Source: Spinellus fusiger (taxonomy: Eukaryota > Mucoromycota > Mucoromycetes > Mucorales > Phycomycetaceae). From it: a stretch of DNA of 64,000 bases. Numbering within the stretch: position 1 is the stretch's first letter; each line of letters starts with the position of its first letter. The notes under the pieces were generated by a model. The model made no database searches. It had not been told where the DNA came from and was given only the letters and a program-made list of their open reading frames with translations. Of the stretch, positions 1 through 64,000 are shown piece by piece. The DNA is taken from positions 143,719-207,718 of the forward strand of contig JALLLS010000064.1 in assembly GCA_025094145.1 (NCBI GenBank). The letters are read 5' to 3'. Made by a program: the position numbers and the translations under genes.

Positions 1-675
1 CATAGTGGCAAGAGAGATGGATAGAAGCAGTGGAGACACCAGGAGGTAAATAAGGTTTCTTTTGTTTTGTCGTAAAACTCGAAGATGTCTATGTGATTGA
101 AACTGGCGGCTTGTCCATACAATCAGCAGATTAAACACAGTCAGAACAGCCATACAGCTGATACAGATGGGCTCTGTTATGGGGTACATTTCTAATGTCT
201 TGAAAATCAATAATACAATAGCATCTGCACTGTATAGGACAATGAGGGCTACATTCAGCCAGTAGGTCCATGGACGTACAGGGGACGGTGTAAGGTCGTC
301 TTTACTGAGAACACACATGCTGGGGTCTATTAATGGCTTTTCTGCTGATTCAAAATATCGTAGACTTGCCCAGAGTGTACGTTGGGAAAATGCAATAGCA
401 AGGTGATTAATAAATACAAGTTGTGATACAACAATGCCATTGAGTAATAAAAGTGAGAAGAGTGATAATCTATAGGCTGTCATTCTCTGGAGAGTTGTGT
501 CGATGAGTTCGTTGAAATGTGTTGCTTTCATTAACAGATCAATCGTCTCCAGTAGTGAAAAGAGAATGAAGGGTGTGAGGAGCCAACTTGAACGAATACG
601 GATGAGTAGTAGAATGGCCAGGAATATAAACATAGCACTGTAGAACACCCATAAACACTGTTGTGGGGCTAGCAT
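1..675 (-). CDS. Multi-pass membrane protein, C-terminus cut by window edge
   Basis: The reverse strand is open for 225 codons from the ATG at 673-675 to base 1 with no stop, so the gene continues beyond the window. The product starts MLAPQQCLWVFYSAMFIFLA and has about six strongly hydrophobic stretches (near residues 8-25, 30-45, 68-90, 138-158, 168-187 and 208-225), separated by short polar loops; the longest loop is near residues 100-135. This is the layout of a polytopic membrane protein, possibly a seven-helix protein. I do not recognise a family motif, so no function is assigned. No in-frame ATG lies close upstream. Two CACGTG boxes lie 750-970 bp upstream. Confidence 0.6.
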   Translation of the reverse strand, partial: MLAPQQCLWVFYSAMFIFLAILLLIRIRSSWLLTPFILFSLLETIDLLMKATHFNELIDTTLQRMTAYRLSLFSLLLLNGIVVSQLVFINHLAIAFSQRTLWASLRYFESAEKPLIDPSMCVLSKDDLTPSPVRPWTYWLNVALIVLYSADAIVLLIFKTLEMYPITEPICISCMAVLTVFNLLIVWTSRQFQSHRHLRVLRQNKRNLIYLLVSPLLLSISLATM

Positions 676-2864
676 TGTGGGGAAATAATGAAAAGAGAAA
701 AGAGAAAAGAATTAGTTGATCAGTGTAAACAAGGACATTTCCTTAACATCTTATAATCTCTATCATTTTGAAAAGTCACGGTGTTTAGGAAAGAGCTCTA
801 TTTCTCAAAGCACATCTGAAATAGAATGAAATGGCTCATGCGACAAAGCCACTGTCTATAAATAAATAAGTAAATAAGAGAAAGACATCTGCTAATAAAA
901 GCATCAGCACTTGTACTTTGTTTTCCTTGCTCTCCCTTGGTATCGTGTCTATTTTGGTTGTTCCATAGGCATCTAGCACTTGTACAAACGACAAATATAT
1001 AAACAGTGATGCTAATATTCAAAGTCAACTGTAGTCTATAAAAAGGCCAGTGAGAGATAAATATGCCTAATTTGTATTATTGTTTGTCTCTTACCATTTA
1101 ATATGTATTATATTTGGCTTTTTTTTTTTCTTTTCAGTTACTGCACTATTTTTAAATAGAGGTTCTGAGTTTATCTTTGTTTTTGCCTACAAGCCTATAT
1201 CTGCCCTCTAGAGTATTTGTTTTACAAACCATGCTTCATCTTTAAGTCTATACTATTCCCTTACAAGAGATCAATAGGAAAGAAGAATGATCATCTGTGC
1301 CGGGTTACTCACAGTCTATAAGGTGGTGCTCTCTATTTCAAATAGGTGTGGGGTTGCTATGCCCTTTTATCGGTGGTCTCGGGAACAAATCTCCTGTGTT
1401 CCGTAATATGTAGGAACCGGGTCACGTGATTGGGGTTTCTTTATAGCCTCCATCTTTTTGAATGTTTTGATCAATAGAATTAACACAGTATCTTTGCATT
1501 AAAACAATCAATTTATAGGGGTGTGCTTTATTACTGTGAATTCATTTGTCTATTATTCTAAATACTATAACAGTTCTTTTTTGTTTTGAGCCTTGATGTA
1601 ATCTGTTTCTCATTTCTGAATGCTGTGTCTGTAAAAGAAGTCACGTGTATCATTACTCATAACAACCTTCTTTCACAGACCCTACAGATTACTTGTTCTT
1701 GTTTTAGAACAATTTACTTATTATTTGAAGTTCTTATGCTTGCCTTTTAATAGAATAACTGTCAAAAGAAAAATAAATTACCAAATAGTGATTTAATAGT
1801 GATAATCATAATCATCATAATCATCATAATAAAAGGATAACAGAACTCAGTAATAATAAGCACGGCTGTATTGAACAGGTCATTTATTGATTCTTTTTAT
1901 TATAAAAAGAGAAAGTGATACTAGGAGATGTCTTGTGATAAAAGTTAATATGAAAATCCAGTAACATAAAATAGGATAAAGACATAAGTAGCATGGAGAG
2001 GGCTGAAGCGTGTGCCCTCGGATTTTACAAGACTTGTAAACACTTGTATATTTTGGGATAGAAAAGGAAATTACCAGTCTCACGAACTTTGATAATATTT
2101 TAATTGGTTAAGAAGCTAAAAATGTATTTTCTTTTTCTTTTTTCTTTCTTTATTTTTTAAAAAAAAAATAGACATAATAGTTCTCTGTAGGATATCAAGT
2201 TTTAACACCGAAGAAAAGAAGAAAATTAAGTAATAGAAGGCAACTATTTAACTAACCATACTACTTAAGGTTTAAATTTAGATGTTGACATATTTTTTCA
2301 ATGTAATTTGAAGAGAGAAAATACATTAAGAAAAGAGCTGTGATCATGTGTAATGCTGGTAATGAGCGCCTTATTTATATTAAATGTAAGGATAAAATAA
2401 TATATCTATGAAAATAATAAAAATGAAGAAATAAAAAAGGTACAGTATATTTTATATGCATTCAATACAAGATTTAAGCCAGATTCTTAATATAGGCTCA
2501 GATGAAATATACACAAAAACATGACAGTTACTGATCTATCTCAGTTACCTTGTTTCTTCTATTTTCCTACAGTTATGAATTTATAAAAAGAAGCAGGCCA
2601 GAAAAGATCCAAAAAAAAATTCATAAAGTAGTGGAAATATGAAATGAAAATGTAAGAGATATAGATATATATTTATAAACTACTTGTTAGGACTTTTGCA
2701 TTGTTTTTGGATCTCACCTTGTCCATAAATCTTTAATATAAAAAAAGAAAAAAAAATTCTACTTTCTGTATTTATTTATAGAAATACTATAAGTATCAAT
2801 TTTATATTTATTTATATAATTACTCGAATATCATTAAATGTTATAAAATATATAAAGACGCTTA
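676..2864. other. AT-rich intergenic region
   Basis: No supported gene. The region lies upstream of the membrane protein and downstream of the NRPS-like gene. It holds a TAATCATCA-type microsatellite near 1801-1830, two CACGTG hexamers, and long A/T runs. Short open frames here are AT-rich with no recognisable domain. Confidence 0.6.
1423..1428. promoter_or_regulatory. CACGTG (E-box) in GTCACGTGAT context
   Basis: A palindromic CACGTG core, the binding site of fungal bHLH factors of the Cbf1/Pho4 type, lies 748 bp upstream of the membrane-protein ATG. A second core is at 1642-1647. The core is seen directly; any regulatory role is inference and chance occurrence is possible. Confidence 0.25.
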
Positions 2865-5800
2865 TTATTTATAGAAACCAACAGATTTCCAGTAAAAAAA
2901 GAATTTCTTGAAAAGGTCAAGGTTCATAGCAGGTGCTTTTGCAAGACTTGGACTCAATGCAACAGTCTTGGAAGTATCCCATGTTGGCATAGTAATCATT
3001 TCATCAAAGCAGTTCGTATAGAAAGACTTGAGCTTATAAGCAGGGTTTTTATCATCTTTTCCCAATTCAGCGACCCATTCGCTGGGAGTGACCACGTCAA
3101 ACTGCATGCCACATCCTTTCATTAAATTAAGCACCTCACCCCATGTGATTCTGTTAGGATTTACAATGTGATAGATGAATTGCCCCGAGTGTGTTGGGTT
3201 TTCAATGGTCTTGATCATAATATCAACCATACTGTTGGCAGCATGATCCACTGAAATCCAATCGATAGTAGTGTTCATGCTAGGCATCTAATGGCAAAAG
3301 AATGAATATAGTTCTATAACCCAGTGTTACGAATTCTTTTCTTTCTCTCTTACCTTGCCCATGACACTACCGCCTCCAATAAACATCATTGGGTACTGCT
3401 CAGCTGTACTCCATGCACCATTAACAGTGTCACCGTAAATTTGGCCAAGTCTCTCAATATAACATGGAAGATGCTTTTCTTCTGCAAGATAATTAAGCAG
3501 GTGCTCGGCAATGTACTTTGATCGAGCGTAGCCCATAGGCATCGTAACTTTGGAAGACTTTGGTAGAGGTGATTCTGGAATGACTTGCATCCACCCAGCA
3601 CTGGCACTGACACTAGAGACAAAATGGAAGTGAATGGGGTTTCTTTTGCGGTAAGAAAACTCAAGTAGATTGAAGAGTCCCTGAATGCACTCTCTCTCGT
3701 AGAAATCAATGTACTGGTTAAAGTCCAAAACCCATGCACAATGTTGAATCACAGTGACCTCAGACCTCATAACATCGTAGTCTGTCTTGGAAAATCCCAA
3801 CATCTTGTCCTTCAGGTTCACAGGAAGTGCAGCTACTTTGGGCGACTGTAGAAGCTCAGTGTCAAGAGACCATTTCTCAAAACTTGTGACAATGCGATCA
3901 AGAGCCTTGGAGCCCTGACTTCGCACAAGGCAGCATATTTTCTTCACAGATGGTTCTCTGATCAACTTGGCCAATAAGAAAGACCCCAAGAATCCAGTAG
4001 CACCAGTAAGTAGAACAACCTGATCTTTCATGATGGCTGAGTCATAGGTGGCTACAGAGAAGCTAGCATCAGCCCTCAGTAAATAGTCTTCCAATATCTT
4101 ATTTGTACGAATGTGCTCTTTAGCACTATGGCTGATGTCGTTGGTAGCTTTAGAGGTTAGAGATTTCAGCATGAGGTTGATGGTTGGACACTGATACAGA
4201 AAGTCTTGAGGCAGGTTATCAAAGGCATGCGAGATCTTATTGCGTAGCTCAATAGAAAGAATTGAGTCCAGTCCGTAATCAAACAGATCCTGATCGTTGT
4301 TTTCAAGTTCATTGCTTTGCAAATGTAAAACATTGGCACTTGTCTCTACAAGATAAGTCTTGATCTGTTGTTGTGACCATGAAGAACTGTCAATACTAAG
4401 ACTAGTATTCGATACAGTCTGTTTATCCAGGTAGTCAGTATACATATGATCGATTGTATCCTTGAACTGAATGTTTGCACGCTTTCGAATTATGCTATTC
4501 TTGTCAGTAGTAGGCAGGTGGCTTCCCAGTGGAAGTATTCTGACCATTGGTTTGAAAATGATGCTGTGTGAAGGGGCCTTTTTGTTTGCTGCATCAACAG
4601 CTGAGTAGACTAACAATACATATTTTCATAGTATGAGAGATTGAATTAAGGTGGCTTCATACTAGCTTTTACCTATTTCCATAATCTCGTCTGGGGAATA
4701 ATTCTGACATTTTTCAGGAGATAGCTCAATGAGTGTGCCAACAAATGTGCGGTCTTCACCAAAAACAACACACTGCTTTATGATAGGGCATATGCGTAGA
4801 TCTGCTTCTATGATAAGTGGGTTGGTTTTTTCACCATTTTTCCTAAGTAGAAAAGAAATGAGTTTATTTTTTTTTGCAAGTACATATAATGTGTCCCAAG
4901 TCTCTGTTGTTATAGACTTACATAACCAAAACATCATCTATGCGACTAACATAATTATAGCAGCCAGGGTACTTTGGATCTTCAAAAAATATGTCATTTG
5001 TGTTATAGCTCTGTGTATCTTCACTGCAAATTCCTGCAGCCAGGCTAGGGTAGGTGTTTTTGATGACAAGATGTTTTGTTTGAGAGTCTTCACCGTATGG
5101 CTCAAATATACAATGGTCTTTGGGTATAGAAATCGGTCTAAAAGCCTCCCAATTGGGACTTTTGAATTTAGTATCACTCATCATCAGAGCCCCCGTTTCT
5201 AAAATCAAGATGGCCAGATAGTTATCATAAGTAGTTGATATTGATTGACTTTTTTTTTCTTTCTCTCTTACCCGTGGCGCCATAAACGGAACATACGCGA
5301 ATGTTATTTTTTCTTAAAGACTTCATAACATCTTTTCGGAGAGGTGCACCACCATAACTATTTTAGAAAGATATAAGATATATAAATCAGCACACATAAT
5401 TGCTTGATTATACTCACAACATCAGTTTTAATTGTTGAAGTACAGAATAGTCTTTAGTCTCAGTTGTGTAAATAAGAAGTTGTTCTAATATCAAAGGAGA
5501 CAATGACATAAAGGTACACTTGTTATATTTGAGTGTGAAAAGAATCTCTTCTGTAGAAAGTAGAAGACTTCTTGTAAATATTATACTGCCTCCTACTACG
5601 ATGATATTCAAAATAGATTCATATCCAAACGAATGGACTCTAATAGAGACAATAAATTTAGAAATCCGGGGTAGTATAAAAAGCTACTTACAATGGCATA
5701 TGTGAGAACATGACATCGGATGAATTAAAATGTATATCTGAATTGCAGTCTCCAAGCCCTACATTAAGGAGTTGACTAATGTTCAAGAGATGATAATTCG

Positions 5801-6481
5801 TTAAGTAAATGGGCTTTGGAAGACCTGTAGACCCAGAGCTAGTTATTCATAGTTTTATATTAGCAAAATAAAAATAAAACACTATATTGCTTACCTGTGT
5901 AAGATCATAATAACGGTACTTGAGTCATTCTCCAAAGTGCTTTTCAGTAGATAATCAGCATTGGGGTTGATCATCTTCTTGGCTTCAGCAGCAATGTCAA
6001 GAGCAGGGAATATAAATACACGGCAATTTTCCACCATGTCTGCTGTTGTTTGTGCCTTTTTGCTATACTTCACTGATGCTACCAGTAACTTGGAATTTGT
6101 TTTTTGGAGTATATTGATATCAGCTTCATTTGAGTTTCGTGGTGATAAAGCTATAAAAATAGAACGAAGCTTTATGATGGCCAGAAAATAAATCATGTAG
6201 GAAACTGAATGATCTTCAATAAATCCAATTGATTCACAGTCCTTTACTGTCTCATGCAATTCACAAGCAATGTTGGTTGTAATAGTGTTGACCTGTCTGT
6301 AGGTGAGTGTTCTAAATGTCTCGGATCCATCATTAAGTGTATCGGCGTATCTCACAAACACATTGTCTGCATATTTGCTTGCTTGATGATTCCAGAAATC
6401 AAGAAATGTATTCTGTTTTATAAATTCCAATTCAGGGTAAATCATAAGGTATATTTGAGCTTTTCTACTTGACACAAGCAT
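2865..6481 (-). CDS. NRPS-like adenylation / carrier / thioester-reductase enzyme
   Basis: Eight exons: 6481-5895, 5838-5692, 5639-5418, 5357-5272, 5198-4922, 4842-4673, 4609-3354, 3287-2865; they total 3168 nt, giving 1055 residues with all splice phases consistent. An AMP-forming adenylation domain fills residues 1 to about 540. Its A3 motif HSSGSTGLPKP is assembled across intron 1, with YGATETG (A5), a TND..FED (A7-like) stretch, RIDDVLVMKNGEKTNP (A8) and a terminal PTTDKNSIIRKR lysine segment following. A phosphopantetheine carrier domain has LFDYGLDSILS, with Ser about residue 612. From about 690 there is an NAD(P)-binding reductase domain with TGATGFLGS and YARSKYIAE. Known enzymes of this layout (aminoadipate reductase and carboxylic acid reductase-like) activate an acid, load it on the carrier and release it as aldehyde or alcohol. 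No condensation domain is present. Substrate cannot be told; it is shorter than Lys2 (about 1400 residues), so it is probably not Lys2. Confidence 0.9.
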
Positions 6482-6598
6482 TGTTCAAATAATTAGCAAG
6501 TGTAGTATAGATAATCCATAGTATAGAATAGTTGATTTACCAACCTTGTAATTGAGTAAAGATGTATGTTGAGTTGAGTCTATCTCTCAAAATAAGGG

Positions 6599-6606
6599 TA
6601 TTTATA
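6599..6606 (-). promoter_or_regulatory. TATA-like box upstream of the NRPS-like gene
   Basis: Reverse-strand TATAAATA lies about 118 bp before the ATG at 6481, and a pyrimidine/CA-rich stretch lies between. This is a plausible core promoter seen by eye. Confidence 0.35.
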
Positions 6607-6609
6607 AGG

Positions 6610-7360
6610 ATTTAATGTCTAAACTATATACGACACTCGATCATAATGATAATTCTATTCATGGGTCGGAGCCTTTTACTGTAAAATTATTCTTTCTTGA
6701 TTACATATTAGTTTCAACGATCTCCGTTGACCATACTCTCTAAGGCACGTTTTATTATTCTTATAAATAAATCCGTGAGAATAAAAATATGAAACAAGAT
6801 TTTCATGCCAAAAGGTTTCGTAGAAATTCAGAGTAGTGGCTGTTATCAGCATAGATATTACTGATTTTCTTTATATCGAGAAAGGTGTCGAAGTGATATT
6901 CCATTTTGATATCAATGATCAGTGAACTACCCTTACAAAGATATATATAAAATTAATAACTCTAGTAAAATGGAACCAAACACAAAAAGTATAACATTGA
7001 ATAAACATATAAAATTAAAGTATTATTAAAGGGGTATGATATCAGGGAACGTTACCAAAATCTCAATCTTCTGAGATAAAAATAAAATAAACAATAACAG
7101 ATCAGTACCAGTGATTTCATAACTGTAAACTATATTTTACACGAGTGCCGATCACTTGGATACAGGGTCCGATGAGGATAGTAAATGGAGACCGAATAAT
7201 AATGGACACAGCAGTAGAAATACACATTTTCCTATAGCACCATGCTTTTTCAGAGAAGATAGCACGCATAAAAAACATAGCACAGTGTATTTAAGGATAT
7301 TTTCTCTGAAAATGTATTTTTTTTTGGAAATGATATACATGTTCTTATTTATTATTATTG
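6610..7360. other. AT-rich intergenic region
   Basis: Separates the NRPS-like gene promoter from the transposon at 7361. No gene, RNA or repeat could be supported. Confidence 0.5.
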
Positions 7361-8687
7361 AACACTCTTTCCGGAAATTATCGATGCAAAAATAAAAATG
7401 AATTTGGTGCAAAAATGGAATGGACCAAGTGCAACAAAGAAATGAATTTATTATAAAGATTTTCTTTCTAAACAATCGTCAAATCTGGACTGGGACTATC
7501 TACAGAATCCTTGCAAGTCACTGAACAGCACTTTATTACAAAGAATATGAGATCGTTGAGGATAATATTTCCTTATCCAAAAGAGCTTCTCTTTTGAGTC
7601 TACTCTTTACAATTGACCAGAATTGCTCAATAGGATTAAGCTCAGGTGAATAAGGTGGAGGATAGACGCAGCCATATCCTCTACCCTCAATGTAAAGCTG
7701 AATGTCCCTATTATTATGAGGGACATTGTCCATGATTAAATACAGTCCCACCCTTACCTTTTTGACTCTGGATGGGACCAATTACTACTTTTCTTTTCTT
7801 CAAAGCTGCTTTGTCAATGAAAACATAGTTGCTCAAGAAATCCATGTCGGTTTCCTGCCAACAAGTAACCCAGGTGTACCCTTCTTCAATCTTTTCGGGA
7901 CCGTTTCACTCTACTGAATGGAAATGAGCTCTCTTGAGTGTGAAATGACATATCTTAGTAAGGAAGTCATGCAAAGTAGATTTCTTGATTTCAAGACTCA
8001 TAAACCAGGCATTTAACCGCTCCATCATTTCCTCCAGGGCAATATCTGGCCTTTCATCTACCATGTCAACCACAAAATCCCTGTGTTCTTTGCAAAGTTT
8101 GGTGATCTTCCAGCCGAATTACTATTGGAACTGCTACCATTTTTCCTGTGAGGTAAGTCTTCATCCTTATTTAAACTCTCTGTTCCTTTTTTGAACCAGT
8201 TTTTACCAGTGCTAGGAAGTATGTTGACCTTTTTGTAAGCAGCACGAACACTGAGTTGTTTCTCATACACTCAATAAAAAAAACCGATCCTTATCTTCTT
8301 TTTTATATGAAGGATAGATTGCTTTTGTAACCTATTCATTTTTGATGATGCTATCATCTAAGTTGTCAAGTTTATTGTCCTTGACATGCTTTTCTGGAGG
8401 CTTCAGTTCCATATAGTGTCTAAAGTTTGTGACGTTGTGAAGCGGATATTGCTCATTGTCCACTTCCATATCCAGAACAATAACTGAACCCCTTCTCTTC
8501 GTTGTAAAGATTCCCACTTCCATCTTTTTAAATAAATGGATCCATATTTAATGTTGAATGGTTGTTTAATAGATAATTCAGTATAAAAGTGCACCAAATT
8601 TCACAACTATTTGTGCACCAAATTTATTTTACGCTGTGCACTAAATTCATTTTGAATCTTGCACCAATAATTTCCGGAAAGAGTGTA
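7361..8687 (-). mobile_element. Decayed Tc1/IS630-type DNA transposon (family E)
   Basis: Both ends carry matching terminal inverted repeats. The left begins CACTCTTTCCGGAAATTA at 7363 and continues as an imperfect match for about 50 bp. The right end, read in reverse from 8685, has the same 18-base start followed by TTGGTGCA. A TA follows the right end, but the left flank is AA, so the TA duplication has probably mutated. The sequence ATTATTG occurs on both sides (7354-7360 and 8687-8693), which may be chance. The interior holds a broken reverse-strand transposase. Confidence 0.75.
7536..8523 (-). pseudogene. Broken Tc1/IS630 transposase of family E
   Basis: Reverse-strand pieces of one transposase lie in different frames. 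An N-terminal piece ends near 8332, a helix-turn-helix-like piece (MYEKQLSVRAAYKKVNILPS) lies at 8270-8058, and the C-terminal DDE part at 7781-7536 contains MDNVPHNN (second catalytic Asp region) and YSPELNPIEQFWS (third acidic residue). Frameshifts and stops separate the pieces, so no intact protein can be made. The family moves DNA by cut-and-paste at TA sites. Confidence 0.75.
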
Positions 8688-8689
8688 TT

Positions 8690-9840
8690 ATTGGGCACTG
8701 ATAATAGAAGGAGCTACTAGTTAGATGAAAGTGTTGACAATCAGTCACTAGTAGTGCAAAGGTTCGAGGGTGTTATGGTAATGCTGGAAAAGAGACAGAC
8801 AGGGGTATATCATGCAAAGACGGATATAGTAGCTTTCAGCACTTGTGCTTGATCTATTAATTTCCTTAAGCAATCGGATGCTTCTTCAGACAGCTCAATA
8901 ATACCTGATAACAAGCGAAAACAACTTCTTTATTTAAACATTCATATACTAAGGTTTTTTTACCCTTTTTCATGACATTATTAGCTGTCTAACTTACTCA
9001 GTGTTCTATCTTCTTGGCATCTCTCTTTCTAGGTGATAAAGACGTTATCTAAAAGATGCCTCAGCTATATTACATTATCTTATACTTAAAATAATACAAT
9101 AATACAATAATACAATACAAGCTAAATCAAATACATGATCTTTAAAAATGATTGTTGCACCTTCTCAATAAAAAAATATCTATTTTAAAAGTAAAACTTC
9201 TCGTTTTATCTTTATCACTGATGATATTGATCGAAATTCGACTTAATAGGCAACATAAGCTACTCTTTAACTATAGGCTCTATTAATAGTTTTGATCTGA
9301 TCATCATATTTCTTGCACATATAACATAGTCTTTGTTTGGATGATTGAACAAATTTTATTCTAGAAACACAACAATAATTTGGTAAAACAATATATCAAT
9401 CTAGCTGTATAGAAAAACCTATTTAGAATTTTCAGTTTTGTATGTCCCTGAATGATAGCAACTTCATAGATACAAAACATAGACAATAGAAACTATATCA
9501 TTAGGCATAAAATAAAACTTATAAATGTCTTATTATTATATTTTTATTTATACCAAGCATACTATTTGCCTCTATTATTTGAACACTATAGATCTAATAA
9601 ATACTTGTGAGTGACATATATGTAGACTGTCTTTCAGCAATCATGCTAACCCGAGGACTCGGTAAAACGTAAAGTATCTGCAACTCATTTGTGTTTATCT
9701 CTCCGCCCCGGTCTTCAAATTACTATAGTAATTGTTTATTTTTCATTTCTTCTCTGTATTAGGTTTTTCCGGGTAGTTTGTGCATCTGATCTACATTCAT
9801 AATAAAAATAACCTTTGTTCAGTCTCATTATTTTCCTGGC
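8690..9840. other. AT-rich intergenic region
   Basis: Nothing supported. A GGTTCGA string at about 8760 resembles a tRNA B box, but no paired T arm or acceptor surrounds it. A short CAATAATA microsatellite lies at about 9094-9118. Confidence 0.5.
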
Positions 9841-9849
9841 CGAACAATC

Positions 9850-10430
9850 TCAGTAGCATAAACTCCGCCAAGTACCTCGATGTACTTGGAGAGGCCTACT
9901 GCCCCGAACTCGAGCATCTCTCTCTATCCTAAACCCTGGAGTCAGCCACCGCCTACAGGAGGACAATGCTAAACACCATAAGGGCAGGTCAAAGAGTATA
10001 GAAAATCTTCCTTACTGGCCCTCACATAGTCCCTATCTCAATCCAATTGAGCATCTGTGGGCCCACCTAAAGAAGATCATTAGGAAGAAAAGAAGTTTTA
10101 TACCACTAAGGTGAGGTTGGGGGCGGCCCTGATGCTGGAATGGAGCAAAATATCAAAGTAAGACACCTTCATTGTCAGCATAAGGCGGAGATGCCAGGCT
10201 GTAATAGATGCTAAGGGTGGTCACAGTGGCTACTAAGTGGCGTTACAATAAAACTTTTTTGTTTTGTTTTGTTTTATAAACACTATTCTATGTATCTATT
10301 GAAAGTTTTATGTTTCTATCTAATGAATTCATAAAGTGATAACACTATCAAGAAAACTATGAATATAAAAAAAGAAATCTGCATCTGAAACCATTGATTA
10401 CATTCATTTGGTCACTTTATGTTCGCCAAG
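9850..10430 (+). pseudogene. Tc1-type transposase C-terminal relic (family B)
   Basis: Forward-strand frames contain LGEAYCPELEHLS, then LQEDNAKHHKGRSKS (second catalytic Asp) and WPSHSPYLNPIEHLWAHLKK (third acidic residue), separated by stops and frameshifts. The part downstream of about 10210 matches, in reverse orientation, the sequence at 28260-28440, including the GGTTGCCTAGTAACCACTGTG-like stretch. Both are therefore ends of one family. The N-terminal half is missing here. Confidence 0.7.
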
Positions 10431-11013
10431 ACAGTGCTAATACCAAAGACTGAGAATCTTTGCTTAATATTTTTTTTATCTATTGTTCTTTTGACCTTAT
10501 TTATGTTCCATTTATGTTTAAAGTATCTAATGTTCGTTCAATGTACCTTTTTATCTAACAAGTAAAAGGACATGATACAAAAATCGAAGTCGGAGAATCT
10601 AAAACTTGCAAGCATTTTTATAATTCACTAAAGAGAATTGGAGAACACTTTTCGTATACCTTCAATGGTAATTTATACACCTTAGTACTTCGTAGTGGTA
10701 CCTGCTAGTGAAAAATATGTTGACATAATTTTCGCAAATAGTGAGAGAAGTGCCTACAATCTTCACAAGTCTTTTATCGAACCATTCTATTCATATTACG
10801 GTTTATGTAACACTTTTTAAACAATATCGACTTGATTTATAGTTGAGGCTATTATAATTTGAGGTAGTGATAGATCTAAGAGGTGTGTATAACTCAAGAG
10901 AGAGAGAATATGTGTGTGGCTACAAATACACAGATCACATACAAAACAGGAAGTTGGGGGATATACTTCATAATATAGTCTTTTTGTTTTAGCGGAAGGA
11001 GTAATAACAAAGA
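10431..11013. other. AT-rich spacer
   Basis: No gene or repeat recognised between the family B relic and the Harbinger-like relic. Confidence 0.4.
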
Positions 11014-11716
11014 CTAAAGAGTATTTACTTGTTGTTCTTTGGCTATCCTTGTTGCTATAATTGGTCTGATGATAGCCTCTGATCCCATGTACGCGAGATC
11101 ATTATATAAAGCATATATCCTGTCATTAGTTTCACGATAGTCCAATTGCTTCATTATATCATTTAATATGGCACCTCTATTCAACATGTTCCGATCATGG
11201 ATTACACCAGCAGATGGACCACATAAGCTCACCTTGATTCCATTAGGACAAATAGTAGCTTAGTGCTCAAGACCATATCTTCTTATATAACCATTATACA
11301 CAAATTCTTGATAGTTATCTAGTCTAAAGATTGTATTAATAATGCCGTCGATAAAGCCAACGACATCTTTGTAACATGAGCCTTTGCTAATGATTGTATC
11401 TTTAAAGACTTTCAAGTTGAAAGAGTCGAGATATGTGTTCCCTGTTCAGCATTAATTCTAGGAAACTAATTGCCCTGACAATTCTGGTTATTTCATCATA
11501 AGTAAATCTAAAGAGCTTTTTTCATATATCGTCATCGAAAGATAATATATCTAGTTGTTGATTGTTGTAAAATGTATGTAAACAACTGTTTTTACTAAGT
11601 TGGATATATAGGTTATCCTTATCAAGACTATTTAATACAGATCGTTTAAAATGAACTGTATCAATATAGAAGCATCTGATAATAATGTTGAACAAAATTG
11701 TGCTATAAGAAGACAT
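11014..11716 (-). pseudogene. PIF/Harbinger-like (DDE_Tnp_4) transposase relic
   Basis: Reading the reverse strand gives GFIDGIINTIFRLDNYQEF, then VYNGYIRRYGLEH, a TAA stop, then ATICPNGIKVSLCGPSAGVI followed by HDRN, and later YNDLAYMGSEAIIRPI. These match the order of conserved blocks in HARBI1/DDE_Tnp_4 nucleases: FxDGT first Asp, the YNGYKRxHxLKxQ block, the GPxxGxxHD second Asp and the YGDxAY block. The part around YDEITRIVRAISFLE upstream is in another frame. The in-frame stop and frameshift make it inactive. Element ends were not found. Confidence 0.6.
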
Positions 11717-11804
11717 TATATCGAATCTATATTATAGTAAAATATGACAAAGAAACATCTTATATTCACGTATTTTATTGTTTAATACAGGTTTAATGGG
11801 CTAA

Positions 11805-12308
11805 ACTTCAAAATATTTTTTATTTTTGGGTATGGTTTGCTATTCATGCATTGGGTATGTTAGCCACCCTATGAGATCGTTTGAAAATTTCAAGAATAAA
11901 CATATAACACTTTAAATACAAAAGTGAAAAATAAATGCAAAGGAATAGGAGACAGAAAAATATAAGAATACAAAACCTCACATGAGGGGAAAATGATGAA
12001 AAATGAGAGATGACAGTAAAATGATAAGTTAAGAACAGATATCCAAAAGGCCATAAACTTAGCAAGGAAACCAGGACACCAAAAATATAACCGTCATCCT
12101 GTGGCGATTCGAAATCTAACGAGGGATACTTAGAGCAACTTGGAAAATCCTGAGAATAAATACAGCAACTACGCTGACAGCTTCTGGCTTTGCTAAACGA
12201 GTTATGAATGGGTGGTAAAGGAAAAGTCGGAGGAAAAGTGAAGATACAGCGTCTGTTGCCAAAGGAGTCTTTGCACTCTATGGCGGCGTTAGCGTTCCCG
12301 CTTAACAG
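11805..12308 (-). mobile_element. 5'-truncated LINE 3' tail
   Basis: The interval is a diverged duplicate of the tail of the larger LINE copy at 12416-12907, including the blocks around CCACCCTATGAGATCGTTTG and CTCTATGGCGGCGTTAGCG. It ends abruptly at 12308, as expected for a reverse-transcribed copy that stopped early. The A/T-rich tail (reverse strand AAAAATAAAAAATATTTTG) faces the low-coordinate side. Confidence 0.7.
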
Positions 12309-12398
12309 TTTAAAAGGCTAAAGTAAGCCTGTATGTAGCCTAGATATACCATTTCCGAGAAGTAATGTCGCATTCACTTGTCACATCTGCGTATATAT

Positions 12399-12415
12399 TG
12401 TATTATAAATACAGT
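12399..12415. repeat. 17-bp target-site duplication of the LINE (3' side copy)
   Basis: TGTATTATAAATACAGT occurs here and exactly again at 15279-15295, immediately flanking the LINE copy 12416-15278. The right-hand copy overlaps the start of the Tc1 element at 15292, so the LINE landed on an existing Tc1 border. Confidence 0.75.
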
Positions 12416-15278
12416 TCAAAGTATTTTTATTTTTGGGTGTTGGTTGCTATTCGCGCATTGGGCATGTTAGCCACCCTATGAGATCGTTTGAAAAATAAGA
12501 ATAAACATTGAAACACTTCAAATACATAAGTGAAAAAAACAATGCAAAGAGAGAAGAGACGGAAAGAAAAGAGAATATAAAACCTCAATGAGGGAAAAAT
12601 GATGAAAAATGATGAAAAGTGGGTAATGATGGTAAAATGGGAATTATGAATAGACATCCAAAAGGCCATAAAGTCAGCAAGGAAACCAGGACACCAAAAA
12701 GATAACCGTCATCCTGTGGCAATTCGAAATCCAACAAGGGATACTTAGAGCAACTCGGACAATCCTGAGAATATATGTAGCAATTACATTAGCAGATTAT
12801 GGCTTTGCTAAACGGGTTAAGAATGGGTGGTAGAGGAGAGATCGGAGGAGAAGTGAGGATACAGCGTCTGTTGCTGCAGGAGTCTTTGCACTCTATGGCG
12901 GCGTTGGCGTTCCCGCTCAACACACCCATCAGCAGCCTCAATGAGCAGGCTACCAGCTGATGGCTCTACCTTAAAGTCTCGAGTAGACGTGGCTCGATCA
13001 ATGGCTTGCAGCAGTATTAACAGACTGGGCCAAAGGTCTCGCCATTTAACAAAAGACTTAACCGTGCGCGGCAGAAGATTTAGACAATAGTCAATTGGAT
13101 GAACATCTTGTGGTGGTGCAGGAACTAGGAAGAACAAGAACGTGGAGCGTTCATGGTCAACGAATGTGCAAGTGAGAAAGTGGTCCCGATTGGCAGATGG
13201 GTGGCCACATTGGCAAGGAACTGAAGGTGTTGGTGGTAACCAAGCAATCCTCCATTTTAGTAGACGATGTCTTTCTTTGCGCGTGCACGGTAGTAGAAGA
13301 ATTGGATCCCAAACAGGTCTACATAGTCCACGGGCTACCGTCACCAGCGGATTCTTGCCACGTACTAGACTAGTAATTTCACTTTGAAGACGTTCAAGAT
13401 AAGCTACTTTTAATGGATATTTAGGAGGGTTGTGAGCCCGTCCTATTCTTTGAGCATTTTGCCAGAGTACATTGCCACGTAGCTTAATCCATCTGTCTTT
13501 ACTCTGGGGTGCTTCAAGCTGCGGGACAAGGCACCAGAGGAGGGTGTCTTCAGGAAGGGTAGCTGCGCGCTCAACAAATTTGGCTTGCAGATAAAGAAAA
13601 CGAGAGTATATGTTAGGGAGGGCAGCTAATTGGGCAACCTGGATCGTTCCAAACCTAGCAGTAGCAGATCTAGCAAGACAAAGTCTCAGACAAGCAGACT
13701 GACAGATTTGTAGCGGGCGGATGCCTAGTCTATTGACATTACAAATAGCCAACCCATACTCAAGGATAGGCCGAACAAAAACAGTATACGCTCTTAGGGC
13801 TGCTGTAATCCCAAAGCCATACATGTTTACACCCATTCCTCTCAGCTTTTGCATTACTGCAATTGCCTTGACTTGTGAGTGTGAGAAAAGTGCGTCTTGG
13901 TTAATACCTTGACGTGAAAAGGGGATACCAAGGTACTTGAAAGTATCACAGGTTGGAAGCTCGTTGCCATAGAGGTAAAACGGCACATTGGCCGGGGCAT
14001 TGAGTACTTCACATTTGGAGGGACTCCATTTGTAACCAAGGAGGGTCGAGTGAATTTCGGCAAGTGCCAGCATTCGATGTATATCTTCTGGGCAGCCCAT
14101 AAGAGCCACATCATCAGCATACAACAAACAATTCACAGGAGCCCAAGTAACAGTGACATGAGACGGACTGTAAGAGGAATCTGACAACTCAGAAGAGTCA
14201 TCCGAAACTGTAGAAGTAGGAAAAGGATTGTGAAGGGAATTCTGTAACTCGTCAAGCAATGCGTGAACAGTTGCCTGTGGGGAAGCAAAAGAGAAAGGAT
14301 TTCGAGCACAGAGATTAATGGACCGTCCCATGGTAGGTGGGTGCATACCAACCAGTATTGGGGATACCGAAGCAAACCTCAAGAAACGTGGAAGAGTATC
14401 AATGAAAATAGAATAAAGAAATGGAGAAAGAATACTACCCTGTAAGACTCCTCGTTTAGGTGCAATGTCCCGGGATGCTACATTTTTCAGAATCACATTC
14501 ACCACAATGTCATCAAACAAATTCTGTAGTAGCAAGAGCAACGGCTGAGACACGAAGGGCATCAGCGACTCCCATATGACAGAGCGTTCCACACTATCAT
14601 ATGCAGCTTTAATATCTAGGAAGACGACGACTGGAGGTTTTGGATCTTGCTCTCCTGATCCTTGGGCAGCGTACAACCCCATAAGTTCGTGGAGACAGAG
14701 GGCCTGGTCTAGAGTTCCACGACGAGCGCGAAATCCACCTTGAGCCATGTCCAATGCAGGCATGGTCGAAAGGAGCTCCCCAGCTATACATCTTTCTAAG
14801 AGCTTACGAAACACCGATGTCAAGCTAATAGGCCGATAGTTACTAGGGTCATCCTGCTCTCCTTTGTTTTTGTAAATAGGTACCACCTGTGCTGTTCTCC
14901 AGGCCACAGGCGTCCACGACCATCTCCAACACAATGTGAAGATCTGATGTAACAGAGGCACTAGCACTCGAACTAGGGGTTTGAGCATTTCTGCTCTAAT
15001 ATGATCAATGCCTGGTGCTTTTCGATTTGGCATCTTTCGAATAGCAGAGTGAATAAAGTCTACGTCCCATGGGACTGGATTGTCTTGGAGAGTAAACTCC
15101 TGACGCTCCTGTCTTTCCGTAGATCCGCCAAACACTCTCTCTAGGTGGTCAATCATGCGATTGGCAGCATGCCGAGGGCCCTCTGGAGATGACAGGGAAA
15201 TTGGCGAACGTCTCCGCAGCCTCATTCCTTTCACAGCACTTGTCATCTCTGTTAAGCCCTTACGGACTTTATCACAAA
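12416..15278 (-). mobile_element. LINE (non-LTR retrotransposon), 5'-truncated copy with open reverse transcriptase
   Basis: Bounded by an exact 17-bp direct repeat. The low-coordinate end is the A-rich 3' tail (reverse-strand CCAAAAATAAAAATACTTTG), followed by about 400 bp of 3' UTR, then the reverse transcriptase frame 12817-15246. No apurinic endonuclease domain precedes the reverse transcriptase, so the 5' part is missing. The coding part is more GC-rich than the surroundings. Confidence 0.85.
12817..15246 (-). CDS. LINE reverse transcriptase, N-terminus truncated
   Basis: An 809-codon uninterrupted frame. It contains the standard non-LTR reverse transcriptase blocks in order: NRKAPGIDHIRAEML, VVPIYKNKGEQDDPSNYRPI, AQGGFRARRGTLDQ, VVFLDIKAAYDSVERSVIWE (first catalytic Asp), KRGVLQGSILSPFLYSIFID and CLLYADDVALMG (the YADD catalytic pair), followed by a thumb region and a C-terminal cysteine/histidine cluster near CQCGHPSANRDHFLTC. 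No endonuclease domain is present. The enzyme would copy its own RNA into DNA at a nicked target. The open frame suggests a young insertion, although this copy cannot move on its own without the endonuclease. Confidence 0.88.
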   Translation of the reverse strand: MTSAVKGMRLRRRSPISLSSPEGPRHAANRMIDHLERVFGGSTERQERQEFTLQDNPVPWDVDFIHSAIRKMPNRKAPGIDHIRAEMLKPLVRVLVPLLHQIFTLCWRWSWTPVAWRTAQVVPIYKNKGEQDDPSNYRPISLTSVFRKLLERCIAGELLSTMPALDMAQGGFRARRGTLDQALCLHELMGLYAAQGSGEQDPKPPVVVFLDIKAAYDSVERSVIWESLMPFVSQPLLLLLQNLFDDIVVNVILKNVASRDIAPKRGVLQGSILSPFLYSIFIDTLPRFLRFASVSPILVGMHPPTMGRSINLCARNPFSFASPQATVHALLDELQNSLHNPFPTSTVSDDSSELSDSSYSPSHVTVTWAPVNCLLYADDVALMGCPEDIHRMLALAEIHSTLLGYKWSPSKCEVLNAPANVPFYLYGNELPTCDTFKYLGIPFSRQGINQDALFSHSQVKAIAVMQKLRGMGVNMYGFGITAALRAYTVFVRPILEYGLAICNVNRLGIRPLQICQSACLRLCLARSATARFGTIQVAQLAALPNIYSRFLYLQAKFVERAATLPEDTLLWCLVPQLEAPQSKDRWIKLRGNVLWQNAQRIGRAHNPPKYPLKVAYLERLQSEITSLVRGKNPLVTVARGLCRPVWDPILLLPCTRKERHRLLKWRIAWLPPTPSVPCQCGHPSANRDHFLTCTFVDHERSTFLFFLVPAPPQDVHPIDYCLNLLPRTVKSFVKWRDLWPSLLILLQAIDRATSTRDFKVEPSAGSLLIEAADGCVERERQRRHRVQRLLQQQTLYPHFSSDLSSTTHS

Positions 15279-15295
15279 TGTATTATAAATACAGT
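15279..15295. repeat. 17-bp target-site duplication of the LINE (5' side copy)
   Basis: Exact copy of 12399-12415. Its last four bases (CAGT) are the first four bases of the neighbouring Tc1 element, which shows that the Tc1 was already there when the LINE inserted. Confidence 0.75.
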
Positions 15296-16655
15296 GGCTT
15301 TCAATAAAACAATGGCTATTTCAAATTCAGACCCTAATTTTACCCTTAAAAATTCTTTTTTTTATTAAACATTCTTCATTTATTGCTTTTCCACTCTAAT
15401 GTCTACCTCATCTAACACCACTGAACAACCCATGAGACCTCTTGGGAACAGGAAGAAGAATATCGATGACTTCACTCGATGCCTCATTGCTCAAGAGGCC
15501 ACCTTAAATGGGACCAGCCTGGTTGCCATTTCTGCTAGGTTTGGAGTTAGTAGGCAGTCTGTTTCCCTTATCGTAAAGAGATATAAGGAAACTGGCTGTT
15601 TCAAGACCAAGAAGAGCACTGGGCGCAAGCCTATTCTGAAGGAGAGAGACGAAAGAGAAGTTGCTCGTGAAGTGGCAAGAGATTCATTCCAGACGATGGA
15701 TCAGCTTCGCAAGCAGATGACCACCCAAGTGTCCATGAACACTTTTAGAAAATTAATAAGGAAGCTTGGCCTGTTTTCTTGCAGGGTGGTCAAGAAACCT
15801 TCTCTCACTACTAAGCACAAGAAGTTGAGACTTGCTTGGGCCAAGGCCCACCTCCACTGGACTGAGGAAGACTGGAAGACAGTCATCTGGTCCGATGAGT
15901 CAAAGTACCAACTCATGAGGACCAACAACCGCAACAGAGTGGTGCGCAAGAAGAAGGAGGGGCTGCTCCCAAAGAACATCAAGCCCACCATGAAGTTTGG
16001 TGGTGGTGGGGTCATAGTTTGGGGTTCTTTCTCTAATGAAGGTGTTGGAAGGTGGGTGCCTGTGAAGGGCAGTATAGACAGTAGAAGATACACCAGAATC
16101 TTAAAGGAGAATTACTGCCCTGAGCTGGCTCGACTCAAGGCACTGAATCCAGAGGTGGATTATGTTCTTCAAGAGGACAATGCCAGCTGCCGCAAGAGTA
16201 GAGAGTCCAGGTTGTGGAAGGCAAATGAGAGCATTGCCACTATGGAGGGGTGGCCCTCACAAAGCCCCGACCTCAACCCAATAGAGCATTTGTGGGAGGT
16301 GCTTGACAGAGCAATAAGAAAGAGGATGACCCCAAGAAGTACTCTTCAAGATTTGGAGGTGCTTATGTTGGAAGAATGGGAGAATATTCCCAAGGACACT
16401 ACAGACACCCTCATTGCCAGCATGGGGCGGAGATGCAAGGCTGTCATTGAGGCCAAGGGTGGAAACACCAAATATCAAGGGTCTCCACCCAATAAACTTG
16501 TATTTATTATTCTGTTGACCTTCTTTATACTTCATCCAATTTTCAAGTCTCTACTGTGTGTTTAATGTATGTTTTTATTACAAAGAATAAGTATTTCCTA
16601 TTGCAGAATCATAACGGGGTATGAAAAAAAACCATTATTATTTTGAAAGCCACTG
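15292..16655 (+). mobile_element. Tc1-type transposon, intact-looking copy (family A)
   Basis: 1364 bp bounded by TA on each side (15290-15291 and 16656-16657). The inverted ends read CAGTGGCTTTCAA at the left and TTGAAAGCCACTG at the right. The interior has one open transposase frame. A second, 5'-truncated copy of the family is at 20391-21312 in reverse orientation. Confidence 0.9.
15399..16565 (+). CDS. Tc1-type transposase (DD35E spacing)
   Basis: A 388-codon open frame from the ATG at 15399; the known family is about 340 residues, and the last 35 residues look like run-on. The N-terminal helix-turn-helix is ISARFGVSRQSVSLIVKRY near residues 45-65, followed by a basic GRKP hook. The catalytic triad is present: WSDES, LQEDNAS and DLNPIEHLWE, with 35 residues between the second Asp and the Glu by my count. 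Only one base from the expected His in EDNASC-[R]-K differs from the usual pattern. The protein would bind the element's inverted ends and carry out TA-targeted cut-and-paste. It is the only uninterrupted DNA transposase in the window. Confidence 0.88.
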   Translation: MSTSSNTTEQPMRPLGNRKKNIDDFTRCLIAQEATLNGTSLVAISARFGVSRQSVSLIVKRYKETGCFKTKKSTGRKPILKERDEREVAREVARDSFQTMDQLRKQMTTQVSMNTFRKLIRKLGLFSCRVVKKPSLTTKHKKLRLAWAKAHLHWTEEDWKTVIWSDESKYQLMRTNNRNRVVRKKKEGLLPKNIKPTMKFGGGGVIVWGSFSNEGVGRWVPVKGSIDSRRYTRILKENYCPELARLKALNPEVDYVLQEDNASCRKSRESRLWKANESIATMEGWPSQSPDLNPIEHLWEVLDRAIRKRMTPRSTLQDLEVLMLEEWENIPKDTTDTLIASMGRRCKAVIEAKGGNTKYQGSPPNKLVFIILLTFFILHPIFKSLLCV

Positions 16656-16694
16656 TATTTATGAAACGCGACATTAATTTTTGGAAGTAGTGTA

Positions 16695-17191
16695 CAGTCC
16701 CAATTAATAAGTAACTAAACAAAAAATCAAATTTTTTTTTGAAAAACAAAGGCATATCTATCAGTCTAAGATGTTCATAATAAAAGGTTCATAGAATAAC
16801 ATAAGATTTGAAATATTTGTTCTTTAGATGATTGTTTACATTTTTATTATAAATATATTGTTCAGTACTTTGTAGAAAAACCTTTATGCTTCAACACAGT
16901 GGAGCACCTCCTTGGCATACTATCCAATAAGTTTTCCAGAAATTCATTTGGGATCTTCTCCCATTTACTACACAAGCATCATTCAAGCTATTCTGCATTA
17001 GTTATGCTTGTGAATAGATGTCATATAAAGTTTTCTTGATAGTGAGCATGAAATGATCCCGAGTTCACTCATGTATTTTTTTTTAAAATAAATAAAAGTC
17101 CTATGGCAAACATTTACGCCTTCATCATTCATCTTTTTGAATAAAAAATAAAAAATAAATTTGCCATCCACTCATTTATTGCACGGGACTG
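16695..17191. mobile_element. Internally deleted, non-autonomous derivative of Tc1 family C
   Basis: 497 bp with TA on both sides (16693-16694, 17192-17193) and ends CAGTCCCAATTAATAAG and, in reverse, CAGTCCCGTGCAATAAATG. The left 300 bp match 21350-21625 of the full-length copy and the right part matches around 22130-22210. The transposase middle is gone. The join lies at a shared TGCTTGT string. Confidence 0.85.
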
Positions 17192-17193
17192 TA

Positions 17194-18141
17194 CAAACTT
17201 AAACATTTAGATAAGTAAAGAGAGGAATGTCTTACACAAAATAATTTATTGTTATAAGAGTAAATAATATCTTGTATGTTTGATATTGGCATCTACTACC
17301 CTTGATGTCTCTGCCTTATGTTGATAATGGAAATATCTATAGTACTATAACTGCTTACTCTTTTATCTGTATCAGGGACGTCCTCACCTCTATTTCAATG
17401 GCTTATAAATCCATCTATTTTTATGCAGATTATTCCAAGTTCTCTATGTCTAATAAGATCGAGATTCAGACCTTGTGTTGCTCTAGAAGGTGGTGTTACA
17501 ATGACATTCTATGTTCAATGCATATTAGCCATAGTGCTAAGGTAGTAGTGTTATTTTCTTAGATACTTTTTCATTTCTATGAAAAAAAGAGCTTGTACGT
17601 ACTACTCACACAGAGACTATTTCTTTTTCAATAATAAACACATAATGTCTATGTAATTATCATTTGGAAATATTTCTTGTCTATTCTCCATGTCTTTCAG
17701 AGACTGAATCAGCCTCAACAAAGGGAGTCTCTATTGTTTTATATGGATTAGTGATTCTAGTAGTTCTAATGAATATGTAAATGTTAGCTGATAGAGAAGA
17801 CATTAGAATAGTGTATCATAAAAAGAAGTAGCAATTTCAAACAATCATTAGTTAGGTAAAGATGTGTTCTGAATGCTGGAATAACATGACTGTGTTTTTG
17901 AGTTCTGGTGTAAATGTAAAAAGTATTTAGACTGTTCTTGAGTACAGTTGGGCACTCTACAGTGATGAGCAGTCATCCGTTTAAATGATACAGGCTGTCC
18001 AATATGAATATTAAAAATGATGCATATTTACATTCAACACCTGATTAATTGATTTAAGAATCTCATCACATACACTTAGATCTATCACTCAGAGCATATA
18101 GAAATATCAAAGTTTATTGTATAAAAATATAATAGATAAGT
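17194..18141. other. AT-rich intergenic region downstream of the P450 pair
   Basis: No supported gene. An 86-codon open frame at 17302-17562 has no recognisable domain and fungal-unlike composition. Confidence 0.5.
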
Positions 18142-20222
18142 TTAAAGAAGTCTATCAGGGCGTTCAACAAAGCGTATTTTGTAAGGTTCAGGACTGGCAA
18201 CTATCCCACCATCAACAAAGCTATCAATGTCAGCATACACAAGGTTGCCATTAGAGTCGAGGGCTGGTTCAATAGTGCAGCGTGCCCAAAGATTAGTATA
18301 TGCAAGAAACAGCTCTGTTTCAGCCTATTGAAAAACAATCCCAATATTTTTTGTTAATATACTGAAAGTGTATTCATACTATAAGTCTTTTCAAACAGTT
18401 TACCAAGTAGATTCCCGGACATATGCGTCTAAGAACACATAGATTAGTATATTAATAACTAGCAAACAATTATAGTAATCAGTTAATTACCTTCCCCATC
18501 CAAAGTTAAACTGGTCTCTTTCTGTTGGTTTTCCATTAGCAGATGCATGAAACGTAGACTTGTTATTTATGAAACGATCAGGAATGAATTTGTGTGGATC
18601 AGGATAGAAATCAGGATTTCTGTGCATACTATACATATCACTAATCAAATTTGTTCCTTTCTTGATCATGTAATTTTTTACTACAACTAAACGTAAAACT
18701 TAGTTTTGTCTCCACATAATATATATATATATATATTACTTACAATCTTGTTCAGCTATATGAGGAACTCCAAAGGGTATAAGAGGATAAAGACGCATGA
18801 CCTCTCTTTGAACAGAGATCACATAAGGAAATGCTTCACGTTCAGTAAACGTTGGCAGTCGTTTATATTTGGCGATAAAGGCATCAATCTCTTCACATAT
18901 CTTTTTTTGGACTTCTGGATGATGAGATAATAATGCAAAAGCCCACGAAAGTGATACAGAAGTGGTATCTGTTGCACCGATAAACAGTTCAGCTTGAATA
19001 AAATAAAGTAAGTCTTTTTCCAAGCTTTTGAAATATAGGGCCTTGACTTACTAAAAAAGACTACCATATCGTCTTCATCATATATAATATCTTTTGATTC
19101 ATTCATTCTCTTGACCATACAATCTACATCTCTTTCAAGGGCATGTCTTATAATCTTTCTGAGGACAGGGTTGCGCAAATTTTCGATGAAGTCGCGGTTT
19201 CTTTTGTCTTTGTTTTGAATATAGCTTATAAATCTGAGGGCTGGAATATAGGCGTCAATATCCTCATCTATACTTCCGTATAGCAGACTCAGTTGGATGA
19301 TATCTACTATATTCTTAAAAATTGGGTCCTCTGTCGAATCCATATGAGTACCAAAACAAACTCTTAATACGACATTAAGAGATCGGAAAGCTATGTCATG
19401 GAATGGATCTACTCCTTCATTGGTGTTTCCATTTTTAATCAATTGGTCAATAAGATGGTCTGTTTCGAACTGAAGCATATCACCCATTTGATCTACTGAT
19501 TTAGGTGCCAAGAAATCATTTGCTACAATAATAAATTAATACAATACAATATCCATATATCGGTTTATACTTATATTGTCATACCAGTAAGCCTTGATTC
19601 TCTTAACATTTTTTTATCTTTAGCAAAGACAATTGCTCTAAGTGTTTATAATGTGTTAACTGAATTATAAATAAAAAAAAAGTATTATAGCCTTCTATTA
19701 CCTTCTATTCATATTAAAAACACCATTAATGAATCTGTTGGGTGGTCGTAAAGTAGTAATACTTCCATTAACATTAAACACTTCATGAGCAATGGTAGGA
19801 TCAGAAATAAAAACAAAATCTTGAACACCCATCTTGACATAAAAGATTGGACCTACAGGGTTGTGAGTTAAAAATAAATATTGATGTCATTATAATAAAG
19901 GTTGTAGTTCTGTTTACCTAATTCTTTATGCCACTCATGCATCTTTAGAAATGCGTTTTTACCAAGAAGTGGTAAATGGCCTAGGCAATATCAGCTTTAA
20001 TAATTTCTTAGTTTTAATTAATTTCTTACCAAGATATGGGTATTTTCCTTTAGGTGTAGGCATTTTGTCATATCCATCATATTCTTTGTCTTTGGAACTA
20101 GAGTAGAGTGCATACAGAGCTGTACCAATAGCCACAACACCTGCAGTTTGAAGGGGGCGCTCTTTTAAGAGATCAATCATATAAGATGGACTGCCAAGAA
20201 AAGATAAAGAAGTAGAATTCAT
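18142..20222 (-). CDS. Cytochrome P450 (upstream of pair by coordinate, copy A)
   Basis: Nine exons: 20222-20030, 19980-19918, 19852-19702, 19637-19585, 19522-19052, 18992-18744, 18680-18491, 18428-18404, 18324-18142; 1578 nt, 525 residues. The N-terminus has a hydrophobic anchor (TAGVVAIGTALYALY, about residues 27-41) and a proline hinge (MPTPKGKYPYLG), typical of microsomal P450s. GATDTTS (I-helix oxygen-activation motif) is at 316-322, E374-V-M-R377 is the ExxR pair, and FGWGRRICPG is the haem loop with ligand Cys460. The Cys sits in a 25-nt exon. The enzyme would oxidise an unknown small molecule with electrons from a P450 reductase at the ER membrane. It is a tandem paralogue of the gene at 22726-24818. 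The splice phases all agree, so it looks intact. Confidence 0.92.
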
Positions 20223-20390
20223 AAATGACAGTAAAACAAAATGAAAAAATTCTTATTTTATTCTTATTTATACTTTCCATTATTATTATTGTATTGGCTT
20301 TTTTCATCTTATGTACTACAATAAATCTTTTGTATGACATCTGTGGTGGTATACTTGATCTCAATTTAGACAAAAATAATATGTTTACTA

Positions 20391-21312
20391 CAGTATCCGG
20401 CGGAAAACATATAATCTTTTTCATTTTATGATAGAATTCTTGTTTGGTGAAATACTTATTCTTTGTAATAAAAATACATATTAAACAAATAGTAGAGACT
20501 TTTAAATTAGATGAAGTATAAATAAGGTCAACAGGATAATATATAAAGATTTATTGACACAAAGCTTCAATATTTGGTATTTCCACCCTTGGCCTCAATG
20601 ATAGCCCTACATCTCCGATGCATGCTGTTAATGAGGACGTTGGTGACAGTCTTGGGAATTTTGTCCCACTCTTGGACCAGGAGAGCCTTCAAATCTTGGA
20701 GGGTGCTTGCTGGGTTCATCTTCTTGCAAACTGCTATGTCTAGTTTTCCCCCAAAGATGCTCTATTGGGTTCAGGTCAAGGCTCTGAGAGGGCCACCCCT
20801 CCATTATGACAATCCTCTCTTCATCCTTCCATTTCCTAGTCTCCGTACTAGTATGGCAACTAGTATTGTCCCCTTGAAGAACATAGCCTACCACTGTATT
20901 CAGTGCTGAAATACGATCCAGCTCAGGGCAATAGGCCTTTTCTAAAATACCAGTGTATCTGGCACTATTAATGGGCCTCTCCACCATAGCAAGTCTACTC
21001 ACACCATCACCCCATCACTACCAGACTTCATAGTGGGTTTCACATTCTTTGGGAGCAGTCCCTCCTTCCTGTGCACTACTCTGGTATGGCTGTTGTTCGA
21101 GATGAGCTGGAAGTTGGACTTATTGGACCAGATGACTGTCTTCCAGTCTTCCTCAGTCCAGTGAAGGTGGACCTTGGCCCAAGAAAGTCTCAACTTCTTG
21201 TGCTTATTGGTAAGAGAAAGTTTCTTAGCCACCTTGCAAGAAGAAAGGCCAAGCTTCATCATTTTTCTAAAAGTGCTCATACACACTTTGGTGGTCATCT
21301 GCTTGCATAGTT
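20391..21312 (-). pseudogene. 5'-truncated Tc1 family A copy with broken transposase
   Basis: Reverse-strand transposase pieces 21298-20999 and 21002-20628 match the intact transposase at 15399-16565 from the KQMTTQVSMNTFRK block to its end, including WPSQSLDLNPIEHLWGK and a DNTSCHTS catalytic block; frameshifts break them. The 3' non-coding part matches 16495-16610 (AATAAGTATTTC-type stretch). A TA followed by CAGTATCC at 20389-20398 may be the outer end. The other half stops at the border of the family C element at 21319. Its outer end lies 168 bp upstream of the P450 A start codon. Confidence 0.75.
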
Positions 21313-21318
21313 AATCTA

Positions 21319-22672
21319 CAGTCCCATGTAATAAGTGACTAATTTTTTTTTTCAAAAATTAAAATAAAGGTATATCTATCAGTCTAAGATGTTCATAATA
21401 AAAGGTTCATGGAATAACATAAGATTTGGAATAATTGTTTTTTAGATGATTGTTTACATCCTCATTATAAATATATTTTTCAGTAATTTGTAGCAAAACC
21501 TTTATGCTTCATCGCGTGGAGCACCTCCTTGGCATGCTATCCACTAAATTTCCCAGAAATTCATTTGAGATCTCCTCTCATTCATCACACGAGCATCGTT
21601 CAAGCTGTTTTGCATTAGTTATGCTTGTTCGACATAACTCAATATTTTCAAGATAAGATCAGACATCCTCAATTGGGTTAAGATCTGTGCTTTGTACAAG
21701 CCAAAAATAAAAACCTTCAATCATACATCTCTCTTGTTTGTACCATCTATAATGTGCTCCTGTGTGGTAAGGAGCACCGTCTTCTTAGAAGAGAATGGTC
21801 TCCTTGAGGTCCTCTTGCAATATGTGAAACCAGGGAAGAAAGTATTTGACAAGTACATTGATATACTTGTCTTGATCAGCTGATCCCTCCAAGAGTTCAA
21901 GAGGTCCTACACCTCCACGCCAAAAGTAACCCCAAACCATGACCAAATCCTTGCCAGACGTATTTTCTTTGCGTATGTACGCTCCTCATACCTTTTATAT
22001 TTCATTCTAATCACTCTAGTCCCTTTATCATTGCCTGCAAGTGTAAAACAAGGTTTGTAAGACCAAATAACATTAGTCTATCTCTCCACTGGCCAATCAA
22101 CCTTGTTTTTACACCATTTCCATTGTCTTTGCTTGTGAGTGAATGTCATATCAGGTTTTCTTGATAGTGAGCATGAAGTAATTCCGAGTTCATTCATGTA
22201 GTTTAGAGACGTGCTACGGCAAACATTCGTATCTGCATCATTCATATTTCTCAAATGATATGCAATTGTTTGCATAGAGTTTCTGCAAATAGAAAAAAAC
22301 AATTGCCAGTTTTGAAGTAGACAAAACCTTTTCAGGTCTTTCTATACGCATTTTGATTTGATTTATACCTTTATTTTTTATACAACAGGACACTCTTGCC
22401 CGATGTGCTCTCTAGGATGTCAAGATTATCATAAATGTCTTGATAAGTAGCATGTCTTTTCCATTGTTCTATGATTTGATTTCTAATAAACATATTATAC
22501 TCTCTTCTTTTGATGGGAATATCTTTATGTCCTTGGCTAAAAGTTGACTGATTTTCATTGATTGAAGTCATCTTTTGAATAAGTTATTGAAGAAAAGAAA
22601 AAGACCTCTACTTTATTTCTGAAGAATAAAAAATAGATATTTATCTTTTTAGTCAATTATTACTTGGGACTG
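21319..22672 (-). mobile_element. Full-length Tc1 family C element, inactive
   Basis: 1354 bp with TA duplications at 21317-21318 and 22673-22674 and inverted ends CAGTCCCATGTAATAAGTGACTAA and, in reverse, CAGTCCCAAGTAATAATTGACTAA. This is the longest copy of the family; deleted or truncated relatives lie at 16695-17191 and 53126-53730. It sits between the two P450 genes. Confidence 0.88.
21480..22571 (-). pseudogene. Broken family C transposase
   Basis: Reverse-strand frames give an N-terminal part (22571-22371), a helix-turn-helix part with SLNYMNELGITSCSL (22302-22078), then NVIWSYKPCF, where Tyr stands at the expected first catalytic Asp, and a C-terminal part with EDGAPYHTGAHY and VQSTDLNPIED. 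Several stops and frameshifts separate them. Confidence 0.75.
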
Positions 22673-22725
22673 TATTAACTCTACTTTCAAGGTTGAATAG
22701 GATTTAAATAAATAAACAAGCTTTC

Positions 22726-24818
22726 TTAAATAAGCTTGTCAGGGCGCTCGACAAATCGTACTTTGTAAGGTTTAGGAAATACGATCATACCACCATCAGT
22801 AGCATTTTTGATATCAGGATATACAGGATTGCCATTAGAGTCGAGGGCTGGTTCAATAGTGCAGCGTGCCCAAAGATTAGTATATGCAAGAAACAGCTCT
22901 GTTTCAGCCTATTGAAAAACAATCCCAATATTTTTTGTTAATATACTGAAAGTGTATTCATACTATAAGTCTTTTCAAACAGTTTACCAAGTAGATTCCC
23001 GGACATATGCGTCTAAGAACACATAGATTAGTATATTAATAACTAGCAAACAATTATAGTAATCAGTTAATTACCTTCCCCATCCAAAGTTAAACTGGTC
23101 TCTTTCTGTTGGTTTTCCATTAGCAGATGCATGAAACGTAGACTTGTTATTTATGAAACGATCAGGAATGAATTTGTGTGGATCAGGATAGAAATCAGGA
23201 TTTCTGTGCATACTATACATATCACTAATCAAATTTGTTCCTTTCTTGATCATGTAATTTTTTACTACAACTAAACGTATATCTTAGTTTTGTCCAAATA
23301 TAATAATAATAATATTTTTTTTTTAAAAAAAAACTTACAGTCCTGATCAGCTACATGTGGAATTCCATAGATCGTAGGAGGATAAAGACGCATGACCTCT
23401 CTTTGAACAGAGATCACATAAGGAAATGCTTCACGTTCAGTAAACGTTGGCAGTCGTTTATATTTGGCGATAAAGGCATCAATCTCTTCACATATCTTTT
23501 TTTGGACTTCTGGATGATGAGATAATAATGCAAAAGCCCACGAAAGTGATACAGAAGTGGTATCTGTTCCACCAACAATCATGTCGTCTATAGTAGGGAA
23601 AAAAAGATAGTAAGCCTTGTCCAGAGATATAGAAATTGATCAGTTACAACTTACTAATAATCATTATTATGTCATCGTCATTATATCTATCTTTCTTTTC
23701 TGAGTTTTTAACTATTTTAGCTAAACAGTCTTCATCTCTTTCAAGAGCTTGTTTTATCAGTTCTCTATAAAGGGGATTGCGCACATTTTCCATGAGATAT
23801 CGCCCTTTTTTGTCGTTGCCTTTAAAATAGGTTATAAATCTGAGAGCTGGAATAAACGTGTCGATGTTTTCACCTAGGCCTCCGAACAGCATGCTTTGAT
23901 TTATAATATTTATAATATCCATAAACAATGGATCATCTTTTGAACTGATACGATTGCCAAAGCAGACTTTTAACACGGTATTGAGAGACATAAGGGCTAT
24001 ATCTTTAGAGGGACACAGTCCCTCACCAGTGCTCCCATCTTTAATCAATCGATCAATGAAACAGCTTGCCTCAAACTGGAGTGCATCCTCCAGTTTTTCT
24101 AATGCCGTGCGACTTAGGTAACTACTTACTGTAACAATAAATGAATATAGCCATTCACCTTTAGACTAAATTTTTATCATTGTTATCTTACTAGCATATC
24201 TTGATTCTTTTAGCTTCTTTTTTGGACACAAAGGCTATCCCTCTAAGTTTTAACATTAGGTTAAATAGGCTGATGTATAGTTTGAATATTTTTTTTCTTA
24301 CTTTCCATTGTTACTATAAGGTCCATCGCAAAAATTGTTGGCCGGTCGTAGGGAAGTAATACTTCCATTGACGCTAAATATCTCATGGGCAATAATAGGA
24401 TCAGAAATAAAGATAAAGTCTTGTACACCCATTTTAACATGAACGATCGGGCCTAAAAGGTATGGGTCAGGAGACAATGTACCTTATTCAAATAAGATGT
24501 AGGATATACTTACCTAACTCTTTATGCCACTCATGTATCTTGAGAAAAGAATTTTCACCAATAAGTGGTATATGGCCTAAACAATGCAGGTGTTAATAAC
24601 TTATTAGCTTTAATTAATTTCTTACCAAGGTATGGGTATTTTCCTTTTGGTGTAGGTATTTTGTCAAAACCACCAGTCTCTTTGTCTTTGGAACTAGAGT
24701 AGAGTGCATACAGAGCTGTACCAATAGCCACAACACCTGCAGTTTGAAGGGGGCGCTCTTTTAAGAGATCAATCATATAAGACTGACTATCAAGGAATGA
24801 TAAAGAAGTAGAATTCAT
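22726..24818 (-). CDS. Cytochrome P450, tandem paralogue (copy B), frame disturbed at exon 4/5
   Basis: Same nine-exon plan as copy A: 24818-24626, 24576-24514, 24452-24302, 24242-24192, 24128-23655 (or from 24121), 23587-23339, 23264-23075, 23012-22988, 22908-22726. It has the same N-terminal anchor, GGTDTTS I-helix motif, EVMR pair and FGWGRRICPG haem loop split over a 25-nt exon. Exon 4 is 51 nt against 53 nt in copy A, which shifts the frame if the homologous 3' splice site of exon 5 is used (a stop follows at once). Using the AG seven bases further on restores the frame and gives 523 residues. So the gene may be functional with a shifted splice site, or may be a pseudogene. Substrate unknown. 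Confidence 0.8.
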
Positions 24819-25479
24819 AGAGGAAAGTTAAACTAAAGAAATTGATATATTATTTCGTTTTCATTTATATAGTGTATTTTTTAAAAAAAGATAGATTAGT
24901 AAAGTATAGTATAGTATTGATTTAATTATAAGATTTTAATATAGAAGATATGCAAAAGTTAACTATATTATATAGAATATTGAGTATATTAATGTAATGC
25001 AAAACCATTAATCATGTTTATGTGTAACATGACCTATGTTTATGAGTAATAGTTGCAGTAAAATAAAAGAATATTTTAAAGATAGTGTTGTAAATGTGAA
25101 GACTTTTCCCCTTTGAAACACGTATAGGACAAGGGAGGGAAAACCATCCCTGAATTTACTAAGCTATTACTATATAACTTAGATCTTTGTAGCATAGAAA
25201 AAATATGTATATAAGTAGACCCAAATTCATACAATGAATCTTTGAGAAATATATCCTTTAATTCAAACAAACACACCTCTTGTTTTTTGGGTTTTCCAAC
25301 AATAGAAAAATGCTAAGTGCTTTTTATTTTTTATTTATATAAAAAAACATTAACTTAAGTGGTAGAACAAAATTAAGAATTTTTTAAATTTTAATCTATC
25401 TTCTTGCAATGCCTTTTATAAAATAGATGTATCATTTGATACTATAAACTTCTTCTAAGAACCCCTACTATGCATAGAT
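24819..25479. other. AT-rich upstream region of P450 copy B
   Basis: No gene recognised. It does not match the upstream region of copy A by eye, so the two paralogues probably have different promoters. Confidence 0.45.
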
Positions 25480-26200
25480 AAAGAAAATAATAGCATCGAG
25501 AATTGTTCAGTTATCCTGCACCAGGTACTCAACCTGAACTTTACCCTGGAAGAGGCACTTCACATGTTCAACGTGCCTGCTTCCACCGTAAAAGACGTAG
25601 TGAGGTACTGCAAGGAGATGGACCCGGTAAAAGTCACCATTTAAGAATAACTGAAAGAGCTATAACGACGTCAAATTTATCAGCCACTAAGGCATGGTCT
25701 TCCAGCCAGAACATGTCCTGGAAACAAGAATTTTTGGAGGTGGTGAAGTGATGGTATGGTATGTGACTAGTTTAGTGGAGAGGGTATTGAGAATACTGCT
25801 TGCTGTAGTAAGCAGAACATCCTAGACAAGTACAATGATGCCTCGGAATAGGCCTAATGCCTTTAACTTGAAGATTCATCTTCTAAATCCTTGGGTCAGT
25901 TATCGCCTATATGATAAAATTACTAGGCCTTATGCAAGTAAAACATCTCAATTGGCAAGCTGCAAATAGTATAATGACGACTTTCTAATGGCTTCGATAA
26001 AATCTCGATCTCAATTCAATCGAGCGCATGTGGATCAATCTCAAAAAGGCTATCGATTCACCTTAAAATTAAACTACATTTGTGTGTGTTAACAATATTC
26101 TTTTTCTTCTATTTATTGAGGACTTCATACTTTTATTTAAGGAATTTATAAAGGGATAAGACTATTAAAATAAAGTATGAAATTAAAAATATAGACAATA
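25480..26200 (+). pseudogene. Tc1-type transposase relic (family B-like)
   Basis: Forward frames give LNFTLEEALHMFNVPASTV and then KDVVRYCKEMDPVKV, a helix-turn-helix start, and much later remnants equivalent to the LNPIEHLW block (LNSIERMWINLKKAI), all broken by stops. The downstream TTATAAAGGGATAAGACTATTAAAAT stretch resembles the end sequence at about 10330. Strongly decayed. Confidence 0.55.
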
Positions 26201-26365
26201 TACATTCAAAAGACATGATTTCTTTTCCTTCCACTACTCTACTGTATTATAAAATATAGTATTTATGGAGATTATTTGTGCACCAATAAAAAGTCAACTC
26301 GTGCAAAAATAAAAATTGATTCAAGTAGAAATTAAGAAAGTTGGTCATGATTTTCATGCACTATA

Positions 26366-27711
26366 CAGTCATACAACATTAGAAAGGGTACGACCCCCTA
26401 ATTTATACATTTTTAAACATGATTCTTCTTTTTTTTTTACCACAGAATCACATTCCATTAAACAATCTCAAATGTCAAACGCAGAATCCTCAACTAGAAA
26501 CTCTAGAGTTTATGATAAGCTTGAAGAAAGAGAGTACTGAGGTGTTTATTGGCTTAAAAAATGAAAATTACTCTATGGGTAGCATTTCAAAGGTCATTGG
26601 CATTAGCAAGTCTACTGTCCAGAATACCATTAGTAGAATCAAGACTAATGTTACACCTCTACCAAGACCTAGTTATAGTGCACCAAAAAAACTTAACGAA
26701 AGAGACCTCAGATGACTTGAGGCCATTCTAAGAGGCAACCCATTTGCCTCCTATAACTTCATAAATTTTGAACTTAAGGCTCATGAGATAATCATCTGTA
26801 GAGCAACATTCATCAAATATATACATCAGATTGGGTTTGTTTCCTACTTCGCAGCACACAAACCAAGGTTGTCTGAAGAAAACATGAAAAAAGACTTCGT
26901 TGGGCGAAGGAACGGGTCAATTGGACTCCTGAGGACTGGAGACGCGTCGTATGGTCTGATGAGTCACGGTTTGAAGTAGAGAGTTACCAGGGAGGAGCCA
27001 GAGTGATTCGAAAGATCGGAGAGAGGTATAAGGCTGCTCATGTAATAACTAAAACCAAATGGGGGAAAGATAGCATAATAACCTGGAGCTGTTTCTGGGC
27101 TGGTGGATTTAGGCCTCTGATATTTGTTGATGACACTGTAAATCAGGACGTATATGACAATATTTTGGCAGGAAAAATTCTGCCATAGTTCATTGAATTG
27201 AATGAGAAGGAGGATAAGGACTTTATATTCCAAGAAGATGAGGCTAGCTGCCATACAGGTGGCTATACAACATGGTGGAAAAGAGACACATACAATCAGA
27301 CATTTTAATTACTGGCCTGCCCAAAGTCCTGATCTTAACTCCATTGAACATCTCTGCAGCTGTCTTGATAAACTTATTGATAACAAGAGAGCCAGTATTA
27401 ATAATACCGATGAGATCAAGACAGCTTTAGAAGAAGCTTGGAGAAATATCCACGTTGATCTTGCCAAACGTTTAGTTGACTCAATGAAGGATCACTACCA
27501 GGCAGTTATTGATACCAAAGGTGGCCCAAAAAAATATTAAATAAAAACTTTTTTATATATATTAATATAAACAATATGTTAAACTAACTTTGTGTTGAAT
27601 TTGAAGTCATTAGTATGTGTTTTGAGGTTGTAACATTTATATCCGTAAAGCATGTTTTTTTTCAGGATTTCAAGAAATGAAAATCGTATACTTTCTAATT
27701 TTGCGTGACTG
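26366..27711 (+). mobile_element. Tc1-type element, family D full-length relic
   Basis: The left end CAGTCATACAACATTAGAAAGGGTACGA begins after TA (26364-26365). The right end, in reverse from 27711, is CAGTCACGCAAAATTAGAAAGTATACGA; the right TA has become CA. The deleted copy at 45920-46728 has the same ends, and 51816-52900 is a related element. Confidence 0.8.
26473..27540 (+). pseudogene. Broken family D transposase
   Basis: An N-terminal start MSNAESSTRNSRVYDKL shifts frame to SMGSISKVIGISKSTVQNTI (helix-turn-helix). Then come WAKERVNWTPEDWRRVVWSD (first Asp), FIFQEDEASCHTG (second Asp), AQSPDLNSIEHL (Glu) and a C-terminal RLVDSMKDHYQAVIDTKGG block. At least four frame breaks separate them. 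Confidence 0.75.
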
Positions 27712-27959
27712 CATAAGAAATATATTTCGCAAAGCCATTTTGTATCTAACATCTAGCTAACTTATATACTTTTTCTATCTGATACATTATTCTATATAAA
27801 ATTATAAAAGAAATCTCCTCCAAAAACATAGGAAGTATTTTTAGCATATATTAATATGCCATGGATCAAATACTTCCTAATTTTCAATAATATTTAAAGT
27901 GTTGACAATGAAGTTGAAGCAATGACTGGTGACAGTGCTTCCTTTGATTTGATTAATAT

Positions 27960-28190
27960 TTGTTATGTTTTGACTAAGCAACTTTATTTCCTTGGATAGC
28001 TCGGTCATTTTAGACTATCTTACCTTTATTCACTATGTCAAAGGTAAAAATACCTCCAAGGATTGTGGTTGTTTTGGCTCATGTCTTGGGAGCAACAACA
28101 ATAGCTAGCTCATCCTTCTTAAACCAAGCACAAGAGTATTCCGTTGATGAACACACGTTTGCTCATATCATCCATATCTGTCTCTAACCA
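27960..28190 (-). pseudogene. IS630-type transposase catalytic-core relic
   Basis: Reverse-strand reading gives a decayed VFI(D) start, then EYSCAWFKKDELAIVVAPKT, a stop, and AKTTTILGGIFTFDIVNKG. This order matches the region after the first catalytic Asp in IS630-like eukaryotic transposases. It is short and broken. It lies in the same orientation as the N-terminal relic at 29130-29611 with a family B relic between, so both may belong to one interrupted element. Confidence 0.5.
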
Positions 28191-28229
28191 GAATCTAACC
28201 TACTCATACCTCACTTCAATTTTTTGGTA

Positions 28230-28800
28230 GCGTTTCTTTCAATTAGATGAAAAGATACCCTTTTAAAACTGATAAAGTGACGCTCAAAAATTAACTGTTT
28301 TTTTTTTGGATTCATACTTTATCTTGATAGTGTTATCACTTTATCAAGTCATTAAATAGAAACATAAAACCTTCATTAGATACATAGAATAGTGTTTAAA
28401 ATACAAAAAAGGTTTTATTGTAAGGTTGCCTAGTAACCACTGTGATCACTCTTGGCCTCTATCCCTGTCTAGCATCTCCGCCCCATGGTTGCCATGATGG
28501 CTACTTTGGTCTAGTGGAGGTTGCTCATTACTGTTCTTCTCAACCACTAGCGGGCCCTATTGTTGAGTTTTCTTTTTCTGCCATTCTTGGGTGAGGGTTC
28601 AAATCAGCTGGTTTCCATGTAGTGTTCTACTATATCTCCCATAGTGGGAACAGGCACGTTAATCACACGAAATGCCTCAGCCGTGTTAGTGTTCATGTTC
28701 AGCACCTCGTGCAAGATAGCTAAGCAAATCTCAAAGATGGCATATTTTCCATACATCTCAGGGGTCCTGGTGAAGATGTTTGTAGTGTTGGATAAGTTAT
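28230..28800 (-). pseudogene. Family B element, internally deleted, N- and C-terminal pieces joined
   Basis: In reverse, an N-terminal block (MYGKYAIFEICLAILHEV, then NTAEAFRVINVPVPTMGDI) is followed closely by the C-terminal VAIMATMGRRC and IEAKSDHSGY pieces and the 3' end sequence shared with about 10200-10400. The middle of the transposase is missing. The outer end carries CAACTTGATAAAGTGATAACACTATCAAG-like A/T-rich sequence. Confidence 0.55.
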
Positions 28801-29129
28801 ATATTATATGAAAAGAAGTGTTATGGAAAAATAATAATAGCGTATGTTATTTCTTGGTATAGAAATAGCCCAGAAATAGAAGAAAAAATCAGCTTCTTTT
28901 GGAGGGTCACTTTACATTGAGTGGCTACTCATATAAACTAGTTTTTGAGATTTGAAGTCTCTGAAAATAGTAAAATGTATAATGCCGTAGTTGGCACAGA
29001 AATTTTATTTTAACGCTTGACGAAATGTTTATAAACTCCGACGTTAACGCGTATAAAGCACAGTGTACATAGTTTGAAGGGACTGTGAAGTCAATTGAGT
29101 GGGCATGAGAGGGAAGGAATACATAAGAC

Positions 29130-29611
29130 AAATGAATGAAGTTGGGAAATATTTCTACCATAAGAAGTAGTACCAAGAGCTCTCTGAAAACAGTCAATGA
29201 GACATTCTGTCTTTTCATCTAAAACCACCTCAGGCTTATCATCGAGAGTCTTTACTAGGTACTCTCTATGAGCATTATTTATGGTGAAGGGTCTCTCAAG
29301 ACGTCTATGACTACCCACATTTCTTTCCTCAGTCACCTCTTTATTTCTCTCTAAGCTCTTTTCTTCTTTAATATACCATATTTGTGCTGTAGTATACGGT
29401 ATCATCAGCTCTTTAATAGAGCCTCTGATACATATTTTTCTTTCTTTCTGGTAGACCAAGAAGAAGAAAGCTTTCTTTTGTCTTTTGCTTTCTGCTTTTG
29501 ATATTCATTGGATGCTTCATTACTTTCCAACCGACCCACAGTCTTCTCAGGTTTCTCATTTTTCTTGGTCTCTTGTAATATTTTCTCTAGAGGGTTTTGA
29601 TCCAAATACAT
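29130..29611 (-). pseudogene. IS630-type transposase N-terminal relic
   Basis: Frame 29611-29405 starts MYLDQNPLEKILQETKKNEK and is followed in another frame by CIRGSIKELMIPYTTAQIWY and later INNAHREYLVKTLDDKPEVV. A helix-turn-helix followed by a linker ending in LDEKTE is the N-terminal arrangement of IS630-like transposases. It lies 150 bp beyond the leucyl-tRNA synthetase stop codon. Confidence 0.5.
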
Positions 29612-29761
29612 ATTGAGGTCTGTTACATCTCCAAGGGGGTATGCTTCATTATCAATTTCTATTTTAAAGTATACATAATAATGAGTTTAGTTTTTATTTG
29701 TTTTTACAGTGACGGTATAGCTTGTAAACTGATTTATTATTATAATAGAACAAAGATTACT

Positions 29762-32700
29762 TTACAGCTCTTTGTTTTTAAATGAAAAAGAAGGAGAGTC
29801 AGGCACAGAGATCTCTGCAGCACGAGCATCTTCTTCCTGTGCTTCATCACTCTTCAATACTTCAATTGTATGAAATCCGAGGGCACGTTTTATTTCTTCA
29901 CACGCAATCTTCAATGTCTTCATTTCATCGAAAATCAATGCACGATCAAATGCAATAGATCCACGTTTCTCTACCAATCTCTATAAAAATGATTAGCATT
30001 GTCACGACTAATGTCATCTAAACCTACCTTTTGCTCTTGGATAAAAGGCATTGTCTTCTTGTTCTTCAGCATACCACTGGCACCAAGTTCCCCACGAATT
30101 TTTGCATCATCAAACTTGTTAGAGGTTTCGTCGTAGTTACTCTTGAGTACACTGATACAGTCTTCCTGCCATTCAGGGAACTTGCTAGCAACAAAAATCT
30201 TGAGAGACTTGGGGCTGTTTGGCTTGTAGTCATCCTCACTTGCTTTTCCCTTTTTCTTCTTCTTGAGAAGGTTCAGTTCAGCATCGCGAATGGACTTCAC
30301 GGTACGACGCACGTAATCAGCAGCAGCCAAAATAGACTCATTCACAGGCCCAGTGGGTTTAGGGAAAGGAGCATCGATAACAAGGACATCTTTCTTGAGC
30401 ACATGTGTCCACAGATGTTCAGACCAATGGGGACAAATAGGTGACATGAATAAAGCCTGGAATTCAATATAACGCAATACAAGGTCCTTGTGCATTCCTG
30501 TATCAACAGAGGCAAGCTGGTAATAATCCTTGGCAGCTTGGAATTCAAAGATACCGTACTTGAGAGCATCACGATAGTGCATAGCATTGTAAGCACGTTC
30601 TGTCAAACCAGCATATCGATTGATTTCACTCTCAAAAATTTGATCGTAAAAGTTGAATTCACCCTCACGGAGTTTATCAGCTCCTTGCACTTGTTCCTCA
30701 CACCACTCGAGTAAAGTGTGGAGACGAAGAATGGCAGCATTGGCACTGGAGTCTTCAAAATTGGCATCTTCGCCTGAATCGCCAGCATCAGCAAGGGCAA
30801 AACGGGTAGCATCAGCACCATACTTGAGAATAGCATCGTTCATTGTCATGAAGTTGCCGGTTGACTTTGACATCTTTTTGCTGTCCAGCAATAAATGACC
30901 ATTGGAACGAACACTCTTGGGCCACATTTCTTCGGGGAAAATGGCAGTGTGGTTGTAGAGGAAGAAGGTCAAATGGTTGGGAATTAGATCCTTGCCAGAT
31001 GCACGGATATCAAGAGGGTAGAAGTATTCATATTCACGTCTCAGTTTATCCAAGGTAGTCTGGGAAATATCGGTATCTTTAGGGAAAGAGTCCAACTTGA
31101 ATATGTAGTCCCAGACTTGATCTGACATTTGGTCTGAGCGAATACCGGCAGGACCAGTAGTAGTGCCATTCACTGAGCCCTGATGCAAGAAATGGGCTAC
31201 AGTGTAGTAAGCCATATAAATGGTGGAATCAGAGAGAGATTCTACTAAGAATTGTTTGTCCCAAGGCAACTTTGTACCCAAGCCAAAACTTCTAGCACAG
31301 GCCCACTGGTTCAACCAGTCCAGAGTCTGTTCAAACTGATGTCTTGTCTCAATAGTATAAGTATTCATTTGGGACAGACACTTCTTTGTTGTTTGTTTCC
31401 ATTCTTCCTCTCCATAGTCAATGTACCACTGATCCATAAGAGCAATAACACACTCATCACCAGAGCGAGACATCACCAAGTTTTCAGGTTCATTGTAGAC
31501 AAATGCCTCTCCTTGCTTAATCAAGAGATCCTTGATTTTATTCTTGGCCACTTGCACCTTAAGACCAGCGAACTCACCAATGCAGATAGTTCCTTGGTAG
31601 AAGCCTTCCTTGTAAGCCAATTCCTTAGCCTCTGCCAATTGAACACGATCCTTTTGAGAGTTGATCTTTTTCAATTTGCATAGAGTAGGTGCAGTCAAGT
31701 TGCCATAGGTGGGTGTTTCAATGATAGGAACAGGCTCAAAGTCAACCCATTCAGGCTTAACATTGTAGTACTCACACTTCTTTTTCAAATCCTGAAGAGT
31801 AGCATAATCATCAGGAGAATCAGAAGGAACAGATGTCACTACACCAGTACCCTAATCATAACAATAACAGACACCACCATTAGAAGATCCATATAGCCTT
31901 CCTTCGTTATCCACTCTATTTACCTTTGTAGCCAATACATTCTCCATAGGAAGAACATAGATAGCAGGATAGATACTCAAAGGAGCAGAGATCTTGGTGC
32001 CCACAAGGAGACTTCCCTTGACTTGAGCCAGCTTCTTCACAACACCTTCTTGTTCAAACAGTTTCTGGTATGCCATGTTACGAGCAGCACGTTCTGTACA
32101 CAGATAAGCCTCTTTATCATTGACATGGAAGATGCCATAGTTGATCTCAGTGCCCACAAAGCAATTAGTCTGACCGTACATTGTTTCTGGTCTCAAAGTG
32201 GCAGCCACCATAGACACAGTCTTTCCCTTGAGCTCATCCACAGAGGCCAACACAGCCTGGGCCTCAGTAGACCACTCAAGCACTTTCATCTTTATACCGG
32301 TGTACTCCTGGGGAGCCACGCCCTCTCCTGACTGACGGTCATGGTCCATGCAAGGCTGTTGGTCCAAGGGTGAGTACACAGTATAGCGTTCACCGAATTT
32401 GATCTTCTCAAGCTTACGTAGCTTGTTCATCTGCCAGCGCACAAAGCTATCGTAGTAGGGGTTGGCGTCGGTGGTAATGAAGCTACGACGCCAATCGACC
32501 TTGGCACCAAAAGCATCCAAATCAGTCATTGTTTGAGGAGGGAAGTACTCAGTCCAGTAGTAAGGATTGGAGAATTTGTGGATTTCATCAATAGCAATGC
32601 CAAGCTGCAACATGATTTGGAACTGATAGGTGACATTGCCTGTCTTGGCAGCTACTTTGCTCTTTACGTTCTTGGAGACCTGAGCCTTTTCTTCAAGTGT

Positions 32701-33333
32701 ATCTGACAGCAGCATTTCATTGTACTTTTCAAAGTTCTTTCCAAACATTTCCATTTCACGGGCCAACTTATCAGCACAGGCCTATAACCAAGGAAAGCGA
32801 ATGGAAGGTGGAGGCAGATGAAAGAGAGTAAGCACACGTCCAGGGCAATGTCACAATTACCTTGATAGGCATACCAGTGCAGTGGAAACCCTGAGGAAGA
32901 AGTGCTCTTTTACCTCTCATACGCTCATAGCCTACACTAAAATCAACCTTGGAAAAGGTAAAGGCGTGGCCCAAGTGCAGACGACCATTCATATAAGGAT
33001 AAGGCATAGTGGCCATATACTTTGGATGAACAGTATGAAGATCCTCAAAATTGGGGTGTTCTTCAATAGTAGGGGCATTAACATCAAACGCCTTGGCATG
33101 CTGCCACAGAGCGCGTGCCTTAGTTTCTAATGCACGGAGAGAGTCACGCTTGGCCGTCTATTGGGGGTGGTGTATATTTGTTTTTGTTTTTGTTTTTGTT
33201 TTTGTTTTTGTTTTTATGAGGTTATTAACAGAACAGTTAGAAAACAAACAGGAGTGCGACAAGAAGTGTCTATTTTTTTATTTTTATTTTTATTTTATTT
33301 TATTACCTTGGGTGCCTCATTCACAGCTGCCAT
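29762..33333 (-). CDS. CDC60: Cytosolic leucyl-tRNA synthetase
   Basis: Five exons: 33333-33307, 33157-32861, 32781-31924, 31851-30028, 29980-29762; 3225 nt, 1074 residues (yeast Cdc60 is about 1090). The class I signature is PYPYMNGRLHLGH, with HLGH near residues 70-73, followed by GFHCTGMPIK. The CP1 editing domain has ATLRPETMYGQTN and GTGVVTSVPSDSPDD. KMSKS is at about residue 719 in SKKMSKSTGNF. The enzyme joins leucine to tRNA-Leu with ATP and proofreads mischarged tRNA. The eukaryotic/archaeal-type C-terminal extension is present, and no mitochondrial targeting sequence is seen. The first coding exon is only nine codons (MAAVNEAPK). Confidence 0.96.
33176..33216. repeat. (GTTTTT)n microsatellite in LeuRS intron 1
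   Basis: Six near-perfect GTTTTT units inside the 149-nt first intron (33158-33306) of the leucyl-tRNA synthetase gene. On the transcript strand this is (AAAAAC)n. Confidence 0.85.
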
Positions 33334-33868
33334 TTTTCAATAAGCTCAATGAATAAAAGGTAAAAATCTAACCACTGAATTTTTCATATTTTTCTATTCG
33401 GAGATATAGAATATGAACACTCAATCCATGTGCATTGTGGCTTATAGAGAGAGAAAGAGAAAGAAAGAAAAGAACCAGAATTAGGCAAGAATGGTAGAGA
33501 AAGGAAGAACACTGATATATAAAAAATAAAAATAAAAAGTACCTGTCCAAATAGCCTAAAATAATAATTTATTGCAAAGGTAATCTATATTTACTATGGA
33601 TCCATAAGATACAAAGTTATTTACCTATCCAATACATGAATTCATGAGTGAAATGTCTTCATCTTTGGTATAAAACAAAGCCAATATTTATTAATAAAAA
33701 AAAAGAATAAACTATTTATTTATGGCTATACCTTTTTATAAAGACACATACTCTTTCCTTCTTTTTATACACACTCCCATACTCACCTATACATAATAAG
33801 AAAACTCTTATTCATGGAGAAAACATATCTAATAGAATACCAAAAGAAAAAAAGAAAAAAGAAAAAGA
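33334..33868. other. Intergenic region, LeuRS promoter side
   Basis: Lies between the LeuRS start and the 3' end of the chromatin-subunit gene; both genes are on the reverse strand. No further gene seen; A/T-rich with short purine runs. Confidence 0.5.
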
Positions 33869-36800
33869 TCATGGTGCCGCTTCAGCAGGTGTCTCTGTAC
33901 TTGTTTGTATTGTGATTGGCTGACTTGTACTTTCCCCACCAAGTGTATGTGTAGGAAGGGCCATAGGAGGAGCTATAGGATGAGGTGTATATTGTCGAAC
34001 CAATGCTTCAATTGAACTTGTCAGCACAAGTCCCTGCTTCTTTAGTTCTTTATATTCACTATCAAGAGATGTCTCTAGTTCACTGTACTGTTGAACCTTG
34101 AGAAGAAGCTTATCTACAAGTGTCTTTACAGCCAATCTTGTCCAGTGATGAATCTCCTGATCTTCATAACTTGCAAGCTTCTTTGCTTGATCCACTGCAC
34201 TCCAGAGGGCTGCTAATGTTGCTTTCTTCAATGTATCTGGTAAAAAGGCTTCTTTAGGCAGTGATGGGTTTTCCTGAGATGTGTCTTGGCTTGTATCCAT
34301 GTCTTCTAGACGATGAGAAGGATCTACTTCAATATCAATCTCTTCTTCTTTGATATCTTTCTCTTCCTGTCCATGGCTCTCCATCTCTTCTTCCTCCATC
34401 TCTTCTTCCTCCATCTCTTCCATCTCCTCATCCTCCTCCTCTTCCATATGCATGGATGTGTCTTGCTGACCCTCTTTGGATTGTAGGAGTTCTTTAATGG
34501 CTGCTTTGGCTGCTGCTGCACCCACACCAGGATTAATATGCCCCGAAAGAAACGCAATCATTGTCATGACTGGATTAGGCTGACTGCCAAATGGAAGTTC
34601 TTCAAGCTCCTTATTCTCCAACTGTGCAGTAAGGAAGGCATCACTAATAGGCAGCTGCAAGAAGTGGGTAATGCACTGTTCTTTAGAGCGACTTCCAACA
34701 TGTTCAGAAATCATAAGCCAATCATCATCGTAACGCTCCACTGCCTCCAACAGTCGAAGGGTTTCCATAGAACCCCACTCCTCTTCCATAGTATATCGAT
34801 CACTCCCGCTCTCTACTCTAAGAAAGTCACCACTGGATAAAACAGAGGTAAATCTACCTTCCAGAAAACAGTCAATGCAGACATGCACCTGTTTATGCTT
34901 CAGACACTGATAGCGAATAAGACTGCAGTCTGTCTGACAGGTAGTGCATGCATAGATTGTCTTTGCATCAGGATTAGTGCCGTCTTGAATAGCCAAATCC
35001 CAACCACTCTTCTTATCAACAGTAAGAGAGGCATTGTAGATCAAGTCGCGTAGATGTTGCATATCCACAGGCTGACTATTCCTATAGTCTCTCTGTGACT
35101 TTAGTTTTATACCCGCATCTGGGTCACTATCTACATATGGATCCACAATTCTTCTACGAGGATCCACCTAAACAGATGCCTATGAGTGAGTTGTTTGTCC
35201 ATGCCGCCACATTACCATTTAAGAGAGTGAAAGAAAAAAAAAGAAAGATATCCCACCTGAGCATTGATCAGCCCATACAACTCTAGGAAGCTATGGAGTC
35301 GAATCAGAAGAACAAGATCCGCGTCTAGTTTTGCCTTGCATGCTGCCACGGTTAAGTAGTAATCAGGATGGGCTCTGTAGGTATGCACCATGAAATCCCT
35401 ATATTTCTTGTACTCTTTTTCTGTCTCTTCTGATGGGACACTAAAGAATTCAGGAAGGCCCAGCTTCTCAATAGCATGAACAGAATGGATATCAAACCAC
35501 TGTGGGCTGTGAAGAACAGTGTAATCAATGGGCATGGAACTGATAAGAGGATGGATATCTACACAGGATCATAAGAGAGTGTCAATTGTCACTGTGGATT
35601 CCATGACTAGAATGAGTTACCAATGCCCTCCTCTGTCATCTTATAAGTATCTTCTAGTCTCATGATTTTAGCGGGTCGTTTAGGATACTCAATAAATGTC
35701 TCTGTGTATTGGGATATGTTGGTAATATCTCCATTGCTGTAGGGCTCAAACTCATTCTTCCGTTGGCGGCTTCCTAACTGAGGTCTTTCTCTCTCAATAT
35801 CTCTGATCCTTACACTGGGTTGGTGGCTGGCATTCATAACAGGAATAGGAAGAGAAGGAGAGGAAGACATATCATAGGAAAGAGAAGGCATAAATGTGTC
35901 CTTGATAGAATGTGACTCACTCATCTTGCGCTTATGGTCGAGTCCTTCCTCTTTACTGCAATGATGGCGTATCTCTTCCTCTTCCTCTTCCTCATCTTCT
36001 TCCTCTTCCTCCTCCTCTTTTACAGCCATATCAGTGTCTTCCTCTTCCTCCTCCTCTTCTCCTTCCTCTTCCTTTACAGTCAAATCAGTGTTTTCTTCCT
36101 CTTCCTCTTTCTTCAACTTCGCCTTTATGTCTGTAGTGTTACTGTTAGTCGTGTTTTCCACCTCTTCCTCCTCCACTTCCTCCTCCACTTCCACTTCTGC
36201 TTCCACTTCTGCTTCCACTTCTGTTTCCTCCATCACTTCTCCCTCTTCATTCTCATTCTCGGTCTCATCTCCATTCTCATTATCAGCCGTGTTCTCATTA
36301 TCAGCCTCATTCTTAACCTCAGCCTCAGCCTCAGACCCTTCTTCAGTATCAATCTCATAATCTTCTTCATTCATCAGCTCATTGAACTTGGCGCTGTCTT
36401 GTAACCAGCGAGAGGAGATATGCCATGGTCCTTTGTGGTTGGGTGGGTCTTCTGGATCTGCAAATTGATCTGTCTGCACCAACCAGCTGTCATAAGAATC
36501 AGGATAATACCACCAATGCACTAATACTTTTCCATTTTCTCTCTCCAATGTCCTCAGCCACTCCTCTTCTACTTGATTGTACTGGTGAAGGGGTCCATAC
36601 AGAATATGGGTAGCAGTGGTGACTGAGTCTGTTACCTGGACTAGTATACGGTAAGACAAGGAGTGAGTCTCTTGTCTTTTATAGAGTGATAAAGATAGAT
36701 AGAGAGAGAGAGCCTTACCACCCATCTTCCATGCCATGGCTGTCAGTGTCTTTCTAGCTGCCTCTGGTGTTGAGTCTGCAAATGCTATTTTAACAGGAAG

Positions 36801-37235
36801 AATCACCCTCTTTTCCAAGAGAGACGTGCGTATGTACTGGAATAGATCCACATACTTTGACTTTTTAGAGGGCTGATGAAAGTCCCATTGCTTCCACCCT
36901 TTGTTAATACGGTACTCATACGCAGCCAAGAGTATGTTGTAGAGAGGCGAGTGTTTGTTCAGGGGCTGTCCATGGTGAATGCGGAAGAGACGGCTGGGGA
37001 GACGCAGAGGAGCGTTGTTGGGACGGTGCGGGTGGATGCCAAGGTAGTCCTGCTGGAATTGTTGTAGTTGGCAGGTAAGAAGAGAAAGGTCATGCGCGGT
37101 AAAGACAAGATCGTCCTGTTGTGGCTGCAGTTCAGCGAGGAGAAGTGGCTGGAGTGTTTCGTAGCATAGAACAGTGTCTGGTAAGTCATAGAAAGCGGCG
37201 TCTAATACAGCACTTTTTGGGTTCTTTGCTGTCAT
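33869..37235 (-). CDS. SWI/SNF-RSC complex subunit, Swi3/Rsc8/SMARCC type
   Basis: Four exons: 37235-36719, 36640-35621, 35558-35257, 35167-33869; 3138 nt, 1045 residues. The N-terminal part has the AWKMGG..THILYGP pattern of the BRCT/chromo-like module of SMARCC proteins, and a long Glu-rich acidic region follows (about 280-450). The SWIRM domain is at about 515-612 (VLHSPQWFDIHSVHAIEKLG, LPEFF, YRDFMVHTYRAHPDYYLT, RLHSFLELYGLIN). A ZZ-like zinc region (CTTCQTDC...CLKHKQVHVCIDC) is at about 685-714. The SANT domain is at about 738-785 (WGSMETLRLLEAVERYDDDW, SRSKEQCITHFLQLP), with a C-terminal leucine-rich coiled coil. This scaffold subunit helps the remodeller slide or evict nucleosomes in the nucleus. 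Whether it is the SWI/SNF or the RSC member cannot be told. Confidence 0.93.
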
Positions 37236-37627
37236 GAAGAGTATTACAATGAGCCAACGGACAAGTGAGTGAGGAATAAGTTTTTAAAAAAACAGAGACG
37301 CTCTTCTTTTGTGTTACAAAGATCGTAGTCCAAAGGTGTGGTTTACAACTATAAGCCTAGGTTGTTGGCTGTGCTTCTTTTTTTCTTTTTTCTTTTTTCT
37401 TTCTCTTTCTTTTAATGTATAAATAGACACTACAATAGCATAGACTCTGTAGTGTGCACTATTAGACTCTGTGCTGTCTCTTCTTGGCAGTGTGGACTAG
37501 TGGAGATACCTCACCAATAGCAGGTAAAGCGGGTACTACTTAGGATGAAAGCAAAGTCACATTCACTGAAGAAGTCTCTGTTATGAAGAAAAAGACGCTT
37601 ATTCGTCCAATAGATATTGCATGTGGT
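37236..37627. other. Upstream region of the Swi3-like gene
   Basis: Contains a T/C-rich tract at 37377-37412 and no supported gene. Probably the promoter of the chromatin-subunit gene and the 3' flank of the small gene at 37628-38125. Confidence 0.5.
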
Positions 37628-38125
37628 TCAAAAGAGAGTGGATGGCAGTGGTGTTGGCCAAAGAAGCCAGTTTCTATTGGACGGGGTTAACAGGAGAAGA
37701 GAAGAAAGGGAACTTGCCTCTGCTAAACCATAAGAGAGTGGAGGTGAGTGAAGTGTCTGTTGTGACTGCTGTGACTCTTTTGGTGTCTGTTGTGACTCTT
37801 CTAATGAGGCATAGGTCTTGGTGATAAAGATAAACAAGTCATGACTGACCCATGAGTTGCTTATGAGGACTTCATAAAGAGAGTATCGTGCGTTGAACAA
37901 CTGAGCCAAGGGAGGTACACACAGCCACCGTTCACCTGCTTGTTGGTAGCACTGCTCTCTCTTCTCTGTTGGGAGGACTGCCAACTCTGTCTCAATGTAA
38001 AGACACCATGCTAGACAGTGGTCCAGAAACACAGGGTGCCAAGAAGCCACTCTTGGTGAAGACGCCTCTTCTATCACTCGACTGTAATTGACTATGGCTG
38101 ATATTAAAGACTCCTGCTGATTCAT
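37628..38125 (-). CDS. Small hypothetical protein
   Basis: 165 codons from the first in-frame ATG at 38123-38125 (MNQQESLISAIVNYSRVIEE). The open frame extends 26 codons further up without an ATG, so a 5' exon is possible. It is mostly helical in character up to about residue 110 (HPVFLDHCLAWCLYIETELA, SLYEVLISNSWVSHDLFIFI), then has a Gln/Ser-rich tail. No known domain recognised. Start is 108 bp from a direct tandem repeat in the region shared with the divergent RhoGAP gene. Confidence 0.45.
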   Translation of the reverse strand: MNQQESLISAIVNYSRVIEEASSPRVASWHPVFLDHCLAWCLYIETELAVLPTEKREQCYQQAGERWLCVPPLAQLFNARYSLYEVLISNSWVSHDLFIFITKTYASLEESQQTPKESQQSQQTLHSPPLSYGLAEASSLSSLLLLTPSNRNWLLWPTPLPSTLF

Positions 38126-38243
38126 GCAAGTAGGGTTTGGGAATGAGTGTGTCAAAAGTGACTTGTAATAGAAGAGAGGTCTTTCATATCTATCTTCTAT
38201 CAACTCCCCCTTCCTCCTTCCTCCTCTCAGTAGCTACTGGTGG

Positions 38244-38332
38244 TGACTTGTTATTATCACCTTTTATATTTACAGTTATCACTTGTTATTATCACCTTTT
38301 GTTTTTTATAGTTATCACTTGTTATTATCACT
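38244..38332. repeat. Tandem repeat, about 37-bp unit, 2.5 copies
   Basis: The units begin GACTTGTTATTATCACCTTT (or CACTTGTTATTATCACCTTT) and end TATAGTTATCA or TACAGTTATCA. The repeat lies between the divergent small gene and the LIM-RhoGAP gene and could be part of a shared promoter. Seen directly; function inferred only from position. Confidence 0.7.
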
Positions 38333-38732
38333 CATATCTCTGCCCTTACTGCCTACAACCACTCAAGGGCGGAGCAGAGGCGGACCTATGGACGGGGTTC
38401 TAATTCAGGAGTTATAACTCCACTCTCACTATTCCACTCACCCCACTCTTCTTCATCACTTGACAGGCAATCGTTGTTTGGCAGATTCTCTCTCTTTCTC
38501 TTTTTCCTCCTCCCCCCACTTCCCACCCGAATCTGTGGATTTCGATCTGCTCAGTCAACAGCTGGCAGAGAATTCACACTCAAAAAATTAAAGTCACAAT
38601 CCTTGAATTACTCTCCCTTTATCTGTCTTTTCTACTTTGCCCAGCTTAGTTTAAGCCTTCTTTCGGCTCAGTTTTCCCCCTCCCCCTCCTCACATTACTA
38701 CTCCATTCCTCACTACAACCCACCAACACCTA

Positions 38733-41700
38733 ATGTCATTGCCTGACTCCTCTCTCCAAGTCATGTCCACTGCACTCACCCATCCAGTGTCCAACTCAGC
38801 CTCATCTGGACTCCATTGCAACGCCTGCCACCTTGCCTTGGACGGGAAATTCGTCCGTGCTCTCGACGGCACCTTTCACTGGGGCTGCTTTGTCTGCCTG
38901 GTAAACTAACAAGACTTAGTTTGTGTGTGTGTGTGTGTGTGTGTAGATGTGTATGTATGTTATGAAGGAAAGAAATAAGAAATAAGAAATAAGAAATAGG
39001 AAAGGGCCGTGGTGGTTGAATATAATAATAAAATAATAGCTCATCTTCTTCTTTCTCCCATGCCAGGACTGCCATGAACCAGTGGCTTCCAAGTTCTTTC
39101 CTCTAGACAGTGTGGATGGGAGCCAACACCCCCTGTGTGAACGCGACTATTTCCGACGACTGAAGCTGGTGTGTGATAATTGCGGAGAAGCACTGCGCGG
39201 GTCCTACATTACAGCCGTTGGTAAAAAGTTCCATTTGGATCACTTTAGTTGCAGTGTCTGTTCTGTACTGTTTGGACCCGAGGACTCTTACTATGAACAC
39301 GACAACAATGTATATTGCCATGAACACTACTCCAAACAATTCGCTATCAAGTGCTCAGGTTGTTCATCTGCCATTCTCAAGCAATTTGTAGAGATCAATC
39401 GCAACAGTATTGATGAGCATTGGCATCCTGACTGCTACATGGTCCACAAAGCAAGTGTTGTATAGGATGATAGGATAAAAGTAGTAGCTACTGCACTGGC
39501 TGCCATAGCCTAGAGATGAGCCTACACTGTATTAACCCATGGATCTCCCCTGATGTAGTTTTGGAATGTTAAACTTGCCCCGCCCAGTGATGTGGAGATC
39601 ATCAATGAACGTCAAGGATCGATAGGCAAGTCTACCCTCTTATATTTACACACAAGACAATAAGAAAGACGATAGGCGGTAGACAATAGACGATAGACAA
39701 TAGACAATAGACAATAGGAAGGGCAACTAGGGAAATAGACCAATGAACACAGTAAAGAGAGAGAGAGAGAAAAGGAAGAAGAAGAGAGTCAATTGAAAGC
39801 ATAGAAATAGAATCCAATAGGGTAGAATCCAACAGGGTAGAGGATAGATAGGCAGTAGGCCAGCAGAACAATCCACCAGCCAAATCTATGCTGCTTTCTT
39901 ATTATTACCGAGAAATTAACCTCCGTTCACTCGCACAGATCCCCACCTGCTGACTGTAGATCAGTCCAGAAATGTACACAATGGGAAAACAGGGCCACCA
40001 GCACCACCAGCACAGATACTGCAAAATACACAAAATGGCACAGAAGAAAAGGTTTATCGTATTTGGACAGTGCTATCCGTCTTTGAAGGTAGAGGAGAGA
40101 GAGAGATGTGCAAAGAGGAAAAACAGACCTCCACCTTGCCTTTTTAGACTTATCAGGGCTCGTGGTTTCACAGAATCTGCCGCCGCCTGCATTTCAGACA
40201 TGTTACTGCATGTCTCCGTAGGAAATTATCTAGAAGGTGTCAAGATGGCAGATAGCTTTATTACTCATGTCGAAGTCCTGTTTGGTGCCATTGATGATCT
40301 GCTAGACCAGTACCATTGCTATGAGAACGAAGAACTCCAACATGAAAGAGAGGCACGGATGCTATGTAAAAAAGTGTCGAGTTTCTTTGCTCTTCTCTCC
40401 CATACACAAGAGACGGGAAAACGCACAGCAGGATTCACTCAAGAACTGCTTACTCTTGTTACCGGTCTTGCTCACTATCTCAAATTGCTCATTCGTATTG
40501 GTCTGACGGGTGCACTGAAATTGGTTGGTTTGCTTTTACCATTAAATCATGCAGGAAAAAAAAATATATATATATATAAAGAGAAAAAAAAAAGAGAAAA
40601 AAAAAGAAAAGAAAGAGAGATACTTACCATAGTAATGGATCCTAGGAACGACTACAGGACCCCAATGCCATTGCCATTAACCGCTTTCTCTGTCACTTGA
40701 TGGAATTGGCTGCTAGGAAACGTACAAAGCTAACTCATCCGGAAACCATGGTACTATCTGATGTATGTCGACACTGTAACACCACCTGCGATGATCAGTG
40801 TTTTAAAGCACACAACAATCTGTGGCACGACCATTGCTTTGTCTGCAGCAAGTGCGATAAGTTACTAAGAGACGAATATGTAGAATCCTTTCTCCATATG
40901 ACAACTATGACTCTGATATGCAAAAGCTGCCTAGTAAAGCCTGAAGGATATCAGCAGGGATTTGAATTAGTAACGCCCTTGCAGCAATACTCTGTTCTAC
41001 TTCGGACATCACTGAGTCATCTCTATGGTCTTCTCAGTGTTTATAGTAAGTAGCTCGGTCCTCTTTTGTTGGTGTTGGTGTTATTGCTGTGTGTCTCATG
41101 GGCGGGCTCTAGACACTCCACAGGCACAACCACCGAATGAAGGAGTGCAGACATCACCCACAAAGGAAATGGCTCCTGGATCACCTGTGGGCGGAGCACG
41201 CTCCACCTCACTCACCACAGATAACACCCTCGAAAAGATCAACTTGGGAGACATCAAACGACTCAAATCAACCCGCACTAAAAGTCGACTCACAGATTCT
41301 CATAAAGTGGCCAAACGATCCACACTTTTGGAAACCCCCAGTCCAAATGCTGCGTACATGAACAACCAGTCGCAAGAATTTGCTCGTGGATCAAAAGAAC
41401 CAGGGGCAGACATCCAACGCACACTGTCTGCCCACATAGATGATGCGAGCTTCATACAACTCAGACGGTCTGGAAAAGAAGATGCACTGACACTCGAGGA
41501 TATTCCAGAACTTGTGGCAGCACAACAACACCACATGGTCATTGCCCAGAACCCAACGCCACAGCAACTCGCTCGTCAACAGGCCAACCCAGGCCCTGAA
41601 ACACGATCACGCTATTTCACTGAACTAAGTGTCATTGAGAACTTTATGGTGAAGCATATTGCAGTCCTACATTTAGAGGAAATGTTGAGAGAACATTTTA

Positions 41701-42813
41701 AAATGGAGGAGCTACTGGATCTAATAGACGATAACAAAAACTCAACTCTATGGGGGAAATTCTTTACCAGTTTTATAACAAGTGGCAATAAGAAATCTCA
41801 GCGGACAAAAGGTACAGTGAAGAAAAGAGACATTTGGATCTCTGTCATGCACATAAGAAAAAAAGAGAGACTCATCTTCTATTCTAGAGGGTACTTTTGG
41901 TGTGCCATTGGAAATTCTAATTGAAAAGAATGGTGTCGAATCTAATCTTGGTATGGGATCCAGTGGTATCAGAATCCCTACATTCATTGATGACAGTATA
42001 TCAGCAATGAAGCAGATGGGTAAGAAGGAGACAGACATGGATGGATGGAGACACCCCCATAAAGACTTATTCCTTGATAGATATGTCAATTGAGGGTATA
42101 TTCCGTAAAAATGGAAATATTCGTCGACTCAAGATGACATGTGAAATCATCGATAAAGATCCAAATGGTGTTCAATTGATCAATGAGACACCAGTTCAAG
42201 TGGCTGCACTCACTAAGAAGTTTCTACGTGAACTACCAGATCCACTGTTAACATTCAAGCTTTATCGACTATTTATTATAGCACAAAGTAGGTTGAAACA
42301 AGGGATAAAAGATACAGTGTATGCTCATTGGTATATGTACTTACCTCTATGGGTCTGTCAATAGAACTAAACTCAAAGGAGGACAGTCGAAGGGCAACAC
42401 ATCTTATCTGCTGTCTATTGCCAAAAGTTAATCGAGATACAATGGAAGTATTGTTCCTCTTTATGAAATGGGTGGCTACCTTCTCTCATGTTGATGAAGA
42501 GTCAGGTAGCAAAATGGACTTGATGAATCTTGCCACTGTATTGGCTCCCAACATATTATATCCAAAGAGTAAAGATCCAGCAAAAGAAGAGTCTTTCCCT
42601 GCTATTGAGGCAGTCTACATGCTATTACAATATCAAGAAGAGTTTTCAACAGTAAGTGTCTATTCCCTTTTTTTAGTATCACTATTTCCTAGGAAGTTGG
42701 ACTAGAGGCAGTATTGACACACACTTCTTTTATAGGTTCCAGAAGACTTCATCCCACTACTTCATAAGGTGTCCAGCAGTGACACCGACAAGCTGTTAAA
42801 TATGCACCGATAA
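38733..42813 (+). CDS. LIM-domain Rho GTPase-activating protein (Rga1/Rga2 type)
   Basis: Eleven exons: 38733-38900, 39067-39450, 39559-39625, 39960-40088, 40174-40523, 40646-41045, 41113-41811, 41888-42019, 42081-42287, 42365-42651, 42736-42813; 2901 nt, 966 residues. Two N-terminal LIM zinc domains (LHCNACHLAL..HWGCFVCLDC and CDNCGEALRG..HFSCSVC) are followed by a half-LIM/linker with CYMVHKFWNVKL. A third LIM (DVCRHCNTTCDDQCF...CFVCSKCDKLLR) follows a helical region with EEKVYRIWTVLSVFEE. The C-terminal RhoGAP domain (about 733-960) has FGVPLE, MSIEGIFRKNGNIRRL with the arginine finger Arg785, and ICCLLPKVNRDTMEVLFLFM. The protein would switch off Cdc42/Rho1-type GTPases at polarity sites. 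Introns 2 and 3 begin GC rather than GT. Confidence 0.93.
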
Positions 42814-43150
42814 TATCACGCTCACTAAACAATCAATAAATTATCTCTCATTTTTTTTTGTCTTTGCCTTTTTTAAAATAATAATAATCTTTGCTTGTTT
42901 TTTTTTTATTTTTTTTTGGGTTTGAAGTCAAAGGAATTTACACACCAAGAAATCTTTAGGATATAAAAGGAAATAGTCAAACTACAATTGTTTAAAAATG
43001 ACAAGTCGATTTGAAAAGAAGCAAAAATAAATCAAGATGTATTCATGTTAGTTTTTAAACAAATAAAGATTATGTAGATTTACCTGTAAATATCTGAATC
43101 CCATAGGAAACCACCTTTGATGTGGTGATATATAGTATGAATACAAATAT
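42814..43150. other. Intergenic A/T-rich stretch, downstream of the Fanzor-type relic
   Basis: Lies between two convergent 3' ends. It contains T-rich runs (42846-42920) and a short ATCCCATAGG..CCACCTTTGATGTGGTGATAT hairpin-capable stretch at 43098-43130. In TnpB/Fanzor systems the guide RNA is read from the 3' end of the gene, so this is where such an RNA would be, but nothing beyond position supports it. Confidence 0.3.
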
Positions 43151-43742
43151 TTATTCTTTTCTACAGAATGGAGCTGGTCGGTGGCGACCCTTTAATCCCT
43201 CTTCTGAAATTGTATAGATATTCTTTGATGCATTCACATCTCTGTTCCAAACAATTCCACAACTTTGGCAAGCGTGGATATTGTTGAAATTTATGAATAC
43301 CTCTATGAGGCTATTTGTGTTATAAGTGTGGCAGATCTTGAGAATAAAAATAAAACAGAGGAACTGTTAGAAGAGCTTTTCATAGAGTGAGAGGTCAATC
43401 ATGTTTACCCTCGATGTAAGGAACTCATCAACATCAACCATAAGAAGATCTCCACCTTTTTGTCTCTTCTTCAGTGATTGATATAAAACTCTCATCAAAC
43501 CAACACGATGACCTTTAAACTTGGCAGCATCTTTTACCTTTATTCCTGTGCCATAAGTAACGACTGGCAGCTTGGCAGGATCGTACTCTAATCCTTTTAG
43601 GTGCCAATACCTCTTTTTAATAATAAAATGATAGTAAAAACAATGAGTTCGAGATATATTAATGTACTCTCTATGTGTGTGTCGTATTACCCTTGCACTG
43701 ACACCTTCTTCTTGCCTTTGCCTTTGTAACGGATTCGCTGGG
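43151..43742 (-). pseudogene. Fanzor (TnpB-like RNA-guided nuclease) C-terminal exons
   Basis: Three reverse-strand exons with agreeing phases (43742-43691, 43610-43409, 43336-43151; 440 nt, about 146 codons to the stop at 43151). They encode YWHLKGLEYDPAKLPVVTYG, then AAKFKGHRVGLMRVLYQSLK, then LLMVDVDEFLTSR, then ACQSCGIVWNRDVNASKNIY and KGRHRPAPF. This is the end of the RuvC-like nuclease of Fanzor/TnpB: the DE(Y/F).TSK block, the zinc ribbon and the terminal RDVNAA.N motif with its catalytic Asp. The zinc ribbon has CHTY where a CxxC pair is expected, so one ligand is lost. Upstream, the exon that should join meets stop codons and no RuvC-I or N-terminal part was found. Family members are guided to DNA by an RNA from their own 3' region. 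I call it a truncated relic; an undetected intron-rich N-terminus cannot be ruled out. Confidence 0.72.
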
Positions 43743-45543
43743 CTTATTATAGTAAAAGAATATAAAATAGAAACTGACTAACATGTCAGACATAATAAAC
43801 ATACACAAACACTCACCAAATCACAAATGTTGGTTTATATGCCAGGCAAAGACAAACAAGTTAAAGAGGGTAGAAGTTATGAAGAACAAAAGACAGTGTA
43901 ATTAGCAGGTATTTATATCCGAACAGAAGATAACAAATCGAATTTTCACAACTCATTTGCTTAATCAGAACTACCAAAGTAATGCAGACTACAACAACAT
44001 TTAAAAAAGAAAAAGAATTGCTTAAAGAACAGTTGCCTAGTTACCCATTGTGCTCAAATTGTGTGTTGTGTCCCTGTTCATATACCCTCTTTGATTTCCC
44101 TGGACCAGTCTTTGTATCCAATACTCCATTTCTTTGTCCCTTCTAGAGACCAAACAACTACAGATTCATCTCTTTAGTGGTCCTGTTGATAACCACAGCG
44201 CCCTTTATTACAGAATAAAGGATATATTTTAAAAAGTTACATAGTATAGATCTTGAGGCTACTTTTATATATTTTTAAGCTATAAGGATCAAAACTATAC
44301 GATAATAACATCTCTGTAAATTCATAAATGAACTCCCTCCTCTTGTCCTATGTATGTTTCAAGGGAAGAGAGAAACCTTTTCTTCTTCTTTTACAATAAA
44401 ATCACTTTCTGGAATTCTATGGACTTGAAATACATGATCAAGAGTATACACACTATAGGACAGGACAGTTACCCTTCCCAGTCTTCTTGAATGTTCTATA
44501 AAAGCCATAGCTATTGCTTGAGAACAGCAAATTAGACAAATTCATAGTAAAAAAAAAGAAATATATGAACAATAAAGTCACTATTTCTTTGGTTGGTCAA
44601 TGTATTTGAAAAGAACATTTTCACTGTCTGTCTGTTTTAGCATTGACTATGGACTGTGTAATTAAACACTATAAAGTTGGATAAAAGGAAGAAGTAAACT
44701 TGACATTGCAACTCAATCACTGTATTTATTGTTTAACATGTGCTATCCATAAGCCCGCAGTATTTGCAGCATAACACTGCTTGGGAAATATTTATTATAG
44801 GACATACTGAATTAACTCTAGTGGTCATTGTCCATAAAATAGAACCAAACTTACTTGTGTTGAGAACAGTATAGTCATTCATTGACTCAATATTTATAAT
44901 CACTTAAGTAAGTATGTTATTGTAACTGGTATTAACAATAATACTTAATGATAACTAAGTATTGTTTCTAATACTGTCCTTTAGGTCCAAGGCAAATAGA
45001 GTGTGAATTGTTTGACTTGTAAATTTTATGAGTGGAGACTAGTATATACACCATCAGAATAGAGAGAGAAAGGTTATTATTTGTTTTGATATTCCCCTCT
45101 TGTTATTTTCCACATTGCGCATACAACTTAACGCTCAATTACTTGTCAAGATGGGCATAACTAAATAAGGTAATGTGCTATTATTAACAAAGAGAAACAA
45201 TAGATGGAAGTGATAGACACTACTAAGGACTATTCTAGTGATAAAAAGGTAAGAAGTGTCTTCATCTGGAATTGAGCTCAATGTATTCCACAAGACACTC
45301 ATTGTATTATTATTAGGCAAGTAAAGACTCACAAATCAGTCTCAGTTGGTCTTCTACAAGGTCAATAATGTCTAGATTATACTCCTAAGCATAGTTATCT
45401 ATCTCCTAAGGATAAAACACAGGGACTTTAGGGTATAGATTCTATTTCTATGAAGGAGTGTGCTTAGGCAGTAGCTATAGTCATAATATAGTATTATCTA
45501 TACTATTACAATAAACAATTTTATTCATAAACACTATTTTATT
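43743..45543. other. AT-rich region upstream of the Fanzor-type exons
   Basis: No confident coding sequence. Decayed 5' exons of the Fanzor-type gene may lie within the first few hundred bases (a GTGAGTG..AG intron frame is seen at about 43743-43815), but stops interrupt each frame. Confidence 0.4.
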
Positions 45544-45625
45544 GATAATATAATTTGATATTGAGTTATCCTACAAAAGGAAATGATAATATAATTTGAT
45601 ATTGAGTTATCCTACAAAAAGAAAT
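45544..45625. repeat. 41-bp direct tandem repeat, two copies
   Basis: 45544-45584 and 45585-45625 differ at one base (AAAAGGAAAT against AAAAAGAAAT). The unit begins GATAATATAATTTGATATTG. A partial third unit may follow. Confidence 0.9.
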
Positions 45626-45830
45626 AATAATATAAATACTTGCAAACCTTTTGATTTTAAACACAGTTCCATAAAAGGGCATTCTTATTACTTAACAGGT
45701 AATACTGTGCACCTTTAAAGACCCGAAAATTCTCCTGGTGTGTAGACATTATAATATTTAGTAATCACAAAATTCAATAAACACTTTATTATTCTTTAGA
45801 TAGCTTACCTGTAGCATGGGTTTTCTTCAG

Positions 45831-45918
45831 TTAGTTAACCGAGGCTCCAGAAATCACTGGGGAGAAGAAGGATGGGGATGAGTAAGAAGGTTTAGACCTT
45901 TTCTTGGATCTAGCTTAT
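45831..45918 (-). pseudogene. Orphan 3' exon, paralogue of 49775-49876
   Basis: Reverse frame ends KKRSKPSYSSPSFFSPVISG ASVN followed by TAA. The end of another small frame at 49775-49876 has the similar SFFSPSITQAFG, and about 110 bp around the two are alike at the DNA level. The family D element at 45920 cuts it off just upstream, so this copy is broken. Confidence 0.35.
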
Positions 45919-45919
45919 A

Positions 45920-46728
45920 CAGTCATACAAAATTAGAAAGGGTACGACCCCATAATTTATACAATTTTAAACATGAATCTTCTTCTTTTTACCACAGAAT
46001 CACATTCATCAGATATATTCATCAGATTGGGTTTGATTCCTACTTTGCAACACACAAGCCAAGGTCCTCTGAAGAAAACATGAAGAAAAAGACTCCGTTG
46101 GGCGAAGGAACGGGTCAATTGGACCTCTGAGGACTGGAGACACGTTGCATGGTCTGATGAGTCACAGTTTGAAGTATAAGGTTACCTAGGGAGGGACCAG
46201 AATGATTCAAAAGATTGGAGAAAGAGGATAGGGACTTTATATTCCAAGAAGATGGGGCTATCTGTCATACAGGTGGCTATACAACATGGTGGAAAGGCAC
46301 ACATCAAATTAGGATACTTTGATTACTAGTCCACTCAAAGCCCTGATCTCAACCTCATTGAACATCTCTGGAGCTGTCTTGATAAGCTTATTGATAACAA
46401 GAGAGCCAGTATTAATAATACCGATGAGATCAAGACAGCTTTAGAAGAAGCTTGGAGAAATATCCACGTTGATCTTGCCGAACGTTTAGTTGGCTCAATG
46501 AAGGATCGCTGCCAGGCAGTTATTGATGCCAAAGGTGGCCCAACACCATATTAAATAAAAACTTTTTATTTTATGTATAATAGTATAGACTATATGCTAA
46601 GCTAGCTTTTTGTTGAATTTGGTGTTGCTAATATATATTTTGAGGTCTTAGCCTTTTCATGCATAACTAATGCTCTTTCTCAAGACTTAAAAAAAGGAAA
46701 ATCGTATACTTACTTATTTTGTATGCTG
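45920..46728 (+). mobile_element. Internally deleted Tc1-type family D element
   Basis: 809 bp with TA on both sides (45918-45919, 46729-46730) and the family D ends CAGTCATACAAAATTAGAAAGG and, in reverse, CAGCATACAAAATAAG. The N-terminal coding part and a central block (around WGKDSIITWSCFW) are missing. The HL/IEHLWSCLDKLI and RLVGSMKDRCQAVIDAKGG parts are kept in broken frames. Confidence 0.85.
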
Positions 46729-46816
46729 TATAACAAGACTTAGTTACGGGTTTTGGTGGTGGGTTTAGACAATACATTCAATGCCTCAAGGTCATGATTG
46801 GGAGTTGTTGGGTAGA

Positions 46817-49476
46817 TCACTTTCTGGGTGGGTATTTTCGTGCTTTACCCACTTTACAATTATTCACTTTCTTAGCAAATCTAAGAGAGCATAAAGTCTC
46901 GTTGAAATGATCTGCCAGTGGGGAAACATTCACAAACATAAGTGTTTTGCTATCTCCACCTAAAGTAATAAAGATTAGAAATAATCTTTGTCTATAGAAT
47001 AGTCCTTACCTAATGAGTTTTTGAGAAGGTATGTAAGCTTCGAGTTTCTGTAAGGAACGTGTACATCCTTGTTTTCAGCAAGGCTTGCAATAACATCCCC
47101 AAGACAGCTCAGACTTCTATTGATTGCCTGTGTTTCTCGTAATCTATCTCCAGTTGATCCTGACATGCTTAATCTTTCAGATCCTGCCAAATCTACTAAA
47201 TTCAATAACCCCTCTGTTGTTTCTCCTGTAGCAGAATTCTGTCCCTGTATTCTCAAGATAAAAACACTGTGGCTGCGAGAAGAGCGTTCATTAATGTTTG
47301 TAGCTGCCGTTGCTCTGTTGTGGCTGGCCTTCTTGAGCATGGCATGCACACGTGCCGGGGAGTCCAGAAAAACTATGAAAAGAATGATTATTAACCAAGT
47401 GACAGTGTGAGCAAAGGACTTACTACTTGTCATGCCAGTAACCTCGGTTTTTCCGGATTTCTCATGTCTGATTTCATACTTTGTTTTTCCATGTTCAGAA
47501 TTGTCACCCAAAAGGTCACGAATGGACTCGTTATATATTTCAAGAAACTGTCCCACCATTTCGTAGTGCCAATTATGCTCTTTCAACTTCTGAACCAAAT
47601 TATAGAGTTGGTGAACAGCTCGTGGGATGACTCCTCTGTTTTCACCTGGTGTTCCTTCCATGGTATATGTCTAAAAGTATTATGGATTAGCCCACCTATG
47701 TTTAACCTTTTTCATTTTTTGTTACCTTCCCACTTCCTGTTTGGCCGTATCTAGTTTAAATAAAAACAGAATTAAACATTAATAAACTATCAATAATCAT
47801 ATCAAAATAACTTACGCAAAAATACAAATGTTGTGCCCATCTAGAGCTGACTGAACAAGATGGGAGATTTCTTCATAGCATTCCTTCTGTGTGTTTTCAG
47901 GAGGAAATACTTGGTCAAAAGAGAAGCTATGTCTCTTGCTAGATACACGACCAAGTGTACTTTTTGATTTTTCAGTGATTTCAATTGTATCATTGTCTTC
48001 TCCACAGAACTTCATGTCTGTGATTGAGTTGAGATTTCGCTTCTCAGACTCTAAATAATTTGCTTAGTGACATAATATATTTCAACTTCCTTTTCTTCTT
48101 CTTACCCATAGCTGGGCGTACACGACAAAATACACGGATATTTCCCTTGCATTCTTGCAAATCATTGTGAAGCTTTCTACGCAAATCTTCTTCAGCAAGA
48201 ATGTTCGACTCTAATTCTGCTGATTTTTTCTTCTCTTCTTTTATTTCATTCATCGTGGTTTCGATGATGTGTTCTCGACGGGCAAGCTGTTCATCCATTA
48301 ACTAAAACAAAGGGTCATTGGTTTCTCTGCAGAAGAATGAATTGACTTACCTCTACTTTTGCATTTAGAACTTCAAATTCCCCTTGTGTTGTATGATAGC
48401 TAGTGTGGGATTTCTCTAGTGATTCCTATAGTCATCATCAGTTAATGAGTTCATGTGGAGTAAGTATATGGAATGGTAAATTCTACCTTTAGGCTTTTAT
48501 GTTCAGTGGCATGGTGATGGATTTCAGCTTCCAAGGCAACAAGCTCTTCTTCCATGTTAACTTTTTCTCTTTTAAAATTCTGCTCATTCTCCTTCAAGTA
48601 CATTAGATCCTTCTCATGAGATCTGCTTTCTGTTTCCTTTTGCAATTGAAATGATTTCATGTCTTGCTCGTATTTTCTTATTTTCTCCTAATAAAAGTAT
48701 AAGTAGAGTAATGTAGAGTGTTGTATGTGTATATCTTTACCTGTTTTTCTGTCTCCAAATCATTTACTCTTTTTGCAACCTCTAATGCCTGTACTTCTTT
48801 GCCTAGTACATCGCTTTCTAGGCTTGTCTTAAATTCAGATAGTTCAGCAACTAATGGAATAATAAAGAGAGTGAGTTGACACATAGGGTATTATTCATAT
48901 TTACTCTTTGTATTATCTGTTTCAATGCGTTCTTGAAGATTATTCAACTTTTGCTATGTGAAATGAGTTAGATTGTACAATTGAAAGTACTTATATTCTA
49001 TATTCATTTACTTTTGTATCAAGAACGGGTCTTTTCTTTATATTTGAATTCGGTGGCTCAAATGATTTTCTCTTTGTTCCAGCAGCCACAGTGTTGCTGG
49101 CGGTGGTATCTGGTCGTTTAGGCTGAGTAGAACGCGACACTATTGGGTTTTGTCTGCGAGGTTGAATACGAGGTGTTTTTAATGACGAAGTAGGAGTGGT
49201 CATAGGAGATCTAGTGGTGTTTGTAATAGAACATTGTAGTTCAACAGGAGATTTATTAATGGTTTGTGAGGGAGATGGTCTCGACGGTGGAGGTGGTCTG
49301 CTGTCTGTTTTTTGGCTGGAAGTAAGTGATGTACGTTCCTTTCTCAATGTTGAGGCACGCGTACTTTTGACTGCCAAAGAAGCAGAAGATACAGACGCAG
49401 CTTGTTTAGTTATTCTGGATGATTTTGTATCCAAAATACTTCTTTTCTTGTTGTCTTTAGGTGTTAATGGTGACAT
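46817..49476 (-). CDS. KAR3: Kinesin-14 (C-terminal motor kinesin, Kar3-like)
   Basis: Eleven exons: 49476-49012, 48953-48905, 48850-48741, 48687-48487, 48425-48351, 48301-48106, 48050-47816, 47750-47726, 47670-47424, 47372-47010, 46959-46817; 2109 nt, 702 residues (yeast Kar3 is 729). The N-terminus is a Ser/Thr/Pro- and Arg/Lys-rich tail of about 155 residues, suited to binding microtubules. A coiled coil follows (about 160-345), then the kinesin-14 neck [11 protein letters not shown] at about 353. The motor domain has YGQTGSGKT (P-loop, 445-453), NERSSRSHS (switch I), LVDLAGSER (switch II) and [21 protein letters not shown] motor at the C-terminus after this neck marks minus-end-directed kinesins, used in spindle assembly and nuclear fusion. 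The P-loop is in a 25-nt exon. Confidence 0.95.
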
Positions 49477-49774
49477 TTGGATTGGAGTGAGTGATGTGTA
49501 AGGATGAAAAGAAGTAAGATTTGCAAATTTTTAATTTGTCGATGTTTTAATTGTATGGACATTTGTTTCATGTGTGATTGGCTTAACTGTAAACTTGATT
49601 AGATACTCTACTGGTGTGTATGCCATCCGTGTGGTTTCTGTCCAAGGGTATCTTTGTTAGATGACAGGCAGTTAGAAAATGTATATTTATTAAACTGATT
49701 TATACTTCTGCTTTTATATAATAATAAAAATCAAATAAAACACATATTGTCACTTTCTAGATAGTTTGTTTGTA

Positions 49775-49876
49775 CTATGGTCTTCTACCAGCCAGTAAAC
49801 CAAAGGCTTGAGTGATAGATGGGGAGAAGAAGGATAAACCAATAGGATTATTCTTCTTGGTTCTAGTAGTATCTTG
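49775..49876 (-). CDS. Orphan 3' exon of a small unknown protein
   Basis: A 34-codon frame preceded by a good 3' splice site (CTATTTAG) reads QDTTRTKKNNPIGLSFFSPS, then ITQAFGLLAGRRP and a stop. A possible upstream exon (about 50050-49975, RVNRTLTQQNTFEAKKPST) was not joined with confidence. A related broken copy is at 45831-45918. No family recognised. Confidence 0.3.
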   Translation of the reverse strand, partial: QDTTRTKKNNPIGLSFFSPSITQAFGLLAGRRP

Positions 49877-50929
49877 CTAAATAGATGATATTTAGTTTAT
49901 AGAAAATAGATAGAAATACAATAAAAAAGAAAGAAAGAGTCTTTAGTAGTATTGAATAAGTATCAGCTACTATTCAACTATTGATATGATAGTCGTTGAT
50001 GGCTTCTTGGCTTCAAAGGTATTTTGTTGAGTTAACGTACGATTCACTCTGTTTTTTTTTATTTATTTATTCAAATTGTATGTCATACTTTTATACTTTT
50101 ATTCTAATCTAACAATTATTACAAATAGAGTAATTTGGCGTAAATCACCACTAAATAGAACAAACTCTAATGCAGGCTGTTGTACTTTCATAATCTAAAA
50201 AGACCTATCCACTGCATTCAAATACGCCACAGCTTATCCTATATGCCTTATCCCAGACTCATCATTGTATGGCCATTCTTAAAAATAAAAAATAAAAATA
50301 AAAAAGACTAACTGTTGGTTTCTCGCCTTTCTTAATAAAGATACTATTCATTATAGTCATTAGGAATAGATTCTTACTGGTATCTAACCAATGAAACAGT
50401 GTTTATAAACAGATAGAGAGTCCATACATGAAACTAAAAGTCTAGATATTTCTAATAACACAAGTAGTTGAAAAATACTTTATGTGCCATCTTTTAGGCT
50501 TACATATTTATTTGCCTCTGCTATTCCATTAGAATGTTGGTTTTATTATACACTGTTCTTCTTCATAACACTATTTATCTCAAAGTCATCACCTCTTTTC
50601 TATTGGTTTGCACGGTGTTTATCTGAATATAGGTTCTACACACACTGTACATCTTAGCTACCTTATAAGGCCTGATAATAATAATAAAAAGAAACATTAA
50701 CACTAACACTTTATACAGGTTCTCTATCCAAAGTGAATGTAACCATAGAGAGGAAGAGTATGAATAAACACATCTAGCTTACTATTATTATCCTATAATT
50801 CAGATAACAAGATATGTCCACTTAATACCTATGCAACCGACATTTCCATCTGTACGGAGAATAAAAGAAAAGAACTCTATGTAAATGTATAGGAAGCTAT
50901 TGATCATCACAAAAGACATACAAATCTAT
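49877..50929. other. Intergenic AT-rich region
   Basis: Apart from the possible upstream exon near 50050, no gene or repeat could be supported. Confidence 0.4.
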
Positions 50930-51220
50930 TCAATTTTTATGCTGTGTATTCTTAAACTGTGGTGGATTTCTCTTTTCTTCATTCTTAAAAGAGGGTGCTT
51001 TAAGACCAAGAGCACCAAAGATCATTCGTTTTGCGGCACTACTTGTTGTTATTCGACGCACAGGCTTTTCGATCTGTGGTTTTTCACTATGTAGCCTTTT
51101 GATATGTAGTTTCTCAATTTGCGGCATATCATTATGTAATTCTTCACTCTGTAGCTGTTCAAGTGTAGCCTTTATGGATGAGGTTTGGATAGTGTCAGGG
51201 CTATTGAATTCGTAAAGATA
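50930..51220 (-). CDS. C-terminal exon of an unrecognised basic protein
   Basis: 97 open codons after a plausible 3' splice site (TTACTATGATAG) to TGA at 50930. The sequence includes ATLEQLQSEELHNDMPQIEK, three repeats of a 12-residue type (IEKLHIKRLHSEKPQIEKPV) and VRRITTSSAAKRMIFGALGL. The basic AAKRMIFGALGLKAP end looks like a conserved tail, but I cannot name it. Upstream exons were not resolved, so the gene may be partial or decayed. Confidence 0.4.
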   Translation of the reverse strand, partial: YLYEFNSPDTIQTSSIKATLEQLQSEELHNDMPQIEKLHIKRLHSEKPQIEKPVRRITTSSAAKRMIFGALGLKAPSFKNEEKRNPPQFKNTQHKN

Positions 51221-51815
51221 CTATCATAGTAAAATATAACGAGCAAATGAAAAAGTCCAATAATATGAAATAAAATAATTTGTACATAATACTTTATTCT
51301 CACCTAATGTCCAAGATAAATAGCACTACAATTGTATCAAAACTGTCATAAACAGTATTATAATATTTTAAGTGAAAATATTAGTGATTCTGATGGGATT
51401 TTTATTTTAAAGCATAAGTTTATCTATTATTCAGTACCAGGAACTGGTATAGAAGAGTTAGTATTTTTTCCAAAGAGTATCTATCGTCCTTATAGTGTAT
51501 AAAGACGCTTATTCCTATTATTCTTTACTGCTCTAATTTTTTTCATTTTTATTCTCACTTTTATAATAGGGTATCTCTTATCAGTATGTCTTAGTTATGC
51601 CGTATGAAAATCAGGCGACCTTAGTCTTATCACAATGTCACTACTTTCTGTTTGGTATCTATCATTATTTGGACAGTTACAATATTTTTTTGTTTTTGTT
51701 TTGCAAATAACCATACCCACAATAGTGTGTATTTCTATCTTGAAGATGGCTCACTCAAAGAATGTCATTGGGAATATAATTAGGATTAACCTACTTGTTC
51801 AAGAAAGTGTAAATA
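51221..51815. other. Intergenic AT-rich region
   Basis: Upstream of the orphan exon; nothing further supported. Confidence 0.4.
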
Positions 51816-52900
51816 CAGCCACAATCAACTGAATTGAATAATTTTGAAAATAAATATCAGGTCAAGATATATGACATGTTCAACATTAAATAAAACACTT
51901 TATATCTGACCTAGAAGCTTTAAAATTTCACACACTAAAGCTCAATATCTTTTATTTATTGAAAATTAATAGGAGTTAATACTTTGTATGGCTTCCTTTG
52001 ACATCAGTGACAGCCTGACATCTGTCAGTCATACTCTGGACTCATTGTTGTGCAAGTTTAACACCAAATTTCTCCCACTCTTCTGAAATTAGAGCCATCA
52101 AAATTTCAACATTGGTAATATATACTCTTCTTTCCTCAATTCGTCTTTCCAAGGCATATCAGATGTGTTTAATTGGGTTCAAGTCAAGACTTTGTACGGG
52201 CCATCAATCAAAGCTCAGAATCTGATGTGTCTCTTTCCACCATCTGGCATAAGCCCCAATATGGTAGATAGCATCCTCTTATTTTAACAGAAACTCACTG
52301 TTCTCCATTTTAGTGCAATTCTATGAACCAAAGATAGAACTCACCAGCCAAAATCTTGATATATTCGTCTTGGTTTACAGTGCAAGTAACAAATACTAAT
52401 GGGCCAAATCCGACCACCCAAAAACAGCCCCAAAGCATGACCCCACCATCACCAAACTTTGTTGTTGAAACAATAGGATTTGGACCATAGCGTTCTCCAA
52501 CTTTTCTCATGATACGGGTACCTCCATCGTTTCCTTTCACAGTGTACCTGGACCTATCAGAACAGATGAAGCCTTTCCAATGAATTTTTTTATGTTTTCC
52601 ATGATTCTTCAAATTTAATAGGAATCTATACTTTTCATTGTTCCTAATACCATTTTAAACTGTGGGCTTTTTCATCTCAACTACGCTTGCAAACACAATC
52701 AGCTTTAATTGAGCCTTAGACTGGTAACATATAATACATAATCTATTGTTTGATTTATCATATTCTCCAAGAATTTGAATTTATGAAGATGTATCTAACA
52801 TGTAGTGTTAGTTTAATAATATTTAGAAAGAAAAGGTGTTTTATGCAAAAAAAAAAGTGTACATGAAATTTCGGCAATTAAATTCAATTGTGCGTGACTG
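51816..52900 (-). mobile_element. Tc1-type element, family D-related, decayed
   Basis: TA on both sides (51814-51815, 52901-52902). Ends: CAGCCACAATCAACTGAATTGAATAATTTTG at the left and, in reverse, CAGTCACGCACAATTGAATTTAATTGCCG at the right. The 5' terminal CAGTCACGC is also the right end of the family D element at 27711. Confidence 0.78.
52310..52612 (-). pseudogene. Broken transposase of the family D-related element
   Basis: Reverse frame contains HWKGFICSDRSRYTVKGNDG (Asp at the first catalytic position), GVMLWGCFWVVGFGPLVFV and NQDEYIKILAG, all aligned with the family D transposase at 26473-27540. C-terminal fragments (RWWKETHQILSFD, equivalent of LNPIEH..) follow in other frames down to about 51990. 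The N-terminus is lost. Confidence 0.65.
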
Positions 52901-53125
52901 TATTTATGCAGATGAAGAAACTCCAATGAAACAAGTACTTTAATATGACACTTTGGGTTTATAGAGTCTACAAGCATCGAACAATATGTTTTGATCCATT
53001 CTATTTAACATATGAAAAAGAGTCGAGACTAAATGAAGATTTGATAAAACTATTAATAAATTCACAATGTGAATCGGAAATCACAGACCAAGATACAACA
53101 GTAAACTTAAGGTGCCTAGAAAATA

Positions 53126-53730
53126 CAGTTCCATGCAATAAATGAGTAGACAAAAATTCTTATTTTTTTTTTCAAAAAACAAAATAAAGGTATATCTATC
53201 AGTCTAAGATGTTCATAATAAAAGGTTCATGGAATAACATAAGATTTGGAACAGTTGTTCTTTAGATGATTGTTTACATCCTCATCATAAATATATTGTT
53301 CAGTACTTTGTAGCAAAACTTTTATGCTTCATCGCAGTGGAGCACCTCCTTGGCATGCTATCCACTAAATTTCCCAGAAATTCATTTGAGATCTCCTCTC
53401 ATTCATCACACGAGCATCGTTCAAGCTGTTTTGCATTAGTTATGCTTGTTCGACATGACTCAATATTTTCAAGATAAGATCAGACATCCTCAATTGGGTT
53501 AAGATCTGTGCTTTGTACAAGCCAAAAATAAAAACCTTCAATCATACATCTCTCTTGTTTGTACCATCTACTATATCCTTCTGTGTGGCAAGGAGCACTC
53601 TATTGAAAGAGCATGTTATCCTCGAAGTCCTCTTGCAATTTGTGTAACTAGGGAAGAAAGTATTTGACAAGTACATTGATATACTTGTCTTGATTAGCTG
53701 ATCCCTCCAAGAGTTCAGAGGTTCTACACC
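53126..53730 (-). mobile_element. Truncated Tc1 family C copy
   Basis: The left end CAGTTCCATGCAATAAATGAG follows TA at 53124-53125. The sequence then matches 21345-21905 closely and stops at 53730, where a sequence of different composition begins. The other end is not found downstream. Confidence 0.75.
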
Positions 53731-54185
53731 TGTCTTTGTGCCCCCACTCATTTAGGGTACAGCATTGATCGCCACTTTGGCTCAAGCATTGCCACACCCC
53801 GTCTATCCACCATTGCCTTTGAGAAGCTCCTTGAAGACCTCAAGGCCAAGGCCACAGTCATCAACCCTCCCGCCACCTTTGAAAAAGAAGCCATCCAGGC
53901 ATTTAGGTCTGACTCAGCTATGGAAGGAGTCGAGGGAGACAATCAACACACCCAACAAGACTTATAAATTGACTAATCTTTGGTCTAATGAAAGCTTATG
54001 GGATTAGGCTCAAACTAATGCCAATGTCTTCATTTTCATTTTCTCTCATTTCTCATTTTTCTCTTCATTTTTCTCCTTTCTCTGTATTCATTTTTTTTTC
54101 CAAAAGTCATTATAGAGTGGCTCTATTAGGCCCAATGTGTGAATAGCAACTCACACCCCAAATAAAATAAAAATATTTTGAACTG
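53731..54185 (+). mobile_element. Retroposed fragment with a LINE-type 3' tail
   Basis: The last 80 bp (GTGGCTCTATTAGGCCCAAT .. CTCACACC .. AATAAAATAAAAATATTTTG) match the LINE tails at 12416-12500 and 11805-11880 in reverse. The first 210 bp are GC-rich and open (IDRHFGSSIATPRLSTIAFE..ATVINPPATFEKEAIQAF), unlike the LINE reverse transcriptase C-terminus. It may be another LINE lineage or a chimeric retrocopy. Confidence 0.6.
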
Positions 54186-54225
54186 TACACTATCTTCAGA
54201 TAATATTGACGCACACTTGGAAAAT

Positions 54226-54822
54226 AATTGTCGCATAAAGAAGTTATAGATTGGTGTAGTATAAAGATTTAAACTGTCGTATTTTGAGCAACTATGTGTT
54301 CATTGATGAAACAGCTTCCTATATCAATATGAAGAGATTATTTGCTTGGTCAAAGATTGGAACTAGGGCTGTAGTAAAAAATAATAATCCCAAAGACTAG
54401 AGCAAGAACTACAGTGATCTTGGGCGTGGTATCCTCTCATGGCCTTGTCAACATAAAGGTCAGACAACCACGGGCAATGACTCTATTCACACCAATTGTA
54501 ATATCGAATAGTCCATTGAAAGTTTTGGTGATAGGTGCATCTATCTTCCTCTATATTTAGAGTTGAATTCAATTGAACAATTCTGGTATGCTTGTAAAAG
54601 TAGGTTGAAAAGAGAACTAGTTTTGGAGGAGAAACTATTGTCTTTAAGAGTTGCAGATGCATTCAACTAAATCCTAATCAATGACCTCAAGGTTTCTGTA
54701 GATATTCTGAAAACTAGTTTGATGATTACTTGAACAAAAAACCTATTTAATAATAAAATCTTATTGTCACATTTGGCGTATTCAAATGATGTGCTAATTT
54801 ATTACTTATTTATGCGACACTG
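54226..54822 (+). pseudogene. IS630-type element relic
   Basis: Ends are inverted: TTGTCGCATAAAGAAGTTAT at 54229 and, in reverse from 54820, GTGTCGCATAAATAAGTAAT. Forward frames give VFIDETASYINMKRLFAW (first catalytic Asp) and LYLELNSIEQFWYACKSRLK (third acidic residue) with stops and frameshifts between. The N-terminus is missing. Confidence 0.65.
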
Positions 54823-56116
54823 TTTTTCACAATCATGAACCAACTACTTTATGAAAATAGTGTCCACGATCAATAGATGTACAATGAGAAATAAGTCATT
54901 GTATTGTATTTTATTTTTATATCTTTACCTAATGTTTTTACGCCCTGAGAAATTAGTTTCTTATCATGGTATCGATAGCATCCACATGGGTCTCTTTTGT
55001 CTCTATGAAGAAACAATCTCAAGTTATTCTAGGATATTCTTGTGATCACCATCACAGCCTAATATATATATATTTGCGTTCTACTAACTCAGTAGAGTTC
55101 TTCTTCAGTAGATGCAACACACTAGTCTTGATAAGATATAAAGTGTTAGTTTTTATTTCTATCTTTACCACAGTAAATGAATATTCTACTTGCACGCACT
55201 TGAAGGATAAGAGAATCTGGAGATTTTCCTCTGTGATATGTTGATCTACCCCTAATAAGTATCTATTCAAAGTATTAGTCTCCAAGGATAAACTATAAAA
55301 TAGAAAAATAAATAACTTATAGAGCATTTTGATTGTATTTCTACAGGTGCACATGGTATTGTAGACTTTGTTCTTCATTCTTATATATTATTATTCTTAG
55401 TCTCTACTCTGACGCCTGTTTTCAATACCTTTTCTATCAGTCTAGCTGTCATCATGAATATGACAGTTGGAGTCTTCTTGAAGAAGATGATTGACTGCCA
55501 GATAGACCCGTTGGTCCACTGCTTGTAACAAAGCCATTCATCTGAGAAGCAAGTGTAATAGTCATTACTCTTGCAGAAAGAAAGAGACTGAAATGTCCAA
55601 TATAAATAAAAGACACACTAATGCATAGGAAGCTGCTTATTTATTCTTAAAGCATAAAATATAAATAAACCATGTTTACCCAAGTTGCTTTTCTTATTTG
55701 TGCTTATGGCGCCTTTTTCTTTCTCTTGCTAATAAAAACAAGCTCACTTTTTCTTTTTTTCTTTTTTCTTTTTGGAAAGATGGTCCAATGGAAAAGAAAA
55801 CAATAAAAGAGCACCGAGGTAAAAAAGAAAGAAAGAAAGAAAGTGTAGAATGGTATTTTAAAGAGTAGAAAATAGAAAGGCGAGAGAACACACCTAGATC
55901 AAATAACGTCCCAAGAAGACAGTGTGCTTTTATAGGCAATAATAGGCAGCAATAGGCAGCAATAGGCAGCAATAGGCAGTAGTAGGCAATAAACCAACAA
56001 ATACACAATAAACAGTAGTAAACAATGATAGACAATAAACAGTAGTAGACAGTAGGCAGTAGTGGATACACAATAATCATTTGCAAGAAAGTAAATAGCT
56101 TGCAATGAACGTGTCC
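54823..56116. other. Intergenic region with a 10-bp tandem repeat
   Basis: No supported gene. A tandem AATAGGCAGC repeat at about 55931-55990 extends into diverged GTAGTAGGC/AACAGTAGT units to about 56070. The region is downstream of the acidic hypothetical protein. Confidence 0.5.
55931..55990. repeat. 10-bp tandem repeat (AATAGGCAGC)n
   Basis: Five near-identical units in a row followed by diverged units; seen directly. Confidence 0.85.
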
Positions 56117-57784
56117 TTAGGAGAGTGAAGAGTGGAAAGCGTAGTTTTGAGAAGGAAATAGAAGAAGATCTCCCACATTGCCTAGCATGGACTCAGTACT
56201 AATAAACAGGTTCTGCCATAGTCCAAATACACAAGCAGCAAATCGACCCACAGATCTGCTATTCTCTTTCTGTCTTTCTTCTTCAGCAGCTCTTTCTGCA
56301 AAGGATTCGGCCAACTCCAATGTCAATGCAGCTGTTTCCATAAAGGTATCTGATACATTCAGCATACGAAGGGCAATGTGTTCTTTTAGACGCTCAAGAC
56401 GATGCGGCCAATGCACAGATGTCTCTGGTGTAGCCATAGACGGTGATACTGCTCTCTCTTGTCTGTCGTCTCCTGGTGGCATTGGTGTCATTGGGGTCGT
56501 CTTGGTATCCATTATCGGAGGAGAGGGAGAAGGAGGAGAAGGAGGAAGAGGAGGAAGAGAAGGGGAATTGGACAGTGATTGGTAAGTAGAAGATGAAGGA
56601 GTGTTTTCATGATCAGAAGATGGAGATGAATGTGCATAGACACCTATAGGCTCATGGTGACGATGAAGAAGAGGGTAGTGTTCGTTGGATCTGTATTGGT
56701 CAATAAGTGCACTGGAAATAGAAACACCTTTTCTTTTACTGAATTCCTCATAGGCCTCAAATTCCTGTTCATAGGCCTCGTATTCCTCCTCCTCCTCCTC
56801 TTCTTCTTCCTCATATTCCTCATACTCCTCAATAGTAGCAAGACGACCATCATAGCTATTTTCCTCTATGCAGGGAGATGGAATTCTCTCGTTATAATAT
56901 GATGTATTCATACTATGTACTGACTGATGCTGGAGATTTGTTGTTGGCTCTGGATCTGTATTTACAACATGCAGTACCATTTTATGTCTTCCATGTCCCA
57001 TCCATGTATTCTCATCCATGACTAACTGTGAGGATTCGTCCTGCATTAACACTGATATGTTCTCCATTGTCTCTTCTCTTTTATTTCTTCTCCTCTCTCC
57101 TCTCTCTACATCATCCTCAAAATCTTCAAAATCTTCTTCATAGTCCTCTTCGTAGTCTTCTCTCCACTCCAGTGGCTGTGTACTCTGATCAAAACTGTGC
57201 TGTTGTGGTGGAGGCGGAGTGAACATGAAATCATCGCCTGTCAGAAACACAGTAGGACGAACACTGGGCATTCCCAGTAATATCTGCTGTGATTTGCTAA
57301 ACATGCACTGTAGCAGCCAATTTTCATGAAATCCATAAGGGGATTTCCGTCTGTATTCTGGATAATGTTGGCGTGCTATCTTGTGGCAGGTCACATCAAA
57401 TGTACGACTGGCAAGGTCATAGGTGGTATCTACAAGGGTATGGCTGTAGTTGTCCCTCGGTTCTTCAGGCACAGACCGGGGCAAAAGAGTGTGTTCAGCC
57501 ATAAAATCATAGTCTTGGTGGGGTAGCAGGGGAATATGGAGCGAAAGACTAGGGTCTGTTGCAGGTGAAACAGGTTGGCTAAGAAAGAAGTCGTCATGTT
57601 CGATGGATTCCTGTGGTGTGTGGGTGAGGGATTTGAGATCCTGTTCTAGGCTGCGGACAAGCTCATCTGATGAGAGACAGTGTCGTGTGCAGTTAAATTC
57701 AAGGTGAAGGGAGGCAGTGTCTGTAAGCGACAGTTCAGGGACGCTCTGTTCTTGTTCAATGACTGGGGAGGCTGTATAGAGCAT
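56117..57784 (-). CDS. Acidic low-complexity hypothetical protein
   Basis: 555 codons from the first in-frame ATG at 57782-57784 (MLYTASPVIEQEQSVPELSL). The open frame runs a further 121 codons upstream with no ATG and a strongly charged composition, which is better explained as the 5' leader. The product has a Tyr/Glu/Asp-rich acidic region (EEYEEYEEEEEEEEEEYEAY), a Pro-rich stretch (SPPSPSPP) and a C-terminal helical region with LERLKEHIALRMLN and LELAESFAERAAEEERQ. No domain recognised. The gene points toward the left, convergent with nothing nearby. Confidence 0.6.
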   Translation of the reverse strand: MLYTASPVIEQEQSVPELSLTDTASLHLEFNCTRHCLSSDELVRSLEQDLKSLTHTPQESIEHDDFFLSQPVSPATDPSLSLHIPLLPHQDYDFMAEHTLLPRSVPEEPRDNYSHTLVDTTYDLASRTFDVTCHKIARQHYPEYRRKSPYGFHENWLLQCMFSKSQQILLGMPSVRPTVFLTGDDFMFTPPPPQQHSFDQSTQPLEWREDYEEDYEEDFEDFEDDVERGERRRNKREETMENISVLMQDESSQLVMDENTWMGHGRHKMVLHVVNTDPEPTTNLQHQSVHSMNTSYYNERIPSPCIEENSYDGRLATIEEYEEYEEEEEEEEEEYEAYEQEFEAYEEFSKRKGVSISSALIDQYRSNEHYPLLHRHHEPIGVYAHSSPSSDHENTPSSSTYQSLSNSPSLPPLPPSPPSPSPPIMDTKTTPMTPMPPGDDRQERAVSPSMATPETSVHWPHRLERLKEHIALRMLNVSDTFMETAALTLELAESFAERAAEEERQKENSRSVGRFAACVFGLWQNLFISTESMLGNVGDLLLFPSQNYAFHSSLS

Positions 57785-58578
57785 CGTCTGGAGGTCTCTC
57801 TCTTTTTCTCTTTTTCTCTTTTCTTCTTCTATGGAATGGGGTGGGTTATTATTTACTGCTGTTTTGGCTATATGAATTACCAATAAGAAAGAATGAAGTT
57901 TATCTCTTTTCTTATTCTTATTCTCTTTCTTCTCTTTCTTCTCTTTTTCCTCCTTTCTTCTATTGTCGGGGTTATTATGACAAGTGGTGGTGGTAGTAGG
58001 AAGATGATAATTGTTTGTTTTTCTTTTTATATAGGAAAAGCAAAAGACATAGGAAAAGTGGAAAAAAGGAAAAGAAAATAGAAAAAAAGAAAAGAAGAAA
58101 AGAAAAAAAAACTCAAGTTGTGTAATCTTGGTGGAAGGATAGCACAACTCATTGAATTCATAAAAAGGGAATAGTGTGGATTGGGCTTAAGGATTTTCTA
58201 CTCTGATGAAGTGGAGCTTAAAGAAGCGGTTTGCACCTTCCGCACTGGAGGCATAGTAGAGAATCACACAGAATCACACAGAATCACACACAGTCACACA
58301 GAATCACACAATCACAAATCATAACAAATAATAACAATAGCAAAGATTCACAGTGAATAGCCGATATACCAAAAGTGGAGGGTGAATCCTGTTGTGTAGA
58401 AAAGGACGACGTTCATTCGCTGCAATCATACTCATACCCATACCCCACTCTTATTCATACCCATACTCGCATAGGATAGGCTGGCACCCCGGGTAAATAT
58501 TCATGCTTTTTCATACCCTTCCTTAAATAAAGAAAATGAAATGAAATCTTATTTACACACTTTTCTTTTTTTTTTTTC
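57785..58578. other. Intergenic region between divergent genes
   Basis: Probable shared promoter of the acidic hypothetical gene (-) and the MDR dehydrogenase (+). It holds purine- and pyrimidine-rich runs and the GAATCACACA repeat. Confidence 0.5.
58261..58316. repeat. 10-bp tandem repeat (GAATCACACA)n
   Basis: About five and a half units, one with CAGTCACACA. Lies in the intergenic region between divergent genes. Confidence 0.85.
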
Positions 58579-59941
58579 ATGCTTGCCGTGACTCTCACTT
58601 CCCAGCCTTTGTTGCCCGAACACAAGTATGGTCTGCAGTTGATCCAGACGGATTCTCCACAGCCAAAGAATAGAGAGGTTGTAGTGAACATTGTGGCAGC
58701 TGCCTTAAATCACAGGTGAAAGATCTATGCCTGCTCTTTTCATAAGACAGATCTCTTTATGAATTGGATCTAATAATACTCTACGGATTGAAATGAATAG
58801 GGATGTGTGGATTCTCAAGGGAATGTACCCAGGCATCAAGGTGGATTCTGTGCTGTGTTCTGATGCAGTGGGTGTCCAAGTGTCTACTGGACAACGCGTG
58901 TTGTTGAACCCAGGCAGAGGATGGGACAAGGACGAAAGAGCACCCGAAGATACATTGTATATCCTTGGCCTTCTTCCATGCATTGGTAATCAGCCAACAC
59001 ATACACAAAAAACACACAAGAGAAACTCAATGGAGGCATTGTAGGCACCTTGGCAGAATCGGTGGCTGTGGATCCACTGGATCTTGTGCCTTGTCCTGCC
59101 CATCTCTCCGACATCGAGGCAGCTGCTCTTCCTCTTGCTGGATTAACAGCCTACAGGTAACCCACACATCACCTATTCATTGTCTTCTCACTCATTCCAC
59201 ACCCTAGGGCTCTGTTTACAAAGGCCAATATCAGACAGGGAGAACATATCCTTATTACAGGCATTGGTGGCGGAGTTGCATTGTTTGCCCTTCAATTTGC
59301 AGTGGCCATGGGGGCTCATGTCTATGTCACTTCTTCCAAACAAGAGAAGATCCAAAGGGCCATTGCATTGGGTGCCAAAGGAGGTGTAGACTATACACAA
59401 GGTGACTGTTTTTATGTCCTTTTTCTCTTGCTATTCTGTCCATTACGTGTTGTTTTCTAACCCACAGCAGACAACCACGTTGAACAGCTCAAGGATCTAC
59501 TCCAGTCCCATCGGTTCTCGGCTGTTATTGATGGTGCAGGAGGTCCGCTCCATTCACAGTACCACAGACTTATGCGCTCTGGTGGTATTATTGCCAACTA
59601 TGGACAGACCCTTGGCACAGGCATCACCTATGCTATGAGCTACGTCATGAAGAACATTGAAATCAAAGGCACTACGCTTGGATCACGCCAGGAGTTTATG
59701 GACATGGTGCGGTTGGTGGACATCTACCGTATCCAGCCTATAGTGTCCGACGTGTTCAATGGACTGTCCTTGGAAAGTGTCTACCAAGCTGTGTCTTTGC
59801 TAAGGTAGACAGAGCACTCCCATCTCTTTATTAGGATAATATCACTTACGCATTTAGGGTTTCTTCTCCACCTGTCACAGTCAAGGCGATAAGTTTGGAA
59901 AAGTCGTCATTGCCTTTGATACCAGTGCCCACAAGCTATAA
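58579..59941 (+). CDS. Zinc-type alcohol dehydrogenase-like (MDR) oxidoreductase
   Basis: Six exons: 58579-58715, 58801-58985, 59045-59156, 59208-59401, 59468-59804, 59881-59941; 1026 nt, 341 residues. The GroES-like N-terminal half has AALNHRDVWILKGMYP, as in MDR quinone-oxidoreductase relatives. The Rossmann half has ILITGIGGGVALFALQFA. Then FSAVIDGAGGPLHSQYHRLM and KVVIAFDTS close the family. MDR proteins reduce or oxidise carbonyl/alcohol substrates with NAD(P)H. The zinc-ligand cysteine set of true alcohol dehydrogenases is not seen, so this is probably a non-zinc member. Substrate unknown. Confidence 0.92.
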
Positions 59942-60107
59942 ACAAGAAAGAGATGACGTAGCACATACTATTCTATTACTAATTCACTGGGCTTGCCATC
60001 TTTGGCTGTAAAATAAGATATTGACTTATAGAAAATCGAATGAAAAGAAGCGTAGTTTCTCCCTACTGCTTATCATTACTACTGTTGTTATTGTTATTGT
60101 TATTATC

Positions 60108-62429
60108 ATGACTTTGTATGCCTTTGTATGGGGCTATTGCTTGGGTGGTGTGACGTTTCTTCCTCTGCTGGGGATTCTTTTGTATTGGGTGTTATGGAAG
60201 GGACCTGTTTCTTCTCTTCCTGAGTCCTGTTCCTTCACAGCAGAAGGTCATGACACTGCCAAAAGAGACAGCCTCCTCCTTCAAGGCTGGTTGGAAGTGT
60301 CGAATGCTATTCTCAGTGACACTGTTCTCAGTGAAAAGGACAGTAGTCCCAACAGCCACCTCATGACAGGTCTTCTTCAGTCTTACAGAACCACCACTAA
60401 GAAGCCAACAGACATCATGTATGCTCTTCTCAGGGAGAGAAATCTGCTTTTGTTTGACAGTGAACAGCAGACGTACTGCCACCTGGTGCTGTCCATGAAC
60501 AACTACACTGTAGCCATGTATCCACCACGACCCACAGACGCAGGCCTCTTTAGCCGCAAGTCAGTGATTTGTCTTGTCCCGACCCACCCACTCGTCCCCT
60601 CTACAGATCCAGCCACAGGCCTCCACACCCACGAACCCCTGTATCTACAATGCACACCGTCCATAGAGAAAGAAGACTGGTATTTCAGTCTTAGAGAAGC
60701 CTCTCTAGGTACCCCTCCTCTGTCTGTGCCCATGTTCTCTCCCCTCATCCTACAGCAGTTTACACCCAATCCCTCTCCTTCTTCCTCCACTCCACCCACC
60801 AACACACCCGATCCCTCGATGCACTGGCTGAATGCCCTGGTAGAACGCGTCTTTCTTGGTGTCTACCGTACAGACAGCGCCCAACACTTCTTGCAGAAAA
60901 AAATCATCAGCAAAATCAGCAAAATAAAACGTCCTAGCTTCATCGGAGAGATCAAAGTACAGAGGGTGGATTTGGGCCATGCCATGCCTCGTCTATCGCA
61001 TCCCCGTCTTGTGTCTCTCTCTCCTGAGGGGGATCTTGTCATTGAAGTCCATGTTGCGTACAGGGGAGGTCTCTGTGCTGTGATGGAGACCCAAGTGTCC
61101 TGGACCTATTCTTCCCGTCGTCAGCCCATCACAGTGCCTCTTGTCCTGTCAGCTACTCTCAAGACACTGGAAGGAAGACTTATGCTGAGAATCAAGCCCC
61201 CTCCTTCCAATCGATGTTGGGTGGGGTTCTATGAGACACCAAAAATGACATGGGAGATTGGTTCTCTTGTTTCTGATCGACAGATGAAGTTGCAAAGAGT
61301 GTTGAGTGCAATTGAGACCAAGATTCGAGAGATGGTCACTGATACCATCGTGCTGCCTAATATGGAGAATTTTAAATTCTATGAATCGAATGGACAGGGA
61401 GGGATTTTTGAAGAAGAGAAAAAGAAAGAGAAAGAGAAAGAGGAAGAAGAGAGCTGGACAAAGAGAGCAGTAAAGGCAGGCTCTTCTCTATCTCTTGGTC
61501 TGTCTTTAAGAAAGGCAGTGGATGGCAGTGCAGATGCATTGGAATCCAAAGAAAATACAAGACATCGAGCCGAATCATTCTCTAGTGACACTTCATCAGG
61601 AGGATCCTCGGGTATCTCCGTGAACTCCAATCCACCCTCCTCCCATCGACAGGTGGATGGTTTGGTAGAACAGCCCACACCCCCACGTTCACTTGCTTCT
61701 TCTGCCAAGAATGCCCTTTATAAGATCAGCCGGCGTATTTCTGATGTAAGAGAGGATCAGGAAACACGAGGGTTTTCAAAGAAGCATGTCATGTCCCATT
61801 TAGCAAACCAATTGCTCAATAAGAACAGACAGGATAAGGACAAGGATACAGATAGAATCGGCGAATCAATAGAAAAGGGTAAAAAAGATACCCGTTCACT
61901 CCATGACAACAGTCACTCTTCCACTTTACCCTATGCATCCTCCTTAGCAACAGAACCTGGAGTTGCCATGACAGAAAGTACACCTGTATCACCTACTTCT
62001 TCTCCACTTTATCCTGATTCGGAAATAGAAAATGCATCTCCGCTGCTATCCTCCCAAGAGAAATGTATTAGCAAAGATCTTCCTGCTTACAAAGAATCTC
62101 GCCCCGAGGAAAGACCGCCTTTACCGCCTCGTCATTCTCTCTCTTATGCAGGGAATCCTCATTCTACTCCGTCCATTCTGAATCAAGTGTCTGTTTTATC
62201 CAATGGCAATTCTCATAAAAGTAGCAGTAGCATTAGTATTAGTATTAGCAGTAGTATTAGCAATAGCAGTAGTATTAGCAATAGCAATAGCAATAGCAAT
62301 AGCAATAGCATTAGTATTAGCAATAGCAATAGCAATAGCAATAGCATTAGTATTAGCAGCGCCCCTTTAGTGGCTCCTCCTCTTCCGCCTCGTTCTTCTA
62401 CTGTTACTGTTTCCAGAACCCAGTCCTGA
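60108..62429 (+). CDS. SMP-domain lipid-transfer membrane protein (Nvj2/TEX2 type)
   Basis: 773 residues from the ATG at 60108; the open frame extends upstream only with a TTG start, and MTLYAFVWGYCLGGVTFLPL is the usual N-terminus of this family. One transmembrane anchor is at about residues 5-33. A PH-like region follows (about 75-200), then the SMP-like lipid-binding region at about 235-430 (HWLNALVERVFLGVYRTDSA, EVHVAYRGGLC, MLRIKPPPSNRCWVGFYETP). The C-terminus is disordered and Ser/Pro-rich. In known homologues these proteins sit at ER membrane contacts and move lipids between membranes. The C-terminal region carries an encoded (S/N/I) microsatellite at about residues 705-752. Confidence 0.88.
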   Translation: MTLYAFVWGYCLGGVTFLPLLGILLYWVLWKGPVSSLPESCSFTAEGHDTAKRDSLLLQGWLEVSNAILSDTVLSEKDSSPNSHLMTGLLQSYRTTTKKPTDIMYALLRERNLLLFDSEQQTYCHLVLSMNNYTVAMYPPRPTDAGLFSRKSVICLVPTHPLVPSTDPATGLHTHEPLYLQCTPSIEKEDWYFSLREASLGTPPLSVPMFSPLILQQFTPNPSPSSSTPPTNTPDPSMHWLNALVERVFLGVYRTDSAQHFLQKKIISKISKIKRPSFIGEIKVQRVDLGHAMPRLSHPRLVSLSPEGDLVIEVHVAYRGGLCAVMETQVSWTYSSRRQPITVPLVLSATLKTLEGRLMLRIKPPPSNRCWVGFYETPKMTWEIGSLVSDRQMKLQRVLSAIETKIREMVTDTIVLPNMENFKFYESNGQGGIFEEEKKKEKEKEEEESWTKRAVKAGSSLSLGLSLRKAVDGSADALESKENTRHRAESFSSDTSSGGSSGISVNSNPPSSHRQVDGLVEQPTPPRSLASSAKNALYKISRRISDVREDQETRGFSKKHVMSHLANQLLNKNRQDKDKDTDRIGESIEKGKKDTRSLHDNSHSSTLPYASSLATEPGVAMTESTPVSPTSSPLYPDSEIENASPLLSSQEKCISKDLPAYKESRPEERPPLPPRHSLSYAGNPHSTPSILNQVSVLSNGNSHKSSSSISISISSSISNSSSISNSNSNSNSNSISISNSNSNSNSISISSAPLVAPPLPPRSSTVTVSRTQS
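62219..62361. repeat. Coding microsatellite (AGTATTAGCAAT)n-type
   Basis: Interleaved AGCAGT, AGTATT and AGCAAT units encode a Ser/Ile/Asn tract in the SMP-domain protein. Length may vary between strains. Confidence 0.85.
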
Positions 62430-62786
62430 TACTTCTCTTCAAGGACAACAAGGCCTTGGAAGTGAGTTCTGCTTGGTCTTTTATATCTATTCCGTTATAT
62501 CTATTCTGAAAGGCAATCTTAGCCTAGCCAGTACAAGAAGAAGAAAAGACACACTTCATCTGCTTAGAATCAATAAACAAGCCTGTTAATATACATACTA
62601 CTATGGAGTATAGAAGACTGCTATATCTGCTCTTTTGTAATGCTAGGTCTGTACTATGTTAAATTTGTAACCATCCTTCCTATCTCATCCATTCTTCTCT
62701 TTAAAAGACCGACACATGCCCTTGCTATTTTCACTTGCTCATCTCACTTTGTTACTGGCTCTTCTCCTTTTTTTTTTCTTTCTTCC

Positions 62787-63769
62787 ATGTACTTCAATTT
62801 GCCCACTTGCACTGAACGAAAGGATCTCCAGCGTCACTCTTCTTCTTCTATTCCTACTGATAATAACAGCAGTAATAATAATAATAACAGTAATATCACC
62901 AACAACAGCAGTAGCAACAACAGCAACAACAGCAGTAGCAACAACAGCAACAACAGCAGTAGTAACAATATCACTCATGCTGATGCTACACACCCCAGCT
63001 TTGACTTACACCACAAACTCACAGAAACTGCTGGTGTAGCAGACGAACGCATTCTTGAAATTGTCAACAACCTCCAAGAACACTGGGGGTCACCTCCTAT
63101 CATGACACCAGAAACACTCGCTTATGTATTCAACAACCAGTGGATGAAAGAACACCCCTTTGTCCTTGCAGAAAAACCACAGACCACAGACCCTGAGACA
63201 GTCAGTAGATGACGTCGTTATCGATACTTATGGATAACTTTTATTAGGCGAGTCAGGTACCAACATCAACTGAACCAACTGCCAAGAGTGTTCTTTCTCT
63301 TGTCAATGAACTGTGCAGGTAAACAATCAACAAACAAAGGAAGAGTGACCTTGTGGCTACTACAAGAACGATCCTAATCACCATCCTAACCATAGAACAA
63401 TGCGTCATATGAATACCAAAGGAGGTGTAGTAACAGAAGATACATTAACAGTAAGTACTCTATTTGTCAATGGGGATGTTCATTCACAGAGAACAGAAAG
63501 ATCCCTTTATCCAGTCTATTCTCCAGCAACAGTCTTTGGATGCGCACTACAGCCCACAGCAGGCACTTTCTTATGTTGTGCAGCTATTGATATCACATAA
63601 CAACCGCGCAGAAGAAGCACCCAGCAGTGATTCTAGCAGTGATTCTAGCATTGTAAGTGAGGATACTCTAAAGAACAGTGCTATTGTGGGTAAAAGGGAT
63701 ACTGCCACCACCACCACCACCACTTCCTCTTCCTCCACCAGCACAGCACCCACGTCTCCATTTCTATAA
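62787..63769 (+). CDS. Asn/Ser-rich hypothetical protein, 3' exons unresolved
   Basis: The first exon from ATG 62787 (an upstream in-frame ATG is at 62640) encodes MYFNLPTCTERKDLQRHSSS, an Asn/Ser-rich tract (62861-62970) and a folded-looking part DERILEIVNNLQEHWGSPPI with ETLAYVFNNQWMKEHPFVLA. A 3' splice site at about 63256 gives VPTSTEPTAKSVLSLVNELC, and another at 63392 gives TMRHMNTKGGVVTEDTLT. The last open part (EQKDPFIQSILQQQSLDAHY, Ser/Thr-rich tail to 63769) is in a frame I could not join cleanly, so the true end may be 63600 or 63769. No family recognised. Confidence 0.5.
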
Positions 63770-64000
63770 CAGCCTATTCTCTCTCTCTCTCTTTGCTCAC
63801 TACAAAAAAAATATATAATGTACATGCTTCCTATTCCTATTTTCATTGATATAAACACACTCCACATGAACCCATAATAGCAACAAATAAAATGAAATAT
63901 ATAAATATATAAATAGATAGCAAGAATGAAATGTATTTGAATGGATCGGTATTATTAAAAGGATGATGTGGAATGGTATTAAGTGAACAAGAAAGAAAAA

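What the first reader, a model, noticed from the sequence alone, without database searches (positions are those of the whole stretch)
43151..43742. Fanzor/TnpB-type nuclease remnant with intron-split C-terminal exons
Seen: three phase-consistent reverse-strand exons encode the DE.TSR block, a zinc ribbon and the terminal RDVNASKN motif. Established: this set of motifs is the C-terminal RuvC/zinc-ribbon end of TnpB and eukaryotic Fanzor proteins, which are RNA-guided DNA nucleases. Seen: one zinc-ribbon Cys is replaced (CHTY for CxxC), the catalytic Asp of the RDVNA motif is kept, and stops block any upstream join I tried. Inference: a truncated Fanzor element in a fungal genome, perhaps with its guide-RNA end in 42814-43150.
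Basis: partly seen in the sequence, partly recalled or inferred. Interest (0 to 1): 0.8.

Follow-up and report, generated by a model that had tools for sequence, protein, structure and literature searches.

The report
High-copy transposon carrying Fanzor remnant
The spot holds the tail end of a Fanzor, a eukaryotic relative of CRISPR nucleases, carried inside one old copy of a short jumping element whose ends are repeated hundreds of times in this probably fungal genome.

Summary
Three minus-strand stretches (43737-43691, 43610-43409, 43336-43151) encode a Fanzor1 C-terminus: PF07282 E=3.9e-11; a profile built with relatives hits the solved Fanzor1s of Spizellomyces, Parasitella and Guillardia. 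It is not an isolated gene remnant. It lies at the right end of a 2.8-kb element, window 42939-45744, with inverted repeats (TACACACCAGGAGAT-type) and TA at both ends. With up to 3 mismatches the right end occurs 625 times and the left end 580 times in the 38-Mb genome; reversed-pattern control 0. The truncation belongs to the family: the majority sequence of 20 long copies shows no RuvC-I upstream, and copies as short as 289 bp keep both ends. The Cys-to-Tyr change is shared by 11 of 23 copies. New here: the left flank is strongly TCTA (TC in 48/99), the right flank is not (10/99; p=8e-9), which looks like the target motif (TAM) of a guide-carrying Fanzor element. Best reading: a non-autonomous "ghost" Fanzor element family, probably moved in trans by a TA-specific transposase. 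RNA guiding in trans is plausible but unproven: no significant RNA structure at the right end, and no full-length Fanzor found.

The parts
42939..45744 (-). whole repeat unit in this copy (2802 bp plus a TA at each end)
   Evidence: sharp edges against 20 re-fetched loci; ends read
42939..42940 (.). TA at the right (3') end, presumed target duplication
   Evidence: L026 insertion appears to keep an interrupted transposase frame if one TA is restored (by eye)
45743..45744 (.). TA at the left (5') end, presumed target duplication
42941..42954 (-). right terminal inverted repeat (CACACCAAGAAATC on the plus strand here; mostly CACACCAGGAGATC in the copies)
45729..45742 (-). left terminal inverted repeat (CACACCAGGAGAAT on the minus strand)
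45743..45746 (-). TCTA at the left flank: TAM-like motif enriched across copies
43691..43737 (-). putative exon 1 (RIRYKGKGKKKVSVQ); exon status uncertain
43409..43610 (-). exon 2: RuvC-II region with the alternative Glu (VDEFLTSR)
43337..43408 (-). intron 2 (GT...AG in 21 of 23 copies)
43151..43336 (-). exon 3: zinc ribbon (CHTY...CQSC), RuvC-III WNRDVNASKN, C-terminus and stop TAA
42939..43042 (-). [quoted passage not shown]
   Evidence: position by analogy with SpuFz1; the 289-bp copies keep about this 3' part; folding not significant
42919..42938 (-). predicted guide: flank just beyond the right end (inference only)
   Evidence: by analogy with SpuFz1; sequence

Best explanation
The feature is one old, decayed copy of a non-autonomous DNA transposon family with short inverted repeats and TA at its ends, present in several hundred copies, that carries the last exons of a Fanzor1 gene plus its 3' end. 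Shown: element limits, number of ends, Fanzor1 identity of the exons, lack of the N-terminal part in the majority sequence of 20 copies, internal-deletion derivatives, and a one-sided TCTA flank preference. Inferred: copies are moved by a TA-specific (Tc1/mariner-like) transposase in trans. Inferred and less certain (about 0.35): the retained right end is or was transcribed into an omega-RNA whose guide is the right flank; a full-length Fanzor1, elsewhere or now lost, used it to cut re-emptied donor sites next to TCTA, which favoured keeping and spreading copies at such sites.
For: Fanzor identity: PF07282, NCBIfam TnpB models below their cut-offs, Fanzor1 structures by profile (8gkh E=6.8e-10, 9cf0 4.5e-9, 9cer 1.5e-3), alternative Glu. 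Family: 150 PF07282 matches from 150 scored of 457 candidates, 147 over the cut-off; 625 and 580 ends, control 0; limits. Non-autonomous: majority sequence of 20 long copies; NF040570 gives 106 matches (106 scored of 239 candidates), each within profile positions 348-386 of 389. Ghost-like deletions down to 289 bp. TAM-like asymmetry: C before TA 75/99 left vs 42/99 right (p=3.7e-6), TC 48/99 vs 10/99 (p=7.6e-9); another TA-flanked family in the same genome has C in 12/89. Exon variants shared by three or more copies lean synonymous (33:47) against private ones (27:81), p=0.026.
Against: No full-length Fanzor was seen in this genome, though the searches are weak for intron-split genes. I ran no search for a transposase with these ends. 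The right end does not fold better than shuffles; in the window copy the best-folding stretches lay over exon 3 (z -2.5, 13 windows). Without relatives in the profile the PDB search found TnpB/Cas12-type proteins and no Fanzor1. The synonymous lean vanishes if variants shared by two copies (5:27) are added (38:74 vs 27:81, p=0.18), and exon 2 in frame (13:21) is no better than one off-frame reading (12:17). The flank asymmetry could come from a transposase that tells the two ends apart. No transcript data.
Confidence: 0.85

Rival explanations
1. A plain high-copy Tc1/mariner-like MITE family that picked up a dead Fanzor 3' end as passenger; the TCTA bias is the transposase's own preference for inserting the left end next to C, and no RNA guiding was ever involved in its spread. 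(Shares the element part of the best explanation; differs on the guiding.)
For: Copies evolve like neutral sequence: exons 2 and 3 (0.073, 0.079) are no less variable than the introns (0.054, 0.065); no RNA structure at the right end; the right flank also has extra C before TA (42/99 vs 12/89 in the other TA-flanked family, p=1e-5), so part of the bias is symmetric.
Against: The bias is far stronger on the left, where a Fanzor TAM must lie; the two inverted repeats share TACACACCAGGAGAT in the majority sequence; S. punctatus Fanzor elements have a conserved CA upstream of the left repeat that fits the measured TAM CATA.
Confidence: 0.5
2. A formerly complete Fanzor1 gene in this copy, degraded in place, with its upstream exons still hidden in 43740-45700.
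For: Total length (2.8-3.1 kb) would fit a full Fanzor1 gene; upstream stretches in the majority sequence have open frames of 67 and 100 aa, and the second has a far sub-threshold Cas9_RuvC hit (E=0.096, 13.1 bits against a cut-off of 27).
Against: The majority sequence of 20 copies shows no recognisable RuvC-I and no Pfam match above cut-off in those two frames; their shared variants do not consistently favour synonymous changes (6:34 and 19:31).
Confidence: 0.07
3. An exon of an ordinary cellular zinc-ribbon protein rather than a Fanzor.
For: Weak hits to other zinc fingers.
Against: Repeat family with about 600 ends; profile hits to three solved Fanzor1s; Fanzor-type alternative Glu.
Confidence: 0.02

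Closest known systems
Spizellomyces punctatus Spu-1 Fanzor elements and their ghost loci (SpuFz1; PMC10432273, section 7 and passages read)
   Same: Fanzor1 between inverted repeats; many 'ghost' copies with ends but no protein; a conserved dinucleotide upstream of the left repeat; RNA at the right end (shown there, only predicted here)
   Different: Here the ends number about 600 instead of 42 + 134 loci, the motif is TCTA instead of CATA, at least 150 places keep a C-terminal TNB exon, and no full-length gene was found
Fanzor1 in Mariner-type elements (PUl-4, PGv-1 and others; PMC3627910, passages read)
   Same: Inverted repeats, TA target sites, Fanzor without its own transposase in some
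   Different: Those in the passage encode a Fanzor1 protein; this family carries only its C-terminus; its repeat sequence was not compared with theirs
Fanzor1 of Mucorales (Parasitella PpFz1, 9cf0; MCi, PBl and ROr elements)
   Same: C-terminal domain aligns through TSR, WNRD and the terminal RP.F.R
   Different: PpFz1 TAM is ATN (PMC11423790 passages); MCi-4, PBl-3 and ROr-4 elements have 9-bp duplications (PMC3627910 section 12)

Membership tests
Fanzor1 protein | C-terminal TNB zinc ribbon and RuvC-III Asp (NRDxNA) | tested here: met
   PF07282 E=3.9e-11; one Cys is Tyr in this copy and CHTY is read in 11 of 23 copies
Fanzor1 protein | alternative Glu six residues before the zinc finger, canonical Glu absent | tested here: met
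   DVDE-FLTSRI-C in the window, aligned with DEYKTS of SpuFz1; YGTG, by eye, where 11 of the 12 viral-contig TnpBs read have a Glu; rule from PMC10711439 passages
Fanzor1 protein | sequence relation to proven Fanzor1s | tested here: met
   profile A2 (2 own sequences + 9 of the 18 proteins): 8gkh E=6.8e-10, 9cf0 E=4.5e-9, 9cer E=1.5e-3; LaTranC 9jfo/9jfq score alike (4.3e-9, 5.2e-9) but over 33 positions only; own sequences alone gave no Fanzor1
Fanzor1 protein (functional nuclease) | RuvC-I DPG motif and N-terminal REC/WED | tested here: not met
   not found in frames of the window copy or of the majority sequence of 20 copies, by eye
OMEGA / Fanzor ghost element | transposon ends kept, protein lost | tested here: met
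   289-bp to 3.1-kb copies with both ends
OMEGA / Fanzor ghost element | structured omega-RNA over the right end with a flank-derived guide | tested here: inconclusive
   no significant folding, no Rfam match; expression not testable here
OMEGA / Fanzor ghost element | TAM-like motif beside the left end | tested here: met
   TC before TA 48/99 left vs 10/99 right
Tc1/mariner (IS630) superfamily element | inverted repeats with TA duplication | tested here: inconclusive
   TA beside the repeat at the left end in 16 of 17 and at the right end in 16 of 17 copies readable at both ends (L024, L026, L036 of 20 not readable there); this alone cannot tell a duplication from part of the repeat; one insertion appears to keep frame with one TA (by eye); no uninterrupted paralogue found
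Tc1/mariner (IS630) superfamily element | cognate DDE transposase with these ends | not tested
   no search for one; the transposase remnant beside the window copy has other ends

The most novel reading that the evidence does not exclude
RNA-guided cutting by a Fanzor acting in trans shaped which sites hundreds of protein-less copies occupy: the one-sided TCTA is the fossil of a TAM, so the insertion map of a eukaryotic transposon records the specificity of a nuclease that the genome may no longer encode.
Probability: 0.35. Interest if true: 0.7.

Novelty: new member of a known kind. Interest (0 to 1): 0.42.

Why it matters
If right, it is a larger case of ghost Fanzor elements than that of S. 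punctatus, in a family not seen in my paper searches. Several hundred insertions give enough data to infer a TAM from insertion flanks alone, and so to ask whether Fanzors help transposons persist, which PMC10432273 leaves open in its discussion (passages).

Tried and rejected
Full-length Fanzor in the same genome: OrfB_IS605 PF01385 gave 0; NF040570 only C-terminal pieces; N-terminal pieces of R. pusillus P0003 and Lipomyces P0007 gave 0. All are weak for intron-split, divergent genes, and the tool itself says for that an empty answer shows nothing.

Protein databases: two X-padded searches for longer relatives (about 255-925 aa) scored 158 and 243 candidates and found nothing; the region I gave missed the last 20 residues of the peptide (checked), so that answer counts for little. 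An unpadded profile search found 18 at E<=10 of 1606 candidates, best named ones Rhizomucor pusillus. Viral contigs: 14 loci; in the 12 whose frames I read, RuvC-I is D[LTVI]G, not DPG, and 11 keep a canonical Glu (L056 reads G), so TnpBs, not Fanzors, by eye.

Guide-RNA structure: 3' tails of 7 copies scored z 0.1 to 1.8; 23-sequence consensus z=-0.5 against column shuffles. A stem ATACAT/GTGTGT closing about 105 nt keeps standard pairs in 137 of 138 cells, but each pair varies on one side at most, so it proves nothing.

Window transposase remnant (about 45918-46730) as partner: rejected, different ends. Its relatives also lie near Fanzor copies in L035 and L037, but those loci were picked by a query holding both.

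Empty site: no uninterrupted paralogue for L026. The piece of L026 that looks like an IS630 transposase has no Pfam match on its own; the likeness to the L042 transposase (DDE_3, E=1.3e-26) is by eye. In one search the 'exon C open' count (1 of 23) is an artefact, because extraction lost the last stop base in nearly every row; not used. Internal stops lie in exon 3 of 6 of 23 copies. L040 (two partial copies) was left out of the 20-copy alignment; L036 was kept there although its left end was misplaced, and L024 and L026 with left ends cut short.

Full report
WHAT IS THERE. A spliced translation of exons 2 and 3 matches PF07282 (Cas12f1-like TNB) at E=3.9e-11, the frame holding exon 3 at 5.7e-7. 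NCBIfam TnpB models match at the same end only and below their cut-offs. Searched alone, the exons find TnpB/Cas12-type structures (L79, Cas12m, LaTranC) and no Fanzor1. With relatives in the profile (A2: two own sequences plus 9 of the 18 proteins) the top hit is the Spizellomyces punctatus Fanzor 8gkh (E=6.8e-10), with Parasitella parasitica 9cf0 (4.5e-9) and Guillardia theta 9cer (1.5e-3) among 19 hits; LaTranC scores alike (4.3e-9, 5.2e-9) but over 33 positions only, the first two Fanzor1s over about 130. The Glu stands six residues before the zinc finger and the usual TnpB Glu position reads YGTG, the Fanzor arrangement described in PMC10711439 (passages; alignment). Closest proteins: a JGI protein without organism (47%) and two Rhizomucor pusillus proteins (42-44%); R. 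pusillus is a Mucoromycota fungus. No tool names the host; 'fungal' is an inference.

ELEMENT. DNA from the surroundings matches other places with sharp edges (40 scored of 2389 first-look candidates, 136 matching pieces; 20 re-fetched loci mapped). Reading those edges shows inverted repeats TACACACCAGGAGAT.../...ATCTCCTGGTGTGTA with TA at the outer ends. In the window the element is 42941-45742 with TA at 42939-42940 and 45743-45744. It lies between a RhoGAP and a kinesin gene piece.

COPY NUMBER. Right-end pattern with up to 3 mismatches: 320+305 places; left-end: 286+294; reversed controls 0. These are ends, not paired copies. TNB exon: 150 matches from 150 scored of 457 candidates.

THE FAMILY IS TRUNCATED, NOT JUST THIS COPY. 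The majority sequence of 20 copies (window + 19 loci chosen as most similar to it) has recognisable Fanzor coding only in the terminal exons; two upstream open frames have no Pfam match above cut-off, though one has a far sub-threshold Cas9_RuvC hit (E=0.096). A full-length TnpB profile gave 106 matches in this genome (106 scored of 239 candidates), each within positions 348-386 of 389. Shorter copies are internal deletions that keep both ends; the shortest of those fetched, 289 bp, keeps about the last 109 bp and about 187 bp of the left end. The Tyr in the zinc ribbon is shared: CHTY 11, CHTC 9, other 3 of 23 distinct copies.

DECAY AND PAST CODING. Across 23 copies exons 2 and 3 are no less variable than introns, third codon positions somewhat more variable (0.094 vs 0.071 and 0.065). 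Variants shared by three or more copies lean synonymous (33:47) compared with private ones (27:81), Fisher p=0.026; against neutral expectation p=0.005-0.05 depending on the rate assumed. This is fragile: variants shared by two are 5:27, and adding them gives p=0.18; in the 20-copy set exon 3 in frame is 13:18 against 4:22 and 6:18 off frame, but exon 2 is 13:21 against 12:17 and 6:26. Reading: the ancestor probably coded, the copies drift. Exon 1 is doubtful because its acceptor site is unique to the window copy.

THE ONE-SIDED FLANK. In 99 distinct left flanks (100 listed of 187 matches) C precedes TA in 75 and TC in 48. In 99 distinct right flanks (100 listed of 129), read from outside inward in the same way, C in 42 and TC in 10; p=3.7e-6 and 7.6e-9. 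Another TA-flanked family in the same genome has C in 12 of 89 distinct flanks (93 listed). So there is a modest symmetric C preference plus a strong left-only TC. SpuFz1 elements have a conserved CA upstream of the left repeat and the enzyme's TAM is CATA (PMC10432273, section 7 and passages). TCTA here is the counterpart by position. This is the most interesting result; a transposase that distinguishes its two ends remains the main alternative. Caveats: the sample needs exact inner matches and a non-T at the twelfth flank base, covers the contigs listed first, and left and right flanks are not paired by copy.

GUIDE RNA. By analogy the scaffold would be about 43042-42939 and the guide 42938-42919 on the minus strand. 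The right end does not fold better than shuffles; of 13 windows scanned the strongest folding was over exon 3 (z about -2.5, uncorrected); Rfam has nothing. So this is inference only.

TA DUPLICATION. One copy (L026) sits in what looks, by eye, like an IS630-type transposase frame that continues if a single TA is restored (compare the L042 transposase; the L026 piece alone has no Pfam match). No uninterrupted paralogue was found. TA duplication is likely, not proven.

LITERATURE. Fanzor1 in TA-flanked Mariner elements (PMC3627910, passages and section 12) and ghost Fanzor loci (PMC10432273, section 7 and passages) are known. A search for Fanzor with Mucoromycota found 0 papers; Fanzor with ghost and RNA found one. 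This family, its scale and the TCTA bias did not show up in the listings; supplementary files were not open to me, and most subscription papers are not held.

VERDICT. A new, large family of a known kind; ordinary in identity, moderately interesting for the flank asymmetry.

Noticed in passing
window 45918-46730: A separate, decayed Tc1-like element with its own inverted repeats (arms 45924-45947 and 46702-46725) and a sub-threshold DDE_3 remnant directly beside the Fanzor element; flanks of its family favour TATA (A before TA in 61 of 89).
   Followed up: partly
L042:278-1597: An open 440-codon frame with a DDE_3 transposase domain next to another Fanzor-family copy.
   Followed up: partly
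P0003: A Rhizomucor pusillus predicted protein joins a DPG motif (SIDPG) almost directly to the Fanzor zinc-ribbon end, possibly a mis-predicted or deleted Fanzor1.
   Followed up: partly
L059 and L060: Pairs of identical or near-identical short copies in opposite orientation (289 bp twice; 762 and 760 bp), suggesting inverted duplications.
   Followed up: no
window 43905-43925: A TATAAATA box-like stretch upstream of putative exon 1, also in the majority sequence; could be a promoter inside the element.
   Followed up: no
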